A stretch of 64,000 nucleotides of DNA from a candidate division LCP-89 bacterium. Its GTDB lineage: Bacteria > Electryoneota > B3-LCP. The first letter of the stretch is position 1. Each line of letters begins with the position of its first letter. The notes below the pieces were generated by a model that did no database searches, was not told where the DNA came from, and saw only the letters and a program-made list of their open reading frames with translations. Positions 1-64,000 of the stretch are shown one piece after another. A program made the position numbers and the translations under genes. The stretch is taken from positions 1-64,000 of the forward strand of contig JALGVT010000003.1 of assembly GCA_025774555.1 (NCBI GenBank). The letters run 5' to 3'.

Positions 1-1629
1 TCCCGCAGTTAAGGCGCGGTCGTTAATTACCACTTTCTCAGGAGGCGCTTCTGGAGGTGGTTGCGGCATCATTGCATTTAACTGAAATTCGTAGGCAATT
101 TCACCGTTTTCTGATATAACTCTGTTCGCCCACTCTAATTCGGCGCCGTCAAACGCGGCAGAAAGCATTGGTATCTTGTGACGTGAACTGGCTTTTCCGA
201 TTAAAGTAAATCCGTATTCCGTTGACTGAATACGATCTATCCAAATCTTGTTCACTCGTTTAAATTCTTCGGATAATAAGCCGAATAGACGACTCCATTT
301 ATCAGGATCGACAATGATAGCATCGATGAAATCGAGGTTATTCTTATTGATTTCAATCTGATTTTGAAGCTGATTTATATAAATATATTGAGGCTCGAGA
401 GACGCCAGCGACGTCTTCTTCATGCTGATTGACTCTTCCAGCATATCGATTCTGCCTAATCTATTAAATCCTTGGTAGGATAGTAGAACCATTCCCAGGA
501 AAATGATACCCAGTAATGCGAATCCATGCCAGGCAATTTTAAAGGTTTTCTGAGCATCCTTTATCGCGTTGGGCATCAGTTCAATGTCTAAAAATTTCTT
601 GTTCTTTTTGTCTAATGCCTCCCACGCTAATGATACTGGTATAGCATAATTCGAGAATACGGCGATCTCTTCACTTTTTAGCATGCTCGTATCCAGAGGA
701 CCCGGCGTAATCGACCTCACGTCTGCATCAGGGAATTGTTTCTCGAAGAACTCGACTGCTCTGGTCATGCCGATTTCACCAGACAGTACGATCTGATCGA
801 TTTCTGGTATGCCAGCTTCTTCCTGTTCCAATAGTATCTTGCTGAACAGAGTCTGACATATCTGCGGCGATTGGTAGCCTTCACGCAGTAATTGTATAAA
901 AGATATCGGTTCGCCGCCCTTCATGATTATAACGCGTGAGAAATCGTTTCCAATATGAACAACCGATGTTATCTTATCTTCAGGTGGATCCAGGGAGAGC
1001 CTAACCAGATTGACTAACGCCATCTCATTCGAATTGACTCCACAAAAATATGGCTGACCGCCCGCCAAATAGTTTTTTACATCAATTAATTCTTCAATAA
1101 TTGGGATATTACCTTCTGAAACGGTAACCATCAATCCATCTGAATCGGTTCGGAAATAGTCGATTGTTGCAGTATCAAGCGTTCCGCCTGCCAGTGGGAT
1201 GATCTCATCGATCAACCGCTGTCTAAGTTTCTTCTTCTTGACTCCGAAGTCACTTTCGAAGCTGTAATAAGTTGCCTGTCCTCCAGGAATGTTGACTGCA
1301 ATTTTTGTATTATTAAGTGGATACTTAGTAAATACATTGATAATAGTGCCGGATAAATCCTGGTCCTTCTGTACTTCATCATCAAACGGCTCTTCCTTAT
1401 CCTCTAAATCTTCCAAGCCGAAGATATCATTATCTTCAACTTCGTCGCTGACGCCGTGTTGTGCTATTCCTTTCCCAATTTTACCAAGGTGTGCAGGCAA
1501 AACGATTGTTTCGAGAGAATGAATTACGATCTCTCCATTCTCCCAACCCAGATGTGCCAAGCGCAAATCTGTGCCGTCCACCATGACGCCTAATACCTGT
1601 TTTCTGGATAATTTCCCTGGTATCTTCAT
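1..1629 (-). CDS. PilM-PilN-like type IV pilus assembly fusion protein (C-terminus cut by window edge)
   Basis: The frame is open from the ATG at 1629 to the window edge, giving 543 residues without a stop. Residues about 10-345 resemble the actin-like PilM/GspL fold: a nucleotide-binding-like strand at 13-27 (GVMVDGTDLRLAHL) and a later VLSGEIG motif near 281-287. A single membrane segment lies at about 368-387, then a short coiled region and a PilN-like periplasmic domain (WSRLFGLLSEEF, then KIWIDRI). PilM and PilN are normally separate inner-membrane platform proteins of type IV pili, so this is a fusion or a GspL-like arrangement. It is the last gene of the pilus operon in the window, 32 bases after the PilT-like gene. 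An acidic insert at about 62-92 is unusual for PilM. Confidence 0.8.
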   Translation of the reverse strand, partial: MKIPGKLSRKQVLGVMVDGTDLRLAHLGWENGEIVIHSLETIVLPAHLGKIGKGIAQHGVSDEVEDNDIFGLEDLEDKEEPFDDEVQKDQDLSGTIINVFTKYPLNNTKIAVNIPGGQATYYSFESDFGVKKKKLRQRLIDEIIPLAGGTLDTATIDYFRTDSDGLMVTVSEGNIPIIEELIDVKNYLAGGQPYFCGVNSNEMALVNLVRLSLDPPEDKITSVVHIGNDFSRVIIMKGGEPISFIQLLREGYQSPQICQTLFSKILLEQEEAGIPEIDQIVLSGEIGMTRAVEFFEKQFPDADVRSITPGPLDTSMLKSEEIAVFSNYAIPVSLAWEALDKKNKKFLDIELMPNAIKDAQKTFKIAWHGFALLGIIFLGMVLLSYQGFNRLGRIDMLEESISMKKTSLASLEPQYIYINQLQNQIEINKNNLDFIDAIIVDPDKWSRLFGLLSEEFKRVNKIWIDRIQSTEYGFTLIGKASSRHKIPMLSAAFDGAELEWANRVISENGEIAYEFQLNAMMPQPPPEAPPEKVVINDRALTAG

Positions 1630-1661
1630 ATCTATTCTCTGAGATGATTGTACTGATTAGC

Positions 1662-2933
1662 TTAATTTGAATATTCGAGCAGTTCTTTGATGCGATTCTT
1701 ATTATTTGCGTAGTTAATTGCCTCTTCTGCAGATATCTTTCTGGCGACGACTAACCCCCGAAGATCCTGTTCCATGGTATTCATTCCTTCAGCGTTGCCC
1801 TCGCTTATCATTTGATAGATTTCCTGGGTGTTGTTATTTTTTATTGCCGCCTTAACTGAAGCATTTACCAGTAGTACTTCTTTAGCTAAAATCCGCTTAC
1901 CGTCCACCGTCGGCACTAATTTCTGTGATATGACTATTTTTAATACATCTGCTAACCGATTCCGAATACGTTCCTGCTCCTCAGTAGGGCATTCCGCTAC
2001 TATACGATCAATTGATTCAACCGCCGAACCGGTATGCAGCGTAGAAAAAACTTTATGCCCGGAATCAGTGATTTCCAACGCCGTCATGATGGTTTCCGCG
2101 TCTCGCATCTCACCTATCATTATGATATCCGGATCCTGCCGCAGAGCTTGGACAGCGCCTGCCTTAAACCCGTGGACGTCACGACCAACCTCACGATGGC
2201 GAATAATGCAGCGGTTTGAGAGATGTACACACTCAATCGGGCTTGCGATGATGACAATGTGAGCTTCAACAGACTGGTTGTTCGCATCTATGATACTGTC
2301 CAGAGTTGTGGATTTCCCCGAACCGGTAATTCCGGTTACGAGTATCAAACCCTGCTTTTCATATTTCAGAGATAGAGCCCGCGCTATATTATTGTGAAAG
2401 CCGAGGTGTTTAAATGAAAATATGCTGTTATTGATGCGGCGCATATTAAGCGCCAGATAATCGAGGTCGAAATACATATCACCGCGAAATCTGACGTTCT
2501 CTGTCTTATAATCTATCGAATATGAGAAGTCAAGATTGCGATTTTCGATAAGGTACTCGATCTGCCTGTGAGTCAATATGTTCAAATTTAAAATATTGAA
2601 CTGATCCAGTGAGTACGCGCCGAGTTCCATTACAGGACTTTTGTTATTATGCACTCGAAACCAGATCTGACCCAATGAACCCTGTCCGCCCAAATCTATG
2701 TCTGATGCATTATGCTCCATCATCTTATCTAGGAGACTATCAAATAATTGCCGTAACTGATCTCTGTCCGAATCCTCTAACTCATCAAGAAAACTGGCTG
2801 TCGCCTCTATTCGCTCCACTCCAAAAAGGCGAGGCGCAAGTGACGATTCAATTTCCATAAATATTTCGTCAACACCCCTCTCTTTGGGAGTGCTTAGAGT
2901 GATATCACTCTGAATTTCCAATGTATCTGCCAT
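1662..2933 (-). CDS. PilT-like type IV pilus ATPase with altered Asp box
   Basis: The protein has 423 residues from the ATG at 2933. This start is preferred because a longer frame back to 3035 would overlap the upstream gene by 74 bases. Motifs in order are Walker A GITGSGKST (201-209), the PilT-type REVGRD strand (247-252), Walker B DPDIIMIGEMRD (267-278) and the His box around H300. The family (PilT/PilU retraction ATPases) hydrolyses ATP in a cytoplasmic hexamer to retract pili. The Asp box, usually (I/V)EDP(I/V)E, reads IIASPIE at 228-234, so the acidic pair is lost. There is also an N-terminal extension of about 75 residues relative to classical PilT. It may be a PilU-like accessory or a weakened motor; the PilT family assignment is strong. 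Confidence 0.88.
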   Translation of the reverse strand: MADTLEIQSDITLSTPKERGVDEIFMEIESSLAPRLFGVERIEATASFLDELEDSDRDQLRQLFDSLLDKMMEHNASDIDLGGQGSLGQIWFRVHNNKSPVMELGAYSLDQFNILNLNILTHRQIEYLIENRNLDFSYSIDYKTENVRFRGDMYFDLDYLALNMRRINNSIFSFKHLGFHNNIARALSLKYEKQGLILVTGITGSGKSTTLDSIIDANNQSVEAHIVIIASPIECVHLSNRCIIRHREVGRDVHGFKAGAVQALRQDPDIIMIGEMRDAETIMTALEITDSGHKVFSTLHTGSAVESIDRIVAECPTEEQERIRNRLADVLKIVISQKLVPTVDGKRILAKEVLLVNASVKAAIKNNNTQEIYQMISEGNAEGMNTMEQDLRGLVVARKISAEEAINYANNKNRIKELLEYSN

Positions 2934-2961
2934 TAGTTTTTTCTGGTTTGTCTCTTGGTAA

Positions 2962-4677
2962 TTAATCAATTGTCCCGTCAATAAGCACAGTTGCGTTGCC
3001 GTTGATACTCGTAACCTCGATAGTAACCACCGCAAGCACTGGCGGATCTAATTCTTCTGTATCATCATCGAAAAGTACAAAACTGAAATAGGTCCAGCCG
3101 ATACTTTGAGTGTCAGGGTAATCAACATCAACGTCGCCCAGTAACCCTCCTGCTGATGATGCGACTTCAATTTTTGAATCGTGAGCCAGCGGGTAGCCGT
3201 TTTGATCCAACACTCTGAAAGTAAAGGTCTGAGATCCACCGTTCGGTATATCGAAACTAGTAGGAACGATATCCTCAATTTGAGTAATGCCCGAAAATAG
3301 CACTTCAGTTGAACTTATTAGAATCGCGCCCCCTTCGCCGACCGTTTGCACGGTTACCGTTCCAAAAGGATAGGATGCCAGGGGAGATGGCGGACCAGAG
3401 AAGAGAGCAGCGCAAGTAGAGCCGTAAGCGTTCGTTGTGCCTGATCCTTCTATAATTCCGGCGTTCGTGCTGAAATAGACCGACGTTCCCATGGGGACAG
3501 GATTGGAATATTTGTCAGCAACCATGGCAACCATCGTATCGATTCGTCCATAGTAGTTAAATCCGGCAAAATTAATCCAGACTGGATAGACGCCAAAATG
3601 TACTGGATCGGCGAAACCGGAGTGGATTGCAATCGGCACGGGCGCAGAAGAGATTGACGGATCTTCGGCCAGATATGCTAACAGCTGGATAGTTCCCGCG
3701 ACAGTTCCACTGTTAAGCGTTGTGCTCACCTGGGCTGAGGCGTTAGTAATAGCGGAATCCGGGTAGAGATACTCGCCGCCACCTGTTGCCCCCTGTATCT
3801 CGAAATTGACACATACTGGTTGAGCAGAACTGATAGGCGATCCCCCGGCGTCTTTGACGACGAAGGTAGCGGTGGTTGCTTCGTTGGCACCAACGCCTTT
3901 TACCGCAACGGAATCATACTCGACTGATACGAGTCCAATTGAAGCGGGTTCACCGGTTTCAAAAATAACGATTTCTGGAACGATTGTGGAGGCAAGTCCC
4001 GATGCAAGAGAGGCTTCAATTATCACGTTCCCGCTGTAAGTTCCCGCATTAAATGTGGTGGTTACCCTGCCCTCAAAGTTAGTTACCGTGGTGCTGGGGA
4101 AGATATGTGCGCCTCCGCCCGGCTCTTCGAGGAATTCAAAATTGACCTGAGTGGCGTGAAGTGAATCGACAAGAACTCCCGAGCCGTCATGGATTTCACA
4201 TATTATGATTGAGGTTGTGATACCTCCAGCGCCTATAACACTCAATGTCTCGGGTTCAACTGATACGACAGAAATGGATGCGGCATCGCCTGATCCCGTA
4301 TAACCTGTATCAATGATAGTGGAATCCAGATACATCTCGAGGGCGACCACGGGCATGGAAGTCACTTCACCCGACTGAATAACACCAATCAGACTCACAC
4401 CGAGATAACCTTCCTTATAAATCTCCAGGTTGATAGATTCCGTCTCATCCTGGGTAAGAGCAATGGCGAGATCGTACGCACCGAGAGAGTCTGTTTCGGT
4501 GGTCTCGATATGAGAAAGTGTACGCACAAAGGCGCCGTTAACGGGTTCGAGGTTCTCAGCATATTTTACTGAGCCCACTATGTGAGCCCATTCTTCACCG
4601 GCTTCAAGATCAGTGCTTTTTTCTTCGCAGCCTAAAACGAAGAGTAACATCAATGGCAGGAGTGATAATTTCTTCAT
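2962..4677 (-). CDS. Lipoprotein with carboxypeptidase-regulatory-like and Ig-like (Big_1-type) repeats
   Basis: This is a 571-residue exported protein. A type II signal peptide ends in the lipobox LFVLGC (Cys17). Residues about 30-110 look like a carboxypeptidase regulatory-like beta domain (EPVNGAFVRTL, then DSLGAYDL). Three to four Ig-like repeats follow, each with a pattern like VNFE...GGG...TTV.T...G.V.TT.N.GT.SG, which is typical of invasin/intimin Big_1 domains. It probably sits on the outer membrane and may act as a stalk or an adhesive surface protein. It lies inside the pilus operon, with the PilT-like start 28 bases downstream, so a role in pilus-linked attachment is an inference only. 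Confidence 0.75.
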   Translation of the reverse strand: MKKLSLLPLMLLFVLGCEEKSTDLEAGEEWAHIVGSVKYAENLEPVNGAFVRTLSHIETTETDSLGAYDLAIALTQDETESINLEIYKEGYLGVSLIGVIQSGEVTSMPVVALEMYLDSTIIDTGYTGSGDAASISVVSVEPETLSVIGAGGITTSIIICEIHDGSGVLVDSLHATQVNFEFLEEPGGGAHIFPSTTVTNFEGRVTTTFNAGTYSGNVIIEASLASGLASTIVPEIVIFETGEPASIGLVSVEYDSVAVKGVGANEATTATFVVKDAGGSPISSAQPVCVNFEIQGATGGGEYLYPDSAITNASAQVSTTLNSGTVAGTIQLLAYLAEDPSISSAPVPIAIHSGFADPVHFGVYPVWINFAGFNYYGRIDTMVAMVADKYSNPVPMGTSVYFSTNAGIIEGSGTTNAYGSTCAALFSGPPSPLASYPFGTVTVQTVGEGGAILISSTEVLFSGITQIEDIVPTSFDIPNGGSQTFTFRVLDQNGYPLAHDSKIEVASSAGGLLGDVDVDYPDTQSIGWTYFSFVLFDDDTEELDPPVLAVVTIEVTSINGNATVLIDGTID

Positions 4678-5058
4678 AGTCCGCCTCGGACGATTGATTT
4701 TTTTTCTGGGATGTGCGCCTGAGGTGTGATCTGGATGGCGCAGTTACTATTTTTCCGCTGGGAAAGGCTAACCAATCCCGAGCATGGTGCTGTGCGAATC
4801 GGGGATATTATTTCCGAAGGCCGGAGGCGCCGCGGGGGTCGGGGCGGAGCGGCGCCCGTTCATACGGTCTTCATCCTGACCTGTGCGTGTTTATCTTTTA
4901 TTCGCCGTTGCATTCTATCTCAGCTTGTGCATCCATTTCATTTATAAGACCGATGCCGGCCCTCGGATATTTCCCCCAAATTATGATCTGTAATACTACA
5001 GACCGCCCCTTATTTTTATATCGGTTTCAACGCCTGACTTCTTAATGCTTTTCGGATA
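4678..5058. other. Intergenic gap with GC-rich hairpin
   Basis: This is a non-coding gap of 381 bases inside the minus-strand pilus operon. It contains a GC-rich hairpin at 4826-4856 with 8-base perfect arms (GGCGCCGC / GCGGCGCC) and a G-rich loop on the plus strand. Plus-strand open frames here have no recognisable product and no ribosome binding site. The G-rich loop shares GGGGTCGGGGCG with a repeat-rich gap near 56528, so this may be an inserted repeat. No clear promoter was seen. Confidence 0.45.
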
Positions 5059-6297
5059 CTATTCATACCACGAAGTTATCGTATTTCGGCTGAAAACAGG
5101 ATAAAATGGCGGCGCCTTCGTCATGAAACGCTGATCATAAACGTAATTCTTCTGGTAACCAGATCGAATGCCGCTATAACCAAAGGTGCCGACGGGACCT
5201 CGTTCATCTTGGACTAATCCCCCCAGAATAGTCAGTACTCCGCGAGGTGATCCCCCAGAATAGTTCTCTACATAGAACGATTCGTTCAAAGCCATCAATG
5301 TCGCATGGATTGTGCAATTATTTTGATTCGCCGCATTATCCAGGAGGATAATGTCATTTCTTGAAATCAGACCTAACATGTCATCTGCGGTTGGATTGGT
5401 CAAAGGATCTTCATGATACAGGATGTCATCCTCAATCAGGATATCGCCATCGGAAAGAACCGTTACCTGTCCATTTACAGTTCCCTTAACAGAAATATCC
5501 TCTCCGTTCTTGGTGGCGATAACTCCGTTCGTTCCCTCTATCGTTGTATTGCCGCTAATGGGTGTCTGAACGATACTTACCACCGAATGACCAGCCCATG
5601 TGGTCTCCGGTCGTGTCGTTGCCCAGTTGAAAGTTCCGTCGTTCAGAAATTCGATATGTGTCTCATTATCGAAACTCACACCGCCACTTTCAGCTCTTCC
5701 TATTAGAATCGACAGGTCTAATGGAAGAGTGATTTCATCACAACCAAAATTTACCCCAGCTTTAAATTCCGGGTCGCCCCACCCGTAGTAATTATTAGCG
5801 TGCATCGATACATAGCCGTAGAATACCGGGTCACCCCAGATGTGAAACTGACCATTGGTGTGAATCGGACCTCGCATCGTATCACCGCTGATAAAGTATA
5901 TAGGCGGTTCATTATTCGTGAAGTATGCAAATTCAGAGAATGCCGATTTTCGAATCTCCACGTCAGCAAATGCGTTCCCGAAGCCGTAACTCCCATTGAT
6001 TGTTATCCGAAGTTCGTCCAGACCCAAAGTTGAGTCGGAGCTATTATCGGTTATAGTTGCGTCGAATTGGCCGCAGCCAAGCGACTGTTGTGAGAATCCA
6101 TCACGCCATGTAAAATCTTGATTGAGTTCATACAGACACAAATTAATTGCGCTGTTGGTGCTCTGTCTGGCTGCAGCTTCTTCGTACCTATCGTTGCTGA
6201 TCTGATTCGCATCGCGGCCCAGGCGCGTGAGATTCATCTTCATGCTGCCTGCAACGATTGTAAAACCGACGACTAGGATAATTGAGAAGCGTCCCAT
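5059..6297 (-). CDS. DUF4900-like / PilX-type pilus-associated protein
   Basis: The protein has 412 residues. A near-perfect ribosome binding site (AGGAGG, eight bases before the ATG) fixes the start. The N-terminus is a short hydrophobic segment (about 4-18) followed by a polar helix, as in PilX-like minor pilins. The middle has the pattern GPIHTNGQFHIWGDPVFYG (about 140-160), which I associate with DUF4900 proteins found in pilus loci of deep-branching bacteria. The rest is beta-rich and lacks catalytic motifs. It probably sits in the inner membrane or the pilus tip complex. The function is inferred from context: pilin-like proteins lie upstream and PilT/PilM-like genes downstream. Confidence 0.62.
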   Translation of the reverse strand: MGRFSIILVVGFTIVAGSMKMNLTRLGRDANQISNDRYEEAAARQSTNSAINLCLYELNQDFTWRDGFSQQSLGCGQFDATITDNSSDSTLGLDELRITINGSYGFGNAFADVEIRKSAFSEFAYFTNNEPPIYFISGDTMRGPIHTNGQFHIWGDPVFYGYVSMHANNYYGWGDPEFKAGVNFGCDEITLPLDLSILIGRAESGGVSFDNETHIEFLNDGTFNWATTRPETTWAGHSVVSIVQTPISGNTTIEGTNGVIATKNGEDISVKGTVNGQVTVLSDGDILIEDDILYHEDPLTNPTADDMLGLISRNDIILLDNAANQNNCTIHATLMALNESFYVENYSGGSPRGVLTILGGLVQDERGPVGTFGYSGIRSGYQKNYVYDQRFMTKAPPFYPVFSRNTITSWYE

Positions 6298-6389
6298 TTT
6301 TCTATCCTCCTGTTTTGTTCTTTTACTTCCAGTGAAATCCTGGGTCGTCTGCCTCCGCTATATGGTTTTAATCTAAACATAATTATCGT

Positions 6390-6941
6390 TTATAGATTCC
6401 TTGGTCTTATAGTTCCACGCCACGAAGAGATAGCGTAGGTTGTATCAGAAGGGTAAGGGCTTTCTACAGTTATTAGATAATCAAGACTTTTTACGAGAGT
6501 TAAATCAGCCGTTACTGTTCTGCTTATATCATATAAGGTAAGCTGGAAATTAGTTACACCAAGCGAACCACCGTATGATTGACCATCCACCGAACGACGC
6601 AGAATTCTGTCCCTCGGATTGAGAGTGCCTGAAACTTCAGCCGTCGATCCAAGTTGATAAGAGATGGTTTCGAGCGAACCATTGTTATCCAGGTCAGCAA
6701 AAAACGAAATGGAACTTGTGTCTGCGCTGATTATAGCTAATGCTGAATTCTGAATTCCAAAGCCAATTTTTCTAAAGTCATATTCTACCTCTTCGACCAA
6801 TTCCGTTAGACTCTCCTGAACTATCAACTCGAGCCTGTCTTCGATTGACATCTGGTTGAAGTTGGCGTTGACCCTCAAAATCATCATCATCAGGAGTCCA
6901 CCGATAATGAATGACCCGACCATATCAAGCATTGTGCTCAT
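6390..6941 (-). CDS. Minor pilin / PilW-like protein
   Basis: The protein has 183 residues with an N-terminal hydrophobic helix (about 9-24, GSFIIGGLLMMMILRV) followed by an amphipathic helix and a beta-rich C-terminal domain. This is the architecture of pseudopilins and PilW-like minor pilins. There is no classical prepilin cleavage motif with Glu at +5. The start lies three bases after the stop of the upstream regulator gene, so the two are probably translated together. Phrases such as FADLDNNGSLETISYQL recall PilW-type minor pilins. The assignment rests on topology and operon position, not on a strong family motif. Confidence 0.6.
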   Translation of the reverse strand: MSTMLDMVGSFIIGGLLMMMILRVNANFNQMSIEDRLELIVQESLTELVEEVEYDFRKIGFGIQNSALAIISADTSSISFFADLDNNGSLETISYQLGSTAEVSGTLNPRDRILRRSVDGQSYGGSLGVTNFQLTLYDISRTVTADLTLVKSLDYLITVESPYPSDTTYAISSWRGTIRPRNL

Positions 6942-6944
6942 GGT

Positions 6945-7808
6945 TTATTTCCTCAAAGCGGTTTCTAACTGACAAATACGGTTTCCCGAACGTCGCAGTT
7001 TTTTATGAATCGAATTTAATATATTCAGTATAAAATGCTTGAATAATTTCTCTTCTTTATGATTAAAGAAATTGATTATAGCATCACGTTCCAGACACAA
7101 TACACTGCTGCTGGCAGTGGCGATCAGGCACTGTGTGCTGAGATTGGGGCGAAAGATGTGCATCTCACCGTAACAATCAAATTTCCCCAGGCGATAAAGT
7201 TCTGAACCTTCCTGTCGCACAGATATTTCACCCTCAAAGATAATGTATAATTGCCTGTCAGTATTACCCTCCGGTAGAATGATCTCCTGTGGATCATACG
7301 TCTCCATTTTCCCGGATTCAAGAAACTCCTTTATTATTCTCTCTGGAATATTTGCAAGAAGTGGAATGGAAGGCGGTGTTTCGGTTAATGCAGCCAGTGT
7401 CTCTTGCAATTCTAATTTTAGTTTTTTATTCTCTTCTTGCAAACGGTTTTGCTGAAGCGCCATTTTTATGGTGATCTTCAGCTCGTCCAGTATTAACGGC
7501 TTTGAAAGGTAGTCGAAAGCGCCTTGTTTCATCGCTTCCACTGCGGCATCGACGTCACCGAAACCAGAAAACATGATTATGCTCTGGTTCGGGTCGAGTT
7601 CACGTAAATTACTGAATAACTCCAGACCATCCATCCCGGGCATGCGTATGTCCGAGAGAACGAGGTCGAAATTGTTTTTCTGTGCAAGCTCGTAAGCCTC
7701 TTCGCCACTCGCCGAAGTCACGACTTCGTATTCTTCATTGGATAATGAATCCATACATAAATCGCGGACTTCCATATCATCATCTACGATCAGGATACTC
7801 TCAGCCAT
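6945..7808 (-). CDS. Response regulator fused to a cyclic-nucleotide-binding domain
   Basis: The protein has 287 residues. An N-terminal CheY-like receiver (1-120) has the acidic pocket D10/D11, the phospho-acceptor D53 (SDIRMPG) and the conserved K103 (SKPL). A predicted coiled coil (about 112-140) leads to a cNMP-binding/CAP-like effector domain (about 150-265; PEGNTDRQLYIIFEGEISV and GEMHIF are recognisable). No HTH DNA-binding domain follows, so it likely acts by protein contact, not by binding promoters. It sits among pilin genes and could couple phosphorylation and a second messenger to pilus assembly. Whether it binds cAMP, c-di-GMP or nothing cannot be told. No histidine kinase is encoded nearby. 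Confidence 0.85.
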   Translation of the reverse strand: MAESILIVDDDMEVRDLCMDSLSNEEYEVVTSASGEEAYELAQKNNFDLVLSDIRMPGMDGLELFSNLRELDPNQSIIMFSGFGDVDAAVEAMKQGAFDYLSKPLILDELKITIKMALQQNRLQEENKKLKLELQETLAALTETPPSIPLLANIPERIIKEFLESGKMETYDPQEIILPEGNTDRQLYIIFEGEISVRQEGSELYRLGKFDCYGEMHIFRPNLSTQCLIATASSSVLCLERDAIINFFNHKEEKLFKHFILNILNSIHKKLRRSGNRICQLETALRK

Positions 7809-7845
7809 AGTCTGTTTTACCTCAAGCGTACTGTCGCCTTACAAT

Positions 7846-8358
7846 TTAAAAGAAAGCAAATATCTGTTCTAAATAGACGGTTACAGGCTTTCCTGACGAG
7901 GGATTAACCAGATAAGGTCCTGTAACAGAAATCCGCAACCGTTTTAAAAAGGTTTTTGAACTTAAGTTATTAGATGGATTGTTTGGATCGACGTATGAAA
8001 CACTGCCGACTATATTGAACAATACTGAAGGCAGGGTTGTTGAATCCTGAAATGCAATGCCATGAAAATCATCGATATCGTCGAAATTCGGATAGGATTC
8101 ACCAGTTTCGGAACCAAATGAAGCCGATGCTGTAAGCTGGCTCGTTGATTGAGGTCGCGATGAAACACATACTTCGTCGAAAACCATCGTGCTCGCTTCC
8201 CCAAGAAATTTCTCGCAGAGAGAAATCGCTGTGATTTCCGAATTTGTAGATATTAGCGTTCGGTCGTTATATAAGATAGACTGGTTCACTGATGGCAGCA
8301 ACATGCTGAAAAGTACAAGAGCGCCAAGCACTAACAGTATCTGTCCCGTGTTCATCAT
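7846..8358 (-). CDS. Pilin-like protein of the pilus operon
   Basis: The protein has 170 residues with a hydrophobic N-terminal helix (about 6-22, QILLVLGALVLFSMLLP) and a beta-rich remainder, which is the general layout of minor pilins or of MshD/PulI-like pseudopilins. Two adjacent ATG codons follow GAGG at normal spacing. The gene lies between pilB and the response regulator and is read in the same direction. No canonical prepilin motif is visible, in keeping with the other pilins of this operon. It could instead be a membrane-anchored assembly factor. I do not recognise a closer family. Confidence 0.55.
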   Translation of the reverse strand: MMNTGQILLVLGALVLFSMLLPSVNQSILYNDRTLISTNSEITAISLCEKFLGEASTMVFDEVCVSSRPQSTSQLTASASFGSETGESYPNFDDIDDFHGIAFQDSTTLPSVLFNIVGSVSYVDPNNPSNNLSSKTFLKRLRISVTGPYLVNPSSGKPVTVYLEQIFAFF

Positions 8359-8396
8359 AATACTACCTCTAAAAGTATTTTAATCTCTGTTTCTCT

Positions 8397-10190
8397 CTAA
8401 TCCTCAGCAGTCGCAAAAGCGATCTCCTCGCAGGTGGTGATGCCTTCTTTGATTCTCTCTCTTCCCGAAGCGCGCAGAGTTAGCATCTTGTTCTTTATCG
8501 CCTCATCGCGGATCGCATCTTCATCAATGTCGTCGCCTGAATCCAGTATGAGCCGCCTGATCTCCTTGGTAAAATAAAGCGCTTCATGAATTGCGGCTCT
8601 TCCCTTATATCCGTTGTTGCACTTATCACAGCCGACTTTCTTATAGAACACAGTGTTTTCGATCTCTTTTTCGCTGAATCCAAGACTGAGTGGAACTTCC
8701 AGATCGAGATCAGTATCTTCAACTTTGCACTCCGGGCATAATGTTCGGACCAACCGCTGAGCTACCACGATGTTAATGGCGTAGGCTATCAGAAAAGGCT
8801 CTACGTCCATCTTGAAGAGTCGTGAGACGGCTGCTGGAGCATCATTTGTATGCAGCGTTGAAAAGGTCAAGTGTCCTGTATTCGCCAATTTGATCGCTAT
8901 ATCTGCTGTTGCCTTATCGCGCATCTCACCAACCATGACAATATCAGGATCGTGACGTAATATAGCTCGGATTGCCGCTTCAAAATCGAGAGTATGGCTG
9001 ATTTTAATCTGCCGTGCTCCCTTGATGAGGTACTCTACAGGATCTTCGACCGTCAAAATATTCAGCTCTGGAGTGATCACCTGATGCAAGGCTGCAACCA
9101 GCGTCGTTGACTTACCCGAACCCGTGGGTCCTGTTAAAATCACCATTCCCTGCGGCTTGGTGATCGCTTTCATAAAATCCTTTTTTGCCTGTTTCTGAAA
9201 TCCCAGTTTTTTCAGATCGGTAATAACTTTACGATCATCCAACACGCGGATAACGATTGATTCCAGCTTGCGTTTGTATTCAGTCGCCACAATCGGAATG
9301 ATGGAAACACGATAACGGATAAGGTGTTCGTCAATGTTTCTCTGTATAAAGCCGTCCTGAGCGATTTCACGTTCAAACCGGTCAATGTTTCGAGAACGGT
9401 CCTTAACCACGGCTGCAATAGCTTCCGGCTTGATTAACTCCTGTGTGTGCCAGTGTTGAAGTTTGCCATCAATCCGGAAATGGAAATCAGTAGAGTTATT
9501 AACTCCTGGTATAATATGAATATCTGAACTACTGCGACGCGTTGCTTCCAAAAGACATCCTTCAATCAGGTTAGTAAGAAGGGATTGGTTGATCTCCTGA
9601 TCCAGAGCTTCCTCATCAACACTCTCCTCGCCGCCGCCATCATCAATGTTTTCAATATTGGTAGTTTCTTCTATTATCTGCAGAAATTCATTCGTAGTCG
9701 GATAAACCGTTTCAATCCATTTTTTGACAGCTTCCCGGCGGGCGTAAGCCATCTCGATATGGCGAAACCTTAACTTTTTTGCGAGCAGAACGCGTTCCCT
9801 GTCCGTTGGATCATCAGTTAAGACCAGAAGCGTGTCACTGCTTTTATCTTCAATGCGAAACGGAAGTATATCATTCGTGAGCAATAGGTTTCTGTCTTCT
9901 TTTTCAAGAGTCTCATACAGATTTTTTATAAACTGAACCCTGCGCTCGTTTATTTCCTCATCGTCAAGTTCAATCTCAGAAAAGGCATATATATTGGCAA
10001 GTTCACGATATATGGCATGCCGGTCACAATTAAGGTCCTCGACAAGAATCTCACCGAGCTTTCTCCTCTCGCCAACCTCAGCGGACTGAAGGAGAATAGC
10101 TTTCTCGAGAAGCTCTTGATCGATGACTCCTCTCTGTACCAAAAACTCGCCTGAGCGAGTCGCCCCTTTAATTTCATCCTTAACAACCAT
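8397..10190 (-). CDS. pilB: Type IV pilus extension ATPase PilB (GspE family)
   Basis: The protein has 597 residues, a full-length GspE/PilB. An N-terminal MshEN-like domain covers about 10-160. The ATPase core has Walker A GPTGSGKST (354-362), an intact Asp box VEDPVEY (381-387), Walker B DPDIVMVGEMRD (414-425) and the His box FSTLHTND (443-450). A zinc tetracysteine follows (C485, C488, C521, C524), as in secretion ATPases. The enzyme powers pilin polymerisation at the cytoplasmic face, working on PilC. The start lies three bases after the pilC stop and has no clear ribosome binding site, so it is probably translationally coupled to pilC. Confidence 0.95.
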   Translation of the reverse strand: MVVKDEIKGATRSGEFLVQRGVIDQELLEKAILLQSAEVGERRKLGEILVEDLNCDRHAIYRELANIYAFSEIELDDEEINERRVQFIKNLYETLEKEDRNLLLTNDILPFRIEDKSSDTLLVLTDDPTDRERVLLAKKLRFRHIEMAYARREAVKKWIETVYPTTNEFLQIIEETTNIENIDDGGGEESVDEEALDQEINQSLLTNLIEGCLLEATRRSSSDIHIIPGVNNSTDFHFRIDGKLQHWHTQELIKPEAIAAVVKDRSRNIDRFEREIAQDGFIQRNIDEHLIRYRVSIIPIVATEYKRKLESIVIRVLDDRKVITDLKKLGFQKQAKKDFMKAITKPQGMVILTGPTGSGKSTTLVAALHQVITPELNILTVEDPVEYLIKGARQIKISHTLDFEAAIRAILRHDPDIVMVGEMRDKATADIAIKLANTGHLTFSTLHTNDAPAAVSRLFKMDVEPFLIAYAINIVVAQRLVRTLCPECKVEDTDLDLEVPLSLGFSEKEIENTVFYKKVGCDKCNNGYKGRAAIHEALYFTKEIRRLILDSGDDIDEDAIRDEAIKNKMLTLRASGRERIKEGITTCEEIAFATAED

Positions 10191-10193
10191 CGA

Positions 10194-11537
10194 TTACTGC
10201 ACACCTGGCATCTTCGGCTTGATAACGGCAGTTTCCGAACTGATAATTGTTATCGCGGTCATAACAACCATAATCAGCATCGCTATTATTACCTGAATCA
10301 AGTCGATTATGTTACGGAGCTTATGTGTCGTCTCCTTTTCATAGTAATTGGCAACTTGCAGGGCAGTTTCACGAATGGTGCCGGTTTCTGCGCCGGAATG
10401 CAACCGGGACAGAGCATTGCGAGTGAATACCCCGGTTTTTTCAAGCGCTTCAATCAAACCCTGCCCCTCCTTCAACATCAGCGGAATCGCAATCTCCTTA
10501 ATCTGGCGCTCCATGTAAGGACTCCTGCAAGCCTCGGATGCAATACGAATTGCCTCGATGTTCTCGCCCGATCCAGAGTAGAGTGAATAGAACACACGGC
10601 ACCATATCTCTATGGACGTCTTGTGCATGAGCGTCCCGATAACTGGCACTTTTATCAGGTATTTTGAGGTCAGGTATTTCCCCCTGTTTGATTTGAAAAA
10701 ACGCGCCAGAAACACACTAAGACCGCCAATTATAGTCAAAATGATCCAAGCGTTCGATTGAAGCCACCTTGATAACTCCAGAGTTCCTGCAGTCATCGGA
10801 GGCAGATCAATATCGAACTTAAGAAACATATTGGCTGTCTGTGGGAAAATATAGGCAACGTAAAAGAGCACCGCGCCGAGAAGCGCTAAAACCACGACTA
10901 TGGGCATAATTAGAGCGCTTTTAAGATTCTTCTTGAATTCTTCGTTTCTCTCCAGAAATTTCGCGGTCGATTCATAAATCTCCACCATATTGCCCGATTT
11001 CGATGCAACACCTAACATGTGTGCCGGGAATTTGCCAAGCGCGTCCGCCTGTTTGCCATAAACTTCTACGCCGTCTTTACCGTCCTTTAGATCCTGATTA
11101 ATTTCCTTCAGTGTCTGCTGCAAAGCCTTATTATCCATGTCATTGGATAACAAATTCAGGATTTCATCATAAGGAAGCTTCTCCCGCAAGAGATCCGCTG
11201 AAAGGCGGATGAACATCACAATCTCTTTTGAAGGAGGCTTCATCTTATAATCGAAGAGCCGTTTCTGTATTGATTGGACGTTATAGCCCATTTTCTCCAA
11301 AGCTCGCCGGACTTCATCCGCACTGAACGCCTTCTGTTGTCCAGTAATTGCCGCCTCGCGTCCCTTGCGAACTTTATAGACGAATGTCGCCTTCTTGGCA
11401 AGATCCTTCAATTTGAAGCGCCGTGTTTTTGCGATCTCTTCTGCCCTCTTCAGAGCATCCCGCTTATTCCGGGCTGATACCATTCCCTGGACTATGCGTC
11501 CTGAGATGCCAATACCCTGATATCGAAATTCAGCCAT
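10194..11537 (-). CDS. pilC: Type IV pilus inner-membrane platform protein PilC (GspF family)
   Basis: The protein has 447 residues with the usual two T2SSF domains. The first, about 100-235, contains LSADLLREKLPYDEIL; the second, about 300-425, contains the conserved GAETGTIRETALQVANYYE. Three membrane segments are visible at about 207-230, 262-280 and 408-432. An extra N-terminal soluble part of about 95 residues (FRYQGIGISGRIVQGMVSA) is the PilC-type extension. PilC is the integral-membrane rotor on which PilB and PilT act. It is followed at once by pilB and preceded by the major pilin, with a hairpin between. Confidence 0.93.
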   Translation of the reverse strand: MAEFRYQGIGISGRIVQGMVSARNKRDALKRAEEIAKTRRFKLKDLAKKATFVYKVRKGREAAITGQQKAFSADEVRRALEKMGYNVQSIQKRLFDYKMKPPSKEIVMFIRLSADLLREKLPYDEILNLLSNDMDNKALQQTLKEINQDLKDGKDGVEVYGKQADALGKFPAHMLGVASKSGNMVEIYESTAKFLERNEEFKKNLKSALIMPIVVVLALLGAVLFYVAYIFPQTANMFLKFDIDLPPMTAGTLELSRWLQSNAWIILTIIGGLSVFLARFFKSNRGKYLTSKYLIKVPVIGTLMHKTSIEIWCRVFYSLYSGSGENIEAIRIASEACRSPYMERQIKEIAIPLMLKEGQGLIEALEKTGVFTRNALSRLHSGAETGTIRETALQVANYYEKETTHKLRNIIDLIQVIIAMLIMVVMTAITIISSETAVIKPKMPGVQ

Positions 11538-11792
11538 GTGACTCCGTATGTGTCAATTACAAAATTGTAAAAGGCGGGAGAGATGATCTTCCGCCTGCCT
11601 GTTGAGATATATGTAATACGGGAAATAGTAATCCAGCAACCACGCCTTTTCAGCTTTTGACAGAGGTCGCGCCGGGCAAAACAATATTTGCGGTTGCCAG
11701 TATCCCATCTCTAATCCACTAATAGTTAAGTTGATTTGATTGATATAAAAACTATGAATAAAAGAGGGTGTTGACTTATTACAATTACAAAT
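11538..11792. other. Gap between the major pilin hairpin and pilC
   Basis: These 255 bases separate the pilin's downstream hairpin from pilC. A 51-codon minus-strand frame (11553-11708, starting MGYWQPQ) has a weak purine-rich site upstream. I see no family resemblance and do not call it as a gene. Nothing else is clear here. Confidence 0.35.
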
Positions 11793-11837
11793 CATAGCAC
11801 GCCGGCGGTTCGCTTAGCCGAAACGCCGGCGGCTATG
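11793..11837 (-). terminator. Strong hairpin downstream of the major pilin
   Basis: A long inverted repeat has outer arms CATAGC and GCTATG, then GCCGGCG repeats, and inner arms built on GGTTCG / CGAAAC. Read on the minus strand it begins 50 bases after the pilin stop and is followed by a moderately T-rich stretch (ATTTGTAATTGT). This placement fits an attenuator or 3' stabiliser that lets the abundant pilin be made in excess of PilC/PilB. It is not a perfect intrinsic terminator because the T-run is broken. Confidence 0.6.
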
Positions 11838-11887
11838 GTCAGGTTCGATGGTGAAACATCACCAGCGATGGATCCTACGATATTTGG

Positions 11888-12301
11888 CTAACGGTTAGTA
11901 ACTGCTACGGAAATGCTGTCATCCCAGACATCGACTGTGGCAGTGCAGTTTACGCCATCACCATCACCGTCCTCGTTACCAACACCCGTAATAATGACCT
12001 TAGTAGGACCGCCAGCAGTGCTGATCGTATAGGTACCGTTCTCATTGGTCGGCTGAGTAGTCAGGTATGCAAGTCCGGCTGCGTTAGCTGTCAACAGGTT
12101 GAAATCACCGCCGCCACCGCCCATAGCTGTCGGACGACGATGGTGCTGCTGAGCGCGAGATGCCAGGTTGACCAGGTCCGCTGTGACTGCATCGAGGTTA
12201 GATGACGCCGCCTGGTCATTAAACATGTTGATTCCCACGACCACCGCGATTCCGACGATGATCACTGACAAGACGATGAGTAAGAGTTGTTGCTGTCCCA
12301 T
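11888..12301 (-). CDS. Major pilin-like protein with non-canonical N-terminus
   Basis: The protein has 137 residues and starts MGQQQLLLIVLSVIIVGIA, a long hydrophobic helix (about 5-24) directly at the N-terminus. A polar helix (NLDAVTADLVNLASRAQQ), a Gly-rich turn (GGGGGDF at about 61-67) and a small beta domain with GNEDGDGDGVNC follow. The layout is that of a type IV pilin, but the usual prepilin signature (Gly then FTLIE with Glu5) is missing. I recall similar MGQQQLLL proteins in pilus loci of FCB-related bacteria, a recollection and not a search result. A perfect ribosome site (GGAGG), its own promoter and the downstream hairpin suggest high expression. Confidence 0.78.
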   Translation of the reverse strand: MGQQQLLLIVLSVIIVGIAVVVGINMFNDQAASSNLDAVTADLVNLASRAQQHHRRPTAMGGGGGDFNLLTANAAGLAYLTTQPTNENGTYTISTAGGPTKVIITGVGNEDGDGDGVNCTATVDVWDDSISVAVTNR

Positions 12302-12374
12302 AATTCCTCCAAGGTGTTCTTGTTTTGATGATTTGTTATTACCAATTCAGTTGTGTTGCGATTGTCAACCAGTC

Positions 12375-12404
12375 ATTATACAATCTGCATGCCAGTTTTC
12401 ACAA
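12375..12404 (-). promoter_or_regulatory. Promoter of the major pilin (sigma70-like, overlapping a sigma54-like site)
   Basis: On the minus strand TTGTGA (12404-12399) lies 18 bases before a perfect TATAAT (12380-12375), about 70 bases upstream of the pilin ATG. The same bases also hold TGGCATGCAGATTGTA (12394-12379), which matches the sigma54 consensus TGGCACGN4TTGCW except for two C-to-T changes, one in the -12 GC. Both readings are plausible. An NtrC-family activator gene lies directly upstream and rpoN is in this window. Confidence 0.6.
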
Positions 12405-12489
12405 GTAGTTAAATATCAGGTTGTTGAAACTGCATTTTTACCGATAATGTGGCATGATGACAAATTAATTCTAAAAGCAACATGCTTCT

Positions 12490-12505
12490 GTCGCAATATT
12501 GCGAC
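12490..12505. promoter_or_regulatory. 16-base perfect palindrome, candidate activator site
   Basis: GTCGCAATATTGCGAC is perfectly self-complementary and lies about 110-130 bases upstream of the pilin -10 / -12 element. Distance and form fit an upstream activator sequence for an NtrC-family protein, and the adjacent gene encodes one. Binding is inferred. Confidence 0.55.
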
Positions 12506-12549
12506 GAAATTATCTGCATTATGATCATAAATGACTGATATATAATGAT

Positions 12550-12570
12550 TTATTTTATGTCATAAAATAA
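12550..12570. promoter_or_regulatory. AT-rich 21-base palindrome in the pilin upstream region
   Basis: Arms of 10 bases, TTATTTTATG and CATAAAATAA, flank a single T. A second imperfect palindrome (TCATAAATTTGTGA, 12580-12593) lies next to it. They sit 68 bases after the stop of the NtrC-type regulator gene and 250 bases before the pilin start. They could be operators or a weak 3'-end structure for the regulator mRNA. Confidence 0.4.
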
Positions 12571-12637
12571 ATACCTTGTCATAAATTTGTGATAATCACG
12601 TGTAGATTATACTTGAACTCAACCGTGCATTCGATGA

Positions 12638-14032
12638 TCAGGAGATCAATTGACGACTGGGCGGAATGCCCAGCTGCTTCATTTTACGGTGATAGTTCTG
12701 ACGAGGCAGACCTGCGGTGATCGATGCCTTCGTGACACTGCCGTTATGTCGCTGCAGGTTTTCAACCAGGTATCTACGCTCGAATTCCTGCCGCGCTTCT
12801 CTGATTGGAAGATTGAGCATCTCGGATATCCAGTTTCTGCGGCGTGGAATAGAATCACCTGCCAAATCTTCACTTGTGAGTGGGGATCCGTTGGAGAGAG
12901 CAACTGCCCGCTCTATTATATTTTCCATCTCGCGCACGTTGCCCTGCCATTCATGGTCATACAGGTAGTCCATCGCGTCAGCCGTGATGTCGCAGGCAGG
13001 ACATTTGAATGCCTTAGCATATTTATCGACGAAATAACGCGCTAATAGAGGAATGTCCTCGCGGCGGTCTCGAAGTGGGGGTAGTGTAACTGTAATCACA
13101 TTCAGCCTGAAATATAGATCATCTCTAAAATTACCCTTCTTTACCTCTTTCTTGAGATCCTTATTTGTTGCCGCTATAAGCCGAACATCCGCTCGTATCT
13201 CCTGATCGCCGCCAATTCGCCGAAACAAATGTTCCTGCAATACGCGCAGCAGCTTCACCTGTAAAGACATTGGCGTATCACCGATCTCATCCAGAAACAG
13301 AATTCCTCCTTCAGCCTCCTCAAAGTAACCGCGGCTGCGACGAATCGCTCCCGTGAAAGCGCCCTTCTCATGCCCAAAAAGGAGCGATTCCAGCAGGGTT
13401 TCCGGCAGACCCCCACAGTTCACACTGACAAACGGTCCATGCGATCGTTTGCTGTAGCGATATAAAGTGCGAGCCATCAGATCTTTGCCTGTACCCGTTT
13501 CACCTTGAATGAGAACAGTCGTGGGAATCGGCGCGACTCGCTTGATTAAAGAGAAAACCTCCTGCATTAAAGGACTGGCGCTGATTAAACCGTCAAGAGC
13601 GAATCTCTCTTCGAGTTGCTGCCGTAAAAGGCGGTTCTCCATACGCATAGCTGCGGCATCAACCAGTCGTTTAACGAGCAGCTGAATCTCTTCCAATACT
13701 CTAAATGGTTTCTCTATGTAATCTTCTGCACCCAGTTTCATCGCCTGAACCGCCATCTGGATATTGCCATACGCGCTCATCATTAAAACGGCAGTTTCCG
13801 GCGTCGCCTTCTTTATTTGAGGCAGCAATTCGAGTCCTGATATTTCCGGCATCTTTATATCGAGCAGCACGAGTTCGCAGGTCTCCGAACGTACTTTCTC
13901 CAAACCTTCAAAAGGATTCGTACTCCAATCGATAATCCATTCCTCTGAAGCTAAAGCTTCAGCCAGTAGAATGCAGATGTCGGCTTCATCGTCTATAATG
14001 TGAATATGCGCGCGACGCACAAGATGCCTCAT
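12638..14032 (-). CDS. NtrC-family sigma54-dependent response regulator
   Basis: The protein has 464 residues from the ATG at 14032, which has GGAG at 11 bases; an in-frame ATG at 14065 would add 11 residues. The receiver domain has the acidic pair D14/E16 region, phospho-acceptor D58 (LLDIKMPE) and K108 (EKPF). The AAA+ domain has Walker A GETGTGKD (177-184) and the sigma54-contact loop GAFTGA (224-229). A Fis-type HTH ends the protein ([21 protein letters not shown]). It would open sigma54 promoters after phosphorylation. It sits directly upstream of the major pilin like PilR in other bacteria, but no sensor kinase is next to it. The DNA between it and the pilin carries palindromes and a sigma54-like site. 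Confidence 0.92.
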
Positions 14033-14108
14033 GTTAAATACATCTCCGTATCTAATATCGGTCATCCTGCTTCAAATTGGTAGTTTTTAGAAGGAAATTA
14101 TGAGGGAT

Positions 14109-14125
14109 AGGGTATTTTATACCCT
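14109..14125. promoter_or_regulatory. 17-base palindrome upstream of the NtrC-type regulator
   Basis: AGGGTATTTTATACCCT has perfect 7-base arms around TTT. It lies 44-60 bases upstream of the 14065 ATG. The position suggests an operator for the regulator gene, possibly autoregulatory. It differs from the palindromes in front of the pilin, so a different protein may bind it. Confidence 0.4.
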
Positions 14126-14205
14126 GAAGGGGGAGAAAATGAACCACCTCTGAAGTAGCGCAAAGTGTGGATGAAATGGTAAGAACGGGGAGTATAAGTT
14201 CAGAT

Positions 14206-14679
14206 TCAGATCAGGGCGCCAAACTCGTCACAGAGCGCCTGTCTGGCAGAAGCTGCGCCTTCCCTGCCGATGATACAGGTTATATTACTAAGGCTGGTTG
14301 AGATGAGGTCTATATTGATATTCTGGTTAGCAAGGCAGCGAAACATTCTCGCAGCCACCCCAGGGATCTTAGACAAATCGTCTTTAGCGAGCGTTATTAA
14401 GGCTACATTTTCATCTTTTGAGATTCCAGATGCGCCGATTTCGCTTATTAAAACCTCCAGCGCTTTCTTCGTTTTCTGGAAGTCATCATATATTACTGCG
14501 AGTGAAATATCGGTGACAGCGCCGCCGCCTGGACTCTGTACGACAAGTTCGACGTTGATCTCTTCCTGACTTAAACGCTGAAATATTTCGGCGGCAATGC
14601 CCGGTCTGTCAGGAACACCGTGCACCGTTATTTTTACTGCCTGGAATTCAAGGTTGACCTCAAACTTGGATTCATTCAT
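14206..14679 (-). CDS. Freestanding double-ACT-domain protein (aspartokinase regulatory-like)
   Basis: The protein has 157 residues with two ACT domains in tandem (about 14-78 and 90-155). The first has the motif VKITVHGVPDRPGIAAEIF, the second LSKIPGVAARMFRCLANQNINIDLIS. These closely resemble the C-terminal regulatory half of aspartate kinase, including the FRCLA..NINIDLIST pattern, but there is no kinase domain in or near the gene. It could be an allosteric subunit binding an amino acid, similar to the separate beta subunit of some aspartokinases. A strong ribosome site (AAGGAGGGG) precedes the ATG. The neighbours do not indicate an amino-acid pathway. Confidence 0.82.
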   Translation of the reverse strand: MNESKFEVNLEFQAVKITVHGVPDRPGIAAEIFQRLSQEEINVELVVQSPGGGAVTDISLAVIYDDFQKTKKALEVLISEIGASGISKDENVALITLAKDDLSKIPGVAARMFRCLANQNINIDLISTSLSNITCIIGREGAASARQALCDEFGALI

Positions 14680-14738
14680 TGTTGTCCCCTCCTTATAAAT
14701 CCAACCGATTAAGTTGTTGTTGAAAATATGCTAACCGT

Positions 14739-17708
14739 TCATTTTAACAGCGCCATCTTGATCGTTTGGCTGCCCATCTTCTGGCGAACTCTGCATAAGT
14801 AGATGCCGGACGATAAATAGGAACCCGCATTACTTGTGCCATTCCAGATCATAGAAATCGGTCCTGTATTCTGATTGGTAAATGATCTGTGATAGACCCT
14901 GCGCCCGGTAATGTCGAAAACCTCAACTTCCGCCCAACTGCCATCCTGAATTGTAAATTCAATGCGGGTTGCTGAGTTGAATGGGTTAGGATAGTTTTGG
15001 GCAAGAGTGAATACCTCAACTTGCGGAGGTTCAGGTGGAGGTCCGATTATCTTTCCCTCCGGATCGAATTCGATTACGCCGATATCGACGTAATCGATTT
15101 CACCCGCGCCGGTATTGGATATATGAAGAGCGTCCAGCCTTTCATGGTAATCTATATCCAGAGGCGGCTGATCGGTGCCGTATCCCGCGTCGATCAATGG
15201 AGAATACGCTTGTGGATATAGATTCAGATTCCATGGATCGACAAAGAGAGGGTCTGTGCTGAGGTTTCCCTGACTCGGAAAAGGCAGCGTTTCGCCCGTC
15301 AGGCAGTATTCAATGGTTAAGTCCGCCGTCGGTGAGTAGTGTATATCATCATCATTATTCCAGAATACGTTGTTCCGCGCCACAGCCTGAAGTGAATCGC
15401 CTTCAAATATGGCAAAACCTACTTTATTCAGCGTCGATACATTATTAAAGAGGACTGCGCTTGAGTGATCTTTAAGCCCGACGCCGATGCTGCAAGCGGT
15501 CACGATGTTATTGCTTATTGAGATGTTCGTTGAAGCATAACCGAGGTTTATTCCCTTTTCAAAAGCTCCCCGGATTGTGTTCCTGCTGATGTCCAAATTC
15601 TGTACGCCATCGAGGTCGATCATATCATCGTTGCATCCGAAGAAACTGCAGCCAGTAATCTCGGATTCATCAACCACCCAATTTATATCCACGACGTCAG
15701 AAATGCTTTGTTCAGATTGACCCGGTTTATAACTGCATGAACGCATGGCTATGCAGCCGTAACGGATAAAAATGAGATCGGAGCTGTAAAAATCGGAAAA
15801 AGTTACGCGTTCCAGGTGTACGGCGGATGAATCCGTTGACAATGCTCCCGAAGCTCCCGAGCTGAGATTCGAATCATAAATGCTGAGTGCACCTTGGCTT
15901 ACCTGTATCATACCGCCGGGCACGGCAACCGGACCGTTACCGTCGCTGCTGCTTCCTATTATCGAGACATAGCTGAATAGCGCTTCGCCGCTCGGGTTGT
16001 CGATGATGATGGACGCCCAGTCAGATGCAGGATTAAGCGGCACAAAACGAATTGAGTCATCAACGATTCCAACCGCGGACAGTCCCCCCTCAATAACGAT
16101 GGATTTTCCGGATCCAATGCCGACCATCACCCCCGGCTCTATTGACAACACTGCGCCCTGAGAAATCGTCAATCCTTCCGGCAGACTGTATGGACTGCCA
16201 GTCAGATCCCAGGTTGTGTCAGTATCGATGAGACTTGTTACGATCGTTCCCTCGATCGATCCTGCTTTCAATTTTATCTTGTGAAAGAATGAAAGCGATC
16301 TTGTTGCGCCACCGGCATCCGTCACCGCGACCACTCGCCAGTAGTGATTCCCCTGGCTCAGTCCATCGTAAAGAAGACTTGTTTCCGTCAATCCATCAAT
16401 AATGGTCAGATCGCCATCGAAATTCAGATTGTCTCCGATCCATAATTCATAACTGATATTGGAACCATCATTTGAAGTTGTCGGTCTCCATGAAAAATAA
16501 ACGCCTGAGGGAGAAATGACCGCTGGATAAATATCAAAAGGCAGTGGATCGTGGTTCACCCTGTCTTCGATGCTGATGGAACGGCTGACGACCTCAATGG
16601 GAATCTCAGCTAGATCCGTCAGAAACTGTTCGGTGGTGAACTGTTTAAAGGTGTCCGCTGCCACTGCATCGTAAAGCAGGTCGGTTAACGCTTCGGTTTT
16701 GGCGATGTAGTAGCTTTGTGTGAAGACGTTTTCTGTTAAATCGTCCAGCTCATTATAGATCAATTCACGCATCGATTCATCAAGCCAGCATCTGCTGGTC
16801 AATTGGTTCAAGGTGCTCAGTAACTGGTGTCCGGAGCGGAAATAGTTGGGATTTTCGTAACTCGACCAGTAGCCAAAAGTTTTATCCATGTCCCAGGGCA
16901 CAAAATACCAATGCCCATTTTTACCGATATCGTGAATCATATAGTAATTATGGTAATAGGTCGATTGGTTGCCGCAAAGTGCATTGACCGCAATGACGCG
17001 AGCTAAATATTGAACGTCGAAGTGATCGTTCAGGACTTCGAAAAATTGGTCATCAGGAGTTGTATCCAACCATTCAATCAAGCCGCACAAGTCATAAAAA
17101 CCGCTGGTTTCGTTGGTTTTCTTTTCCCATATTTCTTCCACAGATTCATTCAGGGACAGCACGCAGCCGTAATCATCAGCTTTGTAAATTGAAGCGTCGT
17201 CCGGCAGACTGCCCATCGACAGATAGTGCTCATCGATCTGCTCTACGTCAAGGAAAAGACCCATGTAATCGCCGTTCACATACATTTTTACGAACCAGGT
17301 CGACGATGCAAATAGCCCGGCTTGCTGGTAAAGATCATAAGAGAGATATTCATGGGAAAAAGTTGGATCTATCCATTCTGATATGAGGTTGACTTTGTCC
17401 CGCCCGTAATATCGGTTATCCGCGTCAAAATTAACTTTGAATGATTTCTTGGGATATTCCAGACTAGATTCACCGCGCAGCCGTATGCGCGCATCATCCC
17501 AGATCACGCCATCAAATTCAAAAGAACAGTCAATGTAGAATCTGTCCTCAGGATGATTTACAATATAAGCAAAATCAGCAGAATCACATACAATATAGTA
17601 ACTTCGCAGTTCCTGGGCGAGCGCTTCCGAATCACCGTTGCAAATAATCAGCAAACACGCAGTCAGCAACATCCAGCTCTTATTCAAACCTTTCAATCCT
17701 TTTATCAT
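14739..17708 (-). CDS. Secreted CotH-family protein with parallel beta-helix and C-terminal sorting domain
   Basis: The protein has 989 residues. A signal peptide spans about 1-31 (cut near ALAQ). The CotH kinase-like domain (about 35-390) shows the RLRGESS...PKKSFKVNF block (76-94), VNGDYMGLFLDVEQID (144-159) and WYFVPWDMDKTFG. A fibronectin type III-like part and a right-handed beta-helix region follow. The last 80 residues form a sorting domain (NYPNPFNSATRIEF, ending KMALLK) as used by type IX-like secretion. CotH proteins phosphorylate spore-coat or surface proteins in other bacteria; the substrate here is unknown. It lies 11 bases after a related CotH gene. A weak ribosome site leaves the exact start open. 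Confidence 0.85.
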   Translation of the reverse strand: MIKGLKGLNKSWMLLTACLLIICNGDSEALAQELRSYYIVCDSADFAYIVNHPEDRFYIDCSFEFDGVIWDDARIRLRGESSLEYPKKSFKVNFDADNRYYGRDKVNLISEWIDPTFSHEYLSYDLYQQAGLFASSTWFVKMYVNGDYMGLFLDVEQIDEHYLSMGSLPDDASIYKADDYGCVLSLNESVEEIWEKKTNETSGFYDLCGLIEWLDTTPDDQFFEVLNDHFDVQYLARVIAVNALCGNQSTYYHNYYMIHDIGKNGHWYFVPWDMDKTFGYWSSYENPNYFRSGHQLLSTLNQLTSRCWLDESMRELIYNELDDLTENVFTQSYYIAKTEALTDLLYDAVAADTFKQFTTEQFLTDLAEIPIEVVSRSISIEDRVNHDPLPFDIYPAVISPSGVYFSWRPTTSNDGSNISYELWIGDNLNFDGDLTIIDGLTETSLLYDGLSQGNHYWRVVAVTDAGGATRSLSFFHKIKLKAGSIEGTIVTSLIDTDTTWDLTGSPYSLPEGLTISQGAVLSIEPGVMVGIGSGKSIVIEGGLSAVGIVDDSIRFVPLNPASDWASIIIDNPSGEALFSYVSIIGSSSDGNGPVAVPGGMIQVSQGALSIYDSNLSSGASGALSTDSSAVHLERVTFSDFYSSDLIFIRYGCIAMRSCSYKPGQSEQSISDVVDINWVVDESEITGCSFFGCNDDMIDLDGVQNLDISRNTIRGAFEKGINLGYASTNISISNNIVTACSIGVGLKDHSSAVLFNNVSTLNKVGFAIFEGDSLQAVARNNVFWNNDDDIHYSPTADLTIEYCLTGETLPFPSQGNLSTDPLFVDPWNLNLYPQAYSPLIDAGYGTDQPPLDIDYHERLDALHISNTGAGEIDYVDIGVIEFDPEGKIIGPPPEPPQVEVFTLAQNYPNPFNSATRIEFTIQDGSWAEVEVFDITGRRVYHRSFTNQNTGPISMIWNGTSNAGSYLSSGIYLCRVRQKMGSQTIKMALLK

Positions 17709-17719
17709 ATCTCTATAGT

Positions 17720-20389
17720 TTATTTGATCAGAACTGCTTTTTTACATGAAGACAGGTCGTTAGCTTCGATTTGAATGAAATAGATTCCAGAAGAGACCGG
17801 CACGCCATTGAGATTCTTACCATTCCATGATATAGCCGAGAAACCCGCTGAAGAAACCGATTCTTCCAGATGCGCTATTTTGCGTCCCATTATGTCGAAA
17901 ATGGAAATCCTCAAATCTCCTGCTTCAGGAGCTGAAAACTTGATCTTAATCTGGCTGTTAGATGGATTCGGATAGACAGAAATCAATTCCCATGTATCGG
18001 GGATACTCAAATTATTAGTATCAGGAATCTCCTCATATACAGAATTAACCACACCAGGTGTGCCGTGTGAATACTGAACTGAAGAAGCCAGCCAGTATTC
18101 AGCATTATAGTTTGGCAGAGCCGGATTGGTAAGTTCAAGCGTATTGCCATCGCCATCCGCTTCTTCGGGCCAGGGGAGATTGTCGTCGTAGGATACCCAG
18201 TCCACCAGATTACCTTCGGCGTCATGGAGGCGAATGTCTTCACCGCCGCCGGAAAATCCGAAATAGAATCCACCGATTACATCTTCAGCATGAGGAAAGC
18301 ATACCTTAAAAGAGGTTGTATCTGAAGCGATAATCAGGTATTCGTTTAGTGGCAGAGCGATTTCCTCAGGGATCGTATATTTATGATCATAGCGGCTGTC
18401 CCGCAGCGTCCATCCGCTCAGGTCTTCTATTTCAGAATGCGCGTAAAGTTCGATCCAGTCCCCCGGATCGAAATCATCGCTGCTATGGTAGTTGATTTCG
18501 TTGATCACGACCGTTCCCACGAACTCTTTTCCCTCATTCACATCAGGCACAACTCTCGAAGAAATAATCGATCCCGAGGAAGTCTCAATATAAACTGTAT
18601 CACCTGTCATCGGTTGAAAATAAAAACCGCCGATGATTCTGCTGTCAGGCTCCAAACCTGTCAGCCAATCATAATGGTTTGTAACAAAGAACGTTTCTGC
18701 GGGGTTCAAATCGTTCATCGGCGGCAGCCGCAGTAGTCTGTGAGTCCTGCCCAGCCGGATAACGCATCCCGAAAAGTCAATGATCCTGTTGGACATATTC
18801 CTTACCACAAAATAGTGCGTTCCGGTGCCGGGATCAAAGTAAAAACTCTCGATGAAAGCATCGTTCAACGCAGGCGGCTGTGAGTTGAGTTGTATTGAAG
18901 GCAGCGACAGGGGGTAGTATCCAAACTCATGCCAGCCTGCCGGTGGGGTAGGATAGCCCTCGCTCGAATTGGGCTTGGGTAAAAAGCCGTAATAGAGGGG
19001 AGGTTGCAGTTCTGGAAAGGCAGCGTCTGCAGAATAGATCAAATCACCTGCAGTAACATCACCGGACGTTCCATCGTCAAACAGTTCTACCTCTGCAATT
19101 ATCCCATCTGTATCTATCACCACTGCCAGAACAGAATGAGGCTGTTCCTCTAATTCTGCTTCAAAGTGAATTAGATCATCACCGCTCGAAATATAGTCGG
19201 GTGAAGCTGTGAATCGAGTGAGTTCGATCCGATGGAACCAATCCAGGTCGTATAGATAACCCGATCGCCCATTCATGAAATCCAGGATAGCTGTTAGCTC
19301 CTGATCGAATTCCTCATTGCTGCCTTTTTTATAGGTGTCCAGATAGATATCGTGACGAATTTGGTCATAAACCTCAATCGCAATATCAGAGACGCTGGAA
19401 AAGCCGGTCGATACAATTGTATTCAGTTTATTGAAAAACACACTGCGATATTGCGGAACAGAAAGCAGTCTCTGAAAAATCGCCTGATGGCCTAAGAAGG
19501 AATACGATTTGCGGTTCACCTGACCTAAATATATGCCTAACCAGTTATTGCCTAAGGTGGCATCACAATCCCACGGAACCATGACGTAGCGTCCATCGTC
19601 TCGTAAATGAAGGAAATAATTCTTGCTGAATCCGTCATTATTTCCGATGGCATATTGCAGCGCAAAATACGCCATGACATTTGATCCATCAACAATCTTA
19701 TCTATCTCCTCGGAAACTTCATCCGGCGTTGCATGCTGTATAAATGCAAATCGAGCGCCTAAAGTATCCACAGAGGCGCCCAGCGAACTTTTGGGTTGGT
19801 TGTAGATTGTCAGTTTTTCACTATATAATGGAGGAGCAAATCGAGCGCCGTGCGAAATCGCTTTGAAGGTGCAGCCGTCACCCAGATCACGCCTTTTAAA
19901 GAAGGTATCATCAACTTGTTCTATCTCATGATGCACGCCCCGGTATTCGCCATTGACTATAAATGAGACGAACCGCGTGTCCGGTGTCGGTAAGCCCGCA
20001 GTGCGCGATAGCGCCATGCATAAGTAATTCCTGCATAGTGAAATATCGCGATATTCAGCATTCAGGTTTGTCTCTTCTAAACCTTCCGGTCCATCATTAT
20101 CGAAATATATTTTCCAGGATCGCTTCGGCAGATTCAACGTGGTAGATCCACGATATCTCACCCGGCATGAATAGGCGGTTCCCTCATATGTCAAGATTCC
20201 CGGATGTGTCTGCAGAGATGCAGGGTCAGTATCCATGCTATCGATGAAAGCCGGATCGAGAACAAGGTCGTAGACTGGTAGAGTCAGAATCTGGCTGAAT
20301 GCCGTATTATCTGGCGATATCAGGAATAACGAAGATAACGAAAACAGGATAGCTAACAGGTTTTTCTTGTGCAGATAGTGAATAGACAT
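17720..20389 (-). CDS. Secreted CotH-family protein with lamin-tail domain and C-terminal sorting domain
   Basis: The protein has 889 residues with a signal peptide of about 33 residues. A CotH kinase-like domain (about 38-400) has VRYRGSTTLNLPKRSWKIYF (77-96), NGEYRGVHHEIEQVDD and MVPWDCDATLG. A later section is a lamin-tail domain (VVINEINYHSSDDFDPGDWI, then SGWTLRD and GGEDIRLHD). The C-terminus is a sorting domain (VYPNPSNSQIKIKF, ending KKAVLIK). It probably acts at the cell surface after export through the type IX-like route. It is the first gene of a two-gene CotH unit and shares domain order with the next gene at both ends, so the two look like diverged tandem paralogues. Confidence 0.85.
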   Translation of the reverse strand: MSIHYLHKKNLLAILFSLSSLFLISPDNTAFSQILTLPVYDLVLDPAFIDSMDTDPASLQTHPGILTYEGTAYSCRVRYRGSTTLNLPKRSWKIYFDNDGPEGLEETNLNAEYRDISLCRNYLCMALSRTAGLPTPDTRFVSFIVNGEYRGVHHEIEQVDDTFFKRRDLGDGCTFKAISHGARFAPPLYSEKLTIYNQPKSSLGASVDTLGARFAFIQHATPDEVSEEIDKIVDGSNVMAYFALQYAIGNNDGFSKNYFLHLRDDGRYVMVPWDCDATLGNNWLGIYLGQVNRKSYSFLGHQAIFQRLLSVPQYRSVFFNKLNTIVSTGFSSVSDIAIEVYDQIRHDIYLDTYKKGSNEEFDQELTAILDFMNGRSGYLYDLDWFHRIELTRFTASPDYISSGDDLIHFEAELEEQPHSVLAVVIDTDGIIAEVELFDDGTSGDVTAGDLIYSADAAFPELQPPLYYGFLPKPNSSEGYPTPPAGWHEFGYYPLSLPSIQLNSQPPALNDAFIESFYFDPGTGTHYFVVRNMSNRIIDFSGCVIRLGRTHRLLRLPPMNDLNPAETFFVTNHYDWLTGLEPDSRIIGGFYFQPMTGDTVYIETSSGSIISSRVVPDVNEGKEFVGTVVINEINYHSSDDFDPGDWIELYAHSEIEDLSGWTLRDSRYDHKYTIPEEIALPLNEYLIIASDTTSFKVCFPHAEDVIGGFYFGFSGGGEDIRLHDAEGNLVDWVSYDDNLPWPEEADGDGNTLELTNPALPNYNAEYWLASSVQYSHGTPGVVNSVYEEIPDTNNLSIPDTWELISVYPNPSNSQIKIKFSAPEAGDLRISIFDIMGRKIAHLEESVSSAGFSAISWNGKNLNGVPVSSGIYFIQIEANDLSSCKKAVLIK

Positions 20390-20545
20390 CTTGAGAAGTT
20401 GAAGCTTTTCCTAAGAGATATATCTTAAAAACGGCAGTGAAATCGAATAGTTCCGTAAATTCAATAACTTCTCTCAGAGCCATTATTGTACGGCTGATAC
20501 TTGACATAATGAGTAAATGTGATACAAAACACATTCATTTTGTCC
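20390..20545. other. Upstream region of the CotH pair, left part of a large non-coding gap
   Basis: The gap from 20390 to 21237 separates leftward and rightward genes. This left part should hold the promoter of the CotH genes on the minus strand, but I see only weak candidates, such as a TACAAT element with no good partner. The rest of the gap is described under the two small-transcript entries and the 20850-21237 entry. Confidence 0.35.
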
Positions 20546-20574
20546 TTGACTTTAATCAGATTAATCCTTATAAT
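20546..20574 (+). promoter_or_regulatory. Strong sigma70-type promoter of the first small RNA
   Basis: TTGACT (20546-20551) and a perfect TATAAT (20569-20574) are separated by exactly 17 bases. The predicted start is near 20581. No protein-coding frame follows; a structured RNA does. Confidence 0.8.
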
Positions 20575-20580
20575 GGATGA

Positions 20581-20670
20581 AATTTGTCAGTAACCTTTAA
20601 CCATCGGGTCTAGCGGGTGAAATGGCGTCCCCTCCCAACATTTCCCCAGGATGAATCCGATGGTTTTTTA
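20581..20670 (+). ncRNA. Candidate small RNA with C-rich apical loop
   Basis: About 90 bases lie between a strong promoter and a T-run. Stem P1 pairs AACCATCGG (20599-20607) with CCGATGGTT (20657-20665), nine perfect pairs leading into six Ts. Inside, stem P2 pairs GGG-GAAATG (20615-20624, one bulged T) with CATTTCCCC (20639-20647), nine pairs. The 14-base loop is GCGTCCCCTCCCAA. The CCCCTCCC loop is complementary to Shine-Dalgarno sequences, as in UCCC-motif sRNAs of other bacteria, so base-pairing regulation of mRNAs is a reasonable guess. I do not recognise a known RNA family: it lacks SRP, 6S, tmRNA and common riboswitch motifs. Confidence 0.68.
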
Positions 20671-20721
20671 CTAAGGCGATATTGACAATAATTAAATTTC
20701 TCATTTTTCTTTAAGAATTGC

Positions 20722-20750
20722 TTGACTTTATCATTTTTGTTCTATATATT
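20722..20750 (+). promoter_or_regulatory. Sigma70-type promoter of the second small transcript
   Basis: TTGACT (20722-20727) and TATATT (20745-20750) are 17 bases apart. The arrangement, including the TTGACTTTA flank, closely matches the promoter of the first small RNA 176 bases upstream. Transcription would start near 20757. Confidence 0.72.
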
Positions 20751-20756
20751 AAGTAA

Positions 20757-20849
20757 GATTCGTCTGTTTTAAAATATTATGGATATGAATAAGGAATCTC
20801 AAATAATTGTTTAAAAGGGGGGTGAATGCCGCAGGGCATTCACCTTTTT
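20757..20849 (+). ncRNA. Second candidate small RNA, possibly with an 11-codon leader peptide
   Basis: A transcript of about 90 bases would run from the promoter to a perfect terminator. It contains a short frame ATG...TAA (20779-20814, MDMNKESQIIV) without a Shine-Dalgarno site, then GGGGGG directly before the terminator stem. The G-run is complementary to the C-rich loop of the first small RNA, suggesting the two might pair. Whether it is an sRNA, a leader peptide or both cannot be decided from sequence. Confidence 0.5.
20821..20849 (+). terminator. Intrinsic terminator of the second small transcript
   Basis: Perfect 10-base arms GGTGAATGCC (20821-20830) and GGCATTCACC (20835-20844) enclose a GCAG loop and are followed by TTTTTC. 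A second small perfect hairpin (CTAATTT / AAATTAG, 20854-20870) follows at once. Confidence 0.85.
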
Positions 20850-21237
20850 CTCACTAATTTTTCAAATTAGATACCCACATACTTTATATTTTCCTTCTCT
20901 TACGCTGCTTTGTTTTCTTAGGTGTAATTTATAATCGGAGATTCTGCGGATTATATGTCATTCAGATTCAGTAAAAATTAATATTTTAAAAAATGTGCCC
21001 CAGATCACCAATTGATCTGGTGATTTGCCGTATTATTTACATGAAAACAAAATGATCGGGAGAACCACGGACTGCACTTGCTAAATTTTCTTCTTTCACT
21101 AAATCCTTTCTCAAAACACAACAAGCAAGAACTCCGTTTCTCCCTGAAAACCAGAAACTTAAATTACTGAAGACCTGACCTGACCATCAATTATGTGATG
21201 ACACTTTCTCTAATTGGTAGTTTCTGACGGGGGACAC
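20850..21237 (+). other. Leader region of the WecG/TagA gene
   Basis: About 390 bases without a gene. A hairpin is possible at about 21003-21027 (AGATCACCA pairing with TGGTGATTT around ATTGATC). No strong -35/-10 pair was found close to the coding start. The region is AT-rich and otherwise unremarkable. Confidence 0.4.
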
Positions 21238-21999
21238 ATGAAAATTGAAAAAACTTCTTTCTTCAAAGTCAGAGTTGATAAGGTATCACTGGAGGATACG
21301 CTTGCCCGTTGCGAAGACTTTATTCGTTCCGGCGTGCCACATCAAATAGTCGTCGTCAACGTTGCCAAATTGGTAAAAGCGAAAGCTGACCGCCATCTTC
21401 GTGGAATCATCAACAATGCCGATTTAGTCGGTGCAGACGGGATGCCGTTAGTATGGCTCTCCAGATATATGAAGAATGTTATTCCCGGCAGGGTCAACGG
21501 CACCGATCTAATGGAACGTCTCGTTGAACGCGCTGCTGCTAAAGGGCACTCCATTTATTTCCTGGGAGCAAAGCCTGAAGTTGTCCGTAAAGTCGTTGAC
21601 ATGTACACCGAAAAATATCCTAATCTGAAAGTTGCCGGTTATCGGGATGGTTACTTCCGTCCTGAAGAAGAAGAGCGGGTTGCCGGTGAAATCCGCGAAA
21701 GCCGCGCGGACATCATATTCCTCGCCTTCGGTTCGCCGAAAAAAGAAAAGTTCGTTTCCCAATGGCTGTATAAGATGAACGTGCCGGTGGTACATGGCGT
21801 GGGCGGCAGTTTCGACGTCATCGCTGGTGTCACCAAGCGTGCGCCGGTCTGGATGCAGAACTGGGGGATGGAATGGTTCTACCGCTTCCTGCAGGAACCA
21901 CGACGCATGTGGAAACGCTATCTCATAACCAATACAGGTTTTGCACTCCTTGTAGGCAGAGAAATGTTCAAAAGGACCCTGCGGGTACAGAGAGCATAA
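21238..21999 (+). CDS. WecG/TagA/CpsF-family glycosyltransferase
   Basis: The protein has 253 residues from the ATG at 21238, chosen over an in-frame TTG at 21214 because GGGGG lies just upstream and the family usually starts here. Family motifs are in order: NVAKLV (41-46), GADGMPLVW (65-73), RVNGTDLM, YFLGAKPEVV, AFGSPKKEKF, GVGGSFDVIAG and the C-terminal RAPVWMQNWGMEWFYRFLQEPRR. The family (GT26) transfers N-acetylmannosamine or similar sugars onto lipid-linked intermediates for polysaccharide or teichoic-type polymers at the cytoplasmic membrane. No other glycan genes flank it here. A clear intrinsic terminator follows, so it looks monocistronic. Confidence 0.92.
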   Translation: MKIEKTSFFKVRVDKVSLEDTLARCEDFIRSGVPHQIVVVNVAKLVKAKADRHLRGIINNADLVGADGMPLVWLSRYMKNVIPGRVNGTDLMERLVERAAAKGHSIYFLGAKPEVVRKVVDMYTEKYPNLKVAGYRDGYFRPEEEERVAGEIRESRADIIFLAFGSPKKEKFVSQWLYKMNVPVVHGVGGSFDVIAGVTKRAPVWMQNWGMEWFYRFLQEPRRMWKRYLITNTGFALLVGREMFKRTLRVQRA

Positions 22000-22015
22000 C
22001 CCTGCGAATAAAATG

Positions 22016-22050
22016 AAAAGCCAGATCCAATTATGGGTCTGGCTTTTTTC
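22016..22050 (+). terminator. Intrinsic terminator of the WecG/TagA gene
   Basis: AAAAGCCAGATCC pairs with GGGTCTGGCTTTTTT across an AATTAT loop, 17 bases after the stop codon, with a run of six Ts. Confidence 0.9.
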
Positions 22051-22363
22051 GTAGGTTGGTTTTCCCGCACGAAGTGGCTACTTCGGATGAATCCGAGTTT
22101 TTCTGCTGAGATATAATAGTATTATTGTAGAGGCGCACTTGCCGTGCGCCCTTCTTTTCATGCGCCGGGTGGCATGCTTCTGGTCCGCCCCCCGACGGAA
22201 CGAAGCATGGTTGCGTCAGGTCCTTAGCGTAGCGATGACCTGACGCTCTGTTGACGGTTTGATTTGATTCGTGTCCCGAAGTGATGGCTAAGCCAAAATC
22301 CATATAATCTGAGTAATCTGTGATTCATGCGTTTTATAAAAATTCCGCCTTGCAATATATTTC
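22051..22363. other. Repeat-bearing gap
   Basis: This non-coding stretch holds short inverted repeats (for example GGCGCAC / GTGCGCC near 22132-22160) and the GTCAGGTC hairpin listed separately. A minus-strand frame of 90 codons across it has no family resemblance and runs through the repeats, so it is not called. Confidence 0.5.
22213..22246. repeat. Interspersed GTCAGGTC hairpin, copy 1
   Basis: Perfect 10-base arms GCGTCAGGTC and GACCTGACGC enclose a loop CTTAGCGTAGCGAT. Related hairpins occur at 55479-55526, 55625-55654 and 56369-56405. The copy near 55625 is the same sequence in reverse orientation with a few changes. Confidence 0.75.
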
Positions 22364-22392
22364 TTGACTTATCCGACAATATTTTGTATCTT
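22364..22392 (+). promoter_or_regulatory. Promoter of the xdhC-like gene
   Basis: TTGACT (22364-22369) and TATCTT (22387-22392) are 17 bases apart, about 130 bases before the coding start. The flank CTTGACTT is like that of the two small-RNA promoters. Confidence 0.6.
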
Positions 22393-22522
22393 ATTGGGAC
22401 GGCAGTTCTTTCGCCAGCGGGATCTATTTCTGCAAGCTGAATGTTAAAAGCGTGAATACAGGGAAGAGTTGCTTAAGCATGAATAAACTGCTTTTAATTA
22501 AATAAAGTTCAGGAGGCATAAA

Positions 22523-23299
22523 CTGGATATCTGGAACGAACTGGTCAAACTGGAAAAAGAGGGCATCCCATCCGCTTTAGTTACGGTAATTGGCACTAAA
22601 GGTTCAACTCCGCGTGAAGTCGGAGCCAAGATGATAGTTCGCTTAGACGGAACTATAACCGGAACGATAGGCGGATCAGCAGTTGAAGCTCTGGTTATTA
22701 AAGAAGCAATTACTTCAATAGAGCAGGGAAAAACTCGCAGGATCACCTATAACCTTGATGATATAGAAAAAACTTCCACCGGGATGATCTGTGGTGGCAT
22801 AGTGGAGTTTTTCATCGAGCCGCTGAAGCGCTTCCCGAGGTTGTATATCTTCGGCGGAGGACATGTCGGATTATCATTGGCGAACATAGTTGCACAGCTC
22901 GGTTATCCATACCTGATCTTTGAGGATCGCCAGGAATTCGCGACAGCGGAGAGATTTCCACAAGCTGCTGATTGCAGAATAGGTAATTATTCCGATTTAA
23001 CTGCCGAAAATGAGTTTTTACAGCCAGCTTTTGTCGTTATCGTAACCAGAAGCCATGATACTGATTACGAAGTCTTAAAAGGTGTGCTGCGAAAACCCTT
23101 TGAGTACCTCGGCATGATATGCAGCCGACGGAAGAAGGCACAGATGTGGAAAAAACTACAAGCAGATGGATTTTCTGAGGAAGAACTTGACCGCGTTCAC
23201 GCGCCTATCGGTCTGGAAATAGGAGCAAATACGCCCGCTGAAATTGCCGTCAGCATAATTTCGGAAATCATCTCTATTTTCCACAAATCAAAGAAATAG
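22523..23299 (+). CDS. XdhC-family protein, apparently starting at CTG
   Basis: The protein has 258 residues. Homology to XdhC begins well upstream of the first ATG (22631): the motifs ALVTVIGTKGSTPREVGAKM cover residues 18-37 and would be lost with an ATG start. Reading back, the frame meets a stop before any ATG, GTG or TTG. The only sensible start is CTG at 22523, six bases after a perfect AGGAGG. The C-terminal Rossmann part has YIFGGGHVGLSLANIV and ends in the typical GLEIGANTPAEIAVSIISEI. XdhC helps insert sulfurated molybdenum cofactor into xanthine dehydrogenase, but no such enzyme is encoded nearby. Confidence 0.87.
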   Translation: MDIWNELVKLEKEGIPSALVTVIGTKGSTPREVGAKMIVRLDGTITGTIGGSAVEALVIKEAITSIEQGKTRRITYNLDDIEKTSTGMICGGIVEFFIEPLKRFPRLYIFGGGHVGLSLANIVAQLGYPYLIFEDRQEFATAERFPQAADCRIGNYSDLTAENEFLQPAFVVIVTRSHDTDYEVLKGVLRKPFEYLGMICSRRKKAQMWKKLQADGFSEEELDRVHAPIGLEIGANTPAEIAVSIISEIISIFHKSKK

Positions 23300-23464
23300 A
23301 AAATGATCTGTGAGAGTTTACTATAAGACTGTAGAAATACACCTATTTTGTCATTCCTGCGAAGGCAGGTCCGTAGGACTCCTATGGACCTTCGGACCCG
23401 CTTTTACCGAAGGAGTCCTACTGACCTTCGGAGCAGTCTACCAATAAATCTTGTCAGAACAAAG
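23300..23464. repeat. Short inverted repeats downstream of xdhC-like gene
   Basis: The stretch contains GTCATTCCTGCGAAGGCAGG, a hairpin of a type widespread in bacterial genomes, then alternating TAGGACTCC / GGAGTCCTA and GACCTTCGG blocks (about 23373-23433). No coding frame is credible. It abuts the terminal-inverted-repeat element at 23465. Confidence 0.6.
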
Positions 23465-23623
23465 AAGGGGCTGTCCCAAAAGAAGAAAACAACGTCATTG
23501 CGAGGAACGAAGTGACGTGGCAATCTCCTATTTTACAAGCACTAAGAGATTATCACACTTCGTTTGTGCCGAAGGCATCCCTATGGGACAATGACAGTTT
23601 ATAGACTTTTGGGACAGCCCCTT
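23465..23623. mobile_element. MITE-like element with 18-base terminal inverted repeats
   Basis: AAGGGGCTGTCCCAAAAG (23465-23482) is repeated in perfect inversion at 23606-23623, bounding 159 bases with no open frame. Inside is a CATTGCGAGGAACGAAGTGACG segment, close to a short repeat common in many bacterial genomes. Terminal inverted repeats without a transposase are the mark of a miniature element moved in trans. It lies between convergent genes (xdhC-like and fbp), so its stem may also act as a two-way terminator. Confidence 0.75.
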
Positions 23624-23651
23624 TCGTTATTCCAGGGCTGTTATATCTTGA

Positions 23652-24716
23652 CTATTTCTTCTTCTCTTTAACATCCAATTTGTCGTTGTCATATTCGGCG
23701 ATGAATTTCTCGCATTCCTTAACATCTTCGTAACTACCGACAATCAACGGAGTTCGTTGATGCAGTTCAGTCGCTTCGATATCCAGAATGTTCTGTCTGC
23801 CGTCTGAGGCGTAACCTCCGGCATGTTCCACAATAAAAGCCATAGGAGCAGCTTCGTACAGAAGGCGAAGTTTACCTTGTGTTTTATTGGGATCCTTGAA
23901 ATCTGCAGGATAGAGGAAGATACCGCCATGCAGCAGATTTCTGTGAAAATCGGACACCAGCGATCCGATATATCTCGAAGAATAAGGACGACCGCTCTGC
24001 TCATCTCGCTGCTTCAGATAGTGGATGTATTCCGTTATACCCTTGGACCAGAAGAGGGAATTGCCTTCATTCACGCTATAGACCGAGCCGCGTTTTGGAA
24101 TGCGAATGTCCGGATGCGAAAGCAGAAATTCACCCACGGAGGGATCCAGCGTAAAACCGTGGACGCCGTTCCCTGTAGAATAGACCATCATGGTGGATGA
24201 TCCATAGATGATATAACCGGCTGCTAATTGTTTATTGCCCTTTTGCAGAAGGTCTTCATCTTCGCCCCTTGGTCCCTTAGATACTTTACGGTGGATAGAG
24301 AAGATAGTGCCGACAGAAACATTCGCATCGATGTTGGATGATCCATCCAACGGATCCAATGAAACCGCGTAGTTGCCTGCTTCATAGGGAGGGAGAATGC
24401 GGATAGGTTCACTGTTCTCTTCAGTGCCGAGAATGCAGACCCTGCCGGATCTGTCTAAAATGCTCAGGATGGTGTGGTTGGCATAATCGTCCAATTTCTG
24501 AACCTGTTCACCCTGCACATTGGTCTCGCCAGTCAGACCTAATATTTCAACCAGACCAGCTTTGTTGACTTCCCTGCTGATGATCTTGCCTGCCAGAGCA
24601 ATATCCATTAAAAGCTGAGTGAAATCACCACTTGCATCAGGGTGAGCCTTCTCCTGCAGCATTATATGCCGCTCAATTGTCCAAGTTCCTTTGGGTGGCA
24701 CGCTCTTTCCTTCCAT
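23652..24716 (-). CDS. fbp: Fructose-1,6-bisphosphatase class I
   Basis: The protein has 354 residues, typical for class I FBPase. The metal-site motif DPLDGSSNID is at 121-130, with upstream acidic residues EE at 99-100 and the later KLRLLYEAAPMAFIVEHAGG block including the catalytic Glu. It hydrolyses fructose 1,6-bisphosphate to fructose 6-phosphate and inorganic phosphate in gluconeogenesis. A short N-terminal extension (about 20 residues) precedes the conserved part; an internal ATG at residue 19 is possible. It lies five bases after a HAD phosphatase gene read in the same direction. Confidence 0.95.
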   Translation of the reverse strand: MEGKSVPPKGTWTIERHIMLQEKAHPDASGDFTQLLMDIALAGKIISREVNKAGLVEILGLTGETNVQGEQVQKLDDYANHTILSILDRSGRVCILGTEENSEPIRILPPYEAGNYAVSLDPLDGSSNIDANVSVGTIFSIHRKVSKGPRGEDEDLLQKGNKQLAAGYIIYGSSTMMVYSTGNGVHGFTLDPSVGEFLLSHPDIRIPKRGSVYSVNEGNSLFWSKGITEYIHYLKQRDEQSGRPYSSRYIGSLVSDFHRNLLHGGIFLYPADFKDPNKTQGKLRLLYEAAPMAFIVEHAGGYASDGRQNILDIEATELHQRTPLIVGSYEDVKECEKFIAEYDNDKLDVKEKKK

Positions 24717-24721
24717 TTATT

Positions 24722-25393
24722 CTATACTTCACTTATGTTTACGAAGAGGTCTTTGAGCTGATCGAGATCGGAAATGACCTTATCAGCCGCTTTCAAATCT
24801 TCGACCGGAAGTGTTGTCGTGATCGCCAGGCAGATCATTCCAGCAGATAATGCGCTTTGAATACCGAGGGGAGCGTTTTCTATCACTAAACAGTCCGCAG
24901 GTTTAACGCCTAAATGCACCGCGGCATTCAAGTAAGGCTCCGGATGAGGCTTACTATGCTTATAATACTCAGAACTCAGGATAAAGTCAAATAAGTTTCG
25001 CTCTTTTTTTGCCAGTGTCCATTCTAAATTTGGTCTGACCGATCCGGTTACAATTGCTGTTTGTAATCCCCGTTCTCTACAGAACTTAACTGCATCTAAA
25101 GCTATCTTGCGCATGCCCCGAGGAGCAATCTTGCGGTAGATGGCTCGCTTTTTTTCGACTAATCTGTCCAGATCTTCATCTGACCAGTTGATCCCATGCT
25201 TTTTGGCGATGCGCCGCATAGTGATCTTTGCCTTTTCACCCTCGGCGCGTTGCAGCGCTAAAGCAGACACTTCGATGTTGTAATCGCGGAAGATTTTCTG
25301 CCACGATGAAACGTGGTAGGGCATAGAATCTATCAGGACGCCGTCCATGTCGAAGAGGACGGCTTTGATATTGGCAGGTAGTTTATCGATCAC
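24722..25393 (-). CDS. HAD-superfamily sugar-phosphatase / beta-phosphoglucomutase-like protein
   Basis: The protein has 223 residues. Motif I LFDMDGVLIDS holds the nucleophile D15 and acid/base D17; motif II is TAIVTGS, motif III the K in SKPHPEPYL, motif IV the VIENAPLGIQSALSAGM loop. A helical cap follows motif I, as in the beta-PGM/phosphatase subfamily. Likely substrates are small sugar phosphates; the exact one cannot be read from sequence. The gene overlaps the upstream HD-protein gene by four bases (ATGA), so they are translationally coupled, and fbp follows. Confidence 0.88.
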   Translation of the reverse strand: MIDKLPANIKAVLFDMDGVLIDSMPYHVSSWQKIFRDYNIEVSALALQRAEGEKAKITMRRIAKKHGINWSDEDLDRLVEKKRAIYRKIAPRGMRKIALDAVKFCRERGLQTAIVTGSVRPNLEWTLAKKERNLFDFILSSEYYKHSKPHPEPYLNAAVHLGVKPADCLVIENAPLGIQSALSAGMICLAITTTLPVEDLKAADKVISDLDQLKDLFVNISEV

Positions 25394-25926
25394 AGGTCAC
25401 GCAACGGTTCAAAGTTGATGAAATCCGCGTGATGTACCGCAACTGCTTCTGGAGAGCGGTATCCGCCTTGCCCCTCCTTGGCGTGCACCGCCACGATATG
25501 TACAACGTCATCAGGCAGCCCGTGCTTGGTGCAGAGACCGGCTCCGGAGAAAGGATGTCTTAAGAGTTTGCCGCAGCGGCTCTTTATAAAGCCGGAATCC
25601 GTTCTCTCATATTCGAGGAGTTTGCCAACGTCATGCAGGAGTGCGCCGGAGACGAGGTAATCGAAGTTGATCTTGTAATTATCGCTATACTCTTCGTCCA
25701 TGACTTTACCGCAGGCAATAGCCATCCGAGTTACCGCTCTCGTATGCTTAAGCCATGAACATTTCGTATCATTGATTAAAAGAGTGAAGGGCACGACGTC
25801 CAGATCATCCAGCGTCCAACCACCGAGAGTGACGGCATCTTCCAGAGTTGCCAATGTTTTATCGCGGATATCGTCATCCTGAATCATTCCGATCTCAGGG
25901 AAGAGTTCTTTGAGTTTATCTTTCAT
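25390..25926 (-). CDS. HD-domain phosphohydrolase family protein
   Basis: The protein has 178 residues with an HD-type metal site: H61 (WLKHTRAVTRMA), H98-D99 (LLHDVGKL), a further His in RHPFSGAGL and Asp in VHHADFIN. HD proteins hydrolyse nucleotides or cyclic nucleotides; the length and order suggest a small single-domain member. It overlaps the HAD gene by four bases and is followed by fbp, so it may belong to a metabolite-repair operon. The substrate is unknown. Confidence 0.85.
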   Translation of the reverse strand: MKDKLKELFPEIGMIQDDDIRDKTLATLEDAVTLGGWTLDDLDVVPFTLLINDTKCSWLKHTRAVTRMAIACGKVMDEEYSDNYKINFDYLVSGALLHDVGKLLEYERTDSGFIKSRCGKLLRHPFSGAGLCTKHGLPDDVVHIVAVHAKEGQGGYRSPEAVAVHHADFINFEPLRDL

Positions 25927-25944
25927 TGTGTCTGCCTGTTTATT

Positions 25945-27084
25945 CTATTTTAAGGTATTGATTGCCTGTGTTTGAGTGTGCAGACTGCCGGAATTGCCCA
26001 GCGGAATGTCCATCAAGTCGGGATCTTCGCCGTAATCCAATTCATCCAGCAGGTTGTCATCCTCATCCAGCAGTACCAATCGGTAGTCATAGTCATCGAA
26101 GGTAATACCGGCAATAATGTTGAAGGACTTGGCGTCTTGATCGCCTGTTCCTTCGACTTCATAGAGCCAGTATTCATTCAGATAGCGTTCCGCTCCCGTT
26201 GAATCCCGTTCGTAGATATTTACTTTGACGCTGCCGCGATCCAGACTGGCGTCAGCATCCCACCAGACTTCGATGCTTTCGTAATAATCGTCGCCGTTGA
26301 CGTCAACTGCGTTATCCGTCCAGGCGTCATCGAACCAGGCGTTGAAGCCGTCGAACTGCTCTAAACCAATTTGTGTCAGGCTGGTTTCTGCTTCGTAGTC
26401 GATTGTTTGCAGATTGTCTCCAGAGACATTATGCAACTCAACCTTTAAATCATACATATCTTTGGAGATAATCGGTAAGGTGAATGTCAGAGTATCTTCA
26501 TCACCAGGATTCCTGGTAATCAGATCGGAACTGTCGGCAATCTCGGCGGAACTGCCATACGATGGGCGAATCATCACGACCAATCTTAAATCGACCGCAG
26601 AACCGGTTGGCACGTCGGGCGCCCAGCGGACGTTAAATTCTGTCCAGTAACCATCATTATCGTCATCTGTTACTCCTTCGCCATAAGCAAGCAGTTGGAT
26701 CTCTGGCGCATAGGGGTAAACAGCGAAATCAACCGTCTCTTCACTTGATTCAGCTCCGTCATTATCAACGGCATAGACAGAGAAAGTATGGTCTTCACCC
26801 ATATTGAAGCCGCTGTATTGAGCGGATGTCTGTGTCGTCTCTATAAGAACTCCGTCCAAACCGGCGAAATATTTGTCTATGCTACCGTCAGAATCGTCGC
26901 CCTGCCAGGTGAATTCGATGCTATCATTGAAGTAGATGCTATCAGGTGTTGAGGATGTTATAGTTACTGTTGGCGGCTGATTAACTGGCGGATTAGTCCC
27001 GCCACCGCCGTCACTGCTGCATCCTATGAAAAGCATAGCCGTTATAATAATTGTAATGCAGGCAAATCCAGTTTCCTTGCGCAT
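25945..27084 (-). CDS. Lipoprotein with Ig-like beta domains, function unknown
   Basis: The protein has 379 residues with a type II signal peptide; the lipobox FIGC gives Cys22 followed by a Gly/Ser/Pro linker. The next about 90 residues resemble an Ig/PKD-like fold (PPTVTITSSTPDSIYFNDSI, then DNDGAESSEETVDF). The remainder is Asp-rich and beta-rich (TDDDNDGYW, DVNGDDYYESIEV), perhaps calcium binding. The likely location is the outer membrane. The ribosome site is AGAGGA. The gene lies between pdxJ and an HD-protein gene but has no visible functional link to either. Confidence 0.7.
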   Translation of the reverse strand: MRKETGFACITIIITAMLFIGCSSDGGGGTNPPVNQPPTVTITSSTPDSIYFNDSIEFTWQGDDSDGSIDKYFAGLDGVLIETTQTSAQYSGFNMGEDHTFSVYAVDNDGAESSEETVDFAVYPYAPEIQLLAYGEGVTDDDNDGYWTEFNVRWAPDVPTGSAVDLRLVVMIRPSYGSSAEIADSSDLITRNPGDEDTLTFTLPIISKDMYDLKVELHNVSGDNLQTIDYEAETSLTQIGLEQFDGFNAWFDDAWTDNAVDVNGDDYYESIEVWWDADASLDRGSVKVNIYERDSTGAERYLNEYWLYEVEGTGDQDAKSFNIIAGITFDDYDYRLVLLDEDDNLLDELDYGEDPDLMDIPLGNSGSLHTQTQAINTLK

Positions 27085-27108
27085 GTTTGTTCCTCTATTG
27101 CAGTTAAT

Positions 27109-27822
27109 TTAACGATCTATCAAGTAACGCATATCTTCAACAGCCTTGGTCAAGCCCACAAAAGCCGCCCTCGAAATAACTGAATGACCGATGTTCAGTT
27201 CTTTTATCTCTGCGATGGTGGTAACGTCCATAGTATTATGGTAATTCAATCCGTGACCTGCGGCGACGAAAAGCCCCATCTTCTCAGCCGCAATGGCTGC
27301 CCCCGCCAGATCATCGAGCGCTATTTCACGGGATGCTTCATCTTTGGTTTCCGCGTAACTGCCGGTGTGCAGTTCAACAGCCTGAGCGCCTATTCTTGCC
27401 GATTCCTTGATCACAGCGAGGTCCGGATCGATAAATAGACTGACTTCGATCCCGGAGCTGTTCAGCGTTTCAATGGCGTCTTTTAATTTCGCAGAGTGCG
27501 CGAGAACGTCCAGACCGCTCTCGGTCGTTCTCTCTTCGCGTTTCTCAGGCACAATGGTGCAGATTTCTGGTTGGATCAGGAGAGCTTTCTCAATCATCTC
27601 CTGCGTTGCAGCCATTTCCATGTTCAAACGGCTGTGAATCACCTTGCGGATCAGCTCGAGGTCGCGGTCCTGAATGTGCCGCCTGTCTTCCCGCAGGTGG
27701 CAGACGATACTGTCCGCGCCTGACTGATCGGCTAAAATCGCCGCCGCAACAGGATCGGGTTCAACTCCGCCTCGAGCCTGACGAAGCGTGGCGATGTGGT
27801 CAACATTAATTCCAAGTTTCAT
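27109..27822 (-). CDS. pdxJ: Pyridoxine 5'-phosphate synthase PdxJ
   Basis: The protein has 237 residues, full length. The N-terminal GINVDHIATLRQARGG, HLREDRRHI, NMEMAAT, CTIVPEKREERTTESGLDV and VAAGHGLNYHN motifs match PdxJ closely. It joins 1-deoxyxylulose 5-phosphate and 3-amino-2-oxopropyl phosphate to form pyridoxine 5'-phosphate, the last ring-forming step of DXP-dependent vitamin B6 synthesis. Its presence implies the PdxA/PdxJ route rather than PdxS/PdxT. It follows a small lipoprotein gene by 16 bases. Confidence 0.97.
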   Translation of the reverse strand: MKLGINVDHIATLRQARGGVEPDPVAAAILADQSGADSIVCHLREDRRHIQDRDLELIRKVIHSRLNMEMAATQEMIEKALLIQPEICTIVPEKREERTTESGLDVLAHSAKLKDAIETLNSSGIEVSLFIDPDLAVIKESARIGAQAVELHTGSYAETKDEASREIALDDLAGAAIAAEKMGLFVAAGHGLNYHNTMDVTTIAEIKELNIGHSVISRAAFVGLTKAVEDMRYLIDR

Positions 27823-27838
27823 GATCTATTTCCAAACG

Positions 27839-28354
27839 TTAGAAGTATGAATTATCTTTCCAGGTTATAATCCTGAAGCGGTCATTTTCTTCTTTGAATA
27901 CCGTGAACTGCGCCAGACCGTAAAGGTCGTAATAAGAACCGCCTGCCGAACCGTAAATGGACAGGTTGAAACTGACGTTGAATTCGAGGCTGGAATCTTC
28001 AAAGGCAAATTCCTGGATATTACCTGCCACCGCATACCAGGTCAGGTGAATCTCATCGAAATTGCGGAACAGTCCGCCGGTGGTCTTTAAATCCGTATCC
28101 CTGCCCCACTGGTCATCGCGGGCGTTTTCCACGTCGTAAAAAAGGAACGTGAAATTATCATCAAGACAGTCCGAATAGCGCAGTGAATCCCGCAGGTTAT
28201 AGGAATTACGGAAGTTGTCAAGCAGTTCACCAACCGTCTGCTGATCTGTCCAGAGCGATTCTGATGGATCGCCCAGAACCGGAGCGAAGGGATTCAGGCA
28301 GCCGGTGATTAAAAACATAGCAGAAAGCAGTATTGCTATAAGAGAATATCTCAT
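27839..28354 (-). CDS. Small lipoprotein A, function unknown
   Basis: The protein has 171 residues with lipobox FLITGC (Cys19). The mature part begins with NPFAP and has a helix (TVGELLDNFRNSYNLRDSLRYSDCL) followed by beta strands ending in RFRIITWKDNSYF, a layout like SnoaL/NTF2-like folds. The start ATG overlaps the stop of the upstream DUF3226 gene in an ATGA. A second lipoprotein at 30046-30630 has a similar plan, including a Y..C motif in the same place, so the two may be paralogues separated by an inserted cassette. Confidence 0.65.
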   Translation of the reverse strand: MRYSLIAILLSAMFLITGCLNPFAPVLGDPSESLWTDQQTVGELLDNFRNSYNLRDSLRYSDCLDDNFTFLFYDVENARDDQWGRDTDLKTTGGLFRNFDEIHLTWYAVAGNIQEFAFEDSSLEFNVSFNLSIYGSAGGSYYDLYGLAQFTVFKEENDRFRIITWKDNSYF

Positions 28355-28968
28355 AGAGATTCCAGAAATGTTTTTATCTCTGAAAATGCCTGATGATCGA
28401 AGCCCCAGTAGCCGCTTTTTGCTGCTGATTCACCAAGGCGAAGGCTTGGATCTTCTTTTACTGAAAGGTAAGTATATATCTGAGATTTTGCTAAGTTTTT
28501 AGTTTTGAATGCTTCTTGTTCTCGCATGCAATTATAGTATGTATCGACACAATTGATAAGTCTATTATCAATACTCTTTGCGAAAACATCTTCGAGCATT
28601 CCTTGATCCTCATTATTCGGGAGAATCATAACAGTTACATTCGGTGTGTCACTTGTAGAGATCATTGGTTCCTGTGGGACTGGAAGATTTGCGTCACTTA
28701 GAGCACCGCAAATACTTGCCCATGTGTCGTCAAAACTCTCGTCAGCATCTCTAATAATACCAACCGAATAAACGTTATCTCTAAAAGAGTCGTTTATAGA
28801 GATCGCTTTAAGGTTCGGTCGCATGTTGTGTTTCCCGCCCGCCTCTCGAACTTCAATATCTTGGATATTCCAAGCAGAAAAGAGCGAATTCAAAATATTC
28901 ACTTCATCCATACCCTCAACGAGAACTAACTTTGCTTTGCTGATAGGTTCCTGTTTCTCTCTATTCAT
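28351..28968 (-). CDS. DUF3226-like TOPRIM protein, partner of AAA ATPase
   Basis: The protein has 205 residues. The N-terminal LVLVEGMDEVNIL places Glu18 as in TOPRIM domains, and GIIRDADESFDD gives the acidic pair D74/D76. This is the pattern of DUF3226 and related OLD-type TOPRIM nucleases. The gene starts two bases after the ATPase stop, so they form one unit. AAA plus TOPRIM pairs (OLD, PARIS AriA/AriB, Gabija-like) act in phage defence, where the TOPRIM part degrades nucleic acid once the ATPase is triggered. Defence here is inferred from family and pairing. Base composition is clearly AT-richer than its neighbours. Confidence 0.72.
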   Translation of the reverse strand: MNREKQEPISKAKLVLVEGMDEVNILNSLFSAWNIQDIEVREAGGKHNMRPNLKAISINDSFRDNVYSVGIIRDADESFDDTWASICGALSDANLPVPQEPMISTSDTPNVTVMILPNNEDQGMLEDVFAKSIDNRLINCVDTYYNCMREQEAFKTKNLAKSQIYTYLSVKEDPSLRLGESAAKSGYWGFDHQAFSEIKTFLESL

Positions 28969-28970
28969 TG

Positions 28971-30029
28971 CTACCGCACCTCCAGACCCATTTCAGCAGA
29001 AGCGTTAAGCATTTCCCAATCCAGACCTACGGCTTCAATCCTTTCATCTTTCCGTCTTAATCTGAAGAATTTGAATTCATCTTCCCCAACACCTTCAAAA
29101 GCCTGCCTTGCAGCCTCAACGCATTCATCGCTGTGTGTGGTTGCGAAGACCTGGACATTATTCTCGTCTGCTATATCATAGATTGCTCTCCATACTTTTA
29201 CCATATTTTTATGATAAAGACCATTCTCGATTTCATCTATGAGAACAATACCTTCAGATGAGTTTAAGATTGCGAGGATTATATTCAATAATCTGTTAAT
29301 ACCATCACCAAGTGCAAAGATTGGAAGAAGTTTTTCATCACCTATATCACCCCATATGATTGATTCTGATCCAAGTAGGAGTACAGAAAGGCTTCTCAGG
29401 TTAGGTTCAATCTCATTAAGATACTTTATTAGCTGTTTTTCCCGCTTCTCCTTTGCCAAATTACCAAAAAGCTTAGCATTATCTGAGTGTTTCGTGCGTG
29501 TTCTTGCGCCAATAAAATGACCATTAGGGCGATGAATGTCCTTTTTCGATTGGAACTGGATACCCTCGGATACTGGGAAAGCTCTGGTTGCCAAGTGTTT
29601 CTTATTCTTCTCTATATATTCCTTCTGTAGATTGAGAACGGAAGATGTATCCGCTAACATTTCCTGGATATTCTCCTGTCCATTTTTGGTGACATACTTC
29701 CCTGAAAGCGTCGTTAGTGCAATTTTTATTGTTCTTGGAATATCTGAGTCATCTATTGTAGATATTTTTATTTTATTTTGCAAGTCTGATTTATAAAATA
29801 ATGAACCCCAGATTTCCTTTGGATTATTTCCGAAATCCTCTAATCCTCTCATAGTGTTGATCCGAAGTTCTAAAGTTGGATTACTCGGTCCCTGTTGAAG
29901 GAAAAGCGCTTCAAGCAGCGAGGTCTTCCCAACATTATTCTTTCCTACAATTAAATTGACTCTTCCCAGTCCTTCAATCGTGAAGTCCTTGAACAGTCGG
30001 AAATTTTTGATTTCGATTGATTTATACAT
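28971..30029 (-). CDS. AAA15-type (SMC/OLD-like) ATPase of a putative defence pair
   Basis: The protein has 352 residues. Walker A is GKNNVGKT (29-36) in the setting VNLIVGKNNVGKTSLLEALF; a GDGINRLL signature-like motif is at 241-248; Walker B IVLIDEIENGL (261-271) and the switch THSDE (His299) follow. The sequence matches the AAA ATPases found as the first gene of OLD/PARIS-like systems and has no DNA-binding domain of its own. AGGAGG lies six bases before the ATG. Local GC in two sampled 60-base stretches was about 35 and 23 %, compared with about 55 % in a similar sample of pdxJ, which suggests horizontal origin. Confidence 0.8.
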   Translation of the reverse strand: MYKSIEIKNFRLFKDFTIEGLGRVNLIVGKNNVGKTSLLEALFLQQGPSNPTLELRINTMRGLEDFGNNPKEIWGSLFYKSDLQNKIKISTIDDSDIPRTIKIALTTLSGKYVTKNGQENIQEMLADTSSVLNLQKEYIEKNKKHLATRAFPVSEGIQFQSKKDIHRPNGHFIGARTRTKHSDNAKLFGNLAKEKREKQLIKYLNEIEPNLRSLSVLLLGSESIIWGDIGDEKLLPIFALGDGINRLLNIILAILNSSEGIVLIDEIENGLYHKNMVKVWRAIYDIADENNVQVFATTHSDECVEAARQAFEGVGEDEFKFFRLRRKDERIEAVGLDWEMLNASAEMGLEVR

Positions 30030-30045
30030 TTTGAGCCTCCTGAGG

Positions 30046-30630
30046 CTAATACAACCACGCTTTTAATTCCGTCCAGGGCGGATCCCCTTCGATGTCTTCC
30101 CAGCGGTAGATCGCCCAGTAGCCTATGCTGTTTTGAGCTAAGTAGAAATCCGCCTCACCGGTAACCATCTGCGGCATGTTTGAACCGGGATCTTCGACTG
30201 ATATGCTCAAGGTATAGGGCTTCGTCACCCAGACGGAATCTTCATTACCATACATGAGTTGTTCGCCTTCGCCGAAAGCGAGGTATCCCGGCGATTCCGG
30301 TGAAATCAACGAAAAGAGATATTCGATAGTCTGCTTCTCTTCGTCGTAACCCCAGTCCTCCGCCAGAGACCAGCCAGCGGCATTGGGCGTTGGTATAAAT
30401 ATATACTCTTCATCCAGGTCATCGGGTCCAAAGAAACAGCGCATATAGTGATCGCTGTTCAGTTCAGCTATTGCCTGAGTCATATTGCTGAATATCTGTT
30501 CAACCTGAATTGGAGGGATCCAGGGAGACCCGCTTTCAAATGGGGGTTCCGTCGATCGCGTCGTGAAGAGATCACACGATACCAGTATCAGTAATAATGC
30601 GCAGAGCAGAACTGTTTGGACGATTCGCAT
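30046..30630 (-). CDS. Small lipoprotein B, function unknown
   Basis: The protein has 194 residues from the ATG at 30630 (an in-frame TTG at 30636 is less likely). A type II signal peptide ends near LVSC, Cys19 of this start. The mature part starts DLFTTRSTEPPFESG, then a helix VEQIFSNMTQAIAELNSDHY with Y..C, and a beta-rich end ...YWAIYRWEDIEG. This resembles lipoprotein A across the ATPase/TOPRIM cassette and fits an NTF2-like fold. The gene is the first of a leftward run through the cassette toward pdxJ. The function is unknown. Confidence 0.65.
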   Translation of the reverse strand: MRIVQTVLLCALLLILVSCDLFTTRSTEPPFESGSPWIPPIQVEQIFSNMTQAIAELNSDHYMRCFFGPDDLDEEYIFIPTPNAAGWSLAEDWGYDEEKQTIEYLFSLISPESPGYLAFGEGEQLMYGNEDSVWVTKPYTLSISVEDPGSNMPQMVTGEADFYLAQNSIGYWAIYRWEDIEGDPPWTELKAWLY

Positions 30631-30677
30631 AGCCAACTGTCAGAAATAGAATATCCTATAAGATAAGCAACTAAATT

Positions 30678-30708
30678 AAAAAAATCAAGCGGCAACAGCC
30701 GCTTTTTC
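30678..30708 (-). terminator. Bidirectional intrinsic terminator
   Basis: AAGCGGC (30687-30693) and GCCGCTT (30698-30704) form a perfect 7-base stem around AACA. On the minus strand T-rich sequence (GATTTTTTTAATT) follows, ending the ridA-like to aminotransferase operon; on the plus strand TTTTTC follows. Confidence 0.8.
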
Positions 30709-30739
30709 AAGAGTGTCGAGTATTTTATTCTGCTTTGAT

Positions 30740-31825
30740 TCACCGCCTTTTCAAAGCACGGTCTGTCTCAGTAATAGCACGGCTTAACCTTTCGTATTCG
30801 GCTGCGGTGGTATTGGGGTAATGACCTATCCTCAGAAAGCGGTCGGAATTCGCCCCTAAACCTTTACCAATTATAATGCCATGACGTTCTTTTAAATCCG
30901 ACAGCCATAGATCGGCGTTGTTGTCATATAATTCAATCGCAGTGAAGCAGGGAGACAGAAAATCAGGATCGCCGAAAATGATGATATCTTTCTTTAGTAG
31001 ATAGTCTCTGAATTGAGCTGCCTTTGCTTCCTGTATGCTGAAATACTTTATCTCCCCGGATGTCAGAATAGAAGCGGCAATATCCCTTATGCATAAAAGG
31101 CTCAGAACGTTTGGACTCCAGAGAAAGCTGTCTCTGTGCGCCGTTTCTATCATTCTTCCTATATCAAAATAATACGACCACTTTCGCTTAGCCTGCTTTA
31201 AGAACAAATCATTCGCAATGATGAAACTCAATCCCGCGGGGCAGAGCAGCGCTTTGTACGCTGACGCCACGAAACAGTCGATACCCCATTCATCCAGTCT
31301 GCAGGGCAGGGCGCCTGCTGATGATATGCCGTCGATGATGGTAAATGCGCCGTGTGCTTTAGCCACGCTGCAAATCATCCTGACGTCATTGACAAGACCC
31401 GATGACGATTCGAGGTGAACGGCGATAACAACGTCCGCTTGCGTCTTCTCTAAAAATGCAGAAAAGCTCTCTGTGTTACGATCGCTGAAGGCAGCTCCGA
31501 ATGGTATATCAAAGGTGTGTACCGAATGCAGATGAAAAGAGGCAATCTCGTATAACCGCTGCCCGAAATAACCATTTCGGATCACCACAGCCTTTGACTC
31601 AACAGGTAAAGATCCGACAGCGCATTCCAAAGCGCCTGTGCCTGCCGAAGAAAGCAGCATAGGCTGTGATTCTGTCGCCAAGAGCTGTTTCAATCCGGTG
31701 CAGACTTCTTTAATCAAAGATTTGAATTCATCCTGGCGGGGGTAGAGCAGAGGATCGCTTAAATACTTTTGCCACAAATCCCTGGCATCGGCGGCGGCGG
31801 GAGAAAAGTTGCGGATTATATCCAT
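30740..31825 (-). CDS. Class V (alanine-glyoxylate/AEP-type) aminotransferase
   Basis: The protein has 361 residues of the fold-type I, class V PLP family. The cofactor Asp is in TIIDGISSAG (D165) and the Schiff-base lysine in ASAYKALLCPAG (K191). Relatives include serine-pyruvate, alanine-glyoxylate and 2-aminoethylphosphonate aminotransferases. It lies five bases after kdsA, in an operon with an MDR alcohol dehydrogenase and a RidA-like protein. The grouping suggests transamination of an aldehyde or keto intermediate made by the dehydrogenase, possibly at the Kdo level. The exact substrate is not certain. Confidence 0.85.
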   Translation of the reverse strand: MDIIRNFSPAAADARDLWQKYLSDPLLYPRQDEFKSLIKEVCTGLKQLLATESQPMLLSSAGTGALECAVGSLPVESKAVVIRNGYFGQRLYEIASFHLHSVHTFDIPFGAAFSDRNTESFSAFLEKTQADVVIAVHLESSSGLVNDVRMICSVAKAHGAFTIIDGISSAGALPCRLDEWGIDCFVASAYKALLCPAGLSFIIANDLFLKQAKRKWSYYFDIGRMIETAHRDSFLWSPNVLSLLCIRDIAASILTSGEIKYFSIQEAKAAQFRDYLLKKDIIIFGDPDFLSPCFTAIELYDNNADLWLSDLKERHGIIIGKGLGANSDRFLRIGHYPNTTAAEYERLSRAITETDRALKRR

Positions 31826-31830
31826 ATTCT

Positions 31831-32700
31831 CTATCCGGCTGTGCGCTTCAGTTTTACCTGAATCGGTCGGTTAGCGCGCTTATTTATATCATCGACGGTT
31901 TTGCGAAGCGCCATGAATTCTTGCATTAGTCTTTTCAGGTTGTTCAACGGATAGGCTACAACGGAATCACAGAGAGCATCCTGCGGTGATGGATGAGTCT
32001 CTGCGAACAACCCGTGTGCGCCAGCCGCCGCAGCGCAGCGCGTCAGCAGGTTTATCGCTTCGGGAGTGCCGCCTTCCGGGTCTTCTGAGCGCCTGGATGT
32101 GTTCCTGACGGAATGAGACGCATCGAAGACTATAGGGCAACCGATTGATTTGAGTATATCGATAGATCTGAAATCCACAATGGTATCGGCATAACCAAAG
32201 AGGTTGCCGCGTTCTGTAATCATTATCCTCTTGTTGCCGCGCGAAGCAACTTTCTCAACGGAATACCTCATATCATAAGCTGTGATGAAATGTCCCTTCT
32301 TGATATTGACTATCGATCCTGTATCCCCGGCAGCATGGAGAATGCTTGTGTTCTTGCACAGCAAGGCGGGAATCTGAATAATATCCAGCGCTTCAGCCGC
32401 TTGATCGATTTCGCCGATTTCATGCACATCCGATGTGACGGGAAGACCGTATTCGGATTTGACAAGCCGCAATAGGTCAAGTCCCTTTTCGATCCCGGTT
32501 CCGTGAAAAGAGTCCTGTCGGGTTCGGTTTGCTTTGGAATAGGAACCCTTGAAGATGACAGTTATATCCAATTCCTCGGCAATACTCTTCAGGCATGCCG
32601 CCACTTCACGAGCTAATGATTCAGTTTCGAGTGCGCAGTTTCCAGCGATCAGAAAAGGCTTCTTGGTGAATCCGGTAAAAATCTCTTGCGTATTTTTCAT
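31831..32700 (-). CDS. kdsA: 3-deoxy-D-manno-octulosonate 8-phosphate synthase
   Basis: The protein has 289 residues, normal for the family. Motifs are IAGNCALE (18-25), FKGSYSKANRTR, VTSDVHE, IQIPALLCKNTSIL, VNIKKGHF, TERGNLFGYADTIVDFRS, VFDASHSVR and FAETHPSPQDALCD. It condenses phosphoenolpyruvate with arabinose 5-phosphate to make Kdo 8-phosphate, the core LPS sugar. C22 aligns with the metal-binding Cys of the metal-dependent class, together with the His, Glu and Asp in the later motifs, so this is probably a class II enzyme. It sits between alcohol dehydrogenase and aminotransferase genes, not beside kdsB. Confidence 0.95.
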   Translation of the reverse strand: MKNTQEIFTGFTKKPFLIAGNCALETESLAREVAACLKSIAEELDITVIFKGSYSKANRTRQDSFHGTGIEKGLDLLRLVKSEYGLPVTSDVHEIGEIDQAAEALDIIQIPALLCKNTSILHAAGDTGSIVNIKKGHFITAYDMRYSVEKVASRGNKRIMITERGNLFGYADTIVDFRSIDILKSIGCPIVFDASHSVRNTSRRSEDPEGGTPEAINLLTRCAAAAGAHGLFAETHPSPQDALCDSVVAYPLNNLKRLMQEFMALRKTVDDINKRANRPIQVKLKRTAG

Positions 32701-32724
32701 TGTCTTATTCCTAGGTCAATGTTT

Positions 32725-33735
32725 TCAGTTTATCTTGACAACGATTTTGCTGTAACTTGATTGATCCAGCCCTTTAAATACATTTGCTAGATCGTTAAAT
32801 GATTCGATCTTGATTAGTCTGTTATAGCTTTTTCTCCAGCTTGATGCTAAAAGGTCAATAGCGCGTATAAACGGCTCCCCATTTCCATTTAAGTGCGAAA
32901 AGGTGATCTGACAACCGCTTCTCGGTAGCTCTTCGGGTATATGTGCTTTCTGCTTTCTATAGCGGCTGATAACTACAATTTGCCCGCCTTTAGCAATCGC
33001 CGCCGCCGCATAATCGAATCCCTTCGACTGACCCGATGCCTCAAAAACTAAAGGGTATGTGGGAATTGGAGGCGGTTGATCCAGTAACGTCGTATTTAAT
33101 GAAAAGGCATCGTGGAGGTTTGCAACTTTAGCTTGGTTCGGATCGTAAAGATCGATCTCCACGCCCGGGAACCGGTTAGTCAGTGCAAAAGTCAATAGAG
33201 TGCCTTGTCCTCCGCAGCCGAGGATAAGTATTCGCTCGGAATTTGCGATAAACGCCTGATCTATAGCATAAAGCGAACACGAAAGCGGTTCGATTAAAGC
33301 CCCTAAAAAATCCTGTTTAAAAGATGGTATCTTATGCAGGTACGAACAATGTATATCTACGAAATGAGCGAGTCCTCGAGGTTCAAACAGGTTGATACCG
33401 CTTTTTTCACAGTGATTGGACATCCCGGATAAACAGAAGTCGCATTCCCCGCATCTGAAGTTAGGATCGACTGCCACACTGTCGCCTTCATTAAATTCCA
33501 AGACATCAGAAGCAGTTGCTGTGATAGTCCCGAAATATTCATGTCCGATGGTGAACGGAAAGTTTTCATTAGCTTGCCCCTTATATGAGGCAATATCACC
33601 GCCGCAGATGGCACAATAAGCCACCTTAAGTCTGATATATTCTGCGGGCAGTGTTCGAGGCAGTTCCTTGCGCACTAAATCGATAACGCCGGGTTTGCGG
33701 AGCTGCGCGAATAAATTGTCACCTGTTGAAGACAT
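32725..33735 (-). CDS. Zinc-dependent medium-chain alcohol dehydrogenase
   Basis: The protein has 336 residues of the MDR superfamily. Catalytic zinc ligands are likely C44 (CAICGGD) and H65-E66 (GHEYFG); structural zinc uses C95, C98, C101 and C109 (CGECDFCLSGMSNHC). The NAD-binding Rossmann turn is ILGCGGQG. It resembles sorbitol/threonine dehydrogenase-type enzymes acting on polyols or sugar alcohols. It lies 24 bases upstream of kdsA and 21 bases downstream of a ridA-like gene, so it belongs to the same operon and may oxidise a hydroxyl group ahead of the aminotransferase step. Confidence 0.87.
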   Translation of the reverse strand: MSSTGDNLFAQLRKPGVIDLVRKELPRTLPAEYIRLKVAYCAICGGDIASYKGQANENFPFTIGHEYFGTITATASDVLEFNEGDSVAVDPNFRCGECDFCLSGMSNHCEKSGINLFEPRGLAHFVDIHCSYLHKIPSFKQDFLGALIEPLSCSLYAIDQAFIANSERILILGCGGQGTLLTFALTNRFPGVEIDLYDPNQAKVANLHDAFSLNTTLLDQPPPIPTYPLVFEASGQSKGFDYAAAAIAKGGQIVVISRYRKQKAHIPEELPRSGCQITFSHLNGNGEPFIRAIDLLASSWRKSYNRLIKIESFNDLANVFKGLDQSSYSKIVVKIN

Positions 33736-33756
33736 TGAGTTATAAGATCGAGATGA

Positions 33757-34173
33757 CTATTGCTTCTCGTAATATTTAACCGCAGTAACCGCGATCTCCA
33801 CACAGCAGCCCTTTTTGGAGAGACCATTTACTTCAACCATGGTGGAAACCGGCAGCGCTTTTTCAAAATAGCGGTTTCTGATCTTCGATATGGCAGGAAA
33901 ATCATTCATATCAGTAACATATATTTGCGCTCTTACCACGTCATCTATGGTTGCGCCTGTTTCCGCTAAAATGGTTTTAATGCTTTCGAAGACGTACTCC
34001 GTCTGTCCTGTAGGATCACCCGGAGCGATCACGTTACCGCTGCTGTCCATTGCTTTCTGACCGGTCAGAAAAATCAGGTCAGCCCCGGGCAAAGGAACGC
34101 TTATTCCGTGCGAATAAGCGCCCATTAAAGCTGTAAATGGTCCGGGCGGACTTAAACGTTTAAATTCAGGCAT
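33757..34173 (-). CDS. RidA/YjgF-family protein lacking the catalytic arginine
   Basis: The protein has 138 residues with the family layout (FLTGQ near 35-39, VFESIKTILAETGATIDDVVRAQIYVTDM, then the C-terminal VEIAVTAV). Classical RidA carries an Arg in the P-A-R-(S/T) motif that binds the substrate carboxylate. Here the motif reads LPVSTMV, with Ser110 in that place, so imine deaminase activity is doubtful and it may be a different subgroup. It is the first gene of the operon with the dehydrogenase, kdsA and the PLP aminotransferase, where handling of a reactive enamine or lactone is plausible. Confidence 0.87.
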   Translation of the reverse strand: MPEFKRLSPPGPFTALMGAYSHGISVPLPGADLIFLTGQKAMDSSGNVIAPGDPTGQTEYVFESIKTILAETGATIDDVVRAQIYVTDMNDFPAISKIRNRYFEKALPVSTMVEVNGLSKKGCCVEIAVTAVKYYEKQ

Positions 34174-34304
34174 ATTTTAGGAATCGTTAGTTCTGTTGCT
34201 TGCTTATTTTTTGTTTTATCTCTGCTTTTTCATTAAAGCGTTGTATGTTTTTCCCCTTTGCGAACAAAAAAACACTATCATCATAGTAATTCTGAGCAAA
34301 AAAT

Positions 34305-34333
34305 AAGCCCAAACTCAGAACCGAGTTGGGCTT
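34305..34333 (-). terminator. Intrinsic terminator of the isocitrate/isopropylmalate dehydrogenase-family gene
   Basis: AAGCCCAAACTC pairs with GAGTTGGGCTT with one bulged A. On the minus strand it is followed by ATTTTTT. It lies 50 bases after the stop of the gene at 34383. Confidence 0.85.
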
Positions 34334-34382
34334 GTGGCTTGTTTTATCTGGATAACCGGTTCTCTAAAACCTTTGCTTCTCG

Positions 34383-35498
34383 TTACAGCTTTGCTACGAT
34401 AGCCTGGGACATCTCAAGGGTTTTGGCGCTGCCGCCCATGTCATAAGTACGGACCTTGCCCTCCGCGATGACCGCGGAAACAGCTTTCTCGATGCGGGAA
34501 GCCTTCTCTGCTTCACCCAGCCAATCCAGCATCATCTTCGCTGACAGGATTGTCGCTATCGGGTTGACCTTGTACATGCCGGTATATTTCGGCGCCGATC
34601 CGTGAGTCGGTTCGAAGACGGCGTAGTTATCGCCGATATTGCCAGCGCATGCAAAGCCCAGACCGCCGACTAATTGTGCGCAGAGGTCGGATATGATGTC
34701 ACCAAACATGTTCTCCGCCACCAGCACGTCATAATCACCGGGATTCTTCAACAGCCACATGCACTGCGCGTCGATATTGGTTTCCCAGAGAGGTATATCC
34801 GCATAATCTTCAGCAATCTTGCGAGCGGAACGAATCATCAATCCGCCGGTTTCGCGCAAAACGTTGGGCTTATCGACGATGGTGACAGATTTGCGATTGA
34901 ATGTTTTGGCGAACTGAAAAGCCTGAGAAACGATGCTCTCACACCCCTTGCGACTCATGATTCGGGTTGAAATTGCCAGATCATCCAGCGAGTGCTCTCC
35001 GAATTTCTTCATCTTGGGGTGGATACTGAGCGCATCGAACACTGTCTGCGGCACCGGATGAAATTCGACGCCGCCGTACATGCCTTCAGTATTCTCCCTG
35101 AAGACTATCAGGTCTATGTCATCCTTGTAGTTCAGCGGATTACCAGGATATGCTTTGCAGGGACGCATGTTAGTGTGCAGATTCAATTCCTGTCGCAGAC
35201 GGACAATCGGACTGAAATAGACTAAGGCTTTGTCCTGAAGCGAAGTATCCAGCTCCGTTGCCGCCTCATCCTTCGGTTTGGAAGTGATCGCGCCAAAGAG
35301 GGCGCAGTCAGTATCTTCCATCATCTTCAGAGTGCGATCAGGCAGAGCGTTCCCTTCGTGCATCCAGAATTCCCAGCCGATATCTCCATGGATATATTCA
35401 GCTTCAAAATCGATAGCGTCCAATACCTGACGAGCCGCTTCCATTACCTCAACGCCCACGCCGTCTCCCGGCAGCCAGGCGACGCGATACTTTGCCAT
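34383..35498 (-). CDS. Isocitrate/isopropylmalate dehydrogenase family protein
   Basis: The protein has 371 residues of the beta-decarboxylating dehydrogenase family. The N-terminal WLPGDGVGVEVM, the substrate loop FRENTEGMYGG, DKPNVLRETGGL, the metal/NAD signature MFGDIISDLCAQLVGGLG and EPTHGSAPKYTGMYKVNP are clear. The signature-loop residues do not clearly separate isocitrate, isopropylmalate and homoisocitrate dehydrogenases. No leu genes are near, so NAD-dependent isocitrate dehydrogenase is the first choice. AAGGAG precedes the ATG. It is a single-gene unit with its own terminator. Confidence 0.88.
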   Translation of the reverse strand: MAKYRVAWLPGDGVGVEVMEAARQVLDAIDFEAEYIHGDIGWEFWMHEGNALPDRTLKMMEDTDCALFGAITSKPKDEAATELDTSLQDKALVYFSPIVRLRQELNLHTNMRPCKAYPGNPLNYKDDIDLIVFRENTEGMYGGVEFHPVPQTVFDALSIHPKMKKFGEHSLDDLAISTRIMSRKGCESIVSQAFQFAKTFNRKSVTIVDKPNVLRETGGLMIRSARKIAEDYADIPLWETNIDAQCMWLLKNPGDYDVLVAENMFGDIISDLCAQLVGGLGFACAGNIGDNYAVFEPTHGSAPKYTGMYKVNPIATILSAKMMLDWLGEAEKASRIEKAVSAVIAEGKVRTYDMGGSAKTLEMSQAIVAKL

Positions 35499-35521
35499 TG
35501 TTACTCCTTGTGGTTTATCTA

Positions 35522-36427
35522 TTAGAATTTTATTTTAAATCCGAATCTGTGAGACGCTTCAAAATCCTCAGCCATCGGCTGGAAAGCGTAATCGAATCCA
35601 AATCGGTTCCACGCTATGCCGACGCCGCCTGAATAGGTTCTGAGTTCACTCCCCGTCTGGTATCCCAGTCTGAGGAAAAGGTTCTCTCGCCAGAAACCTT
35701 CCAATCCGGCGTGTGCTCTTATGTCATCATCGAAGATGAATTGAGCATCAGCCATACCGTTTAAACCGAAATCCCCTTTTTGATAGATCAGACTGCTGAA
35801 ACCTGCGACGGCATCCGCTGGAAGAGGAGATTCTTCATCTTCCAGAGCGTCCATCTTGCCCAGGTTCCTGACCGCCGCGCCAAAAGTAGTATTGAACTTA
35901 AACAGGCGGTATGCCGCGCCGGCATCGAATGCATAGCCGTTAGCCTCTTCGATGTAGATCTCCTGGTGAATCCAGCGTCCGGTTAAGCCGATGGCGAAAT
36001 CATCGCTGATTTTATAAGCAAAACTGCCGCCACCGGTAAAATCGTGAGCGGAAAAAGTCTCAATCGGATCGTCAGAAGGAAGCACACGCCTTTCGATGTC
36101 GGGAACACTGTATGTGTTGATGGATAAACCGGTTGTGAAGCGGTCGTAATTGAAAAGCAGGGCAGCCGTCTGCATGCTGATATCAAGCAGCCAGTCGCTG
36201 TATCCAAATGACGCCTGAGACTGTTCCGCGAACGCCATCAGAGCCGGATTGTGAAAAGCTGACATGGCGCCGTGCTGTACCGCCGCGCCGGTTGCCCCCA
36301 GAGCCACTGAACGAGCGTCAGGAGCAATCTTTAAAAGCGGAAGTGATCCTGAAGTCTCAGCCCGTGAAACTGAGAAAAGGCTGAAGCAGATCAATAAAGA
36401 CAGGCATAGGTTTATATATTTTCTCAT
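35522..36427 (-). CDS. PorV/PorQ-family outer-membrane protein
   Basis: The protein has 301 residues from ATG 36427, chosen because a signal peptide (MRKYINLCLSLLICFSLFSVSRA) starts there and the ATG shares an A with the upstream stop (TGATG). A longer frame to 36520 lies over the previous gene. Mature features are the family start LKIAPDARSVALGATGAA, FHNPALMAF and many amphipathic strands ending in FGFKIKF, typical of PorV/UPF0164-like beta-barrels. Such proteins help shuttle or anchor type IX-secreted cargo in Bacteroidota; here the role is inferred. It forms a coupled pair with the next gene. Confidence 0.82.
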   Translation of the reverse strand: MRKYINLCLSLLICFSLFSVSRAETSGSLPLLKIAPDARSVALGATGAAVQHGAMSAFHNPALMAFAEQSQASFGYSDWLLDISMQTAALLFNYDRFTTGLSINTYSVPDIERRVLPSDDPIETFSAHDFTGGGSFAYKISDDFAIGLTGRWIHQEIYIEEANGYAFDAGAAYRLFKFNTTFGAAVRNLGKMDALEDEESPLPADAVAGFSSLIYQKGDFGLNGMADAQFIFDDDIRAHAGLEGFWRENLFLRLGYQTGSELRTYSGGVGIAWNRFGFDYAFQPMAEDFEASHRFGFKIKF

Positions 36428-37437
36428 CAGAAGCTCACTGCAAAAGATATAACCTGTGAATCGAAGGGCGGCACATCCTGGATCTGGTAAGCATAATCCA
36501 GTTGCCCTCGAACTTTCCATACGTCGAATCCAGCGCCGAAACCGAATGCCAGGTCACTATCGTCGTATCCGGCTCTCAAACTGAAGGCGTATGGCACAAG
36601 TTCGAGATACGTGTATTCCAGACCGGCATGAATCTGGTTGTCTTCATAATCGCTGGTTTCCAGTTCTGCTGTGGCAAGGAGTCCGAAATCGAAAATGTAT
36701 GATGCTCCAAAGCGGTAAATTTGCGGGAATTTCTCCGTTGTCGTGGTGCCGTCACTGCCGTAAATCGTGCTGGTATCCCAGCGATTCTGAGCATTGACGT
36801 TTCTCACTTGAACGCCGACGTATAGACGATCTACGGGATTGACTAAAATGCCCGCGTCAAATCCGAGACGCGAAGTGGTAAGAGATTCATTTTCAGTCAA
36901 ATCCGGGAAGTAACTGTATAGAATTTTCGGCGCAAATCCCACGGAAACACGGTCTGCCAGACGCAGCGCGAAAGCGAAATAAAAAGCATTATCGAAATAA
37001 TCGAACTCGCCGGTAATCCCGCCGCTGTTATTTCTTCCCACCAGATCGCCGGTTCCCGCGCTGATCCAGCCTACCCCCACGCCCGCGGACAGTTTTTTCC
37101 CCGGCTGAGCAGCCGGCGGATGAAGCGGCGATGCAAAACCTACGAAGTTCAATTGGCGGTCCAGCGCCAGATAGGTGTAAGTGGTCAAAGCGGTTCTTTT
37201 TTCTAAGTAGGGCAGAGATGCGGGATTGTAATAGATGCCGTAACCGTTGCCCGGAATTGCCACCCCGACGTCGCCCATCGCCAGATCACGCGCGCCCAGT
37301 CCCATGCGCAGAAACGCGCCCGCAGTGCCCGCATTAGTGCCGGCAAACGAGTTCCCTGCTGAAAAACTGAAAATCAAAATAATAATGACACTAAATAAAA
37401 TTGACTTACTCGTAATTTTACATTTTATCTTCTGCAT
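36427..37437 (-). CDS. PorV/PorQ-family outer-membrane protein
   Basis: The protein has 336 residues with a signal peptide cut near SFAG. The mature N-terminus GTAGAFLRMGLGARDLAMGD and the IYYNPASLPYLEKR motif are hallmarks of the PorV/PorQ family, followed by about fourteen predicted amphipathic strands ending in VISFAVSF. It would form an outer-membrane barrel. Its stop overlaps the start of the second family member (36427), so the two are made together. Sorting-domain proteins encoded elsewhere in this window are plausible cargo. Confidence 0.83.
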   Translation of the reverse strand: MQKIKCKITSKSILFSVIIILIFSFSAGNSFAGTNAGTAGAFLRMGLGARDLAMGDVGVAIPGNGYGIYYNPASLPYLEKRTALTTYTYLALDRQLNFVGFASPLHPPAAQPGKKLSAGVGVGWISAGTGDLVGRNNSGGITGEFDYFDNAFYFAFALRLADRVSVGFAPKILYSYFPDLTENESLTTSRLGFDAGILVNPVDRLYVGVQVRNVNAQNRWDTSTIYGSDGTTTTEKFPQIYRFGASYIFDFGLLATAELETSDYEDNQIHAGLEYTYLELVPYAFSLRAGYDDSDLAFGFGAGFDVWKVRGQLDYAYQIQDVPPFDSQVISFAVSF

Positions 37438-37485
37438 TTTAAGCTGATAGATTTTATTATTTATTGTTTATTATTTATTTGCTAT

Positions 37486-38949
37486 TTAATACATTAACGC
37501 AAACTTACCCCAGACTGAACTGGCGCCGCTGCGGTCCACCCGGTAGTAATAAACGCCCGTGGCGACGTCTTTGCCGTCGCTCCGCTTTCCATTCCAGGTG
37601 TCAGGCGGATCGCCGGGTCCTCTGGGAGCATTATCGATCACGGTGGCAACTTCATCCATCGCGAAATCATAGATTTTTATCGTAACGTTGCCTGCAGATG
37701 GCATTTCATAGACGAAACTGATGAAGTAATCGGATCTGGGACGAAACGGATTGGGACAGGCGTAGGTTGGTTCAGGATCATTATAGGTGCGGATGATGTC
37801 CCAGGTGTTGCCGTTATCACTGCTGGCGGCGATGCCGTTTCCGGTTCCTACCCAGAGAATGCCCAGATGCGCCAGCGCACAATAAACTTCAGGATCAGCG
37901 AAGTAAGCTCCAGTCTGATTGCTCTGCATAGGCGGCATCAGCTCCCAGTACGCGCCGCCGTCAACCGATTTATATAGACCCAAATTAGTCGCCACATACA
38001 CTATAGAGTCATCAAAAGCGAAATTATGAGCTTTCAGAGTCTGGTCATCAAGCGAGAGCACAACCTCCCAGGTCTCGCCTTCATTAACTGAACGCGTCAC
38101 GCCGTAGTATTCGCCTGTGTCTGTCTGCCAGGTTGAAGCCCAGATGACGTCGTTATCACCCCACTGCTGTCTTCCCAAAGCGGTGACGAATTCACCCGAA
38201 AGACCGTTGGATGCTTTATAATTTACCCAGTTCTCACCGCCGTCGGTGGATTTGTTGACCCCTTCCGCGGTGCCGACCCAGAGAATAGAGTCATCACCTG
38301 CAACAGAAAAGGCGCGATGATTTCGATTGCCTAGGGCGTCGAACTTTTGATTGTCCGGTGTGACTACATGCCAGAGACTGTCGCTGAAACTGAATTTGCG
38401 CAGTCCGCCACCCCAGGATGTTATCCATACTTCCGTAGAGGTGATCAACAGGTCGTAGGTGACGTTCTGTATGTTCGTGGTAGTCGGTGCGGCAATGATG
38501 GAAGTATCCGGGTCCTGCGGATCGACCGGCTGGGGATACCACGTCCAGGTCATGCCGCCGTCATCCGAATAGCCAACGCCGCCGCCTGCAGGCAGCCACC
38601 CTTCAGAGGTGCTTTCCGAATATGCCGTCGCCGCCCAGATAACGCCGTCTTTAACGTCCAATGCCGAGATAGAGCCTTCACCCAGCCCGTAATCTTCGGT
38701 ATAGGAGGACCAGCTTGAATCGGCGGTATGCCAGATCGACAAACCGTTGCCGGTGCCCATTAAAACATCCGGTCCGTCGGGAACCATGTCAATCACGGCG
38801 TTGGAGACTAAAAAGTCTATCGGTTCGGTCGGATCTTCCGAGATAAAGCGAAAACCGCTCTTGCCTGGTATCTGTGCATAAGAAACTGCGACAACTGCCA
38901 GACTCAGAGCTGTTATGAGAATAATTGAGAGAATTAACTTCAGGTTCAA
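37486..38949 (-). CDS. Secreted beta-propeller protein with FlgD/sorting-like C-terminus
   Basis: The protein has 487 residues. A signal peptide spans about 1-26. The middle has repeated propeller-like motifs (IWAATAYSES, DDGGMTWTWYP, LWVGTAEGVNKSTDGGENW, VYVATNLGLYKSVDGGAYW, LWVGTGNGIAASSDNGNTW), resembling sialidase/BNR or sortilin-type repeats. The C-terminal part CPNPFRPRSDYFISF, then WNGKRSDGKDVATGVYYYRV, is a FlgD-like Ig domain of the type used for sorting. It is probably exported to the cell surface or beyond. The gene overlaps the upstream lipoprotein by four bases (ATGA). Confidence 0.78.
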   Translation of the reverse strand: MNLKLILSIILITALSLAVVAVSYAQIPGKSGFRFISEDPTEPIDFLVSNAVIDMVPDGPDVLMGTGNGLSIWHTADSSWSSYTEDYGLGEGSISALDVKDGVIWAATAYSESTSEGWLPAGGGVGYSDDGGMTWTWYPQPVDPQDPDTSIIAAPTTTNIQNVTYDLLITSTEVWITSWGGGLRKFSFSDSLWHVVTPDNQKFDALGNRNHRAFSVAGDDSILWVGTAEGVNKSTDGGENWVNYKASNGLSGEFVTALGRQQWGDNDVIWASTWQTDTGEYYGVTRSVNEGETWEVVLSLDDQTLKAHNFAFDDSIVYVATNLGLYKSVDGGAYWELMPPMQSNQTGAYFADPEVYCALAHLGILWVGTGNGIAASSDNGNTWDIIRTYNDPEPTYACPNPFRPRSDYFISFVYEMPSAGNVTIKIYDFAMDEVATVIDNAPRGPGDPPDTWNGKRSDGKDVATGVYYYRVDRSGASSVWGKFALMY

Positions 38950-40100
38950 GGAGTCACCACAAGTGTATCGATGATATCTTCTGATTTATTGCCCGCAAAG
39001 TCTCTGGCCCAAAAAGTGAAGACGTAATCTCCGACCAGCGAGGTATCATAGAGAACCGCCGTGATGGAGAAGACTGAATCACCGGCGGCGAAATCCCCCC
39101 ATTCACCATTGTCAACCAGCGGGATGGGATTGCCGTCATTGGCATAGGTGCCATCCGGCTTATACGAAAGCATATTGACCGAATCTACATCCGCATAGAG
39201 CTGATCGTCCCAGGTCAGAACCGATATCAAGACTTCTCTGATGTATCCGGGTGGAGGAAGTTCCACCTCGTCATCAAACTGAGGCATATCCATATTGGGA
39301 GCCAGGTTTTCCATATATCTCGTAATACCAAACGAATCGCTGGATGTTTCAAAGGTGTCATACGCCCTGAATGCAAATGCATAATCACCGCTTGGATATC
39401 CAGCAGCTAAGTGTGGACGCAGATCCATTCCATAGCGATCGTTCCCCAGATCGAGAAGAGGGAACAGTTCCAGTTCCGTTCCAGACGGTGAATACAGAGT
39501 CATGCTAACGGACGTAATCGAATCGCCGATTAAGATGTCGTTATCGACAGCCTTGAGATGTATCTGGACTGCAGGGAACCCTGATCCAGATGGCAGTTCC
39601 GTCGGGAAGAACAGTTCGGATAACACCGGAGGAGTGCTTTCTGCAACGATAATGGTTGAATCGGCAGACTGCTTGCTGTTTCCATCCCACCAGACTTCCA
39701 GATAAATCTGGTAGCTTCCTGCCTGCGGTGCGAATTGCCCATTCATCTGGCGGCTGAAAATGCCGTTTTGGGCTACGAGATCGCCCGAAAACGGACTGCA
39801 AAAATCGAGAGCGTCATCGCGCTCCACGGCATTCGCATCGTCATATAATCGGCATTGAGCAACCTGGATTCCACCATCATCCTCCATAATCGCTTTGACT
39901 GAATCTACATCGCTCGAATGCAGTTCGGATATAATCGCTTGAATGGGGAAATATATCCCGGAGGTGATCTCCAGATTGGGTGGTATTCTATGCCAGCCTA
40001 TAGTAACCCCTATATTCGTCGCGACAGGTGAATCATCCTCAGTACACCCAATCCACAGGAATACTAAGCCGAGTAGTATGATAATCGCTAAAGATTTCAT
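38946..40100 (-). CDS. Lipoprotein with Ig-like beta domains, function unknown
   Basis: The protein has 384 residues with lipobox LWIGC (Cys19). The mature part is beta-rich with repeated motifs (GSYQIYLEVWWDG, PSGDYAFAFRAYDTF, VGDYVFTFWARDFAGN) suggesting two or three Ig-like domains. It is probably anchored at the outer membrane. It is the first gene of a coupled pair with the propeller protein, so the two may act together at the surface. A minus-strand TATAAT (40160-40155) about 55 bases upstream is a possible -10 without a convincing -35. Confidence 0.68.
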   Translation of the reverse strand: MKSLAIIILLGLVFLWIGCTEDDSPVATNIGVTIGWHRIPPNLEITSGIYFPIQAIISELHSSDVDSVKAIMEDDGGIQVAQCRLYDDANAVERDDALDFCSPFSGDLVAQNGIFSRQMNGQFAPQAGSYQIYLEVWWDGNSKQSADSTIIVAESTPPVLSELFFPTELPSGSGFPAVQIHLKAVDNDILIGDSITSVSMTLYSPSGTELELFPLLDLGNDRYGMDLRPHLAAGYPSGDYAFAFRAYDTFETSSDSFGITRYMENLAPNMDMPQFDDEVELPPPGYIREVLISVLTWDDQLYADVDSVNMLSYKPDGTYANDGNPIPLVDNGEWGDFAAGDSVFSITAVLYDTSLVGDYVFTFWARDFAGNKSEDIIDTLVVTP

Positions 40101-40320
40101 TTTAAAATGACATTTTCTTGGGTCAATCGTATATATGAGGAACTGACATTAGACATTATACGATAACAGGTCTTTAAAGATCCGGTAATTTAGCTGAAAA
40201 ACATAATACCAAAAACATGAAGAGTCAAGTATTTTCGTGTTTTTTGCCTGCAAGTTATTTATCACTTTTTTTTTATTGGGAATGTCAAGTTTCCTAAACG
40301 CTAAAAAGACTTGGATTTGC

Positions 40321-40349
40321 TTGACAATCTTTTATAAATGAATTATTTT
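40321..40349 (+). promoter_or_regulatory. Promoter of the kdsC-lpt-rpoN operon
   Basis: A perfect TTGACA (40321-40326) lies 17 bases before TATTTT (40344-40349). The predicted start is near 40356, leaving only a very short leader before the kdsC start codon, and no Shine-Dalgarno site is visible. Confidence 0.7.
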
Positions 40350-40362
40350 GATAGCAAATAAG

Positions 40363-40917
40363 ATGCCGAATTCTATGACCAACAAATCTGACGATATTAC
40401 CAAGAGACTGCAAACGATAAAACTGGTGCTGATGGACGTCGATGGCACACTCACCGATGGTCAGCTCATCTACAGCAATGATTGGGTCGAGAGTAAGGCT
40501 TTTGACGTGAAGGACGGTTTCGGGATATACCTGCTACAGACCTGCGGTATCAAGGCAGGTATCGTTACCGGCAGGGAATCTCGTATTGTGACCGAAAGAG
40601 CTGCAGAATTGAGTATTGAAATCGTATATCAGGGGCGTTTTCGCAAAGATCAGGTGCTAAGTGAAATATTAAAAGAGACCGGACTTCATGAGAGTGAGGT
40701 AGCTTTCATCGGCGACGACCTCTTTGATCTACCCATTTTGAAAAGAGCCGGGTTCTCGGCAGCTCCATCTGACGCGCATCCCATCGTACGCGAAAACGTT
40801 CATTTTGTGTCGCAATTTGAAGGGGGCAGAGGAGCGGTGCGTGAAATCTGTGAAATGCTCATCCATGCGCAGGGGAAATGGGACGAAATGATGAAACAGT
40901 TTCTCGCTGTTGACTGA
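40363..40917 (+). CDS. kdsC: 3-deoxy-D-manno-octulosonate 8-phosphate phosphatase KdsC
   Basis: The protein has 184 residues from ATG 40363 (a second ATG is at 40375; a TTG at 40348 falls inside the -10 element). HAD motif I is VLMDVDGTLTDG, followed by FDVKDGFGIYLLQTCGI, TGRES, and motif IV GDDLFDLPIL. No cap domain is present, as in the tetrameric KdsC family. It removes phosphate from Kdo 8-phosphate. It starts the run kdsC-kdsD-lptC-lptA-lptB-rpoN, the usual LPS/Kdo order. The lack of a ribosome site and the short leader hint at leaderless-like initiation. Confidence 0.93.
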   Translation: MPNSMTNKSDDITKRLQTIKLVLMDVDGTLTDGQLIYSNDWVESKAFDVKDGFGIYLLQTCGIKAGIVTGRESRIVTERAAELSIEIVYQGRFRKDQVLSEILKETGLHESEVAFIGDDLFDLPILKRAGFSAAPSDAHPIVRENVHFVSQFEGGRGAVREICEMLIHAQGKWDEMMKQFLAVD

Positions 40918-40928
40918 AATAAAAATCC

Positions 40929-41927
40929 ATGGTCACTGAACTTACACCAAATTCAGAAAACTCGTTAGACGAAATTCGCAGAGTCATCGAGGTTGAAGCT
41001 CGAGCGGTTGAAGCTTTATTGTCGCGCATAGATGACAAAGTTGTCAGGGCTCTCGATTTGATGGAAGCGTGCAGTAAGAGGAACGGAAGAATCATTCTCA
41101 CCGGAATGGGTAAATCCGGTCTGGTGGCGCGCAAAATTGCCGCGACGCTCTCCTCGACGGGAACGCCTTCGCTGTTTTTACACCCTGCCGAAGCGATACA
41201 TGGTGATATGGGCGTGGCTAATCCACAGGACGTTGCCATCATTGTATCGAAAAGCGGCAGAACCGAGGAACTCTCTACTCTGCTTCCTGCATTTCGTCTA
41301 TTGGGCGCGCCGGTCATAGCGTTGCTCGGAGATCTCAATGCTCCTGTGGCTCAGAATTGCGATGTGGTCATAGATGTGTCCGTTGTCGAAGAAGCCTGCC
41401 CTATGGATATCATCCCGACGGCTTCCACTACCGCCGCATTGGTGATGGGCGACGCCCTGGCAATCGCTCTGCTCCACAGACGCGGTTTTTCAGAAGACGA
41501 TTTCGCGCTGCTTCACCCCGGAGGCATACTCGGCAGACGGTTGTTATTAAAAATCGAAACGGTCATGCACACCGGCGATGCGATTCCCATTGTGTACCAT
41601 CATACCTCGCTCAGGGAAACCATTGTTGAAATGACCGGCAAGCGGCTGGGGTGCACCTGTGTATTAGGCAGTAATGATGAATTGCTGGGCATTGTCACCG
41701 ATGGTGACCTGCGCCGGCTGATCGAAAAAAACGCCGATCACTCCAGTATTAAAGCCGCAGATATCATGTCACCCGGTCCCATAACGATTTTCCCCGGAGC
41801 GCTGGTTACACGCGCCGTGCACATCATGGAAAAGCACAGTATAACACAATTGGTGGTGCTGGATAAAGAAGAAAAATTAGTCGGTATAGTTCATCTGCAT
41901 GATCTTCTCAAAGCGGGCATTACGTAG
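40929..41927 (+). CDS. kdsD: Arabinose 5-phosphate isomerase KdsD/KpsF
   Basis: The protein has 332 residues. An SIS domain (about 40-180) has GMGKSGLVARKIAATLSSTG and FLHPAEAIHGDMG, then SKSGRTEEL. Two CBS domains follow (about 205-265 and 270-330, with GIVTDGDLRR and GIVHLHDLLK). The enzyme interconverts ribulose 5-phosphate and arabinose 5-phosphate, the first step of Kdo synthesis. It follows kdsC by 11 bases, and its end overlaps lptC by 29 bases. Confidence 0.96.
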   Translation: MVTELTPNSENSLDEIRRVIEVEARAVEALLSRIDDKVVRALDLMEACSKRNGRIILTGMGKSGLVARKIAATLSSTGTPSLFLHPAEAIHGDMGVANPQDVAIIVSKSGRTEELSTLLPAFRLLGAPVIALLGDLNAPVAQNCDVVIDVSVVEEACPMDIIPTASTTAALVMGDALAIALLHRRGFSEDDFALLHPGGILGRRLLLKIETVMHTGDAIPIVYHHTSLRETIVEMTGKRLGCTCVLGSNDELLGIVTDGDLRRLIEKNADHSSIKAADIMSPGPITIFPGALVTRAVHIMEKHSITQLVVLDKEEKLVGIVHLHDLLKAGIT

Positions 41928-42459
41928 TTTATCTCTTTCTATATTAGGATTCTGTCTGTTGATCTTCTTCGGCTGCGCTAAAATCGAAGAACCTTCAGGA
42001 CAGATCGAAAACAATGAAACGCTCCCTGATCAGGAAATCTGGGGAGGGAAGATTGAGATTACCGAGAACGGCAGACTGCAATCTATCATTCATGCGGGGT
42101 ACATACAAACGTTTGAAAAGAAACAGGTCACTCTTTTCGATTCCGGAGTCACCGTAGATTTTTTCAATACACAGGGAAAGCACTCATCTGTTTTAACGTC
42201 TGCCAGAGCTAAGATTGAAGAAAAGCTCAACCTGTTCCTAGCGATGGGCGACGTTGTGGTAGTATCTGACAGCGGCGAAGTGCTCAGGACCGAGAGGTTA
42301 TACTGGGATAAAGACACTAAGCGCGTTCATAGCGATACTCTGGTTATTCTCACGACCGAGATGGATTCACTGCGAGGTTACAACTTCGAATCAGATCAAA
42401 ATCTCTCTTCCTGGACCATCGAGAATCCGACCGGTCACACCATGCGCAGGAGAGAATGA
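41899..42459 (+). CDS. lptC: LPS export protein LptC (lipoprotein form)
   Basis: The protein has 186 residues. The N-terminus is a hydrophobic segment ending in a lipobox-like FFGC (Cys26), so this may be a lipoprotein rather than a bitopic protein as in E. coli. The rest matches LptC/OstA-like beta-strand repeats (WGGKIEITENGRLQSII, LTSARAKIEEKLNLFLAMGDVVVVS, ERLYWDKDTKRVHS). LptC links LptBFG to LptA across the periplasm. The gene overlaps kdsD by 29 bases and lptA by four, so translation is tightly coupled. Confidence 0.88.
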   Translation: MIFSKRALRSLSLSILGFCLLIFFGCAKIEEPSGQIENNETLPDQEIWGGKIEITENGRLQSIIHAGYIQTFEKKQVTLFDSGVTVDFFNTQGKHSSVLTSARAKIEEKLNLFLAMGDVVVVSDSGEVLRTERLYWDKDTKRVHSDTLVILTTEMDSLRGYNFESDQNLSSWTIENPTGHTMRRRE

Positions 42460-43580
42460 ATCCGGAACGATTAAAATATTACGTCCTGTTGCTCCTTTTA
42501 TTCTTTCTACATATTAATGGGTCGTCGCAAACGCCGATAGAACTGCGCCGAGCCGACCTGATGCGCACCGAAACCGGTACCAATGGTGCGATTCGCTATC
42601 TTGACGGCGATGTATGGGTTGTTCAGGATACGCTTTCTGTTTTTTGCGAACATGCCATCTTTGAAGAAGAATCAGGTCGTCTTTTTTCCAGAGAAAACGT
42701 TCATTTCATCGAGCCTACCAGAGAGATGTGGGCGGATGAAGCGGTCTATTATGAAATTGATGGCAGAGCGACCGCCGAAGGAAATGTGCGTATCGAACAG
42801 GATTCGCTGTTAATTTTCTGTGACCGTGTGATCTACAGTGAAGCTCGTGAAGAAGCGCAGCTTTTCGGCAACGTGCAGATTTTCTCTCTGCCTGATGACC
42901 TTGTCTTAATCGGAGATCACGGGCTATATTATCGCGCCAGAGAACGCGGAATGATGAAAGAGAATCCCCGCCTCGTGCGCAATTTCAGCGAAGATGATTC
43001 GCTGGTCATCGTAGGTGAAATCATCGAATATCTCTTTGCAACGGAATACGCGGTCGTCACTGATAATGTCGTCATTGAGCGTGGAAACTTCAACGCCTGG
43101 GGAGATAAGCTCTTTTACTGGAACGCAGATGAACGCTCCAGGTTGATTGGCAGTCCGCTTATCAAACACGAAAGGGATGTCTTGATCGCAGACACCGTTG
43201 ACGTTTATTTCGCCGAAAAGCACCTTGAGCGCGCAATCTTAACCGGACAGGCTGTGGCAACCTCGCCAGTCGATTCATTAGCGCCTCTACCAGTGAACAA
43301 GATGACAGGCAAAACGATAGAGATCACTTTTATTGATGATGAAGTTGACAGCATTTACGTTCGCGGCAATGCAACCAGTACTTACTATATTATTGAAGAG
43401 GGTCAGAGAAAGGGAGCCAACCGTGTCTCCGGGGACCTTATCGATATGTGGATGAACGAAAGGCGGGTTGACTGGATCTACGTTGAGGGAGGGACTGAGG
43501 GCGTATATTTCCCCAAACATCTCGAGCATCGCGTGAATGATGAAGACGAGCCTGTCCCGACCATGCGAGGAGGGCATTGA
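42456..43580 (+). CDS. lptA: LptA/OstA-like periplasmic LPS transport protein, long form
   Basis: The protein has 374 residues with a signal peptide cut near GSSQ. It consists of repeated OstA-type strand units (AIRYLDGDVWVVQDTLSVFC, EAVYYEIDGRATAEGNVRI, VIYSEAREEAQLFGNVQI, TDNVVIERGNFNAWGDKLFY). E. coli LptA has about 185 residues, so this is about twice as long, perhaps two jellyroll modules or a longer bridge. It would carry LPS from LptC to LptD. It lies between lptC and lptB with four-base overlaps on both sides. Confidence 0.82.
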   Translation: MNPERLKYYVLLLLLFFLHINGSSQTPIELRRADLMRTETGTNGAIRYLDGDVWVVQDTLSVFCEHAIFEEESGRLFSRENVHFIEPTREMWADEAVYYEIDGRATAEGNVRIEQDSLLIFCDRVIYSEAREEAQLFGNVQIFSLPDDLVLIGDHGLYYRARERGMMKENPRLVRNFSEDDSLVIVGEIIEYLFATEYAVVTDNVVIERGNFNAWGDKLFYWNADERSRLIGSPLIKHERDVLIADTVDVYFAEKHLERAILTGQAVATSPVDSLAPLPVNKMTGKTIEITFIDDEVDSIYVRGNATSTYYIIEEGQRKGANRVSGDLIDMWMNERRVDWIYVEGGTEGVYFPKHLEHRVNDEDEPVPTMRGGH

Positions 43581-44308
43581 TGTATCTGCTGCGCGGTGAA
43601 GAGCTGGTTAAGGTGTATGGAAAGAAAACTGTTGTCAACAGGGTCTCAACGGAAGTTGCACAGGGTGAAATTGTAGGACTTCTAGGTCCTAACGGAGCTG
43701 GCAAGACTACCACGTTCTACATGTTGACCGGGATGATAAGGGCGACGCAAGGCAGCATCTTCCTCGACGAGAAGGACATTACCAGAATGCCCATGTACCG
43801 CCGCGCCAGACTTGGAATTGGATATCTGTCACAAGAACCTTCAATATTCCGCAAACTCACTGTAAAAGAGAATATTCTGGCGATTCTTGAAATGCTGCCA
43901 CTATCTAAAAAGGAGAGAAAACAGAAGCTGGAATCCTTGCTTGAAGAGCTTCATGTGAGCCATCTCGCTGATCGTAAAGCATTTACGCTATCGGGTGGAG
44001 AGAGACGCCGGGTTGAGATAACGCGGACACTGGTAACCGATCCGAAATTCATTCTCTTGGATGAGCCCTTTGCCGGTATCGATCCCATCGCGGTGGGTGA
44101 TCTGCAGACCCTCGTTCGCGATCTGAAAAAACGCGGCATCGGCGTGCTGATCACCGATCATAACGTTCATGAGACACTATCCATTACCGATCGCGCCTAT
44201 CTGTTATATGAGGGGAAAATATTGAAAACCGGAACTTCTGATTTTCTAGCCGAGGATCCGGAAGCACGAAAATTATATTTAGGAGAAACGTTTAAACTGG
44301 AAAGATGA
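43577..44308 (+). CDS. lptB: LPS export ABC transporter ATP-binding protein LptB
   Basis: The protein has 243 residues, full length. Walker A is GPNGAGKTT (37-45), the Q-loop is in SQEPSIFRKLTVKENI, the ABC signature LSGGERRR (138-145), Walker B FILLDEPFAGIDP (158-170) and the switch His in ITDHNVHE. It drives LPS extraction from the inner membrane with LptF and LptG, which are not in this window. The spacing and the four-base overlap with lptA show an operon; rpoN follows 19 bases later. Confidence 0.97.
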   Translation: MMYLLRGEELVKVYGKKTVVNRVSTEVAQGEIVGLLGPNGAGKTTTFYMLTGMIRATQGSIFLDEKDITRMPMYRRARLGIGYLSQEPSIFRKLTVKENILAILEMLPLSKKERKQKLESLLEELHVSHLADRKAFTLSGGERRRVEITRTLVTDPKFILLDEPFAGIDPIAVGDLQTLVRDLKKRGIGVLITDHNVHETLSITDRAYLLYEGKILKTGTSDFLAEDPEARKLYLGETFKLER

Positions 44309-44327
44309 AACACCTGTATAAACCAAA

Positions 44328-45773
44328 ATGATCCAGAGTTTAAGACAAGACTTGCGCATGCGGCTGGAACAGACCATTCAGCCGTTGCAGATACTACGTT
44401 CGGAGTTGATCCAGCTTCCGCTGCTTGAACTGGAACTGCGCGTCAACTCGGAACTTGAGGAGAACCCTTTCCTGGAGGAGGCTGAAACCCCGGAAGCGGA
44501 TATCCCCGAACAGGAAGAAGAACTTCCTCTGCCGAAATCTGCAGAAGAACTTGACGAGGAGGATAAAGCGGAGAAGCAGCCCAAGACTGAAGCAAACGAA
44601 GTGGATTGGGAAGATATTTTAAATGATGAGGATTATTACGAATATCGTCCACGCTCTCTGCCTTCCAATGTAGAGATTCATGAAATCCCCAGAGCTGCCT
44701 CACTTTCCATGATAGACCATATTTATTCTCAGCTTCGAACGGATCGACTGATTGGCAGCGGGATAGAGATAGGCGAATATATTTTAGGTAACCTGAATCC
44801 TGATGGATACCTTGAAATCTCGGTCGAAGAAATTGCCGCTGATCTGCAGGTTGATGAAAAACGGGTACTCAAAGTCTTAAGGCGCATCCAAACTTACGAT
44901 CCGTCAGGGATAGCAGCCCGCGATCTTCGTGAGTGCCTGCTAATTCAATTGCAGAGCCAGAAAGAACCTGATCCAATCGCCTTCAAGATGGTCAAAGAAT
45001 GCTATCACGAATTCATCAATAAAAAATATGAGATCATTGCCAGGAAACTTGAGATAACCTTGGAGCAGGTGCGTGACGCTTTTGAGATCGTTACAAAGTT
45101 GAACCCGAAACCGGGCGAAGGTCTGGTCGATGAAAAGCAGAATTACATCACCCCCGATCTCATCGTCACGCAGGTTGACGATGGTTTTGAGATTCATCTT
45201 CATGATGGCACAATTCCCAATTTCCACGTCAACAGCGAATATCGCGACATGGTGTTGTCTAAGAAGAAAGTGGATAAGAAAACCAAGGAATTTGTGTATA
45301 AAAAGCTGGAATCCGCTCGTTGGTTTATCAACGCCATCCACCAGCGCCGCAATACTATGATCCGTACTATGCGGGCAATCGTCAAGAAGCAGGAGGATTT
45401 CTTCCGGTTTGGCAAAGAGCATCTAAAACCGATGATTCTGCAGGATGTCGCTGATGAAATAGAGATGGATATTGCCACGATTTCACGCGTTACCAATGGA
45501 AAATACGTGCAGACTGACTTCGGCGTCTTCGAGCTTAAATATTTCTTCAGTCAGCGTATGGAAACAGATGACGGCGAAGAAGTCAGCACCAAGATCATTA
45601 AGGCGAAATTACGAGAGATTGTGGATAAAGAGAATAAAGCCAGTCCACATTCTGACGAAAAACTGGCGGAATTGCTTAAAACCGAAGGATATTCAATTGC
45701 GCGGCGTACCGTGCAGAAATACCGCGAACAGTTGGGAATACCGGTAAAAAGGCTGCGCAGAGAAATAGTTTGA
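44328..45773 (+). CDS. rpoN: RNA polymerase sigma-54 factor RpoN
   Basis: The protein has 481 residues. Region I (RLEQTIQPLQILRSELIQLPLLEL) is Leu/Gln-rich as needed for activator response. Region II is strongly acidic (about 45-90). The core-binding and DNA-binding parts follow (LNPDGYLEISVEEIAADL, LNPKPGEG), and the RpoN box appears as ARRTVQKYREQLGIP near the C-terminus. It reads -24/-12 promoters with activators such as the NtrC-family protein encoded at 12638-14032. Its place after lptB is the usual one in many Gram-negative bacteria. Confidence 0.96.
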   Translation: MIQSLRQDLRMRLEQTIQPLQILRSELIQLPLLELELRVNSELEENPFLEEAETPEADIPEQEEELPLPKSAEELDEEDKAEKQPKTEANEVDWEDILNDEDYYEYRPRSLPSNVEIHEIPRAASLSMIDHIYSQLRTDRLIGSGIEIGEYILGNLNPDGYLEISVEEIAADLQVDEKRVLKVLRRIQTYDPSGIAARDLRECLLIQLQSQKEPDPIAFKMVKECYHEFINKKYEIIARKLEITLEQVRDAFEIVTKLNPKPGEGLVDEKQNYITPDLIVTQVDDGFEIHLHDGTIPNFHVNSEYRDMVLSKKKVDKKTKEFVYKKLESARWFINAIHQRRNTMIRTMRAIVKKQEDFFRFGKEHLKPMILQDVADEIEMDIATISRVTNGKYVQTDFGVFELKYFFSQRMETDDGEEVSTKIIKAKLREIVDKENKASPHSDEKLAELLKTEGYSIARRTVQKYREQLGIPVKRLRREIV

Positions 45774-45827
45774 CCAGCGCCAAATCATTCATGAAACAGT
45801 ATTAAAGTATAAATACTAGGATAAATC

Positions 45828-46376
45828 ATGGCTCTCTTAGATGGAATAAATATCCCTTTAGGCACATCATGCCCGGATTTCGATCTGCCCGCTGTTGATG
45901 GCAGCCGTTACAGACGCGATGACTTCCAGGACAAGGACGTTCTGATCGTCATTTTCATGTGCAACCATTGCCCTTATGCTGTTGCCGTTGAAGACCGTCT
46001 CACCCAACTCAGGAAAGACCTGGAAGGAAAAAGCGCGCAAATGGTCGGCATCTGTGCCAACGATCCGTTCAGTTATCCCGAAGACTCCTTCCAGAACCTG
46101 CAGAAGAGGTGGAAGGATAAAAATTTCGGCTTCCCCTATCTTCACGATCTTGAACAGACCGTCACTAAATCGTTCGGCGCCGTCTGCACACCGGAATTCT
46201 TCGTCTATGGAACAGACCGCAAACTGGCATATCATGGTAGAATGGATGATAATTGGAAAGAGCCCTCAGCCGTGAAGCGTCGTGAGTTAAAGGAGGCAAT
46301 TGATCTGCTGCTTGATGGAAAACAGCCTCCTGAAGATCAGATCCAGACTATGGGATGCTCAATTAAATGGCGGTAG
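45828..46376 (+). CDS. Thioredoxin-fold redoxin (AhpC/TlpA-like)
   Basis: The protein has 182 residues, without signal peptide. An N-terminal APxF-like start (CPDFDLPAVDGSRYRRDDF) leads to the active site MCNHCPYA with the two-cysteine CNHC arrangement, then a cis-Pro region VCTPEFFVYG. This is the family of cytoplasmic thioredoxin-like proteins related to AhpC/TSA and ResA. Likely roles are peroxide reduction or disulfide exchange. It lies 54 bases after rpoN and may be part of the same transcript. Confidence 0.85.
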   Translation: MALLDGINIPLGTSCPDFDLPAVDGSRYRRDDFQDKDVLIVIFMCNHCPYAVAVEDRLTQLRKDLEGKSAQMVGICANDPFSYPEDSFQNLQKRWKDKNFGFPYLHDLEQTVTKSFGAVCTPEFFVYGTDRKLAYHGRMDDNWKEPSAVKRRELKEAIDLLLDGKQPPEDQIQTMGCSIKWR

Positions 46377-46425
46377 TCTCAGGCTTTACAATAGAAACAG
46401 AACTGGGTAAGGGATTGAAATTTAC

Positions 46426-46929
46426 ATGACACTGTACAGAGGTGTTGTCCTGGCATCTTTAACCTGTTCATTATTGCTGAGCAGTTGCAGTAATGATGAT
46501 AATCCCCTCGGGATTAACTCAGCAGCGAAAGCCTTTGCTGACAAGCACTGGACTTATTATGATCCCGCTATGGGTGAATTGGGATCGTATCTCGCCTATG
46601 AATACTGGGCAGCGAAGAACTTCGGTCCCGATGGGGGACTCAGCGGAACCATCAACTATGATGGGACGATTCAGGAATGGCGCGATCTCTCCTGGGGAGC
46701 GAAATCGTATTTTCTTCCGCAGGAATTTTTCACAAAAGCGCTTGCCGAGGATGACAAGAGGGATCAATATTTTTATGAGATCATCGGCCAATACGATCAA
46801 TTCCTTTCAGGATGGCCCTCCGATGGCGATGATCCGTTGAATTTCCGCACTCAAATTTATTATGAATATGAATGGACAGCGGCTAATTCCTATCGCACGA
46901 GTTATTTGAATATGCTTGGAGGTGAATAA
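46426..46929 (+). CDS. Small lipoprotein, function unknown
   Basis: The protein has 167 residues with a lipobox LLLSSC (Cys21) followed by SNDDNPLG. The mature part is rich in aromatic residues (HWTYYDPAMGELGSYLAYEYW, YFYEIIGQYDQF), with no catalytic pattern that I recognise. It may be an outer-membrane lipoprotein. It lies between the redoxin and a purine permease in the same direction, without clear functional linkage. Confidence 0.65.
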   Translation: MTLYRGVVLASLTCSLLLSSCSNDDNPLGINSAAKAFADKHWTYYDPAMGELGSYLAYEYWAAKNFGPDGGLSGTINYDGTIQEWRDLSWGAKSYFLPQEFFTKALAEDDKRDQYFYEIIGQYDQFLSGWPSDGDDPLNFRTQIYYEYEWTAANSYRTSYLNMLGGE

Positions 46930-46987
46930 TACCAGCGACTCGAATTGATGGATCTATAGGGCTTTCAGAAATATAGCAATAATCGAA

Positions 46988-48397
46988 ATGGCTTTAGAGA
47001 ACATATTCCACCTGTCCGAAAAACAGACTTCAGTGAAAACTGAGGTGATCGCCGGATCGACCACTTTTATGACGATGGCATATATCATTTTTGTGCAGCC
47101 GGCTGTTCTTTCACAAGCAGGTATGGATTTCGACGCGGTTATGATGGCAACCTGCATCTCCGCGGCACTCGCCTCCATAATGATGGGGTTATTAGCAAAT
47201 TACCCTATCGCCTTAGCGTCCGGCATGGGGCAGAATTTCTTCTTCACTTTTACCGTCGTATTGGCAGCAGGGATTCCCTGGGAAACCGCCTTGGGCATTG
47301 TGCTGTTTTCCGGCATCATATTCCTCATCCTGAACCTGTTCAAATTGCGTCAAGCCCTTCTCGATGTCATTCCTGATTCGTTGAAGTATTCAGTGGCAGC
47401 AGGCATCGGTTTCCTGATTGCGTTTATCGGCTTATCGCAGGCGGGAATTATCATGCGTGATAACGGACCGCTTGCTGGTATCGCATTTTCGGGGAATTTA
47501 AATCCTGAATCGGTTCTAAGCAGTTTGAAGATATACGAGTATGCCGGAGGCGCTGTGCGCCTTGGAGATCTCTCGCATCCGGCTGCCCTGCTCTCGCTAT
47601 TCGGATTTGTGCTGATTCTGATTCTGATGGTTCGCAAGGTAAAAGGCGCCATATTATGGGGAATTCTAGCGACGTTTATCCTGGCTCTGTTGACCGGACA
47701 GATAAAATGGCAGGGCATTGCGGATCTGCCGCCCAGTATTGCGCCGACCTTCTTTAAAGCTGACCTTCTGAGCGTTTTCCGCTGGGAACTGATCCCCATT
47801 GTCATCGTCTTTTTCTTCACTGATTTCTTTGATACCATCGGGACGTTGGTCGGTGTGGGTGCTCGCGCCGGTCTCGTTAAAGAGGGGAAACTGCCGCGAG
47901 CGTCGCAAGCGCTCTGGGCGGATGCGACCGGAACGGTTGCCGGCGCGCTCCTGGGCACTTCTACTGTAACCAGCTATATTGAATCCGCCGCAGGCGTCGA
48001 GGAGGGCGGACGAACCGGATTGACGGCTGTAACCACCGGTATTCTGTTTATCGCAGCAATCTTTTTCGCGCCGTTGGTTAGAATGATAGGAGGGGGAGTT
48101 GCCGCGGCTGAAGGCAGCGCCCTGCTTCTGTATCCCATAACCGCGCCAGCCTTGATCGTCGTCGGCTGCCTGATGGTTCAATCTGCTGCGAAAATTAAAT
48201 GGTCCGACGTCACCGAAGCCACTCCCGCTTTCCTCATTATGGTGGGAATGCCCTTGACCTTTTCCATTTCCGATGGACTGGCTTTTGGCTTTATCTCTTA
48301 CTCTATCCTTAAAATATTCTCCGGCAGAGCGCGGGAAGCGAGTTGGTTGGTTTATCTGTTAGGAGCAATTTTTACGGCTAAGTTTATCTTTCTGTAG
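46988..48397 (+). CDS. NCS2-family purine permease (AzgA-like)
   Basis: The protein has 469 residues with about 12-14 hydrophobic segments. Family motifs include the N-terminal KTEVIAGSTTFMTMAYIIFVQP, GMGQNFFFTFTV, FFFTDFFDTIGTLVGVG and the TSTVTSYIESAAGVEEGGRTGL stretch, which match AzgA/PbuG-type adenine, guanine or hypoxanthine transporters. It should work by proton symport in the inner membrane. Substrate preference cannot be fixed. XdhC at 22523 is the only other purine-linked gene in the window and lies far away. Confidence 0.92.
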   Translation: MALENIFHLSEKQTSVKTEVIAGSTTFMTMAYIIFVQPAVLSQAGMDFDAVMMATCISAALASIMMGLLANYPIALASGMGQNFFFTFTVVLAAGIPWETALGIVLFSGIIFLILNLFKLRQALLDVIPDSLKYSVAAGIGFLIAFIGLSQAGIIMRDNGPLAGIAFSGNLNPESVLSSLKIYEYAGGAVRLGDLSHPAALLSLFGFVLILILMVRKVKGAILWGILATFILALLTGQIKWQGIADLPPSIAPTFFKADLLSVFRWELIPIVIVFFFTDFFDTIGTLVGVGARAGLVKEGKLPRASQALWADATGTVAGALLGTSTVTSYIESAAGVEEGGRTGLTAVTTGILFIAAIFFAPLVRMIGGGVAAAEGSALLLYPITAPALIVVGCLMVQSAAKIKWSDVTEATPAFLIMVGMPLTFSISDGLAFGFISYSILKIFSGRAREASWLVYLLGAIFTAKFIFL

Positions 48398-48702
48398 GCG
48401 ATTCTTCTAACTCATTAAAACAGTTTAAATCTTGATACTATATTCTACCTTTTCGAGCTTAAAATATAAGCTCAATAATCACGGCTGATAGAAGTGGAAT
48501 TATTTCAATAGAATAGCTTATTTTTACCATTAGTATTTTGTGAATAACTCTTGCAAAATAGCATTTCCCTAAAATATGCTATGAAATATTTTGCTTGATA
48601 AACATAATAATAAGGACTTAGGTCAAATATACGGTTGCCCGTAAAATTGTTGATAACTTGTGAGTAAGTATGTAAGTCTATACCTTAAGCAAGACTAAGT
48701 AA
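48398..48702. other. AT-rich upstream region of nadA with inverted repeat
   Basis: This is 305 bases without a gene. ATAGCAT (48558-48564) and ATGCTAT (48576-48582) form a 7-base inverted repeat with an 11-base spacer, a form suited to a dimeric repressor. It lies about 125 bases upstream of the nadA start. No convincing -35/-10 pair was identified with confidence. Confidence 0.4.
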
Positions 48703-49650
48703 ATGACGGATATCAGAGAATATTTCATCTTGCCCGCTGATGAATTATCAGAGCGGATAAGACGAGCAAAAAAAGAGAAAAACACAGTGCTGCTGGTTCA
48801 CAATTACCAGCGGCTCGAGATACAGGCGCTGGCTGACTTTTTGGGAGACTCTTTGGGGTTGGCTCGTGAAGCCACGCGGACAGATGCTGAAAAAATTGTT
48901 TTCTGCGGTGTGGACTTCATGGCAGAGACAGCAAAGATATTGAATCCTGAAAAAAAGGTCTTCCTGCCGGACAGGCGAGCCAACTGCCCGATGGCAGCAA
49001 TGATCGATGCGTCTGCATTAAAAGAAGCAAAGAAAAAGTACCCTGACGCCACTGTTGTAACTTATGTCAATTCCACGGCTGAAGTAAAGGCGCTGTCCGA
49101 TATCTGCTGCACCTCGAGCAATGCGGTTATGGTGGTGCGATCCCTCGGAGACAGGCAGATTCTGTTCACGCCCGACCGTAATCTGGCGTTATACTGCCAA
49201 GAGCAGACTGGAGCGGACGTCATTCCCTGGGAAGGGCACTGTTACGTTCATGATAATTTCACCGTTGATGATGTTATAAACGGGAAGAAAGAGCACCCCG
49301 GCGCGCTGCTTATCGCGCATCCAGAATGCAGAATGGAAGTGTTGAACAAAGCTGACCTCGTTGCGTCCACTTCAGGCATGGTCAATTATGTGAGGGATCA
49401 TCAAGATGAAATCAGAGAACACGGGGTTATCATCGGCACTGAAATCGGGCTGGTGGAACAGATCGATCAGGACAATCCCGATGTGCCGGTATTCCCCTTA
49501 GCTTCAACAGCAGTTTGTGCCACCATGAAGTTGACAACGCTGGCTAAAGTTGCCTGGTGTATTGAGAATGAGACCAATGAGATCATCCTCGATGATGAGA
49601 TCAGGAAGCAGGCATATAACGCTGTGAAACGCATGTTAGAGATCGGTTGA
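48703..49650 (+). CDS. nadA: Quinolinate synthase NadA
   Basis: The protein has 315 residues, full length. Typical motifs are LLVHNYQ, DSLGLAREAT, FCGVDFMAETAKILNPEK, CPMAAM, YVNSTAEVKALSD, CCTSSNA, LFTPDRNLA, GHCYVH, HPECRMEV, STSGMVNYV and GTEIGLV. It is a [4Fe-4S] enzyme joining iminoaspartate and dihydroxyacetone phosphate to make quinolinate for NAD synthesis. Conserved cysteines are present (FCG, HPEC, AVCATMK). The gene starts a rightward group that continues into DUF502 and outer-membrane genes. Confidence 0.95.
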   Translation: MTDIREYFILPADELSERIRRAKKEKNTVLLVHNYQRLEIQALADFLGDSLGLAREATRTDAEKIVFCGVDFMAETAKILNPEKKVFLPDRRANCPMAAMIDASALKEAKKKYPDATVVTYVNSTAEVKALSDICCTSSNAVMVVRSLGDRQILFTPDRNLALYCQEQTGADVIPWEGHCYVHDNFTVDDVINGKKEHPGALLIAHPECRMEVLNKADLVASTSGMVNYVRDHQDEIREHGVIIGTEIGLVEQIDQDNPDVPVFPLASTAVCATMKLTTLAKVAWCIENETNEIILDDEIRKQAYNAVKRMLEIG

Positions 49651-49660
49651 GAGACGAAAT

Positions 49661-50350
49661 ATGTGGCGAAAAATAAAACTGAATCTGGTGACCGGCATTC
49701 TCGTTCTGCTGCCGCTGTACCTGACTTTTGTAATCTTGGCAAAGCTGTTCCTGTTTATCGATGGAATATTCAACCGCATCGCGACCAGGGCGCTGGTTAC
49801 CGCCTTAAAACTGCCGCTGAGTGAAGACCAGGTGATATACGGGCTGGGAACGATCATACTGATCATCCTGATCTTTCTTACAGGATGGATTGCCCGCAAT
49901 TATTTCGGAAGAAAAATCTTAAACTGGTTCAATTACCAGTTGGATCACATCCCGGTTGTCAGCGCCGTTTATAAAACGCTCCGCCAGATTGCCGAAGCCA
50001 TCTTTTCCGGCAAGAAAGAAGCCTTTCAAAAACCGGTCTTGATTCAGTATCCACGTGAAGGATTATACACTATCGCCTTCATGACCCGAAATACAGGCGG
50101 AAGAATCGAAAAAGCTATTAATCAGGAGTGTATTTCAATATTCCTGCCATCAACACCGAATCCGACTACCGGCTTTCTTATTTTTGTCCCCAAGTCGCAG
50201 GTTATCGATCTTGATTTTACCACTGAAGAGGCCATGAAACTGATCATTTCAGGCGGCGTAATCACATCAGAAGAACTCCTATCCTCGAAATCTACCGATA
50301 CCCCTCCCCCCGTCACTCCAGAAACGAACCCTTCTGATGAAGGCGCTTAA
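49661..50350 (+). CDS. DUF502-family membrane protein
   Basis: The protein has 229 residues. Two membrane segments lie near 7-30 and 63-83, with the family motifs TGILVLLPLYLTFVIL, IPVVSAVYKTLRQI and KPVLIQYPREGLYTIAFMTR. DUF502 proteins are widespread inner-membrane proteins of unknown role. The next gene starts 14 bases before this one ends, so the two are coupled to a predicted beta-barrel protein. Confidence 0.88.
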   Translation: MWRKIKLNLVTGILVLLPLYLTFVILAKLFLFIDGIFNRIATRALVTALKLPLSEDQVIYGLGTIILIILIFLTGWIARNYFGRKILNWFNYQLDHIPVVSAVYKTLRQIAEAIFSGKKEAFQKPVLIQYPREGLYTIAFMTRNTGGRIEKAINQECISIFLPSTPNPTTGFLIFVPKSQVIDLDFTTEEAMKLIISGGVITSEELLSSKSTDTPPPVTPETNPSDEGA

Positions 50351-52211
50351 GCCAATTCACTGCCACTGCATTGCCGTCCTTGCAGGTTTTGTATTTCAGA
50401 CTGCTCTCGTTTCTCTATCGTTTGCGCAGATGGATTCACTGCAATTGAGACTCTATCATGGCTTAGACGAAATCGGTTCGAGCGCTTTTATTAACAAACA
50501 GATTGTACAGGGCTCGATCATTGCTTCATTGCGCGGGCATTCGACCCTTCTCTACCGGCGTCCGGCAGGATCGCAGGGCGAACTGAAGTCAAGCTCCTAT
50601 TTCCGTTCTGTGGTGGGCAAAACGATCTATTCGAACCTCGACGTCCGCGCCGTATTCGAAGGAGATTATTATCAGTTGGAACGTTTCAAGGGACCCAGTC
50701 AGTTGCCACCTGCGGTTATCGATCCCACTGGTTTATGGACGCTAGACTATCCGTCTGCTTATACCGCTTTGCCTTCACAGCAGATAAATCGTTCCCTTTT
50801 CGGTTTAGGAAGCACCTTTACGCCTGACACATTGATGAAGTTGACAACCATCATCGGCTCACAATGGGAGAGCCGTGAGGGATTTTATGATAAAGGGTTA
50901 TCAGCATCCTTTGATGCGGGTCTATCCGGTTTTGAACTGGCGGGCTATCGCAACAATTTAAATGCGTATATTGAACAGGAAGAACTCGGTGCGAGAATGA
51001 ACCGTGAGTTGCGGTTCAATTACGGATTAAATAAGAAATTTTCCCAGTACGGTTCGAACCGGCTGGAGATTTATTACCGTCAGAAACGCCACGATTATCA
51101 CATCTGGGGAACTTCTTCGATTGGCACGAGACTGGATACGGATCAGAGCGTAAGAAATCAACTGAAGTATGACTACACACCGAGAGCGGGCTTTATCTTA
51201 GATACCGAACTGGTGGGGTCTTCACACGAAGACAGATCACAGGGTGTGAACTCCCTGCGGGAAGAAGTCGCAACCTCAAATGCGCTTACCCTGCACGGGG
51301 ATAAAGACCGTTTATCCGGCTGGACGAGGATCAAGTTCGATTGGGGCGCTCAAGAGGACATGACCGGTTTAAAACATAATCGAGGCACCTCGCTGGAAGG
51401 CGGTGTATCCTGGTTCCCGAACAAAGCGGATTCAGTTGCTCTGGTGACAGCAGTCAGAAAGAAGAGATACGATACCTCCGATACTTCCAATTATGATGAT
51501 CGGGACCGGCTCCGTTATGAATTCGATCTGGCATACGGTCATAAATTCTCTCCGAATTTCAGAGTCATATCCCGCGCACATGTTACAATGGAGCATTTAG
51601 TTTACATATACGGACAAAAAAGCGATCAAAATCACTGGAACCGGGTCTTCAGGTTACAGCCTGAGGTATCTTTTGAACCTTGCGCCGATTGGCACAATAC
51701 AGCACGATTTGAGCTGGTTGCTAACTCTACAGACTACGATTTCGAACTGGATCCCGCCTTTATTAAAAGCACGATTTATCGGCGCTATACAGCGGGTGAT
51801 TCTATCAGTTGGTCGATGGCGAGAGGCTGGATGCTCTCGCTTGAATACTCCATCGACCTTGAAGATGGAGGTCGTTTTCTCTGGGACGACTGGATACAGC
51901 AGATATCCGAGAAGTATCGATCACAGCAGGCAATGATTCTGATGATACGTAAGACTCACTCCGGCATCAGGTTTGATACAGGAATTTCCGTTTATGAACG
52001 GAAGGGATGGGAATACACTTTAGACCCGAGCGCAGGAACTGTCAAGACGCCCTTTCTCTATCTGTCCCGCTGGGGTCCCATGATAAGGTTCGTTTTTCCA
52101 TCAGCTTCCGGACTATACATTCAAACAGACGGCGACCTTTCCTGGGTGCACGAATGGAATCGCGATGATTACGTCATTATCAACCTGGACTTTAGACTCA
52201 CCTGGCGATGA
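50337..52211 (+). CDS. Predicted outer-membrane beta-barrel protein, unknown family
   Basis: The protein has 624 residues with a signal peptide (cut near SFAQ). After about 80 residues, repeated amphipathic strands of 10-14 residues appear throughout (for example NRELRFNYGLNKKF, TARFELVANSTDYDF, RGWMLSLEYSIDLED), and the last strand ends in a terminal aromatic/basic pattern IINLDFRLTWR. This is what a large outer-membrane barrel looks like. I do not recognise the family. It overlaps the DUF502 gene at its start and an Omp85-family gene by four bases at its end, suggesting one functional unit. Confidence 0.7.
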   Translation: MKALKPIHCHCIAVLAGFVFQTALVSLSFAQMDSLQLRLYHGLDEIGSSAFINKQIVQGSIIASLRGHSTLLYRRPAGSQGELKSSSYFRSVVGKTIYSNLDVRAVFEGDYYQLERFKGPSQLPPAVIDPTGLWTLDYPSAYTALPSQQINRSLFGLGSTFTPDTLMKLTTIIGSQWESREGFYDKGLSASFDAGLSGFELAGYRNNLNAYIEQEELGARMNRELRFNYGLNKKFSQYGSNRLEIYYRQKRHDYHIWGTSSIGTRLDTDQSVRNQLKYDYTPRAGFILDTELVGSSHEDRSQGVNSLREEVATSNALTLHGDKDRLSGWTRIKFDWGAQEDMTGLKHNRGTSLEGGVSWFPNKADSVALVTAVRKKRYDTSDTSNYDDRDRLRYEFDLAYGHKFSPNFRVISRAHVTMEHLVYIYGQKSDQNHWNRVFRLQPEVSFEPCADWHNTARFELVANSTDYDFELDPAFIKSTIYRRYTAGDSISWSMARGWMLSLEYSIDLEDGGRFLWDDWIQQISEKYRSQQAMILMIRKTHSGIRFDTGISVYERKGWEYTLDPSAGTVKTPFLYLSRWGPMIRFVFPSASGLYIQTDGDLSWVHEWNRDDYVIINLDFRLTWR

Positions 52212-53545
52212 TGCTGCTTAACAGATATAAACCATGCGCTACAGCCCTGTTTCTAATCCTTTTGCAGGGTATCCTATACATGTCGGCGACTGCGCAGGTT
52301 GATCTTGGGATCAACGAATTCATCGGCGAGCGGCTGGATGAAATCCGCATCATCGGAAACAAAACTACCAGTGAAGAGATCATCCTGCGGGAAATGAGAA
52401 CACAGCCCGGGAAGATTATATCAAATGATGACCTGAACGCAGATCAGCTTCGGATTATCGGTCTTGACCTTTTTAGCCGCGTGCAGTTTAAACTAAAAGA
52501 AATTGAGGGGAAACGGGTACTTTTTGTAGAGGTAACGGAAGAATGGTACATTTTTCCTATGCCGTTCTGGGACATTTCCGCCGACGTTCCGCATGAGATC
52601 ACATACGGCTTTCGCTATCTGCAGCGCAACTTTAGAGGCAGAAATGAAACTTTCAGATCGAGTCTGTGGGGTGGGGAGGATCGGGGTTTTCGTTTTACGC
52701 ATATCACGCCCTGGGTACAGGGAACGCCGTCGCTCACCCGGTCTATTGATCTTCGTCAGATTACGAGAGAGAGTAAAAACTTGGATATCAAAGATCTCGG
52801 ACTCGAAAGCAGGGAAACTATGGCGCAGGTTTATTTAGGGAAACGCTGGTCGCTCGAGTTCACGAGTTGGGTGGGCACACGCTTCCGGATCGTTCAAGGC
52901 GAAGATCCACGTCAGCTCGCTTCAGGCGGCGAAATTGACCGGGTGCAGGAAGCGTTTATCGGGGCTGCGTGGGATGGTCGAGACCTCCGTCAGTTACCTC
53001 GTCGCGGATTCTACATCGACGCCTGGCTCAACCATGGGTGGCTGTTGAACACTGCAAACCGGTTCCAGCGGTTTGCTGTTGACTGCCGAAAATATTTCCC
53101 CATAGGCGCTTCAGCTTTATGCTCGCGCATCTCTTGGAATCCAGGTTGGGGCTCTATTCCGCCCTATGATAGAGTTGTCATCAAGGAATCCTCCCCGATT
53201 AGAAGCAGCAGGCTCTCCGATGAGGGAAAATCCTTCTTACTTGCTTCGATGGAATTCAGGTTTGATATTTTTGATCTCAAGTATTTTACATGGCACGGTG
53301 CGCCTGTGTTTAAATCTCATTTTCGGAACCTGAAATACGGGCTGGCGGCAGAGCTTTTCATCGACGTCGGAGACGCCTACTCAAACGGTGAAACCATCGG
53401 AGTGCAGTCGCTGCAATGGGGATATGGAGCGGGATTGTTGCTGCGTGTGCCCTACGCTGACGTCATTCGTATCGAGAGTTCATGGAACCCTGATTATTCA
53501 CTTGCTGATGTTCATTTCTCGTGGAAAATAGGAGTATCATTCTAA
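52208..53545 (+). CDS. Short Omp85-family protein with one POTRA-like domain
   Basis: The protein has 445 residues with a signal peptide cut near ATAQ. A single POTRA-like domain (about 38-112: DEIRIIGNKTTSEEIILREM, NADQLRIIGLDLFSRVQFKL, RVLFVEVTEEW) leads to a beta-barrel of about 330 residues ending IGVSF. This is much shorter than BamA, which has five POTRA domains, and resembles small Omp85/TamA-type or surface-antigen proteins. It may help insert or fold the barrel protein encoded just upstream, with which it overlaps by four bases. Confidence 0.8.
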   Translation: MMLLNRYKPCATALFLILLQGILYMSATAQVDLGINEFIGERLDEIRIIGNKTTSEEIILREMRTQPGKIISNDDLNADQLRIIGLDLFSRVQFKLKEIEGKRVLFVEVTEEWYIFPMPFWDISADVPHEITYGFRYLQRNFRGRNETFRSSLWGGEDRGFRFTHITPWVQGTPSLTRSIDLRQITRESKNLDIKDLGLESRETMAQVYLGKRWSLEFTSWVGTRFRIVQGEDPRQLASGGEIDRVQEAFIGAAWDGRDLRQLPRRGFYIDAWLNHGWLLNTANRFQRFAVDCRKYFPIGASALCSRISWNPGWGSIPPYDRVVIKESSPIRSSRLSDEGKSFLLASMEFRFDIFDLKYFTWHGAPVFKSHFRNLKYGLAAELFIDVGDAYSNGETIGVQSLQWGYGAGLLLRVPYADVIRIESSWNPDYSLADVHFSWKIGVSF

Positions 53546-53555
53546 TATTTTTACC

Positions 53556-54263
53556 ATGAAGCATAAGTTCACATTCTACATCGATCCTGATGATATACTG
53601 GGAGATAATGCTCAGTTTGACCATTCCGAGAGTCACCATATCAGCGCTGTCTTGAGGATTTCATCCGGCGAGAAAGTCACCGCAGCCGATGGTCAGGGGA
53701 ATCGGTACGAAATCAGACTCGAAGAGCGTGTCGATGATTGCTGGAACGGCAAAATCATAAATAAAGCAATTCACGAGCCGGAAGCGCCTCTATCCCTGGC
53801 TGTCAGCCTGCCCTGTTTGCGCGAAGATCGCTGGCAGACCGCTCTTGAAGCATGCTGTGAAATGGGCGTTTCGCAGGTCTGGCTGGTAGATTACGATAAC
53901 AGTCTGAGTAAATGGACGAAAACACGCATAGAAAAAGCACACCGCAAAGCCATTGAAATTTTAAAGCAGTCCGGGGGCAGCTATTTAACTGCGATTGAAG
54001 GTCCGACTTCTATCTATGATATGATTTTGAATGTTAACTTTTCCGAAATATGGGTTGCGCATCCATCTGGTAAATTGTTATCTTCAATAAGCAAGCAAGC
54101 CGCGCTGGTGATTGGACCTGAAGGCGATCTAAGTGATCGGGAGCAAGAAGCGCTGATAAAAGCGGGTTCAAAGCTGTTCACGCTGGGCAGTAGGCGTCTG
54201 CGTTCGGAAATTGCCGTGGTCGTTGCAATCTCTCAGGCAGCGCTGAAATTTGAGACAGAATAA
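53556..54263 (+). CDS. rsmE: 16S rRNA m3U1498 methyltransferase RsmE
   Basis: The protein has 235 residues. It has the N-terminal PUA-like part with HHISAVLRISSGEKV and the SPOUT C-terminal part with ALVIGPEGDLSDREQEAL and FTLGSRRLRSEIAVVVAIS, the knot and AdoMet-binding motifs of RsmE. It methylates U1498 of 16S rRNA. A slightly unusual point is GPEGDLS where GPEGG(F/L)(S/T) is common. It follows the Omp85-like gene by 10 bases and precedes a HIT-family gene. Confidence 0.94.
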   Translation: MKHKFTFYIDPDDILGDNAQFDHSESHHISAVLRISSGEKVTAADGQGNRYEIRLEERVDDCWNGKIINKAIHEPEAPLSLAVSLPCLREDRWQTALEACCEMGVSQVWLVDYDNSLSKWTKTRIEKAHRKAIEILKQSGGSYLTAIEGPTSIYDMILNVNFSEIWVAHPSGKLLSSISKQAALVIGPEGDLSDREQEALIKAGSKLFTLGSRRLRSEIAVVVAISQAALKFETE

Positions 54264-54288
54264 TCATTGAAATAGAGGAGGAAATTAT

Positions 54289-54630
54289 ATGGATTGCATC
54301 TTTTGTAAGATAATATCGGGCGAAATCCCTGCGGAGATAATTCACCGCGACGATGAAATAGTCGCTTTCCGGGATATCAATCCAGAGGCGCCTGTACACC
54401 TGCTTATCGTCCCCGTCAAACATATTGAAACTATCACCGACATTGATACTGAAGACCAAAATCTGGTCGGCAGGATGGTATTCGTCGCCAAGCAATTATG
54501 CGAGCAAGAAGGGATAAGCGAGAGCGGTTTCAGGATGGTATTAAACTGCAGGGAGCATGGGGGTCAGGAAGTCTATCACCTTCACATCCACGTCCTCGGT
54601 GGAAGAGCTATGCGCTGGCCCCCCGGATAG
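54289..54630 (+). CDS. HIT-family (HINT-type) nucleotide hydrolase
   Basis: The protein has 113 residues, the normal size for bacterial HINT proteins. The start CIFCKIISGEIPAEII, the FRDINPEAPVHLLIVP strand and the triad HLHIHVLGG (His97, His99, His101) are clear. Members hydrolyse nucleoside phosphoramidates and AMP-linked compounds. AGAGGAGG lies just before the ATG. It closes the rightward operon. Confidence 0.95.
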   Translation: MDCIFCKIISGEIPAEIIHRDDEIVAFRDINPEAPVHLLIVPVKHIETITDIDTEDQNLVGRMVFVAKQLCEQEGISESGFRMVLNCREHGGQEVYHLHIHVLGGRAMRWPPG

Positions 54631-54726
54631 GGCGTGTCTCATTTCAAAATGTAAATTGCAGATTGAACGCGCTTATATAGCAGTTTGTACATATAATCTC
54701 TTCAAAAGTGTGCCGCTTGAATTGTC
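54631..54726 (+). other. Gap after the HIT gene
   Basis: Short non-coding stretch between the HIT gene and the MITE-like repeat. No hairpin with a T-run that would serve as a clean terminator was seen. Confidence 0.3.
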
Positions 54727-54871
54727 ATTCCCGTGAAACAGTCTGTCCGAGAATGTAAGTTCGTGTGCCGTTGCACGCCTTCGTGCGACGGAACAACAAG
54801 TACTTAACTGTTAGACGAGGGCGTCTGACAGCACAATTTCTGTATTCTCGGACAGACTGGAAAACGGGAAT
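54727..54871. mobile_element. MITE-like repeat, copy A, with 28-base imperfect terminal inverted repeats
   Basis: The ends (54727-54754 and 54844-54871) match in inversion at 24 of 28 positions, beginning ATTCCCGT and ending CAGTCTGTCCGAGAAT. The interior has two hairpins: CCGTTGCACG / CGTGCGACGG (roughly 54768-54792) and GTTAGACG / CGTCTGAC (54810-54829). A related diverged copy lies at 60452-60585. No transposase gene is present, so it would be non-autonomous. Confidence 0.75.
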
Positions 54872-55029
54872 CCAGGTGTTTATTTTATAATAAGATAGAA
54901 TCTCACCTGAGGGAGCTATCACAAAATAACTCCTTCGCAGTACTCATGCTTTCTCAAGAATACAAACTGGTATATTGTAAATTACCTTCGAGCATTGCTA
55001 TTGTTTTCAACGAAATAACAAAATATAGC

Positions 55030-55056
55030 TTGACTGAAGCATAATTATTCTATAAC
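55030..55056 (+). promoter_or_regulatory. Candidate promoter of rpsU
   Basis: TTGACT (55030-55035) is followed by TATAAC (55051-55056) at 15 bases, or TAACTT at 17. It lies about 70 bases before the rpsU start. Spacing for the better -10 is short, so the call is moderate. Confidence 0.5.
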
Positions 55057-55107
55057 TTTACAATTTCAAAATTGAATTACATACTTAGAGGGAGTGAGTT
55101 ATAGTCT

Positions 55108-55308
55108 ATGACCTATGTCAAAGTACGCGAAGGTGAACCTTTTGAGCGCGCTTTTCGGCGCTTCACCAAATCATGTGAGAAGTCCGGCTTAATGGCGGAA
55201 ATCCGCAAGCATCAGAGATACGAAAAACCGTCGGAAGCGAAGAAGCGCAAGAGCAATCAAGCCCGCCGTAAAATGCGCAAACTGATGAGGATGATGAACG
55301 AGCAATAA
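55108..55308 (+). CDS. rpsU: 30S ribosomal protein bS21
   Basis: The protein has 66 residues, basic, with the family pattern VKVREGEPFERAFRRFTKSCEKSGLM followed by a Lys/Arg-rich helix (KKRKSNQARRKMRKLMRMM). bS21 binds near the 3' end of 16S rRNA and aids initiation. A GAGGGAG site lies somewhat far (13 bases) from the ATG. The gene stands alone between repeat-rich gaps and is followed by a terminator-like hairpin. Confidence 0.96.
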   Translation: MTYVKVREGEPFERAFRRFTKSCEKSGLMAEIRKHQRYEKPSEAKKRKSNQARRKMRKLMRMMNEQ

Positions 55309-55386
55309 ACGCTCGGAAGAAACAAAGCATTCTTGATGACTACCAGCCTGGTGTAAATTCAACATCAGGCTTCAGATAATATTGTG

Positions 55387-55419
55387 AACGACCTGCTCCG
55401 TCTTAAGTGGGTCGTTTTT
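55387..55419 (+). terminator. Terminator-like hairpin after rpsU
   Basis: AACGACC (55387-55393) pairs with GGTCGTT (55410-55416), followed by TTT. The loop is about 16 bases, larger than usual. Confidence 0.65.
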
Positions 55420-55747
55420 CTATGCGTTGAAGATATACTGACTACGCTGTCGACTCTCCGCAGTTGACAGCCGATGGAGCTGTCAGGTGCGCACCGTGGG
55501 CGTTCCTTCGGAGGAGACCTGACAGCACAGTAAAGAATTTAAGTGAGATTGAAAAAGTTTACCCGGCGCTGAAGCACCGGGCTACGTACAAACAAGCCCC
55601 GTGAACGGAGCTTTATTGAAACAACGTCAGGTCTCCGCTTCGCTAAGGACCTGAATGGTATGATTTAATGTTGCCGGTTCAGTTCCGATTGCGTATATTG
55701 CAGTTGGAGTAGATAGGCTATAGGCTGCCGTTGCGTCTGAGGCTTCT
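55420..55747. repeat. Gap with GTCAGGTC hairpin repeats, copies 2 and 3
   Basis: The stretch has a hairpin with 10-base perfect arms GCTGTCAGGT (55479-55488) and ACCTGACAGC (55517-55526), then a copy at 55625-55654 (CGTCAGGTC, GGACCTGA) that matches the 22213-22246 repeat in reverse orientation. Also present is ACCCGGCGCTGAAGCACCGGGC, another short inverted repeat. No gene is credible. Confidence 0.65.
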
Positions 55748-56224
55748 CTAGGTGATTGGTGGAGCCGGATAGGAATAACTTCCAATCTGCTTCACCTGTC
55801 CCTGAATAACCATACCGTCATTTACAATGATTTTCTGGATTGTCTTCCCAGGGTTTCCTTCAATCATGGAAAAGTAAACTCCGGATGTCAAGGTGAGCAG
55901 TATGCCATCAATATTCTGATTCTGGGTAAAATGAGCTACCTTTCTTCCGAGCAGATCAAATATTTTGCCGTCGTAAATCAGTGGATATTCGCTCCCGGGA
56001 GTAGTTTCATCTACCCACGTGTCCGAGACGTAATAATAACCTGTGCTGTTTGTGGAGTCCTGTCCCATTCCCTCAACATCGACCAGAGCGCCAACAACCG
56101 GCATTAAAGGATAATCGCCACAGCTTTTTACATAGCCTTCTACTGATTGCTGGGCAGGGAGACTACCTGCCTGTATCAGAATGGATATTATCCCTGCAAA
56201 AATTATGGTGCGGTGATAATTCAT
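55748..56224 (-). CDS. Short secreted protein with partial sorting domain, probably a gene remnant
   Basis: The protein has 158 residues from the ATG at 56224, which follows GGAGGAGA at normal spacing; a longer frame to 56332 has no such site. A signal peptide (about 1-25, cut near PAQ) leads to a carboxypeptidase-regulatory-like start (SVEGYVKSCGD, GALVDVEGMGQDS) that soon jumps to a sorting-domain-like part (IFDLLGRKVAHF, TSGVYFSMIEGNPGKTIQKIIV). The central passenger expected between these parts is missing, and an extra tail follows. It looks like an internally deleted or decayed secreted protein in a repeat-rich region. Confidence 0.55.
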   Translation of the reverse strand: MNYHRTIIFAGIISILIQAGSLPAQQSVEGYVKSCGDYPLMPVVGALVDVEGMGQDSTNSTGYYYVSDTWVDETTPGSEYPLIYDGKIFDLLGRKVAHFTQNQNIDGILLTLTSGVYFSMIEGNPGKTIQKIIVNDGMVIQGQVKQIGSYSYPAPPIT

Positions 56225-56624
56225 CTCTAATCTCCTCCATGTAATTTGTGTAATATACACGCTGCTGTCCAGATTGTCAGGTAAAATAATTGTCTCTCCC
56301 CGGTTGGCATGCCTCAGGCGCCGATTGAGCATATAGGTTGGATTCCCCCCACGAAGTGGTTCCCCGTTGTGTCAGGTCCTGGCTCGAAGAGGTGTGACCT
56401 GACGCAGAGTAGGTGGGATATACATTCCTGTCTGTCTTTGTTGCGTACAAAAACCTGAACCACTGATTCCCGCTGATTAAACTGTCCATAGGACTCCTTG
56501 GGAGATTTCGCTGATGAAATGTTTACGTCGGGGTCGGGGCGACCACCGACTATGGGAAATTATAGCGCGTAGGGGTCGATTTTGTGACCAACGGAAACCC
56601 CTTCGGGGCGCCGACCCGCATCAA
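56225..56624. repeat. Repeat-rich gap with GTCAGGTC hairpin, copy 4
   Basis: GTGTCAGGTC and GACCTGACGC (about 56369-56405) form another member of the hairpin family. Further right, GGGGTCGGGGCG (about 56528) and related GGGGTCG / CGACCC segments (to about 56625) resemble the GC-rich hairpin at 4826. Short frames here are not credible genes. Confidence 0.6.
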
Positions 56625-59546
56625 CTATTTCAACAGCAGCAGCTTCTGAATCTGCTGGAAGGAGCCGGCTTGCATGCGGCAGAAGTACAGCCCTGAAGCG
56701 AGATTATCTCCATCGAACGGTGCCTCATGAATGCCCGCCGGATAGAATTCATCAACTACGACGCCTACAAGCTGACCTTGGGCGTTGTAAATCCGGATGG
56801 AGACATCTTCAGGCGATGGAACCTCAAAGCTGATGGTAGTTTCAGGATTGAAGGGGTTGGGATATACAGGACCCAGCGAAAACGCGCCGGGGTAAGGCGA
56901 GGTTTCGTTTTTATTATCGACAGGCACGATGATTTCGACGGTAATGGAGATGTCGTCTATGAACCAGCCGAAGAGGCTGCCGCTGTCATCGGTTAAAGTG
57001 CGGAAGCGGAATCTGATTTCACGGGCGGGTTCGCCGCAGAATTCATCGAGGACTATTTCGCGCAGGTGCCAGCTATTATCGCTGCCCGTTATGGACAATA
57101 GCGATTCCCAGGGAGCGTTATCCACCGAGACTTCAAAATAGCCCCAGTCCGACATCTGTTCCAGTATGTGCATCTCCCAGAAGAACAGGCTGGCACCATC
57201 GAAAGCGGACATGTCCCAGGTCTGCCCCCACTGCGCCCAGGTGTTGGAATTGGAGGGATACTGTTCGTCCGGGCTGTCTTCGATAGCCCAGGAACCGTTG
57301 TGCGCGAACTGATTCGTCAACCCCCAGTCCCCATTAAACTCCCAATCCGCCAGCGCGCCTTCAAAATCATCGAGGTCAGCGTCCGAATCCAGCGAGAAGA
57401 ACTGCGAAACGCCGTCGGCGCTGTTCTGCCGGCTGGACGAATCGACCGCCCTGACCAAATATTCCACCGTCTGATCGAGAAGTTCATCCTGATAGGATAG
57501 AGTCCCGCCGAACGTATCCGCTTCGACCAGCGTCATAATGCTGCTCTGCCAGTCGCCGCCGCCGACCCGCCAGCGCAGTTCCACCGATCCGATACCGATA
57601 TTGTCGGTAACTACAGCGTTGACCGGAAAAGAAGCCGTTGGAAAGACTGTCTCACCCAGTGAATCTGTCCATGCGATAACGGGTGGGATGGAATCGGGAC
57701 CAACGTAGAATTGGAAGCACTCAGCAGGCGCTCCTTCAGGGAGAAAGGCAGCCATATTCAGCGTATCCGCAGCAGTGAGATAATATGAGACAATCTGATC
57801 GTTGAAGGGACCGGGGATAATGCCGGAATACTCATCCGGGCTGCCGGTGGGCGTAATGAGAACCGCAGCATAAGGGTCTTCATCCGCTCGCCAGAAAAGC
57901 TGCAATGATGATTCTTCCAGAGGCTGCGCCGAGGTAATCTCTGCGATAACCTCAAATTCTGTCTGCAAGGTATCTTCAGAATCGGGGAGCGGATCATGCG
58001 CGATGAGAGGATAATAGGTGACAGGGTCGATAAAGCCCCTTGCAGCAAAATTATCGACTATAATCTGCCGGTAGATGCCGTTATAAAGCTCCGCTTCGGT
58101 GACCAGTATTGCTTCCGCGGCATCTTCCATTAAAGCTCCATAGCCCAGCAGGAAGTGATGTTCGATGATGATGCGATCCCAGGCGATAACGTCCGGGATG
58201 TCCCACCAGACGTCAATCAATCCAGCAGACCACAACTGGCCGGAGTCATGAATTTCTCCCCCGGCGTTTTCCGGATAATGGTAGTCAGCGTTCAGGATTC
58301 GCCCGTTCCAGAACTCGTTATGACCGTCCCAGTTAAATACCCAATCCGGCTGGAAATTGGAATTGACGGTGAGGCTGTACGAACCGGCAATGTAATCACC
58401 GAATCCTTCGCCCATTGCGCCAGTATGCCCTCCGCCCCAGAATGGATTGATGTTATCCTGGACAGCGTGCCCGTATTCGTGAATGATAACGTCGGCGTCT
58501 TCAGCGTCATCCACACCGCCGGAACCGTAGGTGATACTGCCAGTCATCGGGCTGTACCACGAATTGTCATCGGTGGTGCCGTTGACGTTGCAGGGCTGCT
58601 GGCGGTTGTTGGCGTTAAATACCTGAAGCTGATCTTGAAAATACCGCTGTGTGTGATCGAGGTGGTAATACACCATCACTTCTTCAAAACGGTCATCTTC
58701 CCGGAGATAGAAGAAGTCAGGCGTTAGTTCTGTGGCTCGGTTGGAAGTCAGAGCTGTGCTTACGAAGGGGCCGTCCAGGTAGTAATAACCTCCGACAGGC
58801 GGATCGAGATCGTACAGGATTACGTCGGAATAAGCTTCAATCGGAATCGCCGCATTGGAATCTCCCAGGTCCAGCAGAGTATTATCTTCCAGCGCGGTCT
58901 TGGGATCGGGGTCGAATACTTGACCAGCGCCATTTTCAAAAATACGTCGGTCTGTGTGCCGGATAATCTCACCAGTGAGGGCGTCCATCCAGATTTCCCA
59001 ATCGGCAGGAGGGTCTAAGCCGGGCAAGCGCAGCCGGTAGATCAATATGCCATCAGGGGAATAGCCAATCTCGATTTCCGGTTCAGCGCGGTAGAGTGTG
59101 CCTTCTATGATGTTCTCAGCTTGTATTAAGGCTTGCACTGAAGAAAAAGCAGGAGATGCTGCTTCAAATTGTGATGAAGAGAGCGCGTTAAAAAGCGAGA
59201 TGAGTTGATTGTCTTTTACTGCCAGGATGAGCTGAGCGTTAAAAACAGGCAGACTGTACGCCTGCTGGCGATAGACAAATCGTTCGCCTATACCGGTTTG
59301 CAAATGCCGGGCTCGAACCAATTCCACTGCTGGATTATCATGCAAACCCAGCAATCTGCGGTTTTCTTCGAGGAACCGATCTATGCGGTCTGATTCGGTA
59401 TCACCAGGCGGGAGGGGGAGGTTGTGCCAATAGCGGGAGAGGATGCCATCAACTATTCGGGAACCGCCCGCGCCGTGAGCAGACCAGACCGAAACAGCAA
59501 ATAAACATACAGTCAAAAATATGGAGTATTTCTTAATCCTGTCCAT
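56625..59546 (-). CDS. Secreted M36 (fungalysin)-like metallopeptidase with C-terminal sorting domain
   Basis: The protein has 973 residues with a signal peptide cut near AHG. An FTP/PepSY-like propeptide (about 45-205) precedes the catalytic domain: HEYGH at 356-360 with the third zinc ligand Glu380 in GEGFGDYIAG. This is the M36/thermolysin-like zincin pattern. Later regions include beta sandwich domains and a MAM/immune-inhibitor-like section (DWEFNGDWGLTN...GSWAIEDSPD). The end is a sorting domain (VYPNPFNPETTISFEV...LLLLK). It is probably secreted by the type IX-like route to degrade proteins outside the cell. Its start overlaps the upstream metallo-beta-lactamase-fold gene by 14 bases. 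Confidence 0.9.
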   Translation of the reverse strand: MDRIKKYSIFLTVCLFAVSVWSAHGAGGSRIVDGILSRYWHNLPLPPGDTESDRIDRFLEENRRLLGLHDNPAVELVRARHLQTGIGERFVYRQQAYSLPVFNAQLILAVKDNQLISLFNALSSSQFEAASPAFSSVQALIQAENIIEGTLYRAEPEIEIGYSPDGILIYRLRLPGLDPPADWEIWMDALTGEIIRHTDRRIFENGAGQVFDPDPKTALEDNTLLDLGDSNAAIPIEAYSDVILYDLDPPVGGYYYLDGPFVSTALTSNRATELTPDFFYLREDDRFEEVMVYYHLDHTQRYFQDQLQVFNANNRQQPCNVNGTTDDNSWYSPMTGSITYGSGGVDDAEDADVIIHEYGHAVQDNINPFWGGGHTGAMGEGFGDYIAGSYSLTVNSNFQPDWVFNWDGHNEFWNGRILNADYHYPENAGGEIHDSGQLWSAGLIDVWWDIPDVIAWDRIIIEHHFLLGYGALMEDAAEAILVTEAELYNGIYRQIIVDNFAARGFIDPVTYYPLIAHDPLPDSEDTLQTEFEVIAEITSAQPLEESSLQLFWRADEDPYAAVLITPTGSPDEYSGIIPGPFNDQIVSYYLTAADTLNMAAFLPEGAPAECFQFYVGPDSIPPVIAWTDSLGETVFPTASFPVNAVVTDNIGIGSVELRWRVGGGDWQSSIMTLVEADTFGGTLSYQDELLDQTVEYLVRAVDSSSRQNSADGVSQFFSLDSDADLDDFEGALADWEFNGDWGLTNQFAHNGSWAIEDSPDEQYPSNSNTWAQWGQTWDMSAFDGASLFFWEMHILEQMSDWGYFEVSVDNAPWESLLSITGSDNSWHLREIVLDEFCGEPAREIRFRFRTLTDDSGSLFGWFIDDISITVEIIVPVDNKNETSPYPGAFSLGPVYPNPFNPETTISFEVPSPEDVSIRIYNAQGQLVGVVVDEFYPAGIHEAPFDGDNLASGLYFCRMQAGSFQQIQKLLLLK

Positions 59547-60339
59547 GATATTTTAACACAACTATAGTGAGTGAATCGGGAAGTTCAGCAGCTCTAATCG
59601 ATATTATACTTGAATCCCTGCGTTCCACAGAATTGTATCCTTCAAGAAAGGGTTCAACGTCTTCAATGGGGAACCCTTCGGACAATACCTCCGTTTTGTA
59701 GTGCATGGGAAGCACGATTCGGGGTGCTAAATCGGCGGCGACCTGCTTTGCCAGGGAAGCGTCGATAGTGTAGTATCCGCCCACAGGAATCATCAAGACG
59801 TCCACCGGCTGCAATAGCTCAATCTGTTCTGGGGATAGCAGGTGCCCCAGATCGCCCAGATGCACGAAAGTCAGACCTGCAACTTCAAAACGAACGATGC
59901 CGTTAACGCCTCTTAGTTCACCTTGGCGCTGATCGTGGTAGGAAGGCGCTGTTGTGAAAGATGCTTCTGTTCCCTTCAGGTCATACGACACCGTATCTTT
60001 GCCGCTGAATGCTATACTGGATTTACTGCCGGCAAAAGTCGGTTCGGAGCCGGAAGGCAGCAGGATCAGCTTAGATGGCACCGCATCGACGGCGTTATGA
60101 TCGAAGTGGTCATGCGTGGAGAACACGACGTCAACTTCTCCCGATGGCAGTTGATAAGGCATCCATTCGGTGTTATACGGATCAGTGAGGATCTTACCGC
60201 CGCTTTGGAGCGTGAGTAGATAACAGGAATGTCCGTACCATTCAATGGCAACCGTTGCGGCATCTTCAGCCCTGGTATTCCCAACTGTAATTGACATGAA
60301 AATGAGTAGGAAAAGCAGCGTTTTTAAGGTATTTTTCAT
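59533..60339 (-). CDS. Exported metallo-beta-lactamase-fold hydrolase (UPF0173/UlaG-like)
   Basis: The protein has 268 residues from the ATG at 60339, chosen because a signal peptide (LKTLLFLLIFMSITVGNTRA) follows; a longer frame to 60408 has no support. The metal motif THDHFDH is clear, with further ligands in LGDLGH and the C-terminal MHYKT. WYGHSCYLL near the start is typical of the UPF0173/YtnP-like group of MBL proteins. The substrate is unknown. It is the first gene of a coupled pair with the secreted metallopeptidase. Confidence 0.85.
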   Translation of the reverse strand: MKNTLKTLLFLLIFMSITVGNTRAEDAATVAIEWYGHSCYLLTLQSGGKILTDPYNTEWMPYQLPSGEVDVVFSTHDHFDHNAVDAVPSKLILLPSGSEPTFAGSKSSIAFSGKDTVSYDLKGTEASFTTAPSYHDQRQGELRGVNGIVRFEVAGLTFVHLGDLGHLLSPEQIELLQPVDVLMIPVGGYYTIDASLAKQVAADLAPRIVLPMHYKTEVLSEGFPIEDVEPFLEGYNSVERRDSSIISIRAAELPDSLTIVVLKYHGQD

Positions 60340-60451
60340 ATATAATCCGGTAGAAGTATTGATTTTTAAGTTTTTGGCTAATATAATATATTTGGTTACA
60401 AAAAGCAATTATTTAATACGGTCGTTTTATAGTGGATTGTGAACTTTTGCC
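60340..60451. other. Divergent upstream region (left part)
   Basis: AT-rich gap between the leftward MBL gene and the repeat before tilS. No definite promoter was assigned. Confidence 0.3.
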
Positions 60452-60585
60452 TTCCAGTTTATCTGAGAATATAAATTTGTGTGTCGTTGTATCCTTTGGG
60501 TGATGGAAGAATAGGTACTTAACTGTCAGACGGGGCGTCTGACAGCACGATTAATTAACTGGATTCCCGTTTTTACGGGAATGAC
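60452..60585. mobile_element. MITE-like repeat, copy B, diverged
   Basis: This region aligns with copy A at 54727: CAGT.T.TC.GAGAAT, GTGTG.CGTTG, TACTTAACTGT.AGACG and GGGCGTCTGACAGCAC recur in order. The hairpin GTCAGACG / CGTCTGAC is perfect here. The right end carries ATTCCCGT / ACGGGAAT as a hairpin (60563-60582); the left end has lost the outer repeat. It sits 80 bases before tilS. Confidence 0.65.
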
Positions 60586-60665
60586 AACTAATAATTGCAC
60601 TTATTAATATTACCTGAAGGGAATATAGTTGATTTTTCCACCAATTGCAAAGTTGAAATTGCTGT

Positions 60666-62078
60666 ATGACTGATAATCTTGCAGACGTTCTTGCAGAGTT
60701 TCTCTCTCGTTATACTGCTCATGACTCTAAAAATATCCGCATAATTATCGCAGTTTCCGGCGGAGCCGATTCTATGGCTTTGCTGCAGGCGGCTGCAGAA
60801 CTCGGAAAAAATGGGATTATCCGAACCTTTGCCGCACATTATATTCATTATCAGGATCACAAGGAAGCCGAGGATCGCGCCCGCTTAGTAGAGGATTATT
60901 GTAAGGTCAATAAAATCCCCTGTTTTGTTGATCGGATCGGCGAGAAACTCGATAATGCTCTATCACCTGAGCAGTGGATGAGGCAGGAACGCTACAGATT
61001 CCTTCAGAGTTGGGCAAAGCAAAACGATTGTAGTTTCATCCTGACCGGACACCATGCAGACGATCAAGCAGAAACGCTGTTACAGCGCATTATTGTCGGC
61101 ACAGGGTTACGCGGGTTAGAAGGCATTCGGGAGAGCAGGGATAACATCCTTCGACCGTTTCTTGATATCCGTAAAACTGATCTCATCGATTATTGCCATA
61201 AGAATTACATTCCATTTGCGGATGATCCATCGAACGCCGATCTTGATATACCGAGAAACCGCATCCGCCGTCAGGTTTTTCCACTGATCGAAAAAACTCT
61301 GAATCCTGACGTTACAGGCGCGCTTTGCCGTCTCGGCAAATGGGCTGCGGAAGCAAATTCAGTTATAGATAGAGAGGTTGTGGATTGCTTTGAAAAATCG
61401 TGTGTAAATTTCCAAAAAGACAAAATTGTTCTTGATATTAAGGTGATTTTAACGTATTTTACAACGATACAGAAATATGCGATTTTGAAAGCTCTATCAC
61501 AGCTTGGCGGATATGAACTTAATCTTCCGAGTGTTGAGATGGATCGCATTGCAGATTTTCTATGCGATAGCCGGACGGGCGCTTGTCTGCAATACGAGCA
61601 TGGTTTGCGAATGGCGCGCGATAGAGATCATGTAATTATCTTTTATGAATCGGATGCCGGTTTCAGGTTTTCATTGAAAACGGGTGAAGATCAAGACATT
61701 TCAGAACTATCATTGAAAGTCGTATGGGACAAGCCGCCCTTGGAAGGGTTTTCCAGCGGTGATGGTTTTACCGCTGATCTGCAATTTAACGACGGTCCCT
61801 GCGAATTAATTCTGCGAAATGCCCGAGAAGGAGATCGTTTCTTTCCTTTAGGATCTCCTGGTGAAAAGAGGTTGTTTCGCTTTCTTGCAGACCGCAAGGT
61901 GTTCAGATACGTTAAATACCAAACGCCGGTATTGGAGAGAGACGGCGATATAATCTGGGTGGTGGGTCACCGGATATCCGAAAAAGCTCGAATCACAGCT
62001 TTAACGGATAACTGCTGGCGGCTCAGGCTGGCGCCAATAAATGGGGATGCTGAACCGAATCCGTTTCGGCTTGATTAG
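60666..62078 (+). CDS. tilS: tRNA(Ile)-lysidine synthase TilS
   Basis: The protein has 470 residues. The PP-loop SGGADSMAL is at 31-39, followed by [24 protein letters not shown] and [16 protein letters not shown], all TilS hallmarks. The C-terminal domain with [19 protein letters not shown] is the TilS-C substrate-binding part. It converts cytidine 34 of tRNA-Ile(CAU) to lysidine using ATP, needed to decode AUA. It is followed two bases after its stop by ftsH, a common pairing. Confidence 0.96.
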
Positions 62079-62080
62079 CT

Positions 62081-64000
62081 ATGACGAATAAAAACGAAAA
62101 CAACAAAGGTCGCAGACCTAATCCAGACGATAAATTTGAATGGAAGAAAGCCGGTAAGACGGTATCTTTCTGGATTTTGATTTTCTTAGCTTCCATCGTG
62201 ATTGCACAAGCGTTCAACTTCGGTGAGAAGCGGGAGACCAAGATACCCTATACGGAATATCGTCAGATGCTGGAAGGAAATAACGTACTATCCGGTTATA
62301 TAGTAGAGAAAGAATTCCACGGTGAGTATTTGGTAGATCCCAGGAATCCTGACGCCGGCACTGTCAGCTTCTATACAATACTCCCATTCATAGAGAACTG
62401 GATGCTTGAGGAATGGGATGAAAAGGGCGTCGATTACGAGTTCCGTGAGCGTGCGACCAACATCCTTGGTTACTTTTTCACCGCGATTTTCCCCTGGTTG
62501 ATTCTGATTGGGATCTGGATATTCTTTATGAGAAGATTGCAGGGCGGCGGGCCCAAGGGCGTATTCAGTTTTGGAAAGAGCCGCGCTAAACTACTTACGG
62601 ATAATAAACCTCAAGTGACTTTCGCCGACGTTGCAGGGGCTGATGAAGCAAAGGAAGAGCTGAATGAGATTATCGATTTTCTGAAGGATCCGAAGAAGTT
62701 CCAGAAACTGGGCGGTAAAATTCCCCGCGGAGCTTTGCTTTTGGGACCTCCCGGAACGGGGAAAACACTGCTGGCACGCGCCATTGCTGGAGAAGCAGAA
62801 GTACCGTTTTTCTCCATGTCTGGAGCGGATTTCGTTGAGATGTTCGTAGGCGTGGGCGCTTCCAGAGTCAGGGATCTGTTCGAGCAGGGCAAGAAAAACG
62901 CTCCCTGCATCATTTTTATCGATGAGATCGATGCGGTGGGGCGGCAGCGGGGCGCTGGCTTGGGCGGCGGTCACGATGAAAGGGAACAGACCTTAAACCA
63001 GCTTCTGGTCGAGATGGACGGATTCGAGTTCAACGAAGGCGTGATATTGATAGCTGCAACCAACCGACCTGACGTTTTGGATCCGGCTCTCATGCGTCCC
63101 GGCAGGTTCGATCGTCAGATTGTGGTTGACCGTCCTGACGTGCGGGGCAGGGAAGGGATACTGAAAGTTCACACCAAGAAAATTCCTCTTGGCAGCGACG
63201 TCGAGTTAAAAGTTCTGGCAAAGGGGACACCCGGTTTGGCGGGCGCTGATCTGGCAAATCTCGCTAATGAAGCGGCTTTATTAGCAGCAAAGCGGGACGC
63301 TGAATTCGTTACCATGGAAGACCTCGAGCAGGCTAAAGATAAAGTCATGATGGGCGCTGAGCGCAAAAGTTTGCTGATCAGTGAAGATGAGAAAAAGACG
63401 ACAGCCTATCATGAAGCCGGGCATGTATTGGTATCCAAACTCGTGCCGGGCGCGGATCCTGTGCACAAGGTTACAATTATTCCACGCGGCAGAGCGCTCG
63501 GTTTGACACACTATCTGCCCATCGATGAGAAGCACAACTATTCGGCGGAATATCTACAGGCTGTTTTATGTCACCTGTTAGGCGGTAGAGCGGCAGAATT
63601 GATAGTCTTTGACAACCATACAACCGGCGCCGGGAATGATATTGAACGCGCTACTGAAATTGCCCGGAAAATGGTCTGTGAATGGGGTATGTCAGAGAAA
63701 TTAGGTCCCCTGACTTTTGGGAAAAAGGAAGAGGAGATATTCCTCGGACGGGAAATAGCCAAGCATCGCGATTACAGCGAGAAGACCGCAGTCGATATTG
63801 ATGGGGAGGTTCGCCGAATCATCTCTGAAGCAGCGGATCGTGCATACCAAGTATTGGTAGAGAATCAGGAAAAACTACATAACCTGGCAGAAGCGCTTCT
63901 TGAAAGAGAGATTTTAGACGGTGAGGAAATCGACCGGATCATGGATGGAAAACCACTCAATGAGCCGCCGCCTAAAAAAGATGAAGTCAGCGAAGAGGAT
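62081..64000 (+). CDS. ftsH: ATP-dependent zinc metalloprotease FtsH (C-terminus cut by window edge)
   Basis: The frame is open for 640 residues to the right window edge. Two membrane segments (about 28-46 and 132-150) flank a short periplasmic part. The AAA+ domain has Walker A GPPGTGKT (222-229), Walker [12 protein letters not shown] (277-287) and the second region of homology with [19 protein letters not shown]. The zinc protease site is HEAGH (444-448). FtsH degrades misfolded membrane proteins and regulatory proteins, including LpxC in E. coli. The tail is acidic and Pro/Lys-rich ([12 protein letters not shown]), suggesting the stop lies just beyond the window. It forms a unit with tilS. 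Confidence 0.97.

What the first reader, a model, noticed from the sequence alone, without database searches (positions are those of the whole stretch)
28351..30029. AT-rich AAA ATPase plus DUF3226 TOPRIM pair, a likely defence cassette
The two genes are two bases apart. The ATPase has SMC/OLD-type Walker motifs and a switch His; the partner has Glu and DxD positions of TOPRIM nucleases. Paired AAA and TOPRIM proteins (OLD, PARIS, Gabija-like) are known anti-phage systems. Sampled GC here is about 23-35 % against about 55 % in pdxJ. The pair may be a less studied variant, since DUF3226 rather than DUF4435 is the partner.
Basis: partly seen in the sequence, partly recalled or inferred. Interest (0 to 1): 0.75.

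Follow-up and report, generated by a model that had tools for sequence, protein, structure and literature searches.

The report
Split OLD-type ATPase–TOPRIM defence pair
Two genes that look horizontally acquired, an OLD/SMC-type ATPase and a TOPRIM-fold nuclease-like protein, sit between two housekeeping genes; this pair recurs as a fixed unit across bacteria and archaea and is already listed, untested as far as I could find, as an anti-virus defence candidate (PDC-M38).

Summary
In detail: an intact ATPase gene (28971-30029, -) and a DUF3226 gene (28351-28968, -) lie 2 nt apart. GC is 39-40 %, not 23-35 %, but their GC3 (34-36 %) is the lowest of all 54 window ORFs (others at least 40 %). Five of five same-family genomes have the flanking lipoprotein genes and pdxJ contiguous without the pair, so it looks like a clean insertion. 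The ATPase is an OLD/SMC-type ABC head (nearest solved folds TsOLD, GajA, retron Eco8). The partner is a divergent TOPRIM with the acidic set E18, D74, D76, E126 and K161. The ATPase-DUF3226 order is nearly invariant in about 150 loci from many phyla, and the pair is the main cargo of 3.8-4.7 kb Klebsiella/E. coli/Salmonella plasmids. PADLOC already lists it as candidate PDC-M38A/B. The best reading is abortive-infection-type defence in which the ATPase senses infection and controls a toxic TOPRIM nuclease, working like PARIS and AbiL. It fails the partner test for membership in either. New extra: the ATPase C-terminal E-V-R is near-invariant, and its codons carry the Shine-Dalgarno site of the DUF3226 gene. 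Trigger, substrate and anti-phage activity are undemonstrated.

The parts
28971..30029 (-). OLD/SMC-type ABC ATPase, 352 aa (PADLOC AbiLi / PDC-M38A profile match; sensor/regulator in the proposed model)
   Evidence: ORF; Pfam AAA_15 2.6e-29, AAA_21 3e-23; PADLOC AbiLi 1.5e-67, PDC-M38A 7e-61, AriA 1.9e-30; model pLDDT 90.9, best PDB folds TsOLD 5e-13, GajA 9e-13, retron Eco8 2e-12
28351..28968 (-). DUF3226 TOPRIM-fold protein, 205 aa (PDC-M38B; putative nuclease effector)
   Evidence: PF11536 2.3e-36; PDC-M38B 8.4e-18; model pLDDT 95.7; BpOLD TOPRIM and PARIS asymmetric unit at ranks 2-3 of the PDB search, E about 0.016 only
29922..29945 (-). ATPase Walker A GKNNVGKT (residues 29-36)
   Evidence: G29, N31, K35 in 69/69 relatives
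29232..29249 (-). ATPase Walker B IVLIDE (residues 261-266)
   Evidence: D265, E266 in 69/69
29133..29135 (-). ATPase switch His H299 (THS)
   Evidence: 69/69
28974..28982 (-). ATPase C-terminal E350-V351-R352
   Evidence: E and R in 69/69 alignment members, V/M/I mostly at 351
28977..28983 (-). GGAGGTG, Shine-Dalgarno-like site of the DUF3226 gene lying inside the E-V-R codons
   Evidence: window junction CTGGAGGTGCGGTAGCAATG; tail Glu codon GAG in 63 of 76 relatives against 26.7 expected from each gene's own usage, P = 2e-19
28915..28917 (-). DUF3226 E18, TOPRIM Glu (E22 at +4)
   Evidence: 68/68; matches BpOLD E400/E404 spacing
28741..28749 (-). DUF3226 D74-A-D76, TOPRIM DxD
   Evidence: D74 68/68; D76 as D 46, E 18, N 4
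28591..28593 (-). DUF3226 E126, candidate second-metal ligand (like BpOLD E508)
   Evidence: 67/68; BpOLD site from PMC6755086
28486..28488 (-). DUF3226 K161, candidate catalytic lysine (like BpOLD K562)
   Evidence: 67/68; PMC6755086
30046..30636 (-). Left-hand host flank: small lipoprotein-like gene (lipoA), not part of the cassette
   Evidence: conserved next to lipoB and pdxJ in 5/5 same-family genomes lacking the pair
27839..28354 (-). Right-hand host flank: lipoprotein-like gene (lipoB); its ATG overlaps the DUF3226 stop (ATGA); not part of the cassette
27109..27822 (-). pdxJ, host gene
   Evidence: 68-77 % identical in 5 same-family genomes

Best explanation
A mobile two-gene immune module of the split-OLD kind. 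The ATPase assembles as a ring or multimer that binds and restrains the DUF3226 TOPRIM protein. An infection signal, probably a phage protein or phage interference with host nucleic-acid processing, changes the ATPase's state and frees or activates DUF3226. DUF3226 then cuts nucleic acid (RNA such as tRNA, or DNA) by two-metal chemistry, stopping growth before phage release. Shown here: the fixed pairing, co-inheritance, signs of horizontal spread, mobile-element carriage, conserved ATPase and TOPRIM residues, and a ribosome-binding site for the effector inside the ATPase gene. Inferred: ATPase-TOPRIM binding, the trigger, the substrate and the anti-phage outcome.
For: Profile homology to defence proteins: the ATPase matches AbiLi 1.5e-67 and AriA 1.9e-30; of 68 DUF3226 relatives, 16 match AriB (best 9e-6), 11 AbiLii (2e-5), 16 mad4 (8e-7) and 42 OLD-like_TOPRIM (best 9e-7). 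Fold of the ATPase: TsOLD, GajA, retron Eco8. Active-site set conserved: E18, D74, E126, K161 in at least 67/68, parallel to the BpOLD two-metal site (PMC6755086). Unit behaviour: 78 of 80 ATPase relatives have DUF3226 sequence in the locus, nearly always directly downstream; about 70 DUF3226-anchored loci have the ATPase directly upstream; ATPase and DUF3226 tree distances correlate (Spearman 0.57 against permutation maximum 0.27). Mobility: empty site in 5/5 relatives; lowest GC3 of the window; phyla interleaved in the tree; main cargo of 3.8-4.7 kb plasmids; beside an integrase in a viral contig. Patchy: 41/194, 14/201, 9/197 over cut-off, 9/248 genomes in four phyla. Precedents: AriA hexamer sequesters AriB, a tRNase (PMC12409363); ATPases paired with TOPRIM toxins in neutralisation assays (PMC10440598); F. 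nucleatum AbiLii toxic in E. coli (PMC3985639).
Against: No activity data exist for DUF3226 in the papers searched. Neighbour genes in relatives are mostly housekeeping and only a few are defence genes, so there is no clear defence-island signal (no baseline was computed). Fold search of DUF3226 gives TOPRIM nucleases only at E about 0.016 with low TM. An archaeal OLD-family ATPase, Cran1, works in the cell cycle rather than in defence (abstract of PMC12796447), so not every OLD-type ATPase is immune. For F. nucleatum AbiL no antitoxicity of AbiLi was seen, so ATPase-as-antitoxin is not universal.
Confidence: 0.62

Rival explanations
1. A plasmid- or chromosome-maintenance (addiction) toxin-antitoxin pair: DUF3226 is a toxin neutralised by the ATPase, selected for its own retention rather than for phage defence.
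For: Main cargo of tiny ColRNAI/rop-type plasmids; two coupled genes; OLD-type ATPases paired with TOPRIM toxins in toxicity-neutralisation assays (PMC10440598). In about 8 of 78 ATPase-found loci the ATPase is intact while DUF3226 is broken or missing.
Against: The ATPase is far larger than usual antitoxins and shows no DNA-binding domain; spread across archaea and bacteria in chromosomes at housekeeping sites gives no obvious post-segregational benefit. The broken-partner asymmetry (about 8/78 against about 3/72) is small and confounded by how loci were found.
Confidence: 0.17
2. An anti-plasmid or DNA-targeting system: the TOPRIM protein cleaves invading DNA directly, like OLD/Gabija/Wadjet JetD, without host suicide.
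For: Closest ATPase folds are TsOLD and GajA; BpOLD TOPRIM among top fold matches; GajA-type TOPRIM profiles match a few relatives.
Against: The pair itself lives on small plasmids; separate-gene architecture matches PARIS and AbiL more than OLD/Gabija; no helicase partner.
Confidence: 0.14
3. A non-immune cellular function, for example DNA repair or RNA processing, lost in relatives.
For: Some OLD-family ATPases have cellular roles (Cran1, abstract of PMC12796447); the cassette lies co-oriented within a run of housekeeping genes.
Against: Absent from all 5 same-family genomes at the site and DUF3226 is absent from those genomes altogether; patchy everywhere; no recurrent housekeeping neighbour (most common families 3 of 133).
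Confidence: 0.07

Closest known systems
PDC-M38 (PADLOC-DB v2 candidate system, M38A + M38B)
   Same: Both genes match: M38A 7e-61 and M38B 8e-18; 69/69 ATPase relatives and 66/68 DUF3226 relatives match
   Different: Nothing found; it is a candidate label without a described mechanism in the papers I could search
AbiL (AbiLi/AbiLii, Lactococcus)
   Same: ATPase matches the AbiLi profile over its full length (1.5e-67); two-gene ATPase + TOPRIM layout; AbiLii is described as TOPRIM_OLD/RloB-like (PMC10440598)
   Different: Partner of this window does not match AbiLii or RloB at E<=1 (PADLOC and Pfam); only 11/68 relatives reach AbiLii weakly
PARIS (AriA/AriB)
   Same: ATPase + separate TOPRIM; ATPase matches AriA 1.9e-30; PARIS structures appear at ranks 3 and 15 in the DUF3226 fold search
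   Different: Partner is DUF3226, not DUF4435/AriB (no AriB match for the window protein); ATPase matches M38A/AbiLi far better
OLD class 1/2 and Gabija GajA
   Same: ATPase head fold, TOPRIM acidic set plus a lysine
   Different: Two separate genes rather than one chain; no GajB helicase; position equivalent to BpOLD T506 is Met/variable
PH0156, PDB 2p62 (hypothetical protein)
   Same: Best and only convincing solved-structure match of the DUF3226 profile (E 9.6e-6, profile positions 13-96)
   Different: Uncharacterised; match covers only the N-terminal half

Membership tests
PDC-M38 (PADLOC candidate) | adjacent M38A ATPase and M38B DUF3226 proteins | tested here: met
PARIS | AriA-type ATPase | tested here: inconclusive
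   AriA profiles 1.9e-30/2.5e-27, but AbiLi and M38A score much higher
PARIS | AriB / DUF4435 TOPRIM partner | tested here: not met
   window protein has no AriB or DUF4435 match at E<=1, only AriAB 0.017; 16/68 relatives reach AriB at E<=0.01
PARIS | Ocr-type trigger and tRNA-Lys cleavage | not testable with these tools
   needs experiment
AbiL | AbiLi ATPase | tested here: met
   1.5e-67, residues 1-352
AbiL | AbiLii (RloB-like) partner | tested here: not met
   no match for window protein; 11/68 relatives weakly
OLD class 1/2 | ATPase and TOPRIM in one chain | tested here: not met
   separate ORFs
OLD class 1/2 | TOPRIM two-metal residue set | tested here: inconclusive
   E18, E/D22, D74, D76, E126, K161 conserved in the order of BpOLD E400, E404, D455, D457, E508, K562 (PMC6755086); T506 equivalent not conserved; E126 and K161 were placed by order, not by superposition of structures
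Gabija | GajB UvrD-like helicase next to GajA | tested here: not met
   flanks are lipoprotein-like genes
Toxin-antitoxin pair | toxicity of one protein neutralised by the other | not testable with these tools
   needs expression assay

The most novel reading that the evidence does not exclude
ATPase-DUF3226 pairs form their own class of split-OLD immunity, distinct from PARIS and AbiL. It would have its own trigger and nucleic-acid target, be spread over bacteria and archaea, and use the ATPase's near-invariant C-terminal E-V-R both as a functional tail (possibly the contact to DUF3226 or to the neighbouring ATPase) and, at the DNA level, as the ribosome-binding site that couples effector synthesis to ATPase synthesis.
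Probability: 0.4. Interest if true: 0.55.

Novelty: new member of a known kind. Interest (0 to 1): 0.42.

Why it matters
It gives a widespread 'domain of unknown function' (DUF3226, found in roughly 4-21 % of sampled genomes in four phyla) a concrete, testable role as the TOPRIM effector of a two-gene immune unit. It also names natural 3.8-4.7 kb enterobacterial plasmids from which the pair can be taken for study in laboratory E. coli.

Tried and rejected
Alignment A1 was too diverse for pattern scans. No paper in the library mentions DUF3226 or PDC-M38. AbiLii was sought in 350 Bacilli: none rang, with no positive control, so uninformative. Phage record collection: no match for either protein. 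No target-site duplication or flanking repeat was found at the junctions. Universal-synteny core function was rejected. Defence-island context was weak in the window (the only other notable PADLOC match is an RtcR/PspF-type regulator profile) and in relatives. The asymmetry 'effector broken more often than ATPase' was not pursued because the counts are small and biased by search mode. lipoA and lipoB looked like paralogues by eye but show no BLASTP similarity. The two PARIS structure papers are not held. Structure search of DUF3226 against viral models gave only weak matches, several of them TOPRIM primases and one RloB-like protein. Complex prediction of ATPase with DUF3226 was not possible and coevolution analysis was not attempted.

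Full report
What is there. Two minus-strand genes, an ATPase of 352 aa (28971-30029) and a DUF3226 protein of 205 aa (28351-28968), are separated by 2 nt. Pfam names the second DUF3226 (2.3e-36) and the first AAA_15/AAA_21. GC is 39-40 %, not the 23-35 % reported, and pdxJ is 52 %. The two genes nevertheless have the lowest GC3 of the 54 ORFs in the window (0.34, 0.36; next 0.40).

It is an insertion. In all five same-family genomes held, the upstream lipoprotein-like gene (lipoA), the downstream one (lipoB) and pdxJ are contiguous. Aligning the joined flanks of the window with those empty sites places the cassette in the short gap between the lipoA stop and the lipoB start; no repeat or target duplication marks it. 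Loss from five relatives is possible but less economical than one gain. The DUF3226 stop overlaps the lipoB start (ATGA), so lipoB translation may now be linked to the cassette. The same-family genomes have no DUF3226 match anywhere, and the ATPase has no paralogue in its own genome.

What the proteins are. AlphaFold2 with 69 aligned sequences gives a confident ATPase model (pLDDT 90.9) whose nearest solved folds are TsOLD, Gabija GajA, SMC/Rad50 heads, retron Eco8 and PtuA: an OLD/SMC-type ABC ATPase. DUF3226 (pLDDT 95.7) ranks the BpOLD TOPRIM region and the PARIS asymmetric unit second and third, but only at E about 0.016 with low TM. Sequence profiles are clearer: of 68 family members, 42 match OLD-like_TOPRIM (best 9e-7), 16 mad4, 16 AriB and 11 AbiLii. 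Conservation in the 68 gives E18 68, D74 68, D76 D/E 64, E126 67, K161 67, with an acidic residue at E22 in 52. The BpOLD two-metal site is E400, E404, D455, D457, T506, E508 plus K562 (PMC6755086); the order and the four-residue spacing of the first two agree, the T506 position does not. That DUF3226 is an active nuclease is therefore likely but unproven. C140 and C147 are near-invariant in this main group but absent from the plasmid and outlying relatives; their role is unknown.

The pair is one unit. Of 80 ATPase relatives from GTDB species genomes, 78 have DUF3226 sequence in the locus, typically starting within a few bases of, or overlapping, the ATPase stop; L077 runs off its contig, L080 lacks it, and L046 has only a distant fragment. 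Searching from the other side with PF11536, nearly every strong match in the phyla of L040 (Cyanobacteriota, 41/194 genomes), L028 (Chloroflexota, 14/201), L037 (Methanosarcinales archaea, 12/197, 9 over cut-off) and L085 (Bacteroidota, 9/248) has the ATPase directly upstream (counts include the centre genome). ATPase and DUF3226 tree distances correlate (0.57, permutation maximum 0.27), while phyla are interleaved in the ATPase tree (26 changes, minimum 16, shuffled mean 40.5). The window sequence does not group with the other Electryoneota copy (L061).

Mobile carriage. In PLSDB, 135 plasmids encode a relative of DUF3226, mostly Klebsiella, typically 4,167 bp. The examined small plasmids hold the pair plus replication, mobilisation or regulatory genes and little else; 9 of 5,426 E. 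coli genomes carry it, all on plasmids. One viral contig carries the pair near an integrase and phage polymerase genes, there with the ATPase frame interrupted.

The E-V-R tail. E350 and R352 are present in all 69 aligned ATPases. At DNA level the Glu codon is GAG in 63 of 76, against 26.7 expected from each gene's own usage (P = 2e-19), which creates GGAGG or a close match just before the DUF3226 start; in the window it reads CTGGAGGTGCGGTAGCAATG. The protein motif persists with either codon and where the start is further away, so I infer two overlapping constraints, on protein and on translation.

Mechanism and comparison. In PARIS the ATPase AriA forms a hexamer that sequesters the tRNase AriB until infection (PMC12409363). 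OLD-type ATPases paired with TOPRIM toxins have been tested in toxicity-neutralisation assays (PMC10440598), and an AbiLii homologue is toxic in E. coli though its AbiLi did not neutralise it (PMC3985639). I therefore favour an ATPase-gated TOPRIM nuclease with an abortive outcome (0.62). Formal membership: PDC-M38 met; PARIS and AbiL not met on the partner; OLD and Gabija not met on architecture. The class was already flagged by PADLOC, so novelty is modest; the mechanism is open.

Noticed in passing
28974-28983 and L028-L107 ATPase 3' ends: Near-invariant ATPase C-terminal E-V-R whose codons hold the Shine-Dalgarno site of the next gene (GAG 63/76 against 26.7 expected).
   Followed up: yes
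L017 (4,167 bp), L016 (3,793 bp), L194 (4,693 bp): Small ColRNAI/rop-type enterobacterial plasmids whose main cargo is the ATPase-DUF3226 pair.
   Followed up: partly
L031, L045, L067, L059, L073, L097, L046, L080: ATPase intact but DUF3226 frameshifted, deleted or missing; could reflect a costly effector, but sampling is biased and the count is small.
   Followed up: partly
window 28549-28551 (C140) and 28528-28530 (C147): Two near-invariant cysteines on one helix in the main DUF3226 group, absent in plasmid relatives; role unknown.
   Followed up: no
L108 4956-5624 and 7290-8417: Viral contig with the pair beside an integrase; ATPase frame interrupted.
   Followed up: partly
window 28351-28354: lipoB start codon overlaps the stop of the inserted DUF3226 gene, so a host gene may have become translationally linked to the cassette.
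   Followed up: partly
window 12641-14065: Probably the ORF behind the PADLOC RtcR/PspF-type profile match in the window; looks like an ordinary NtrC-type response regulator.
   Followed up: no
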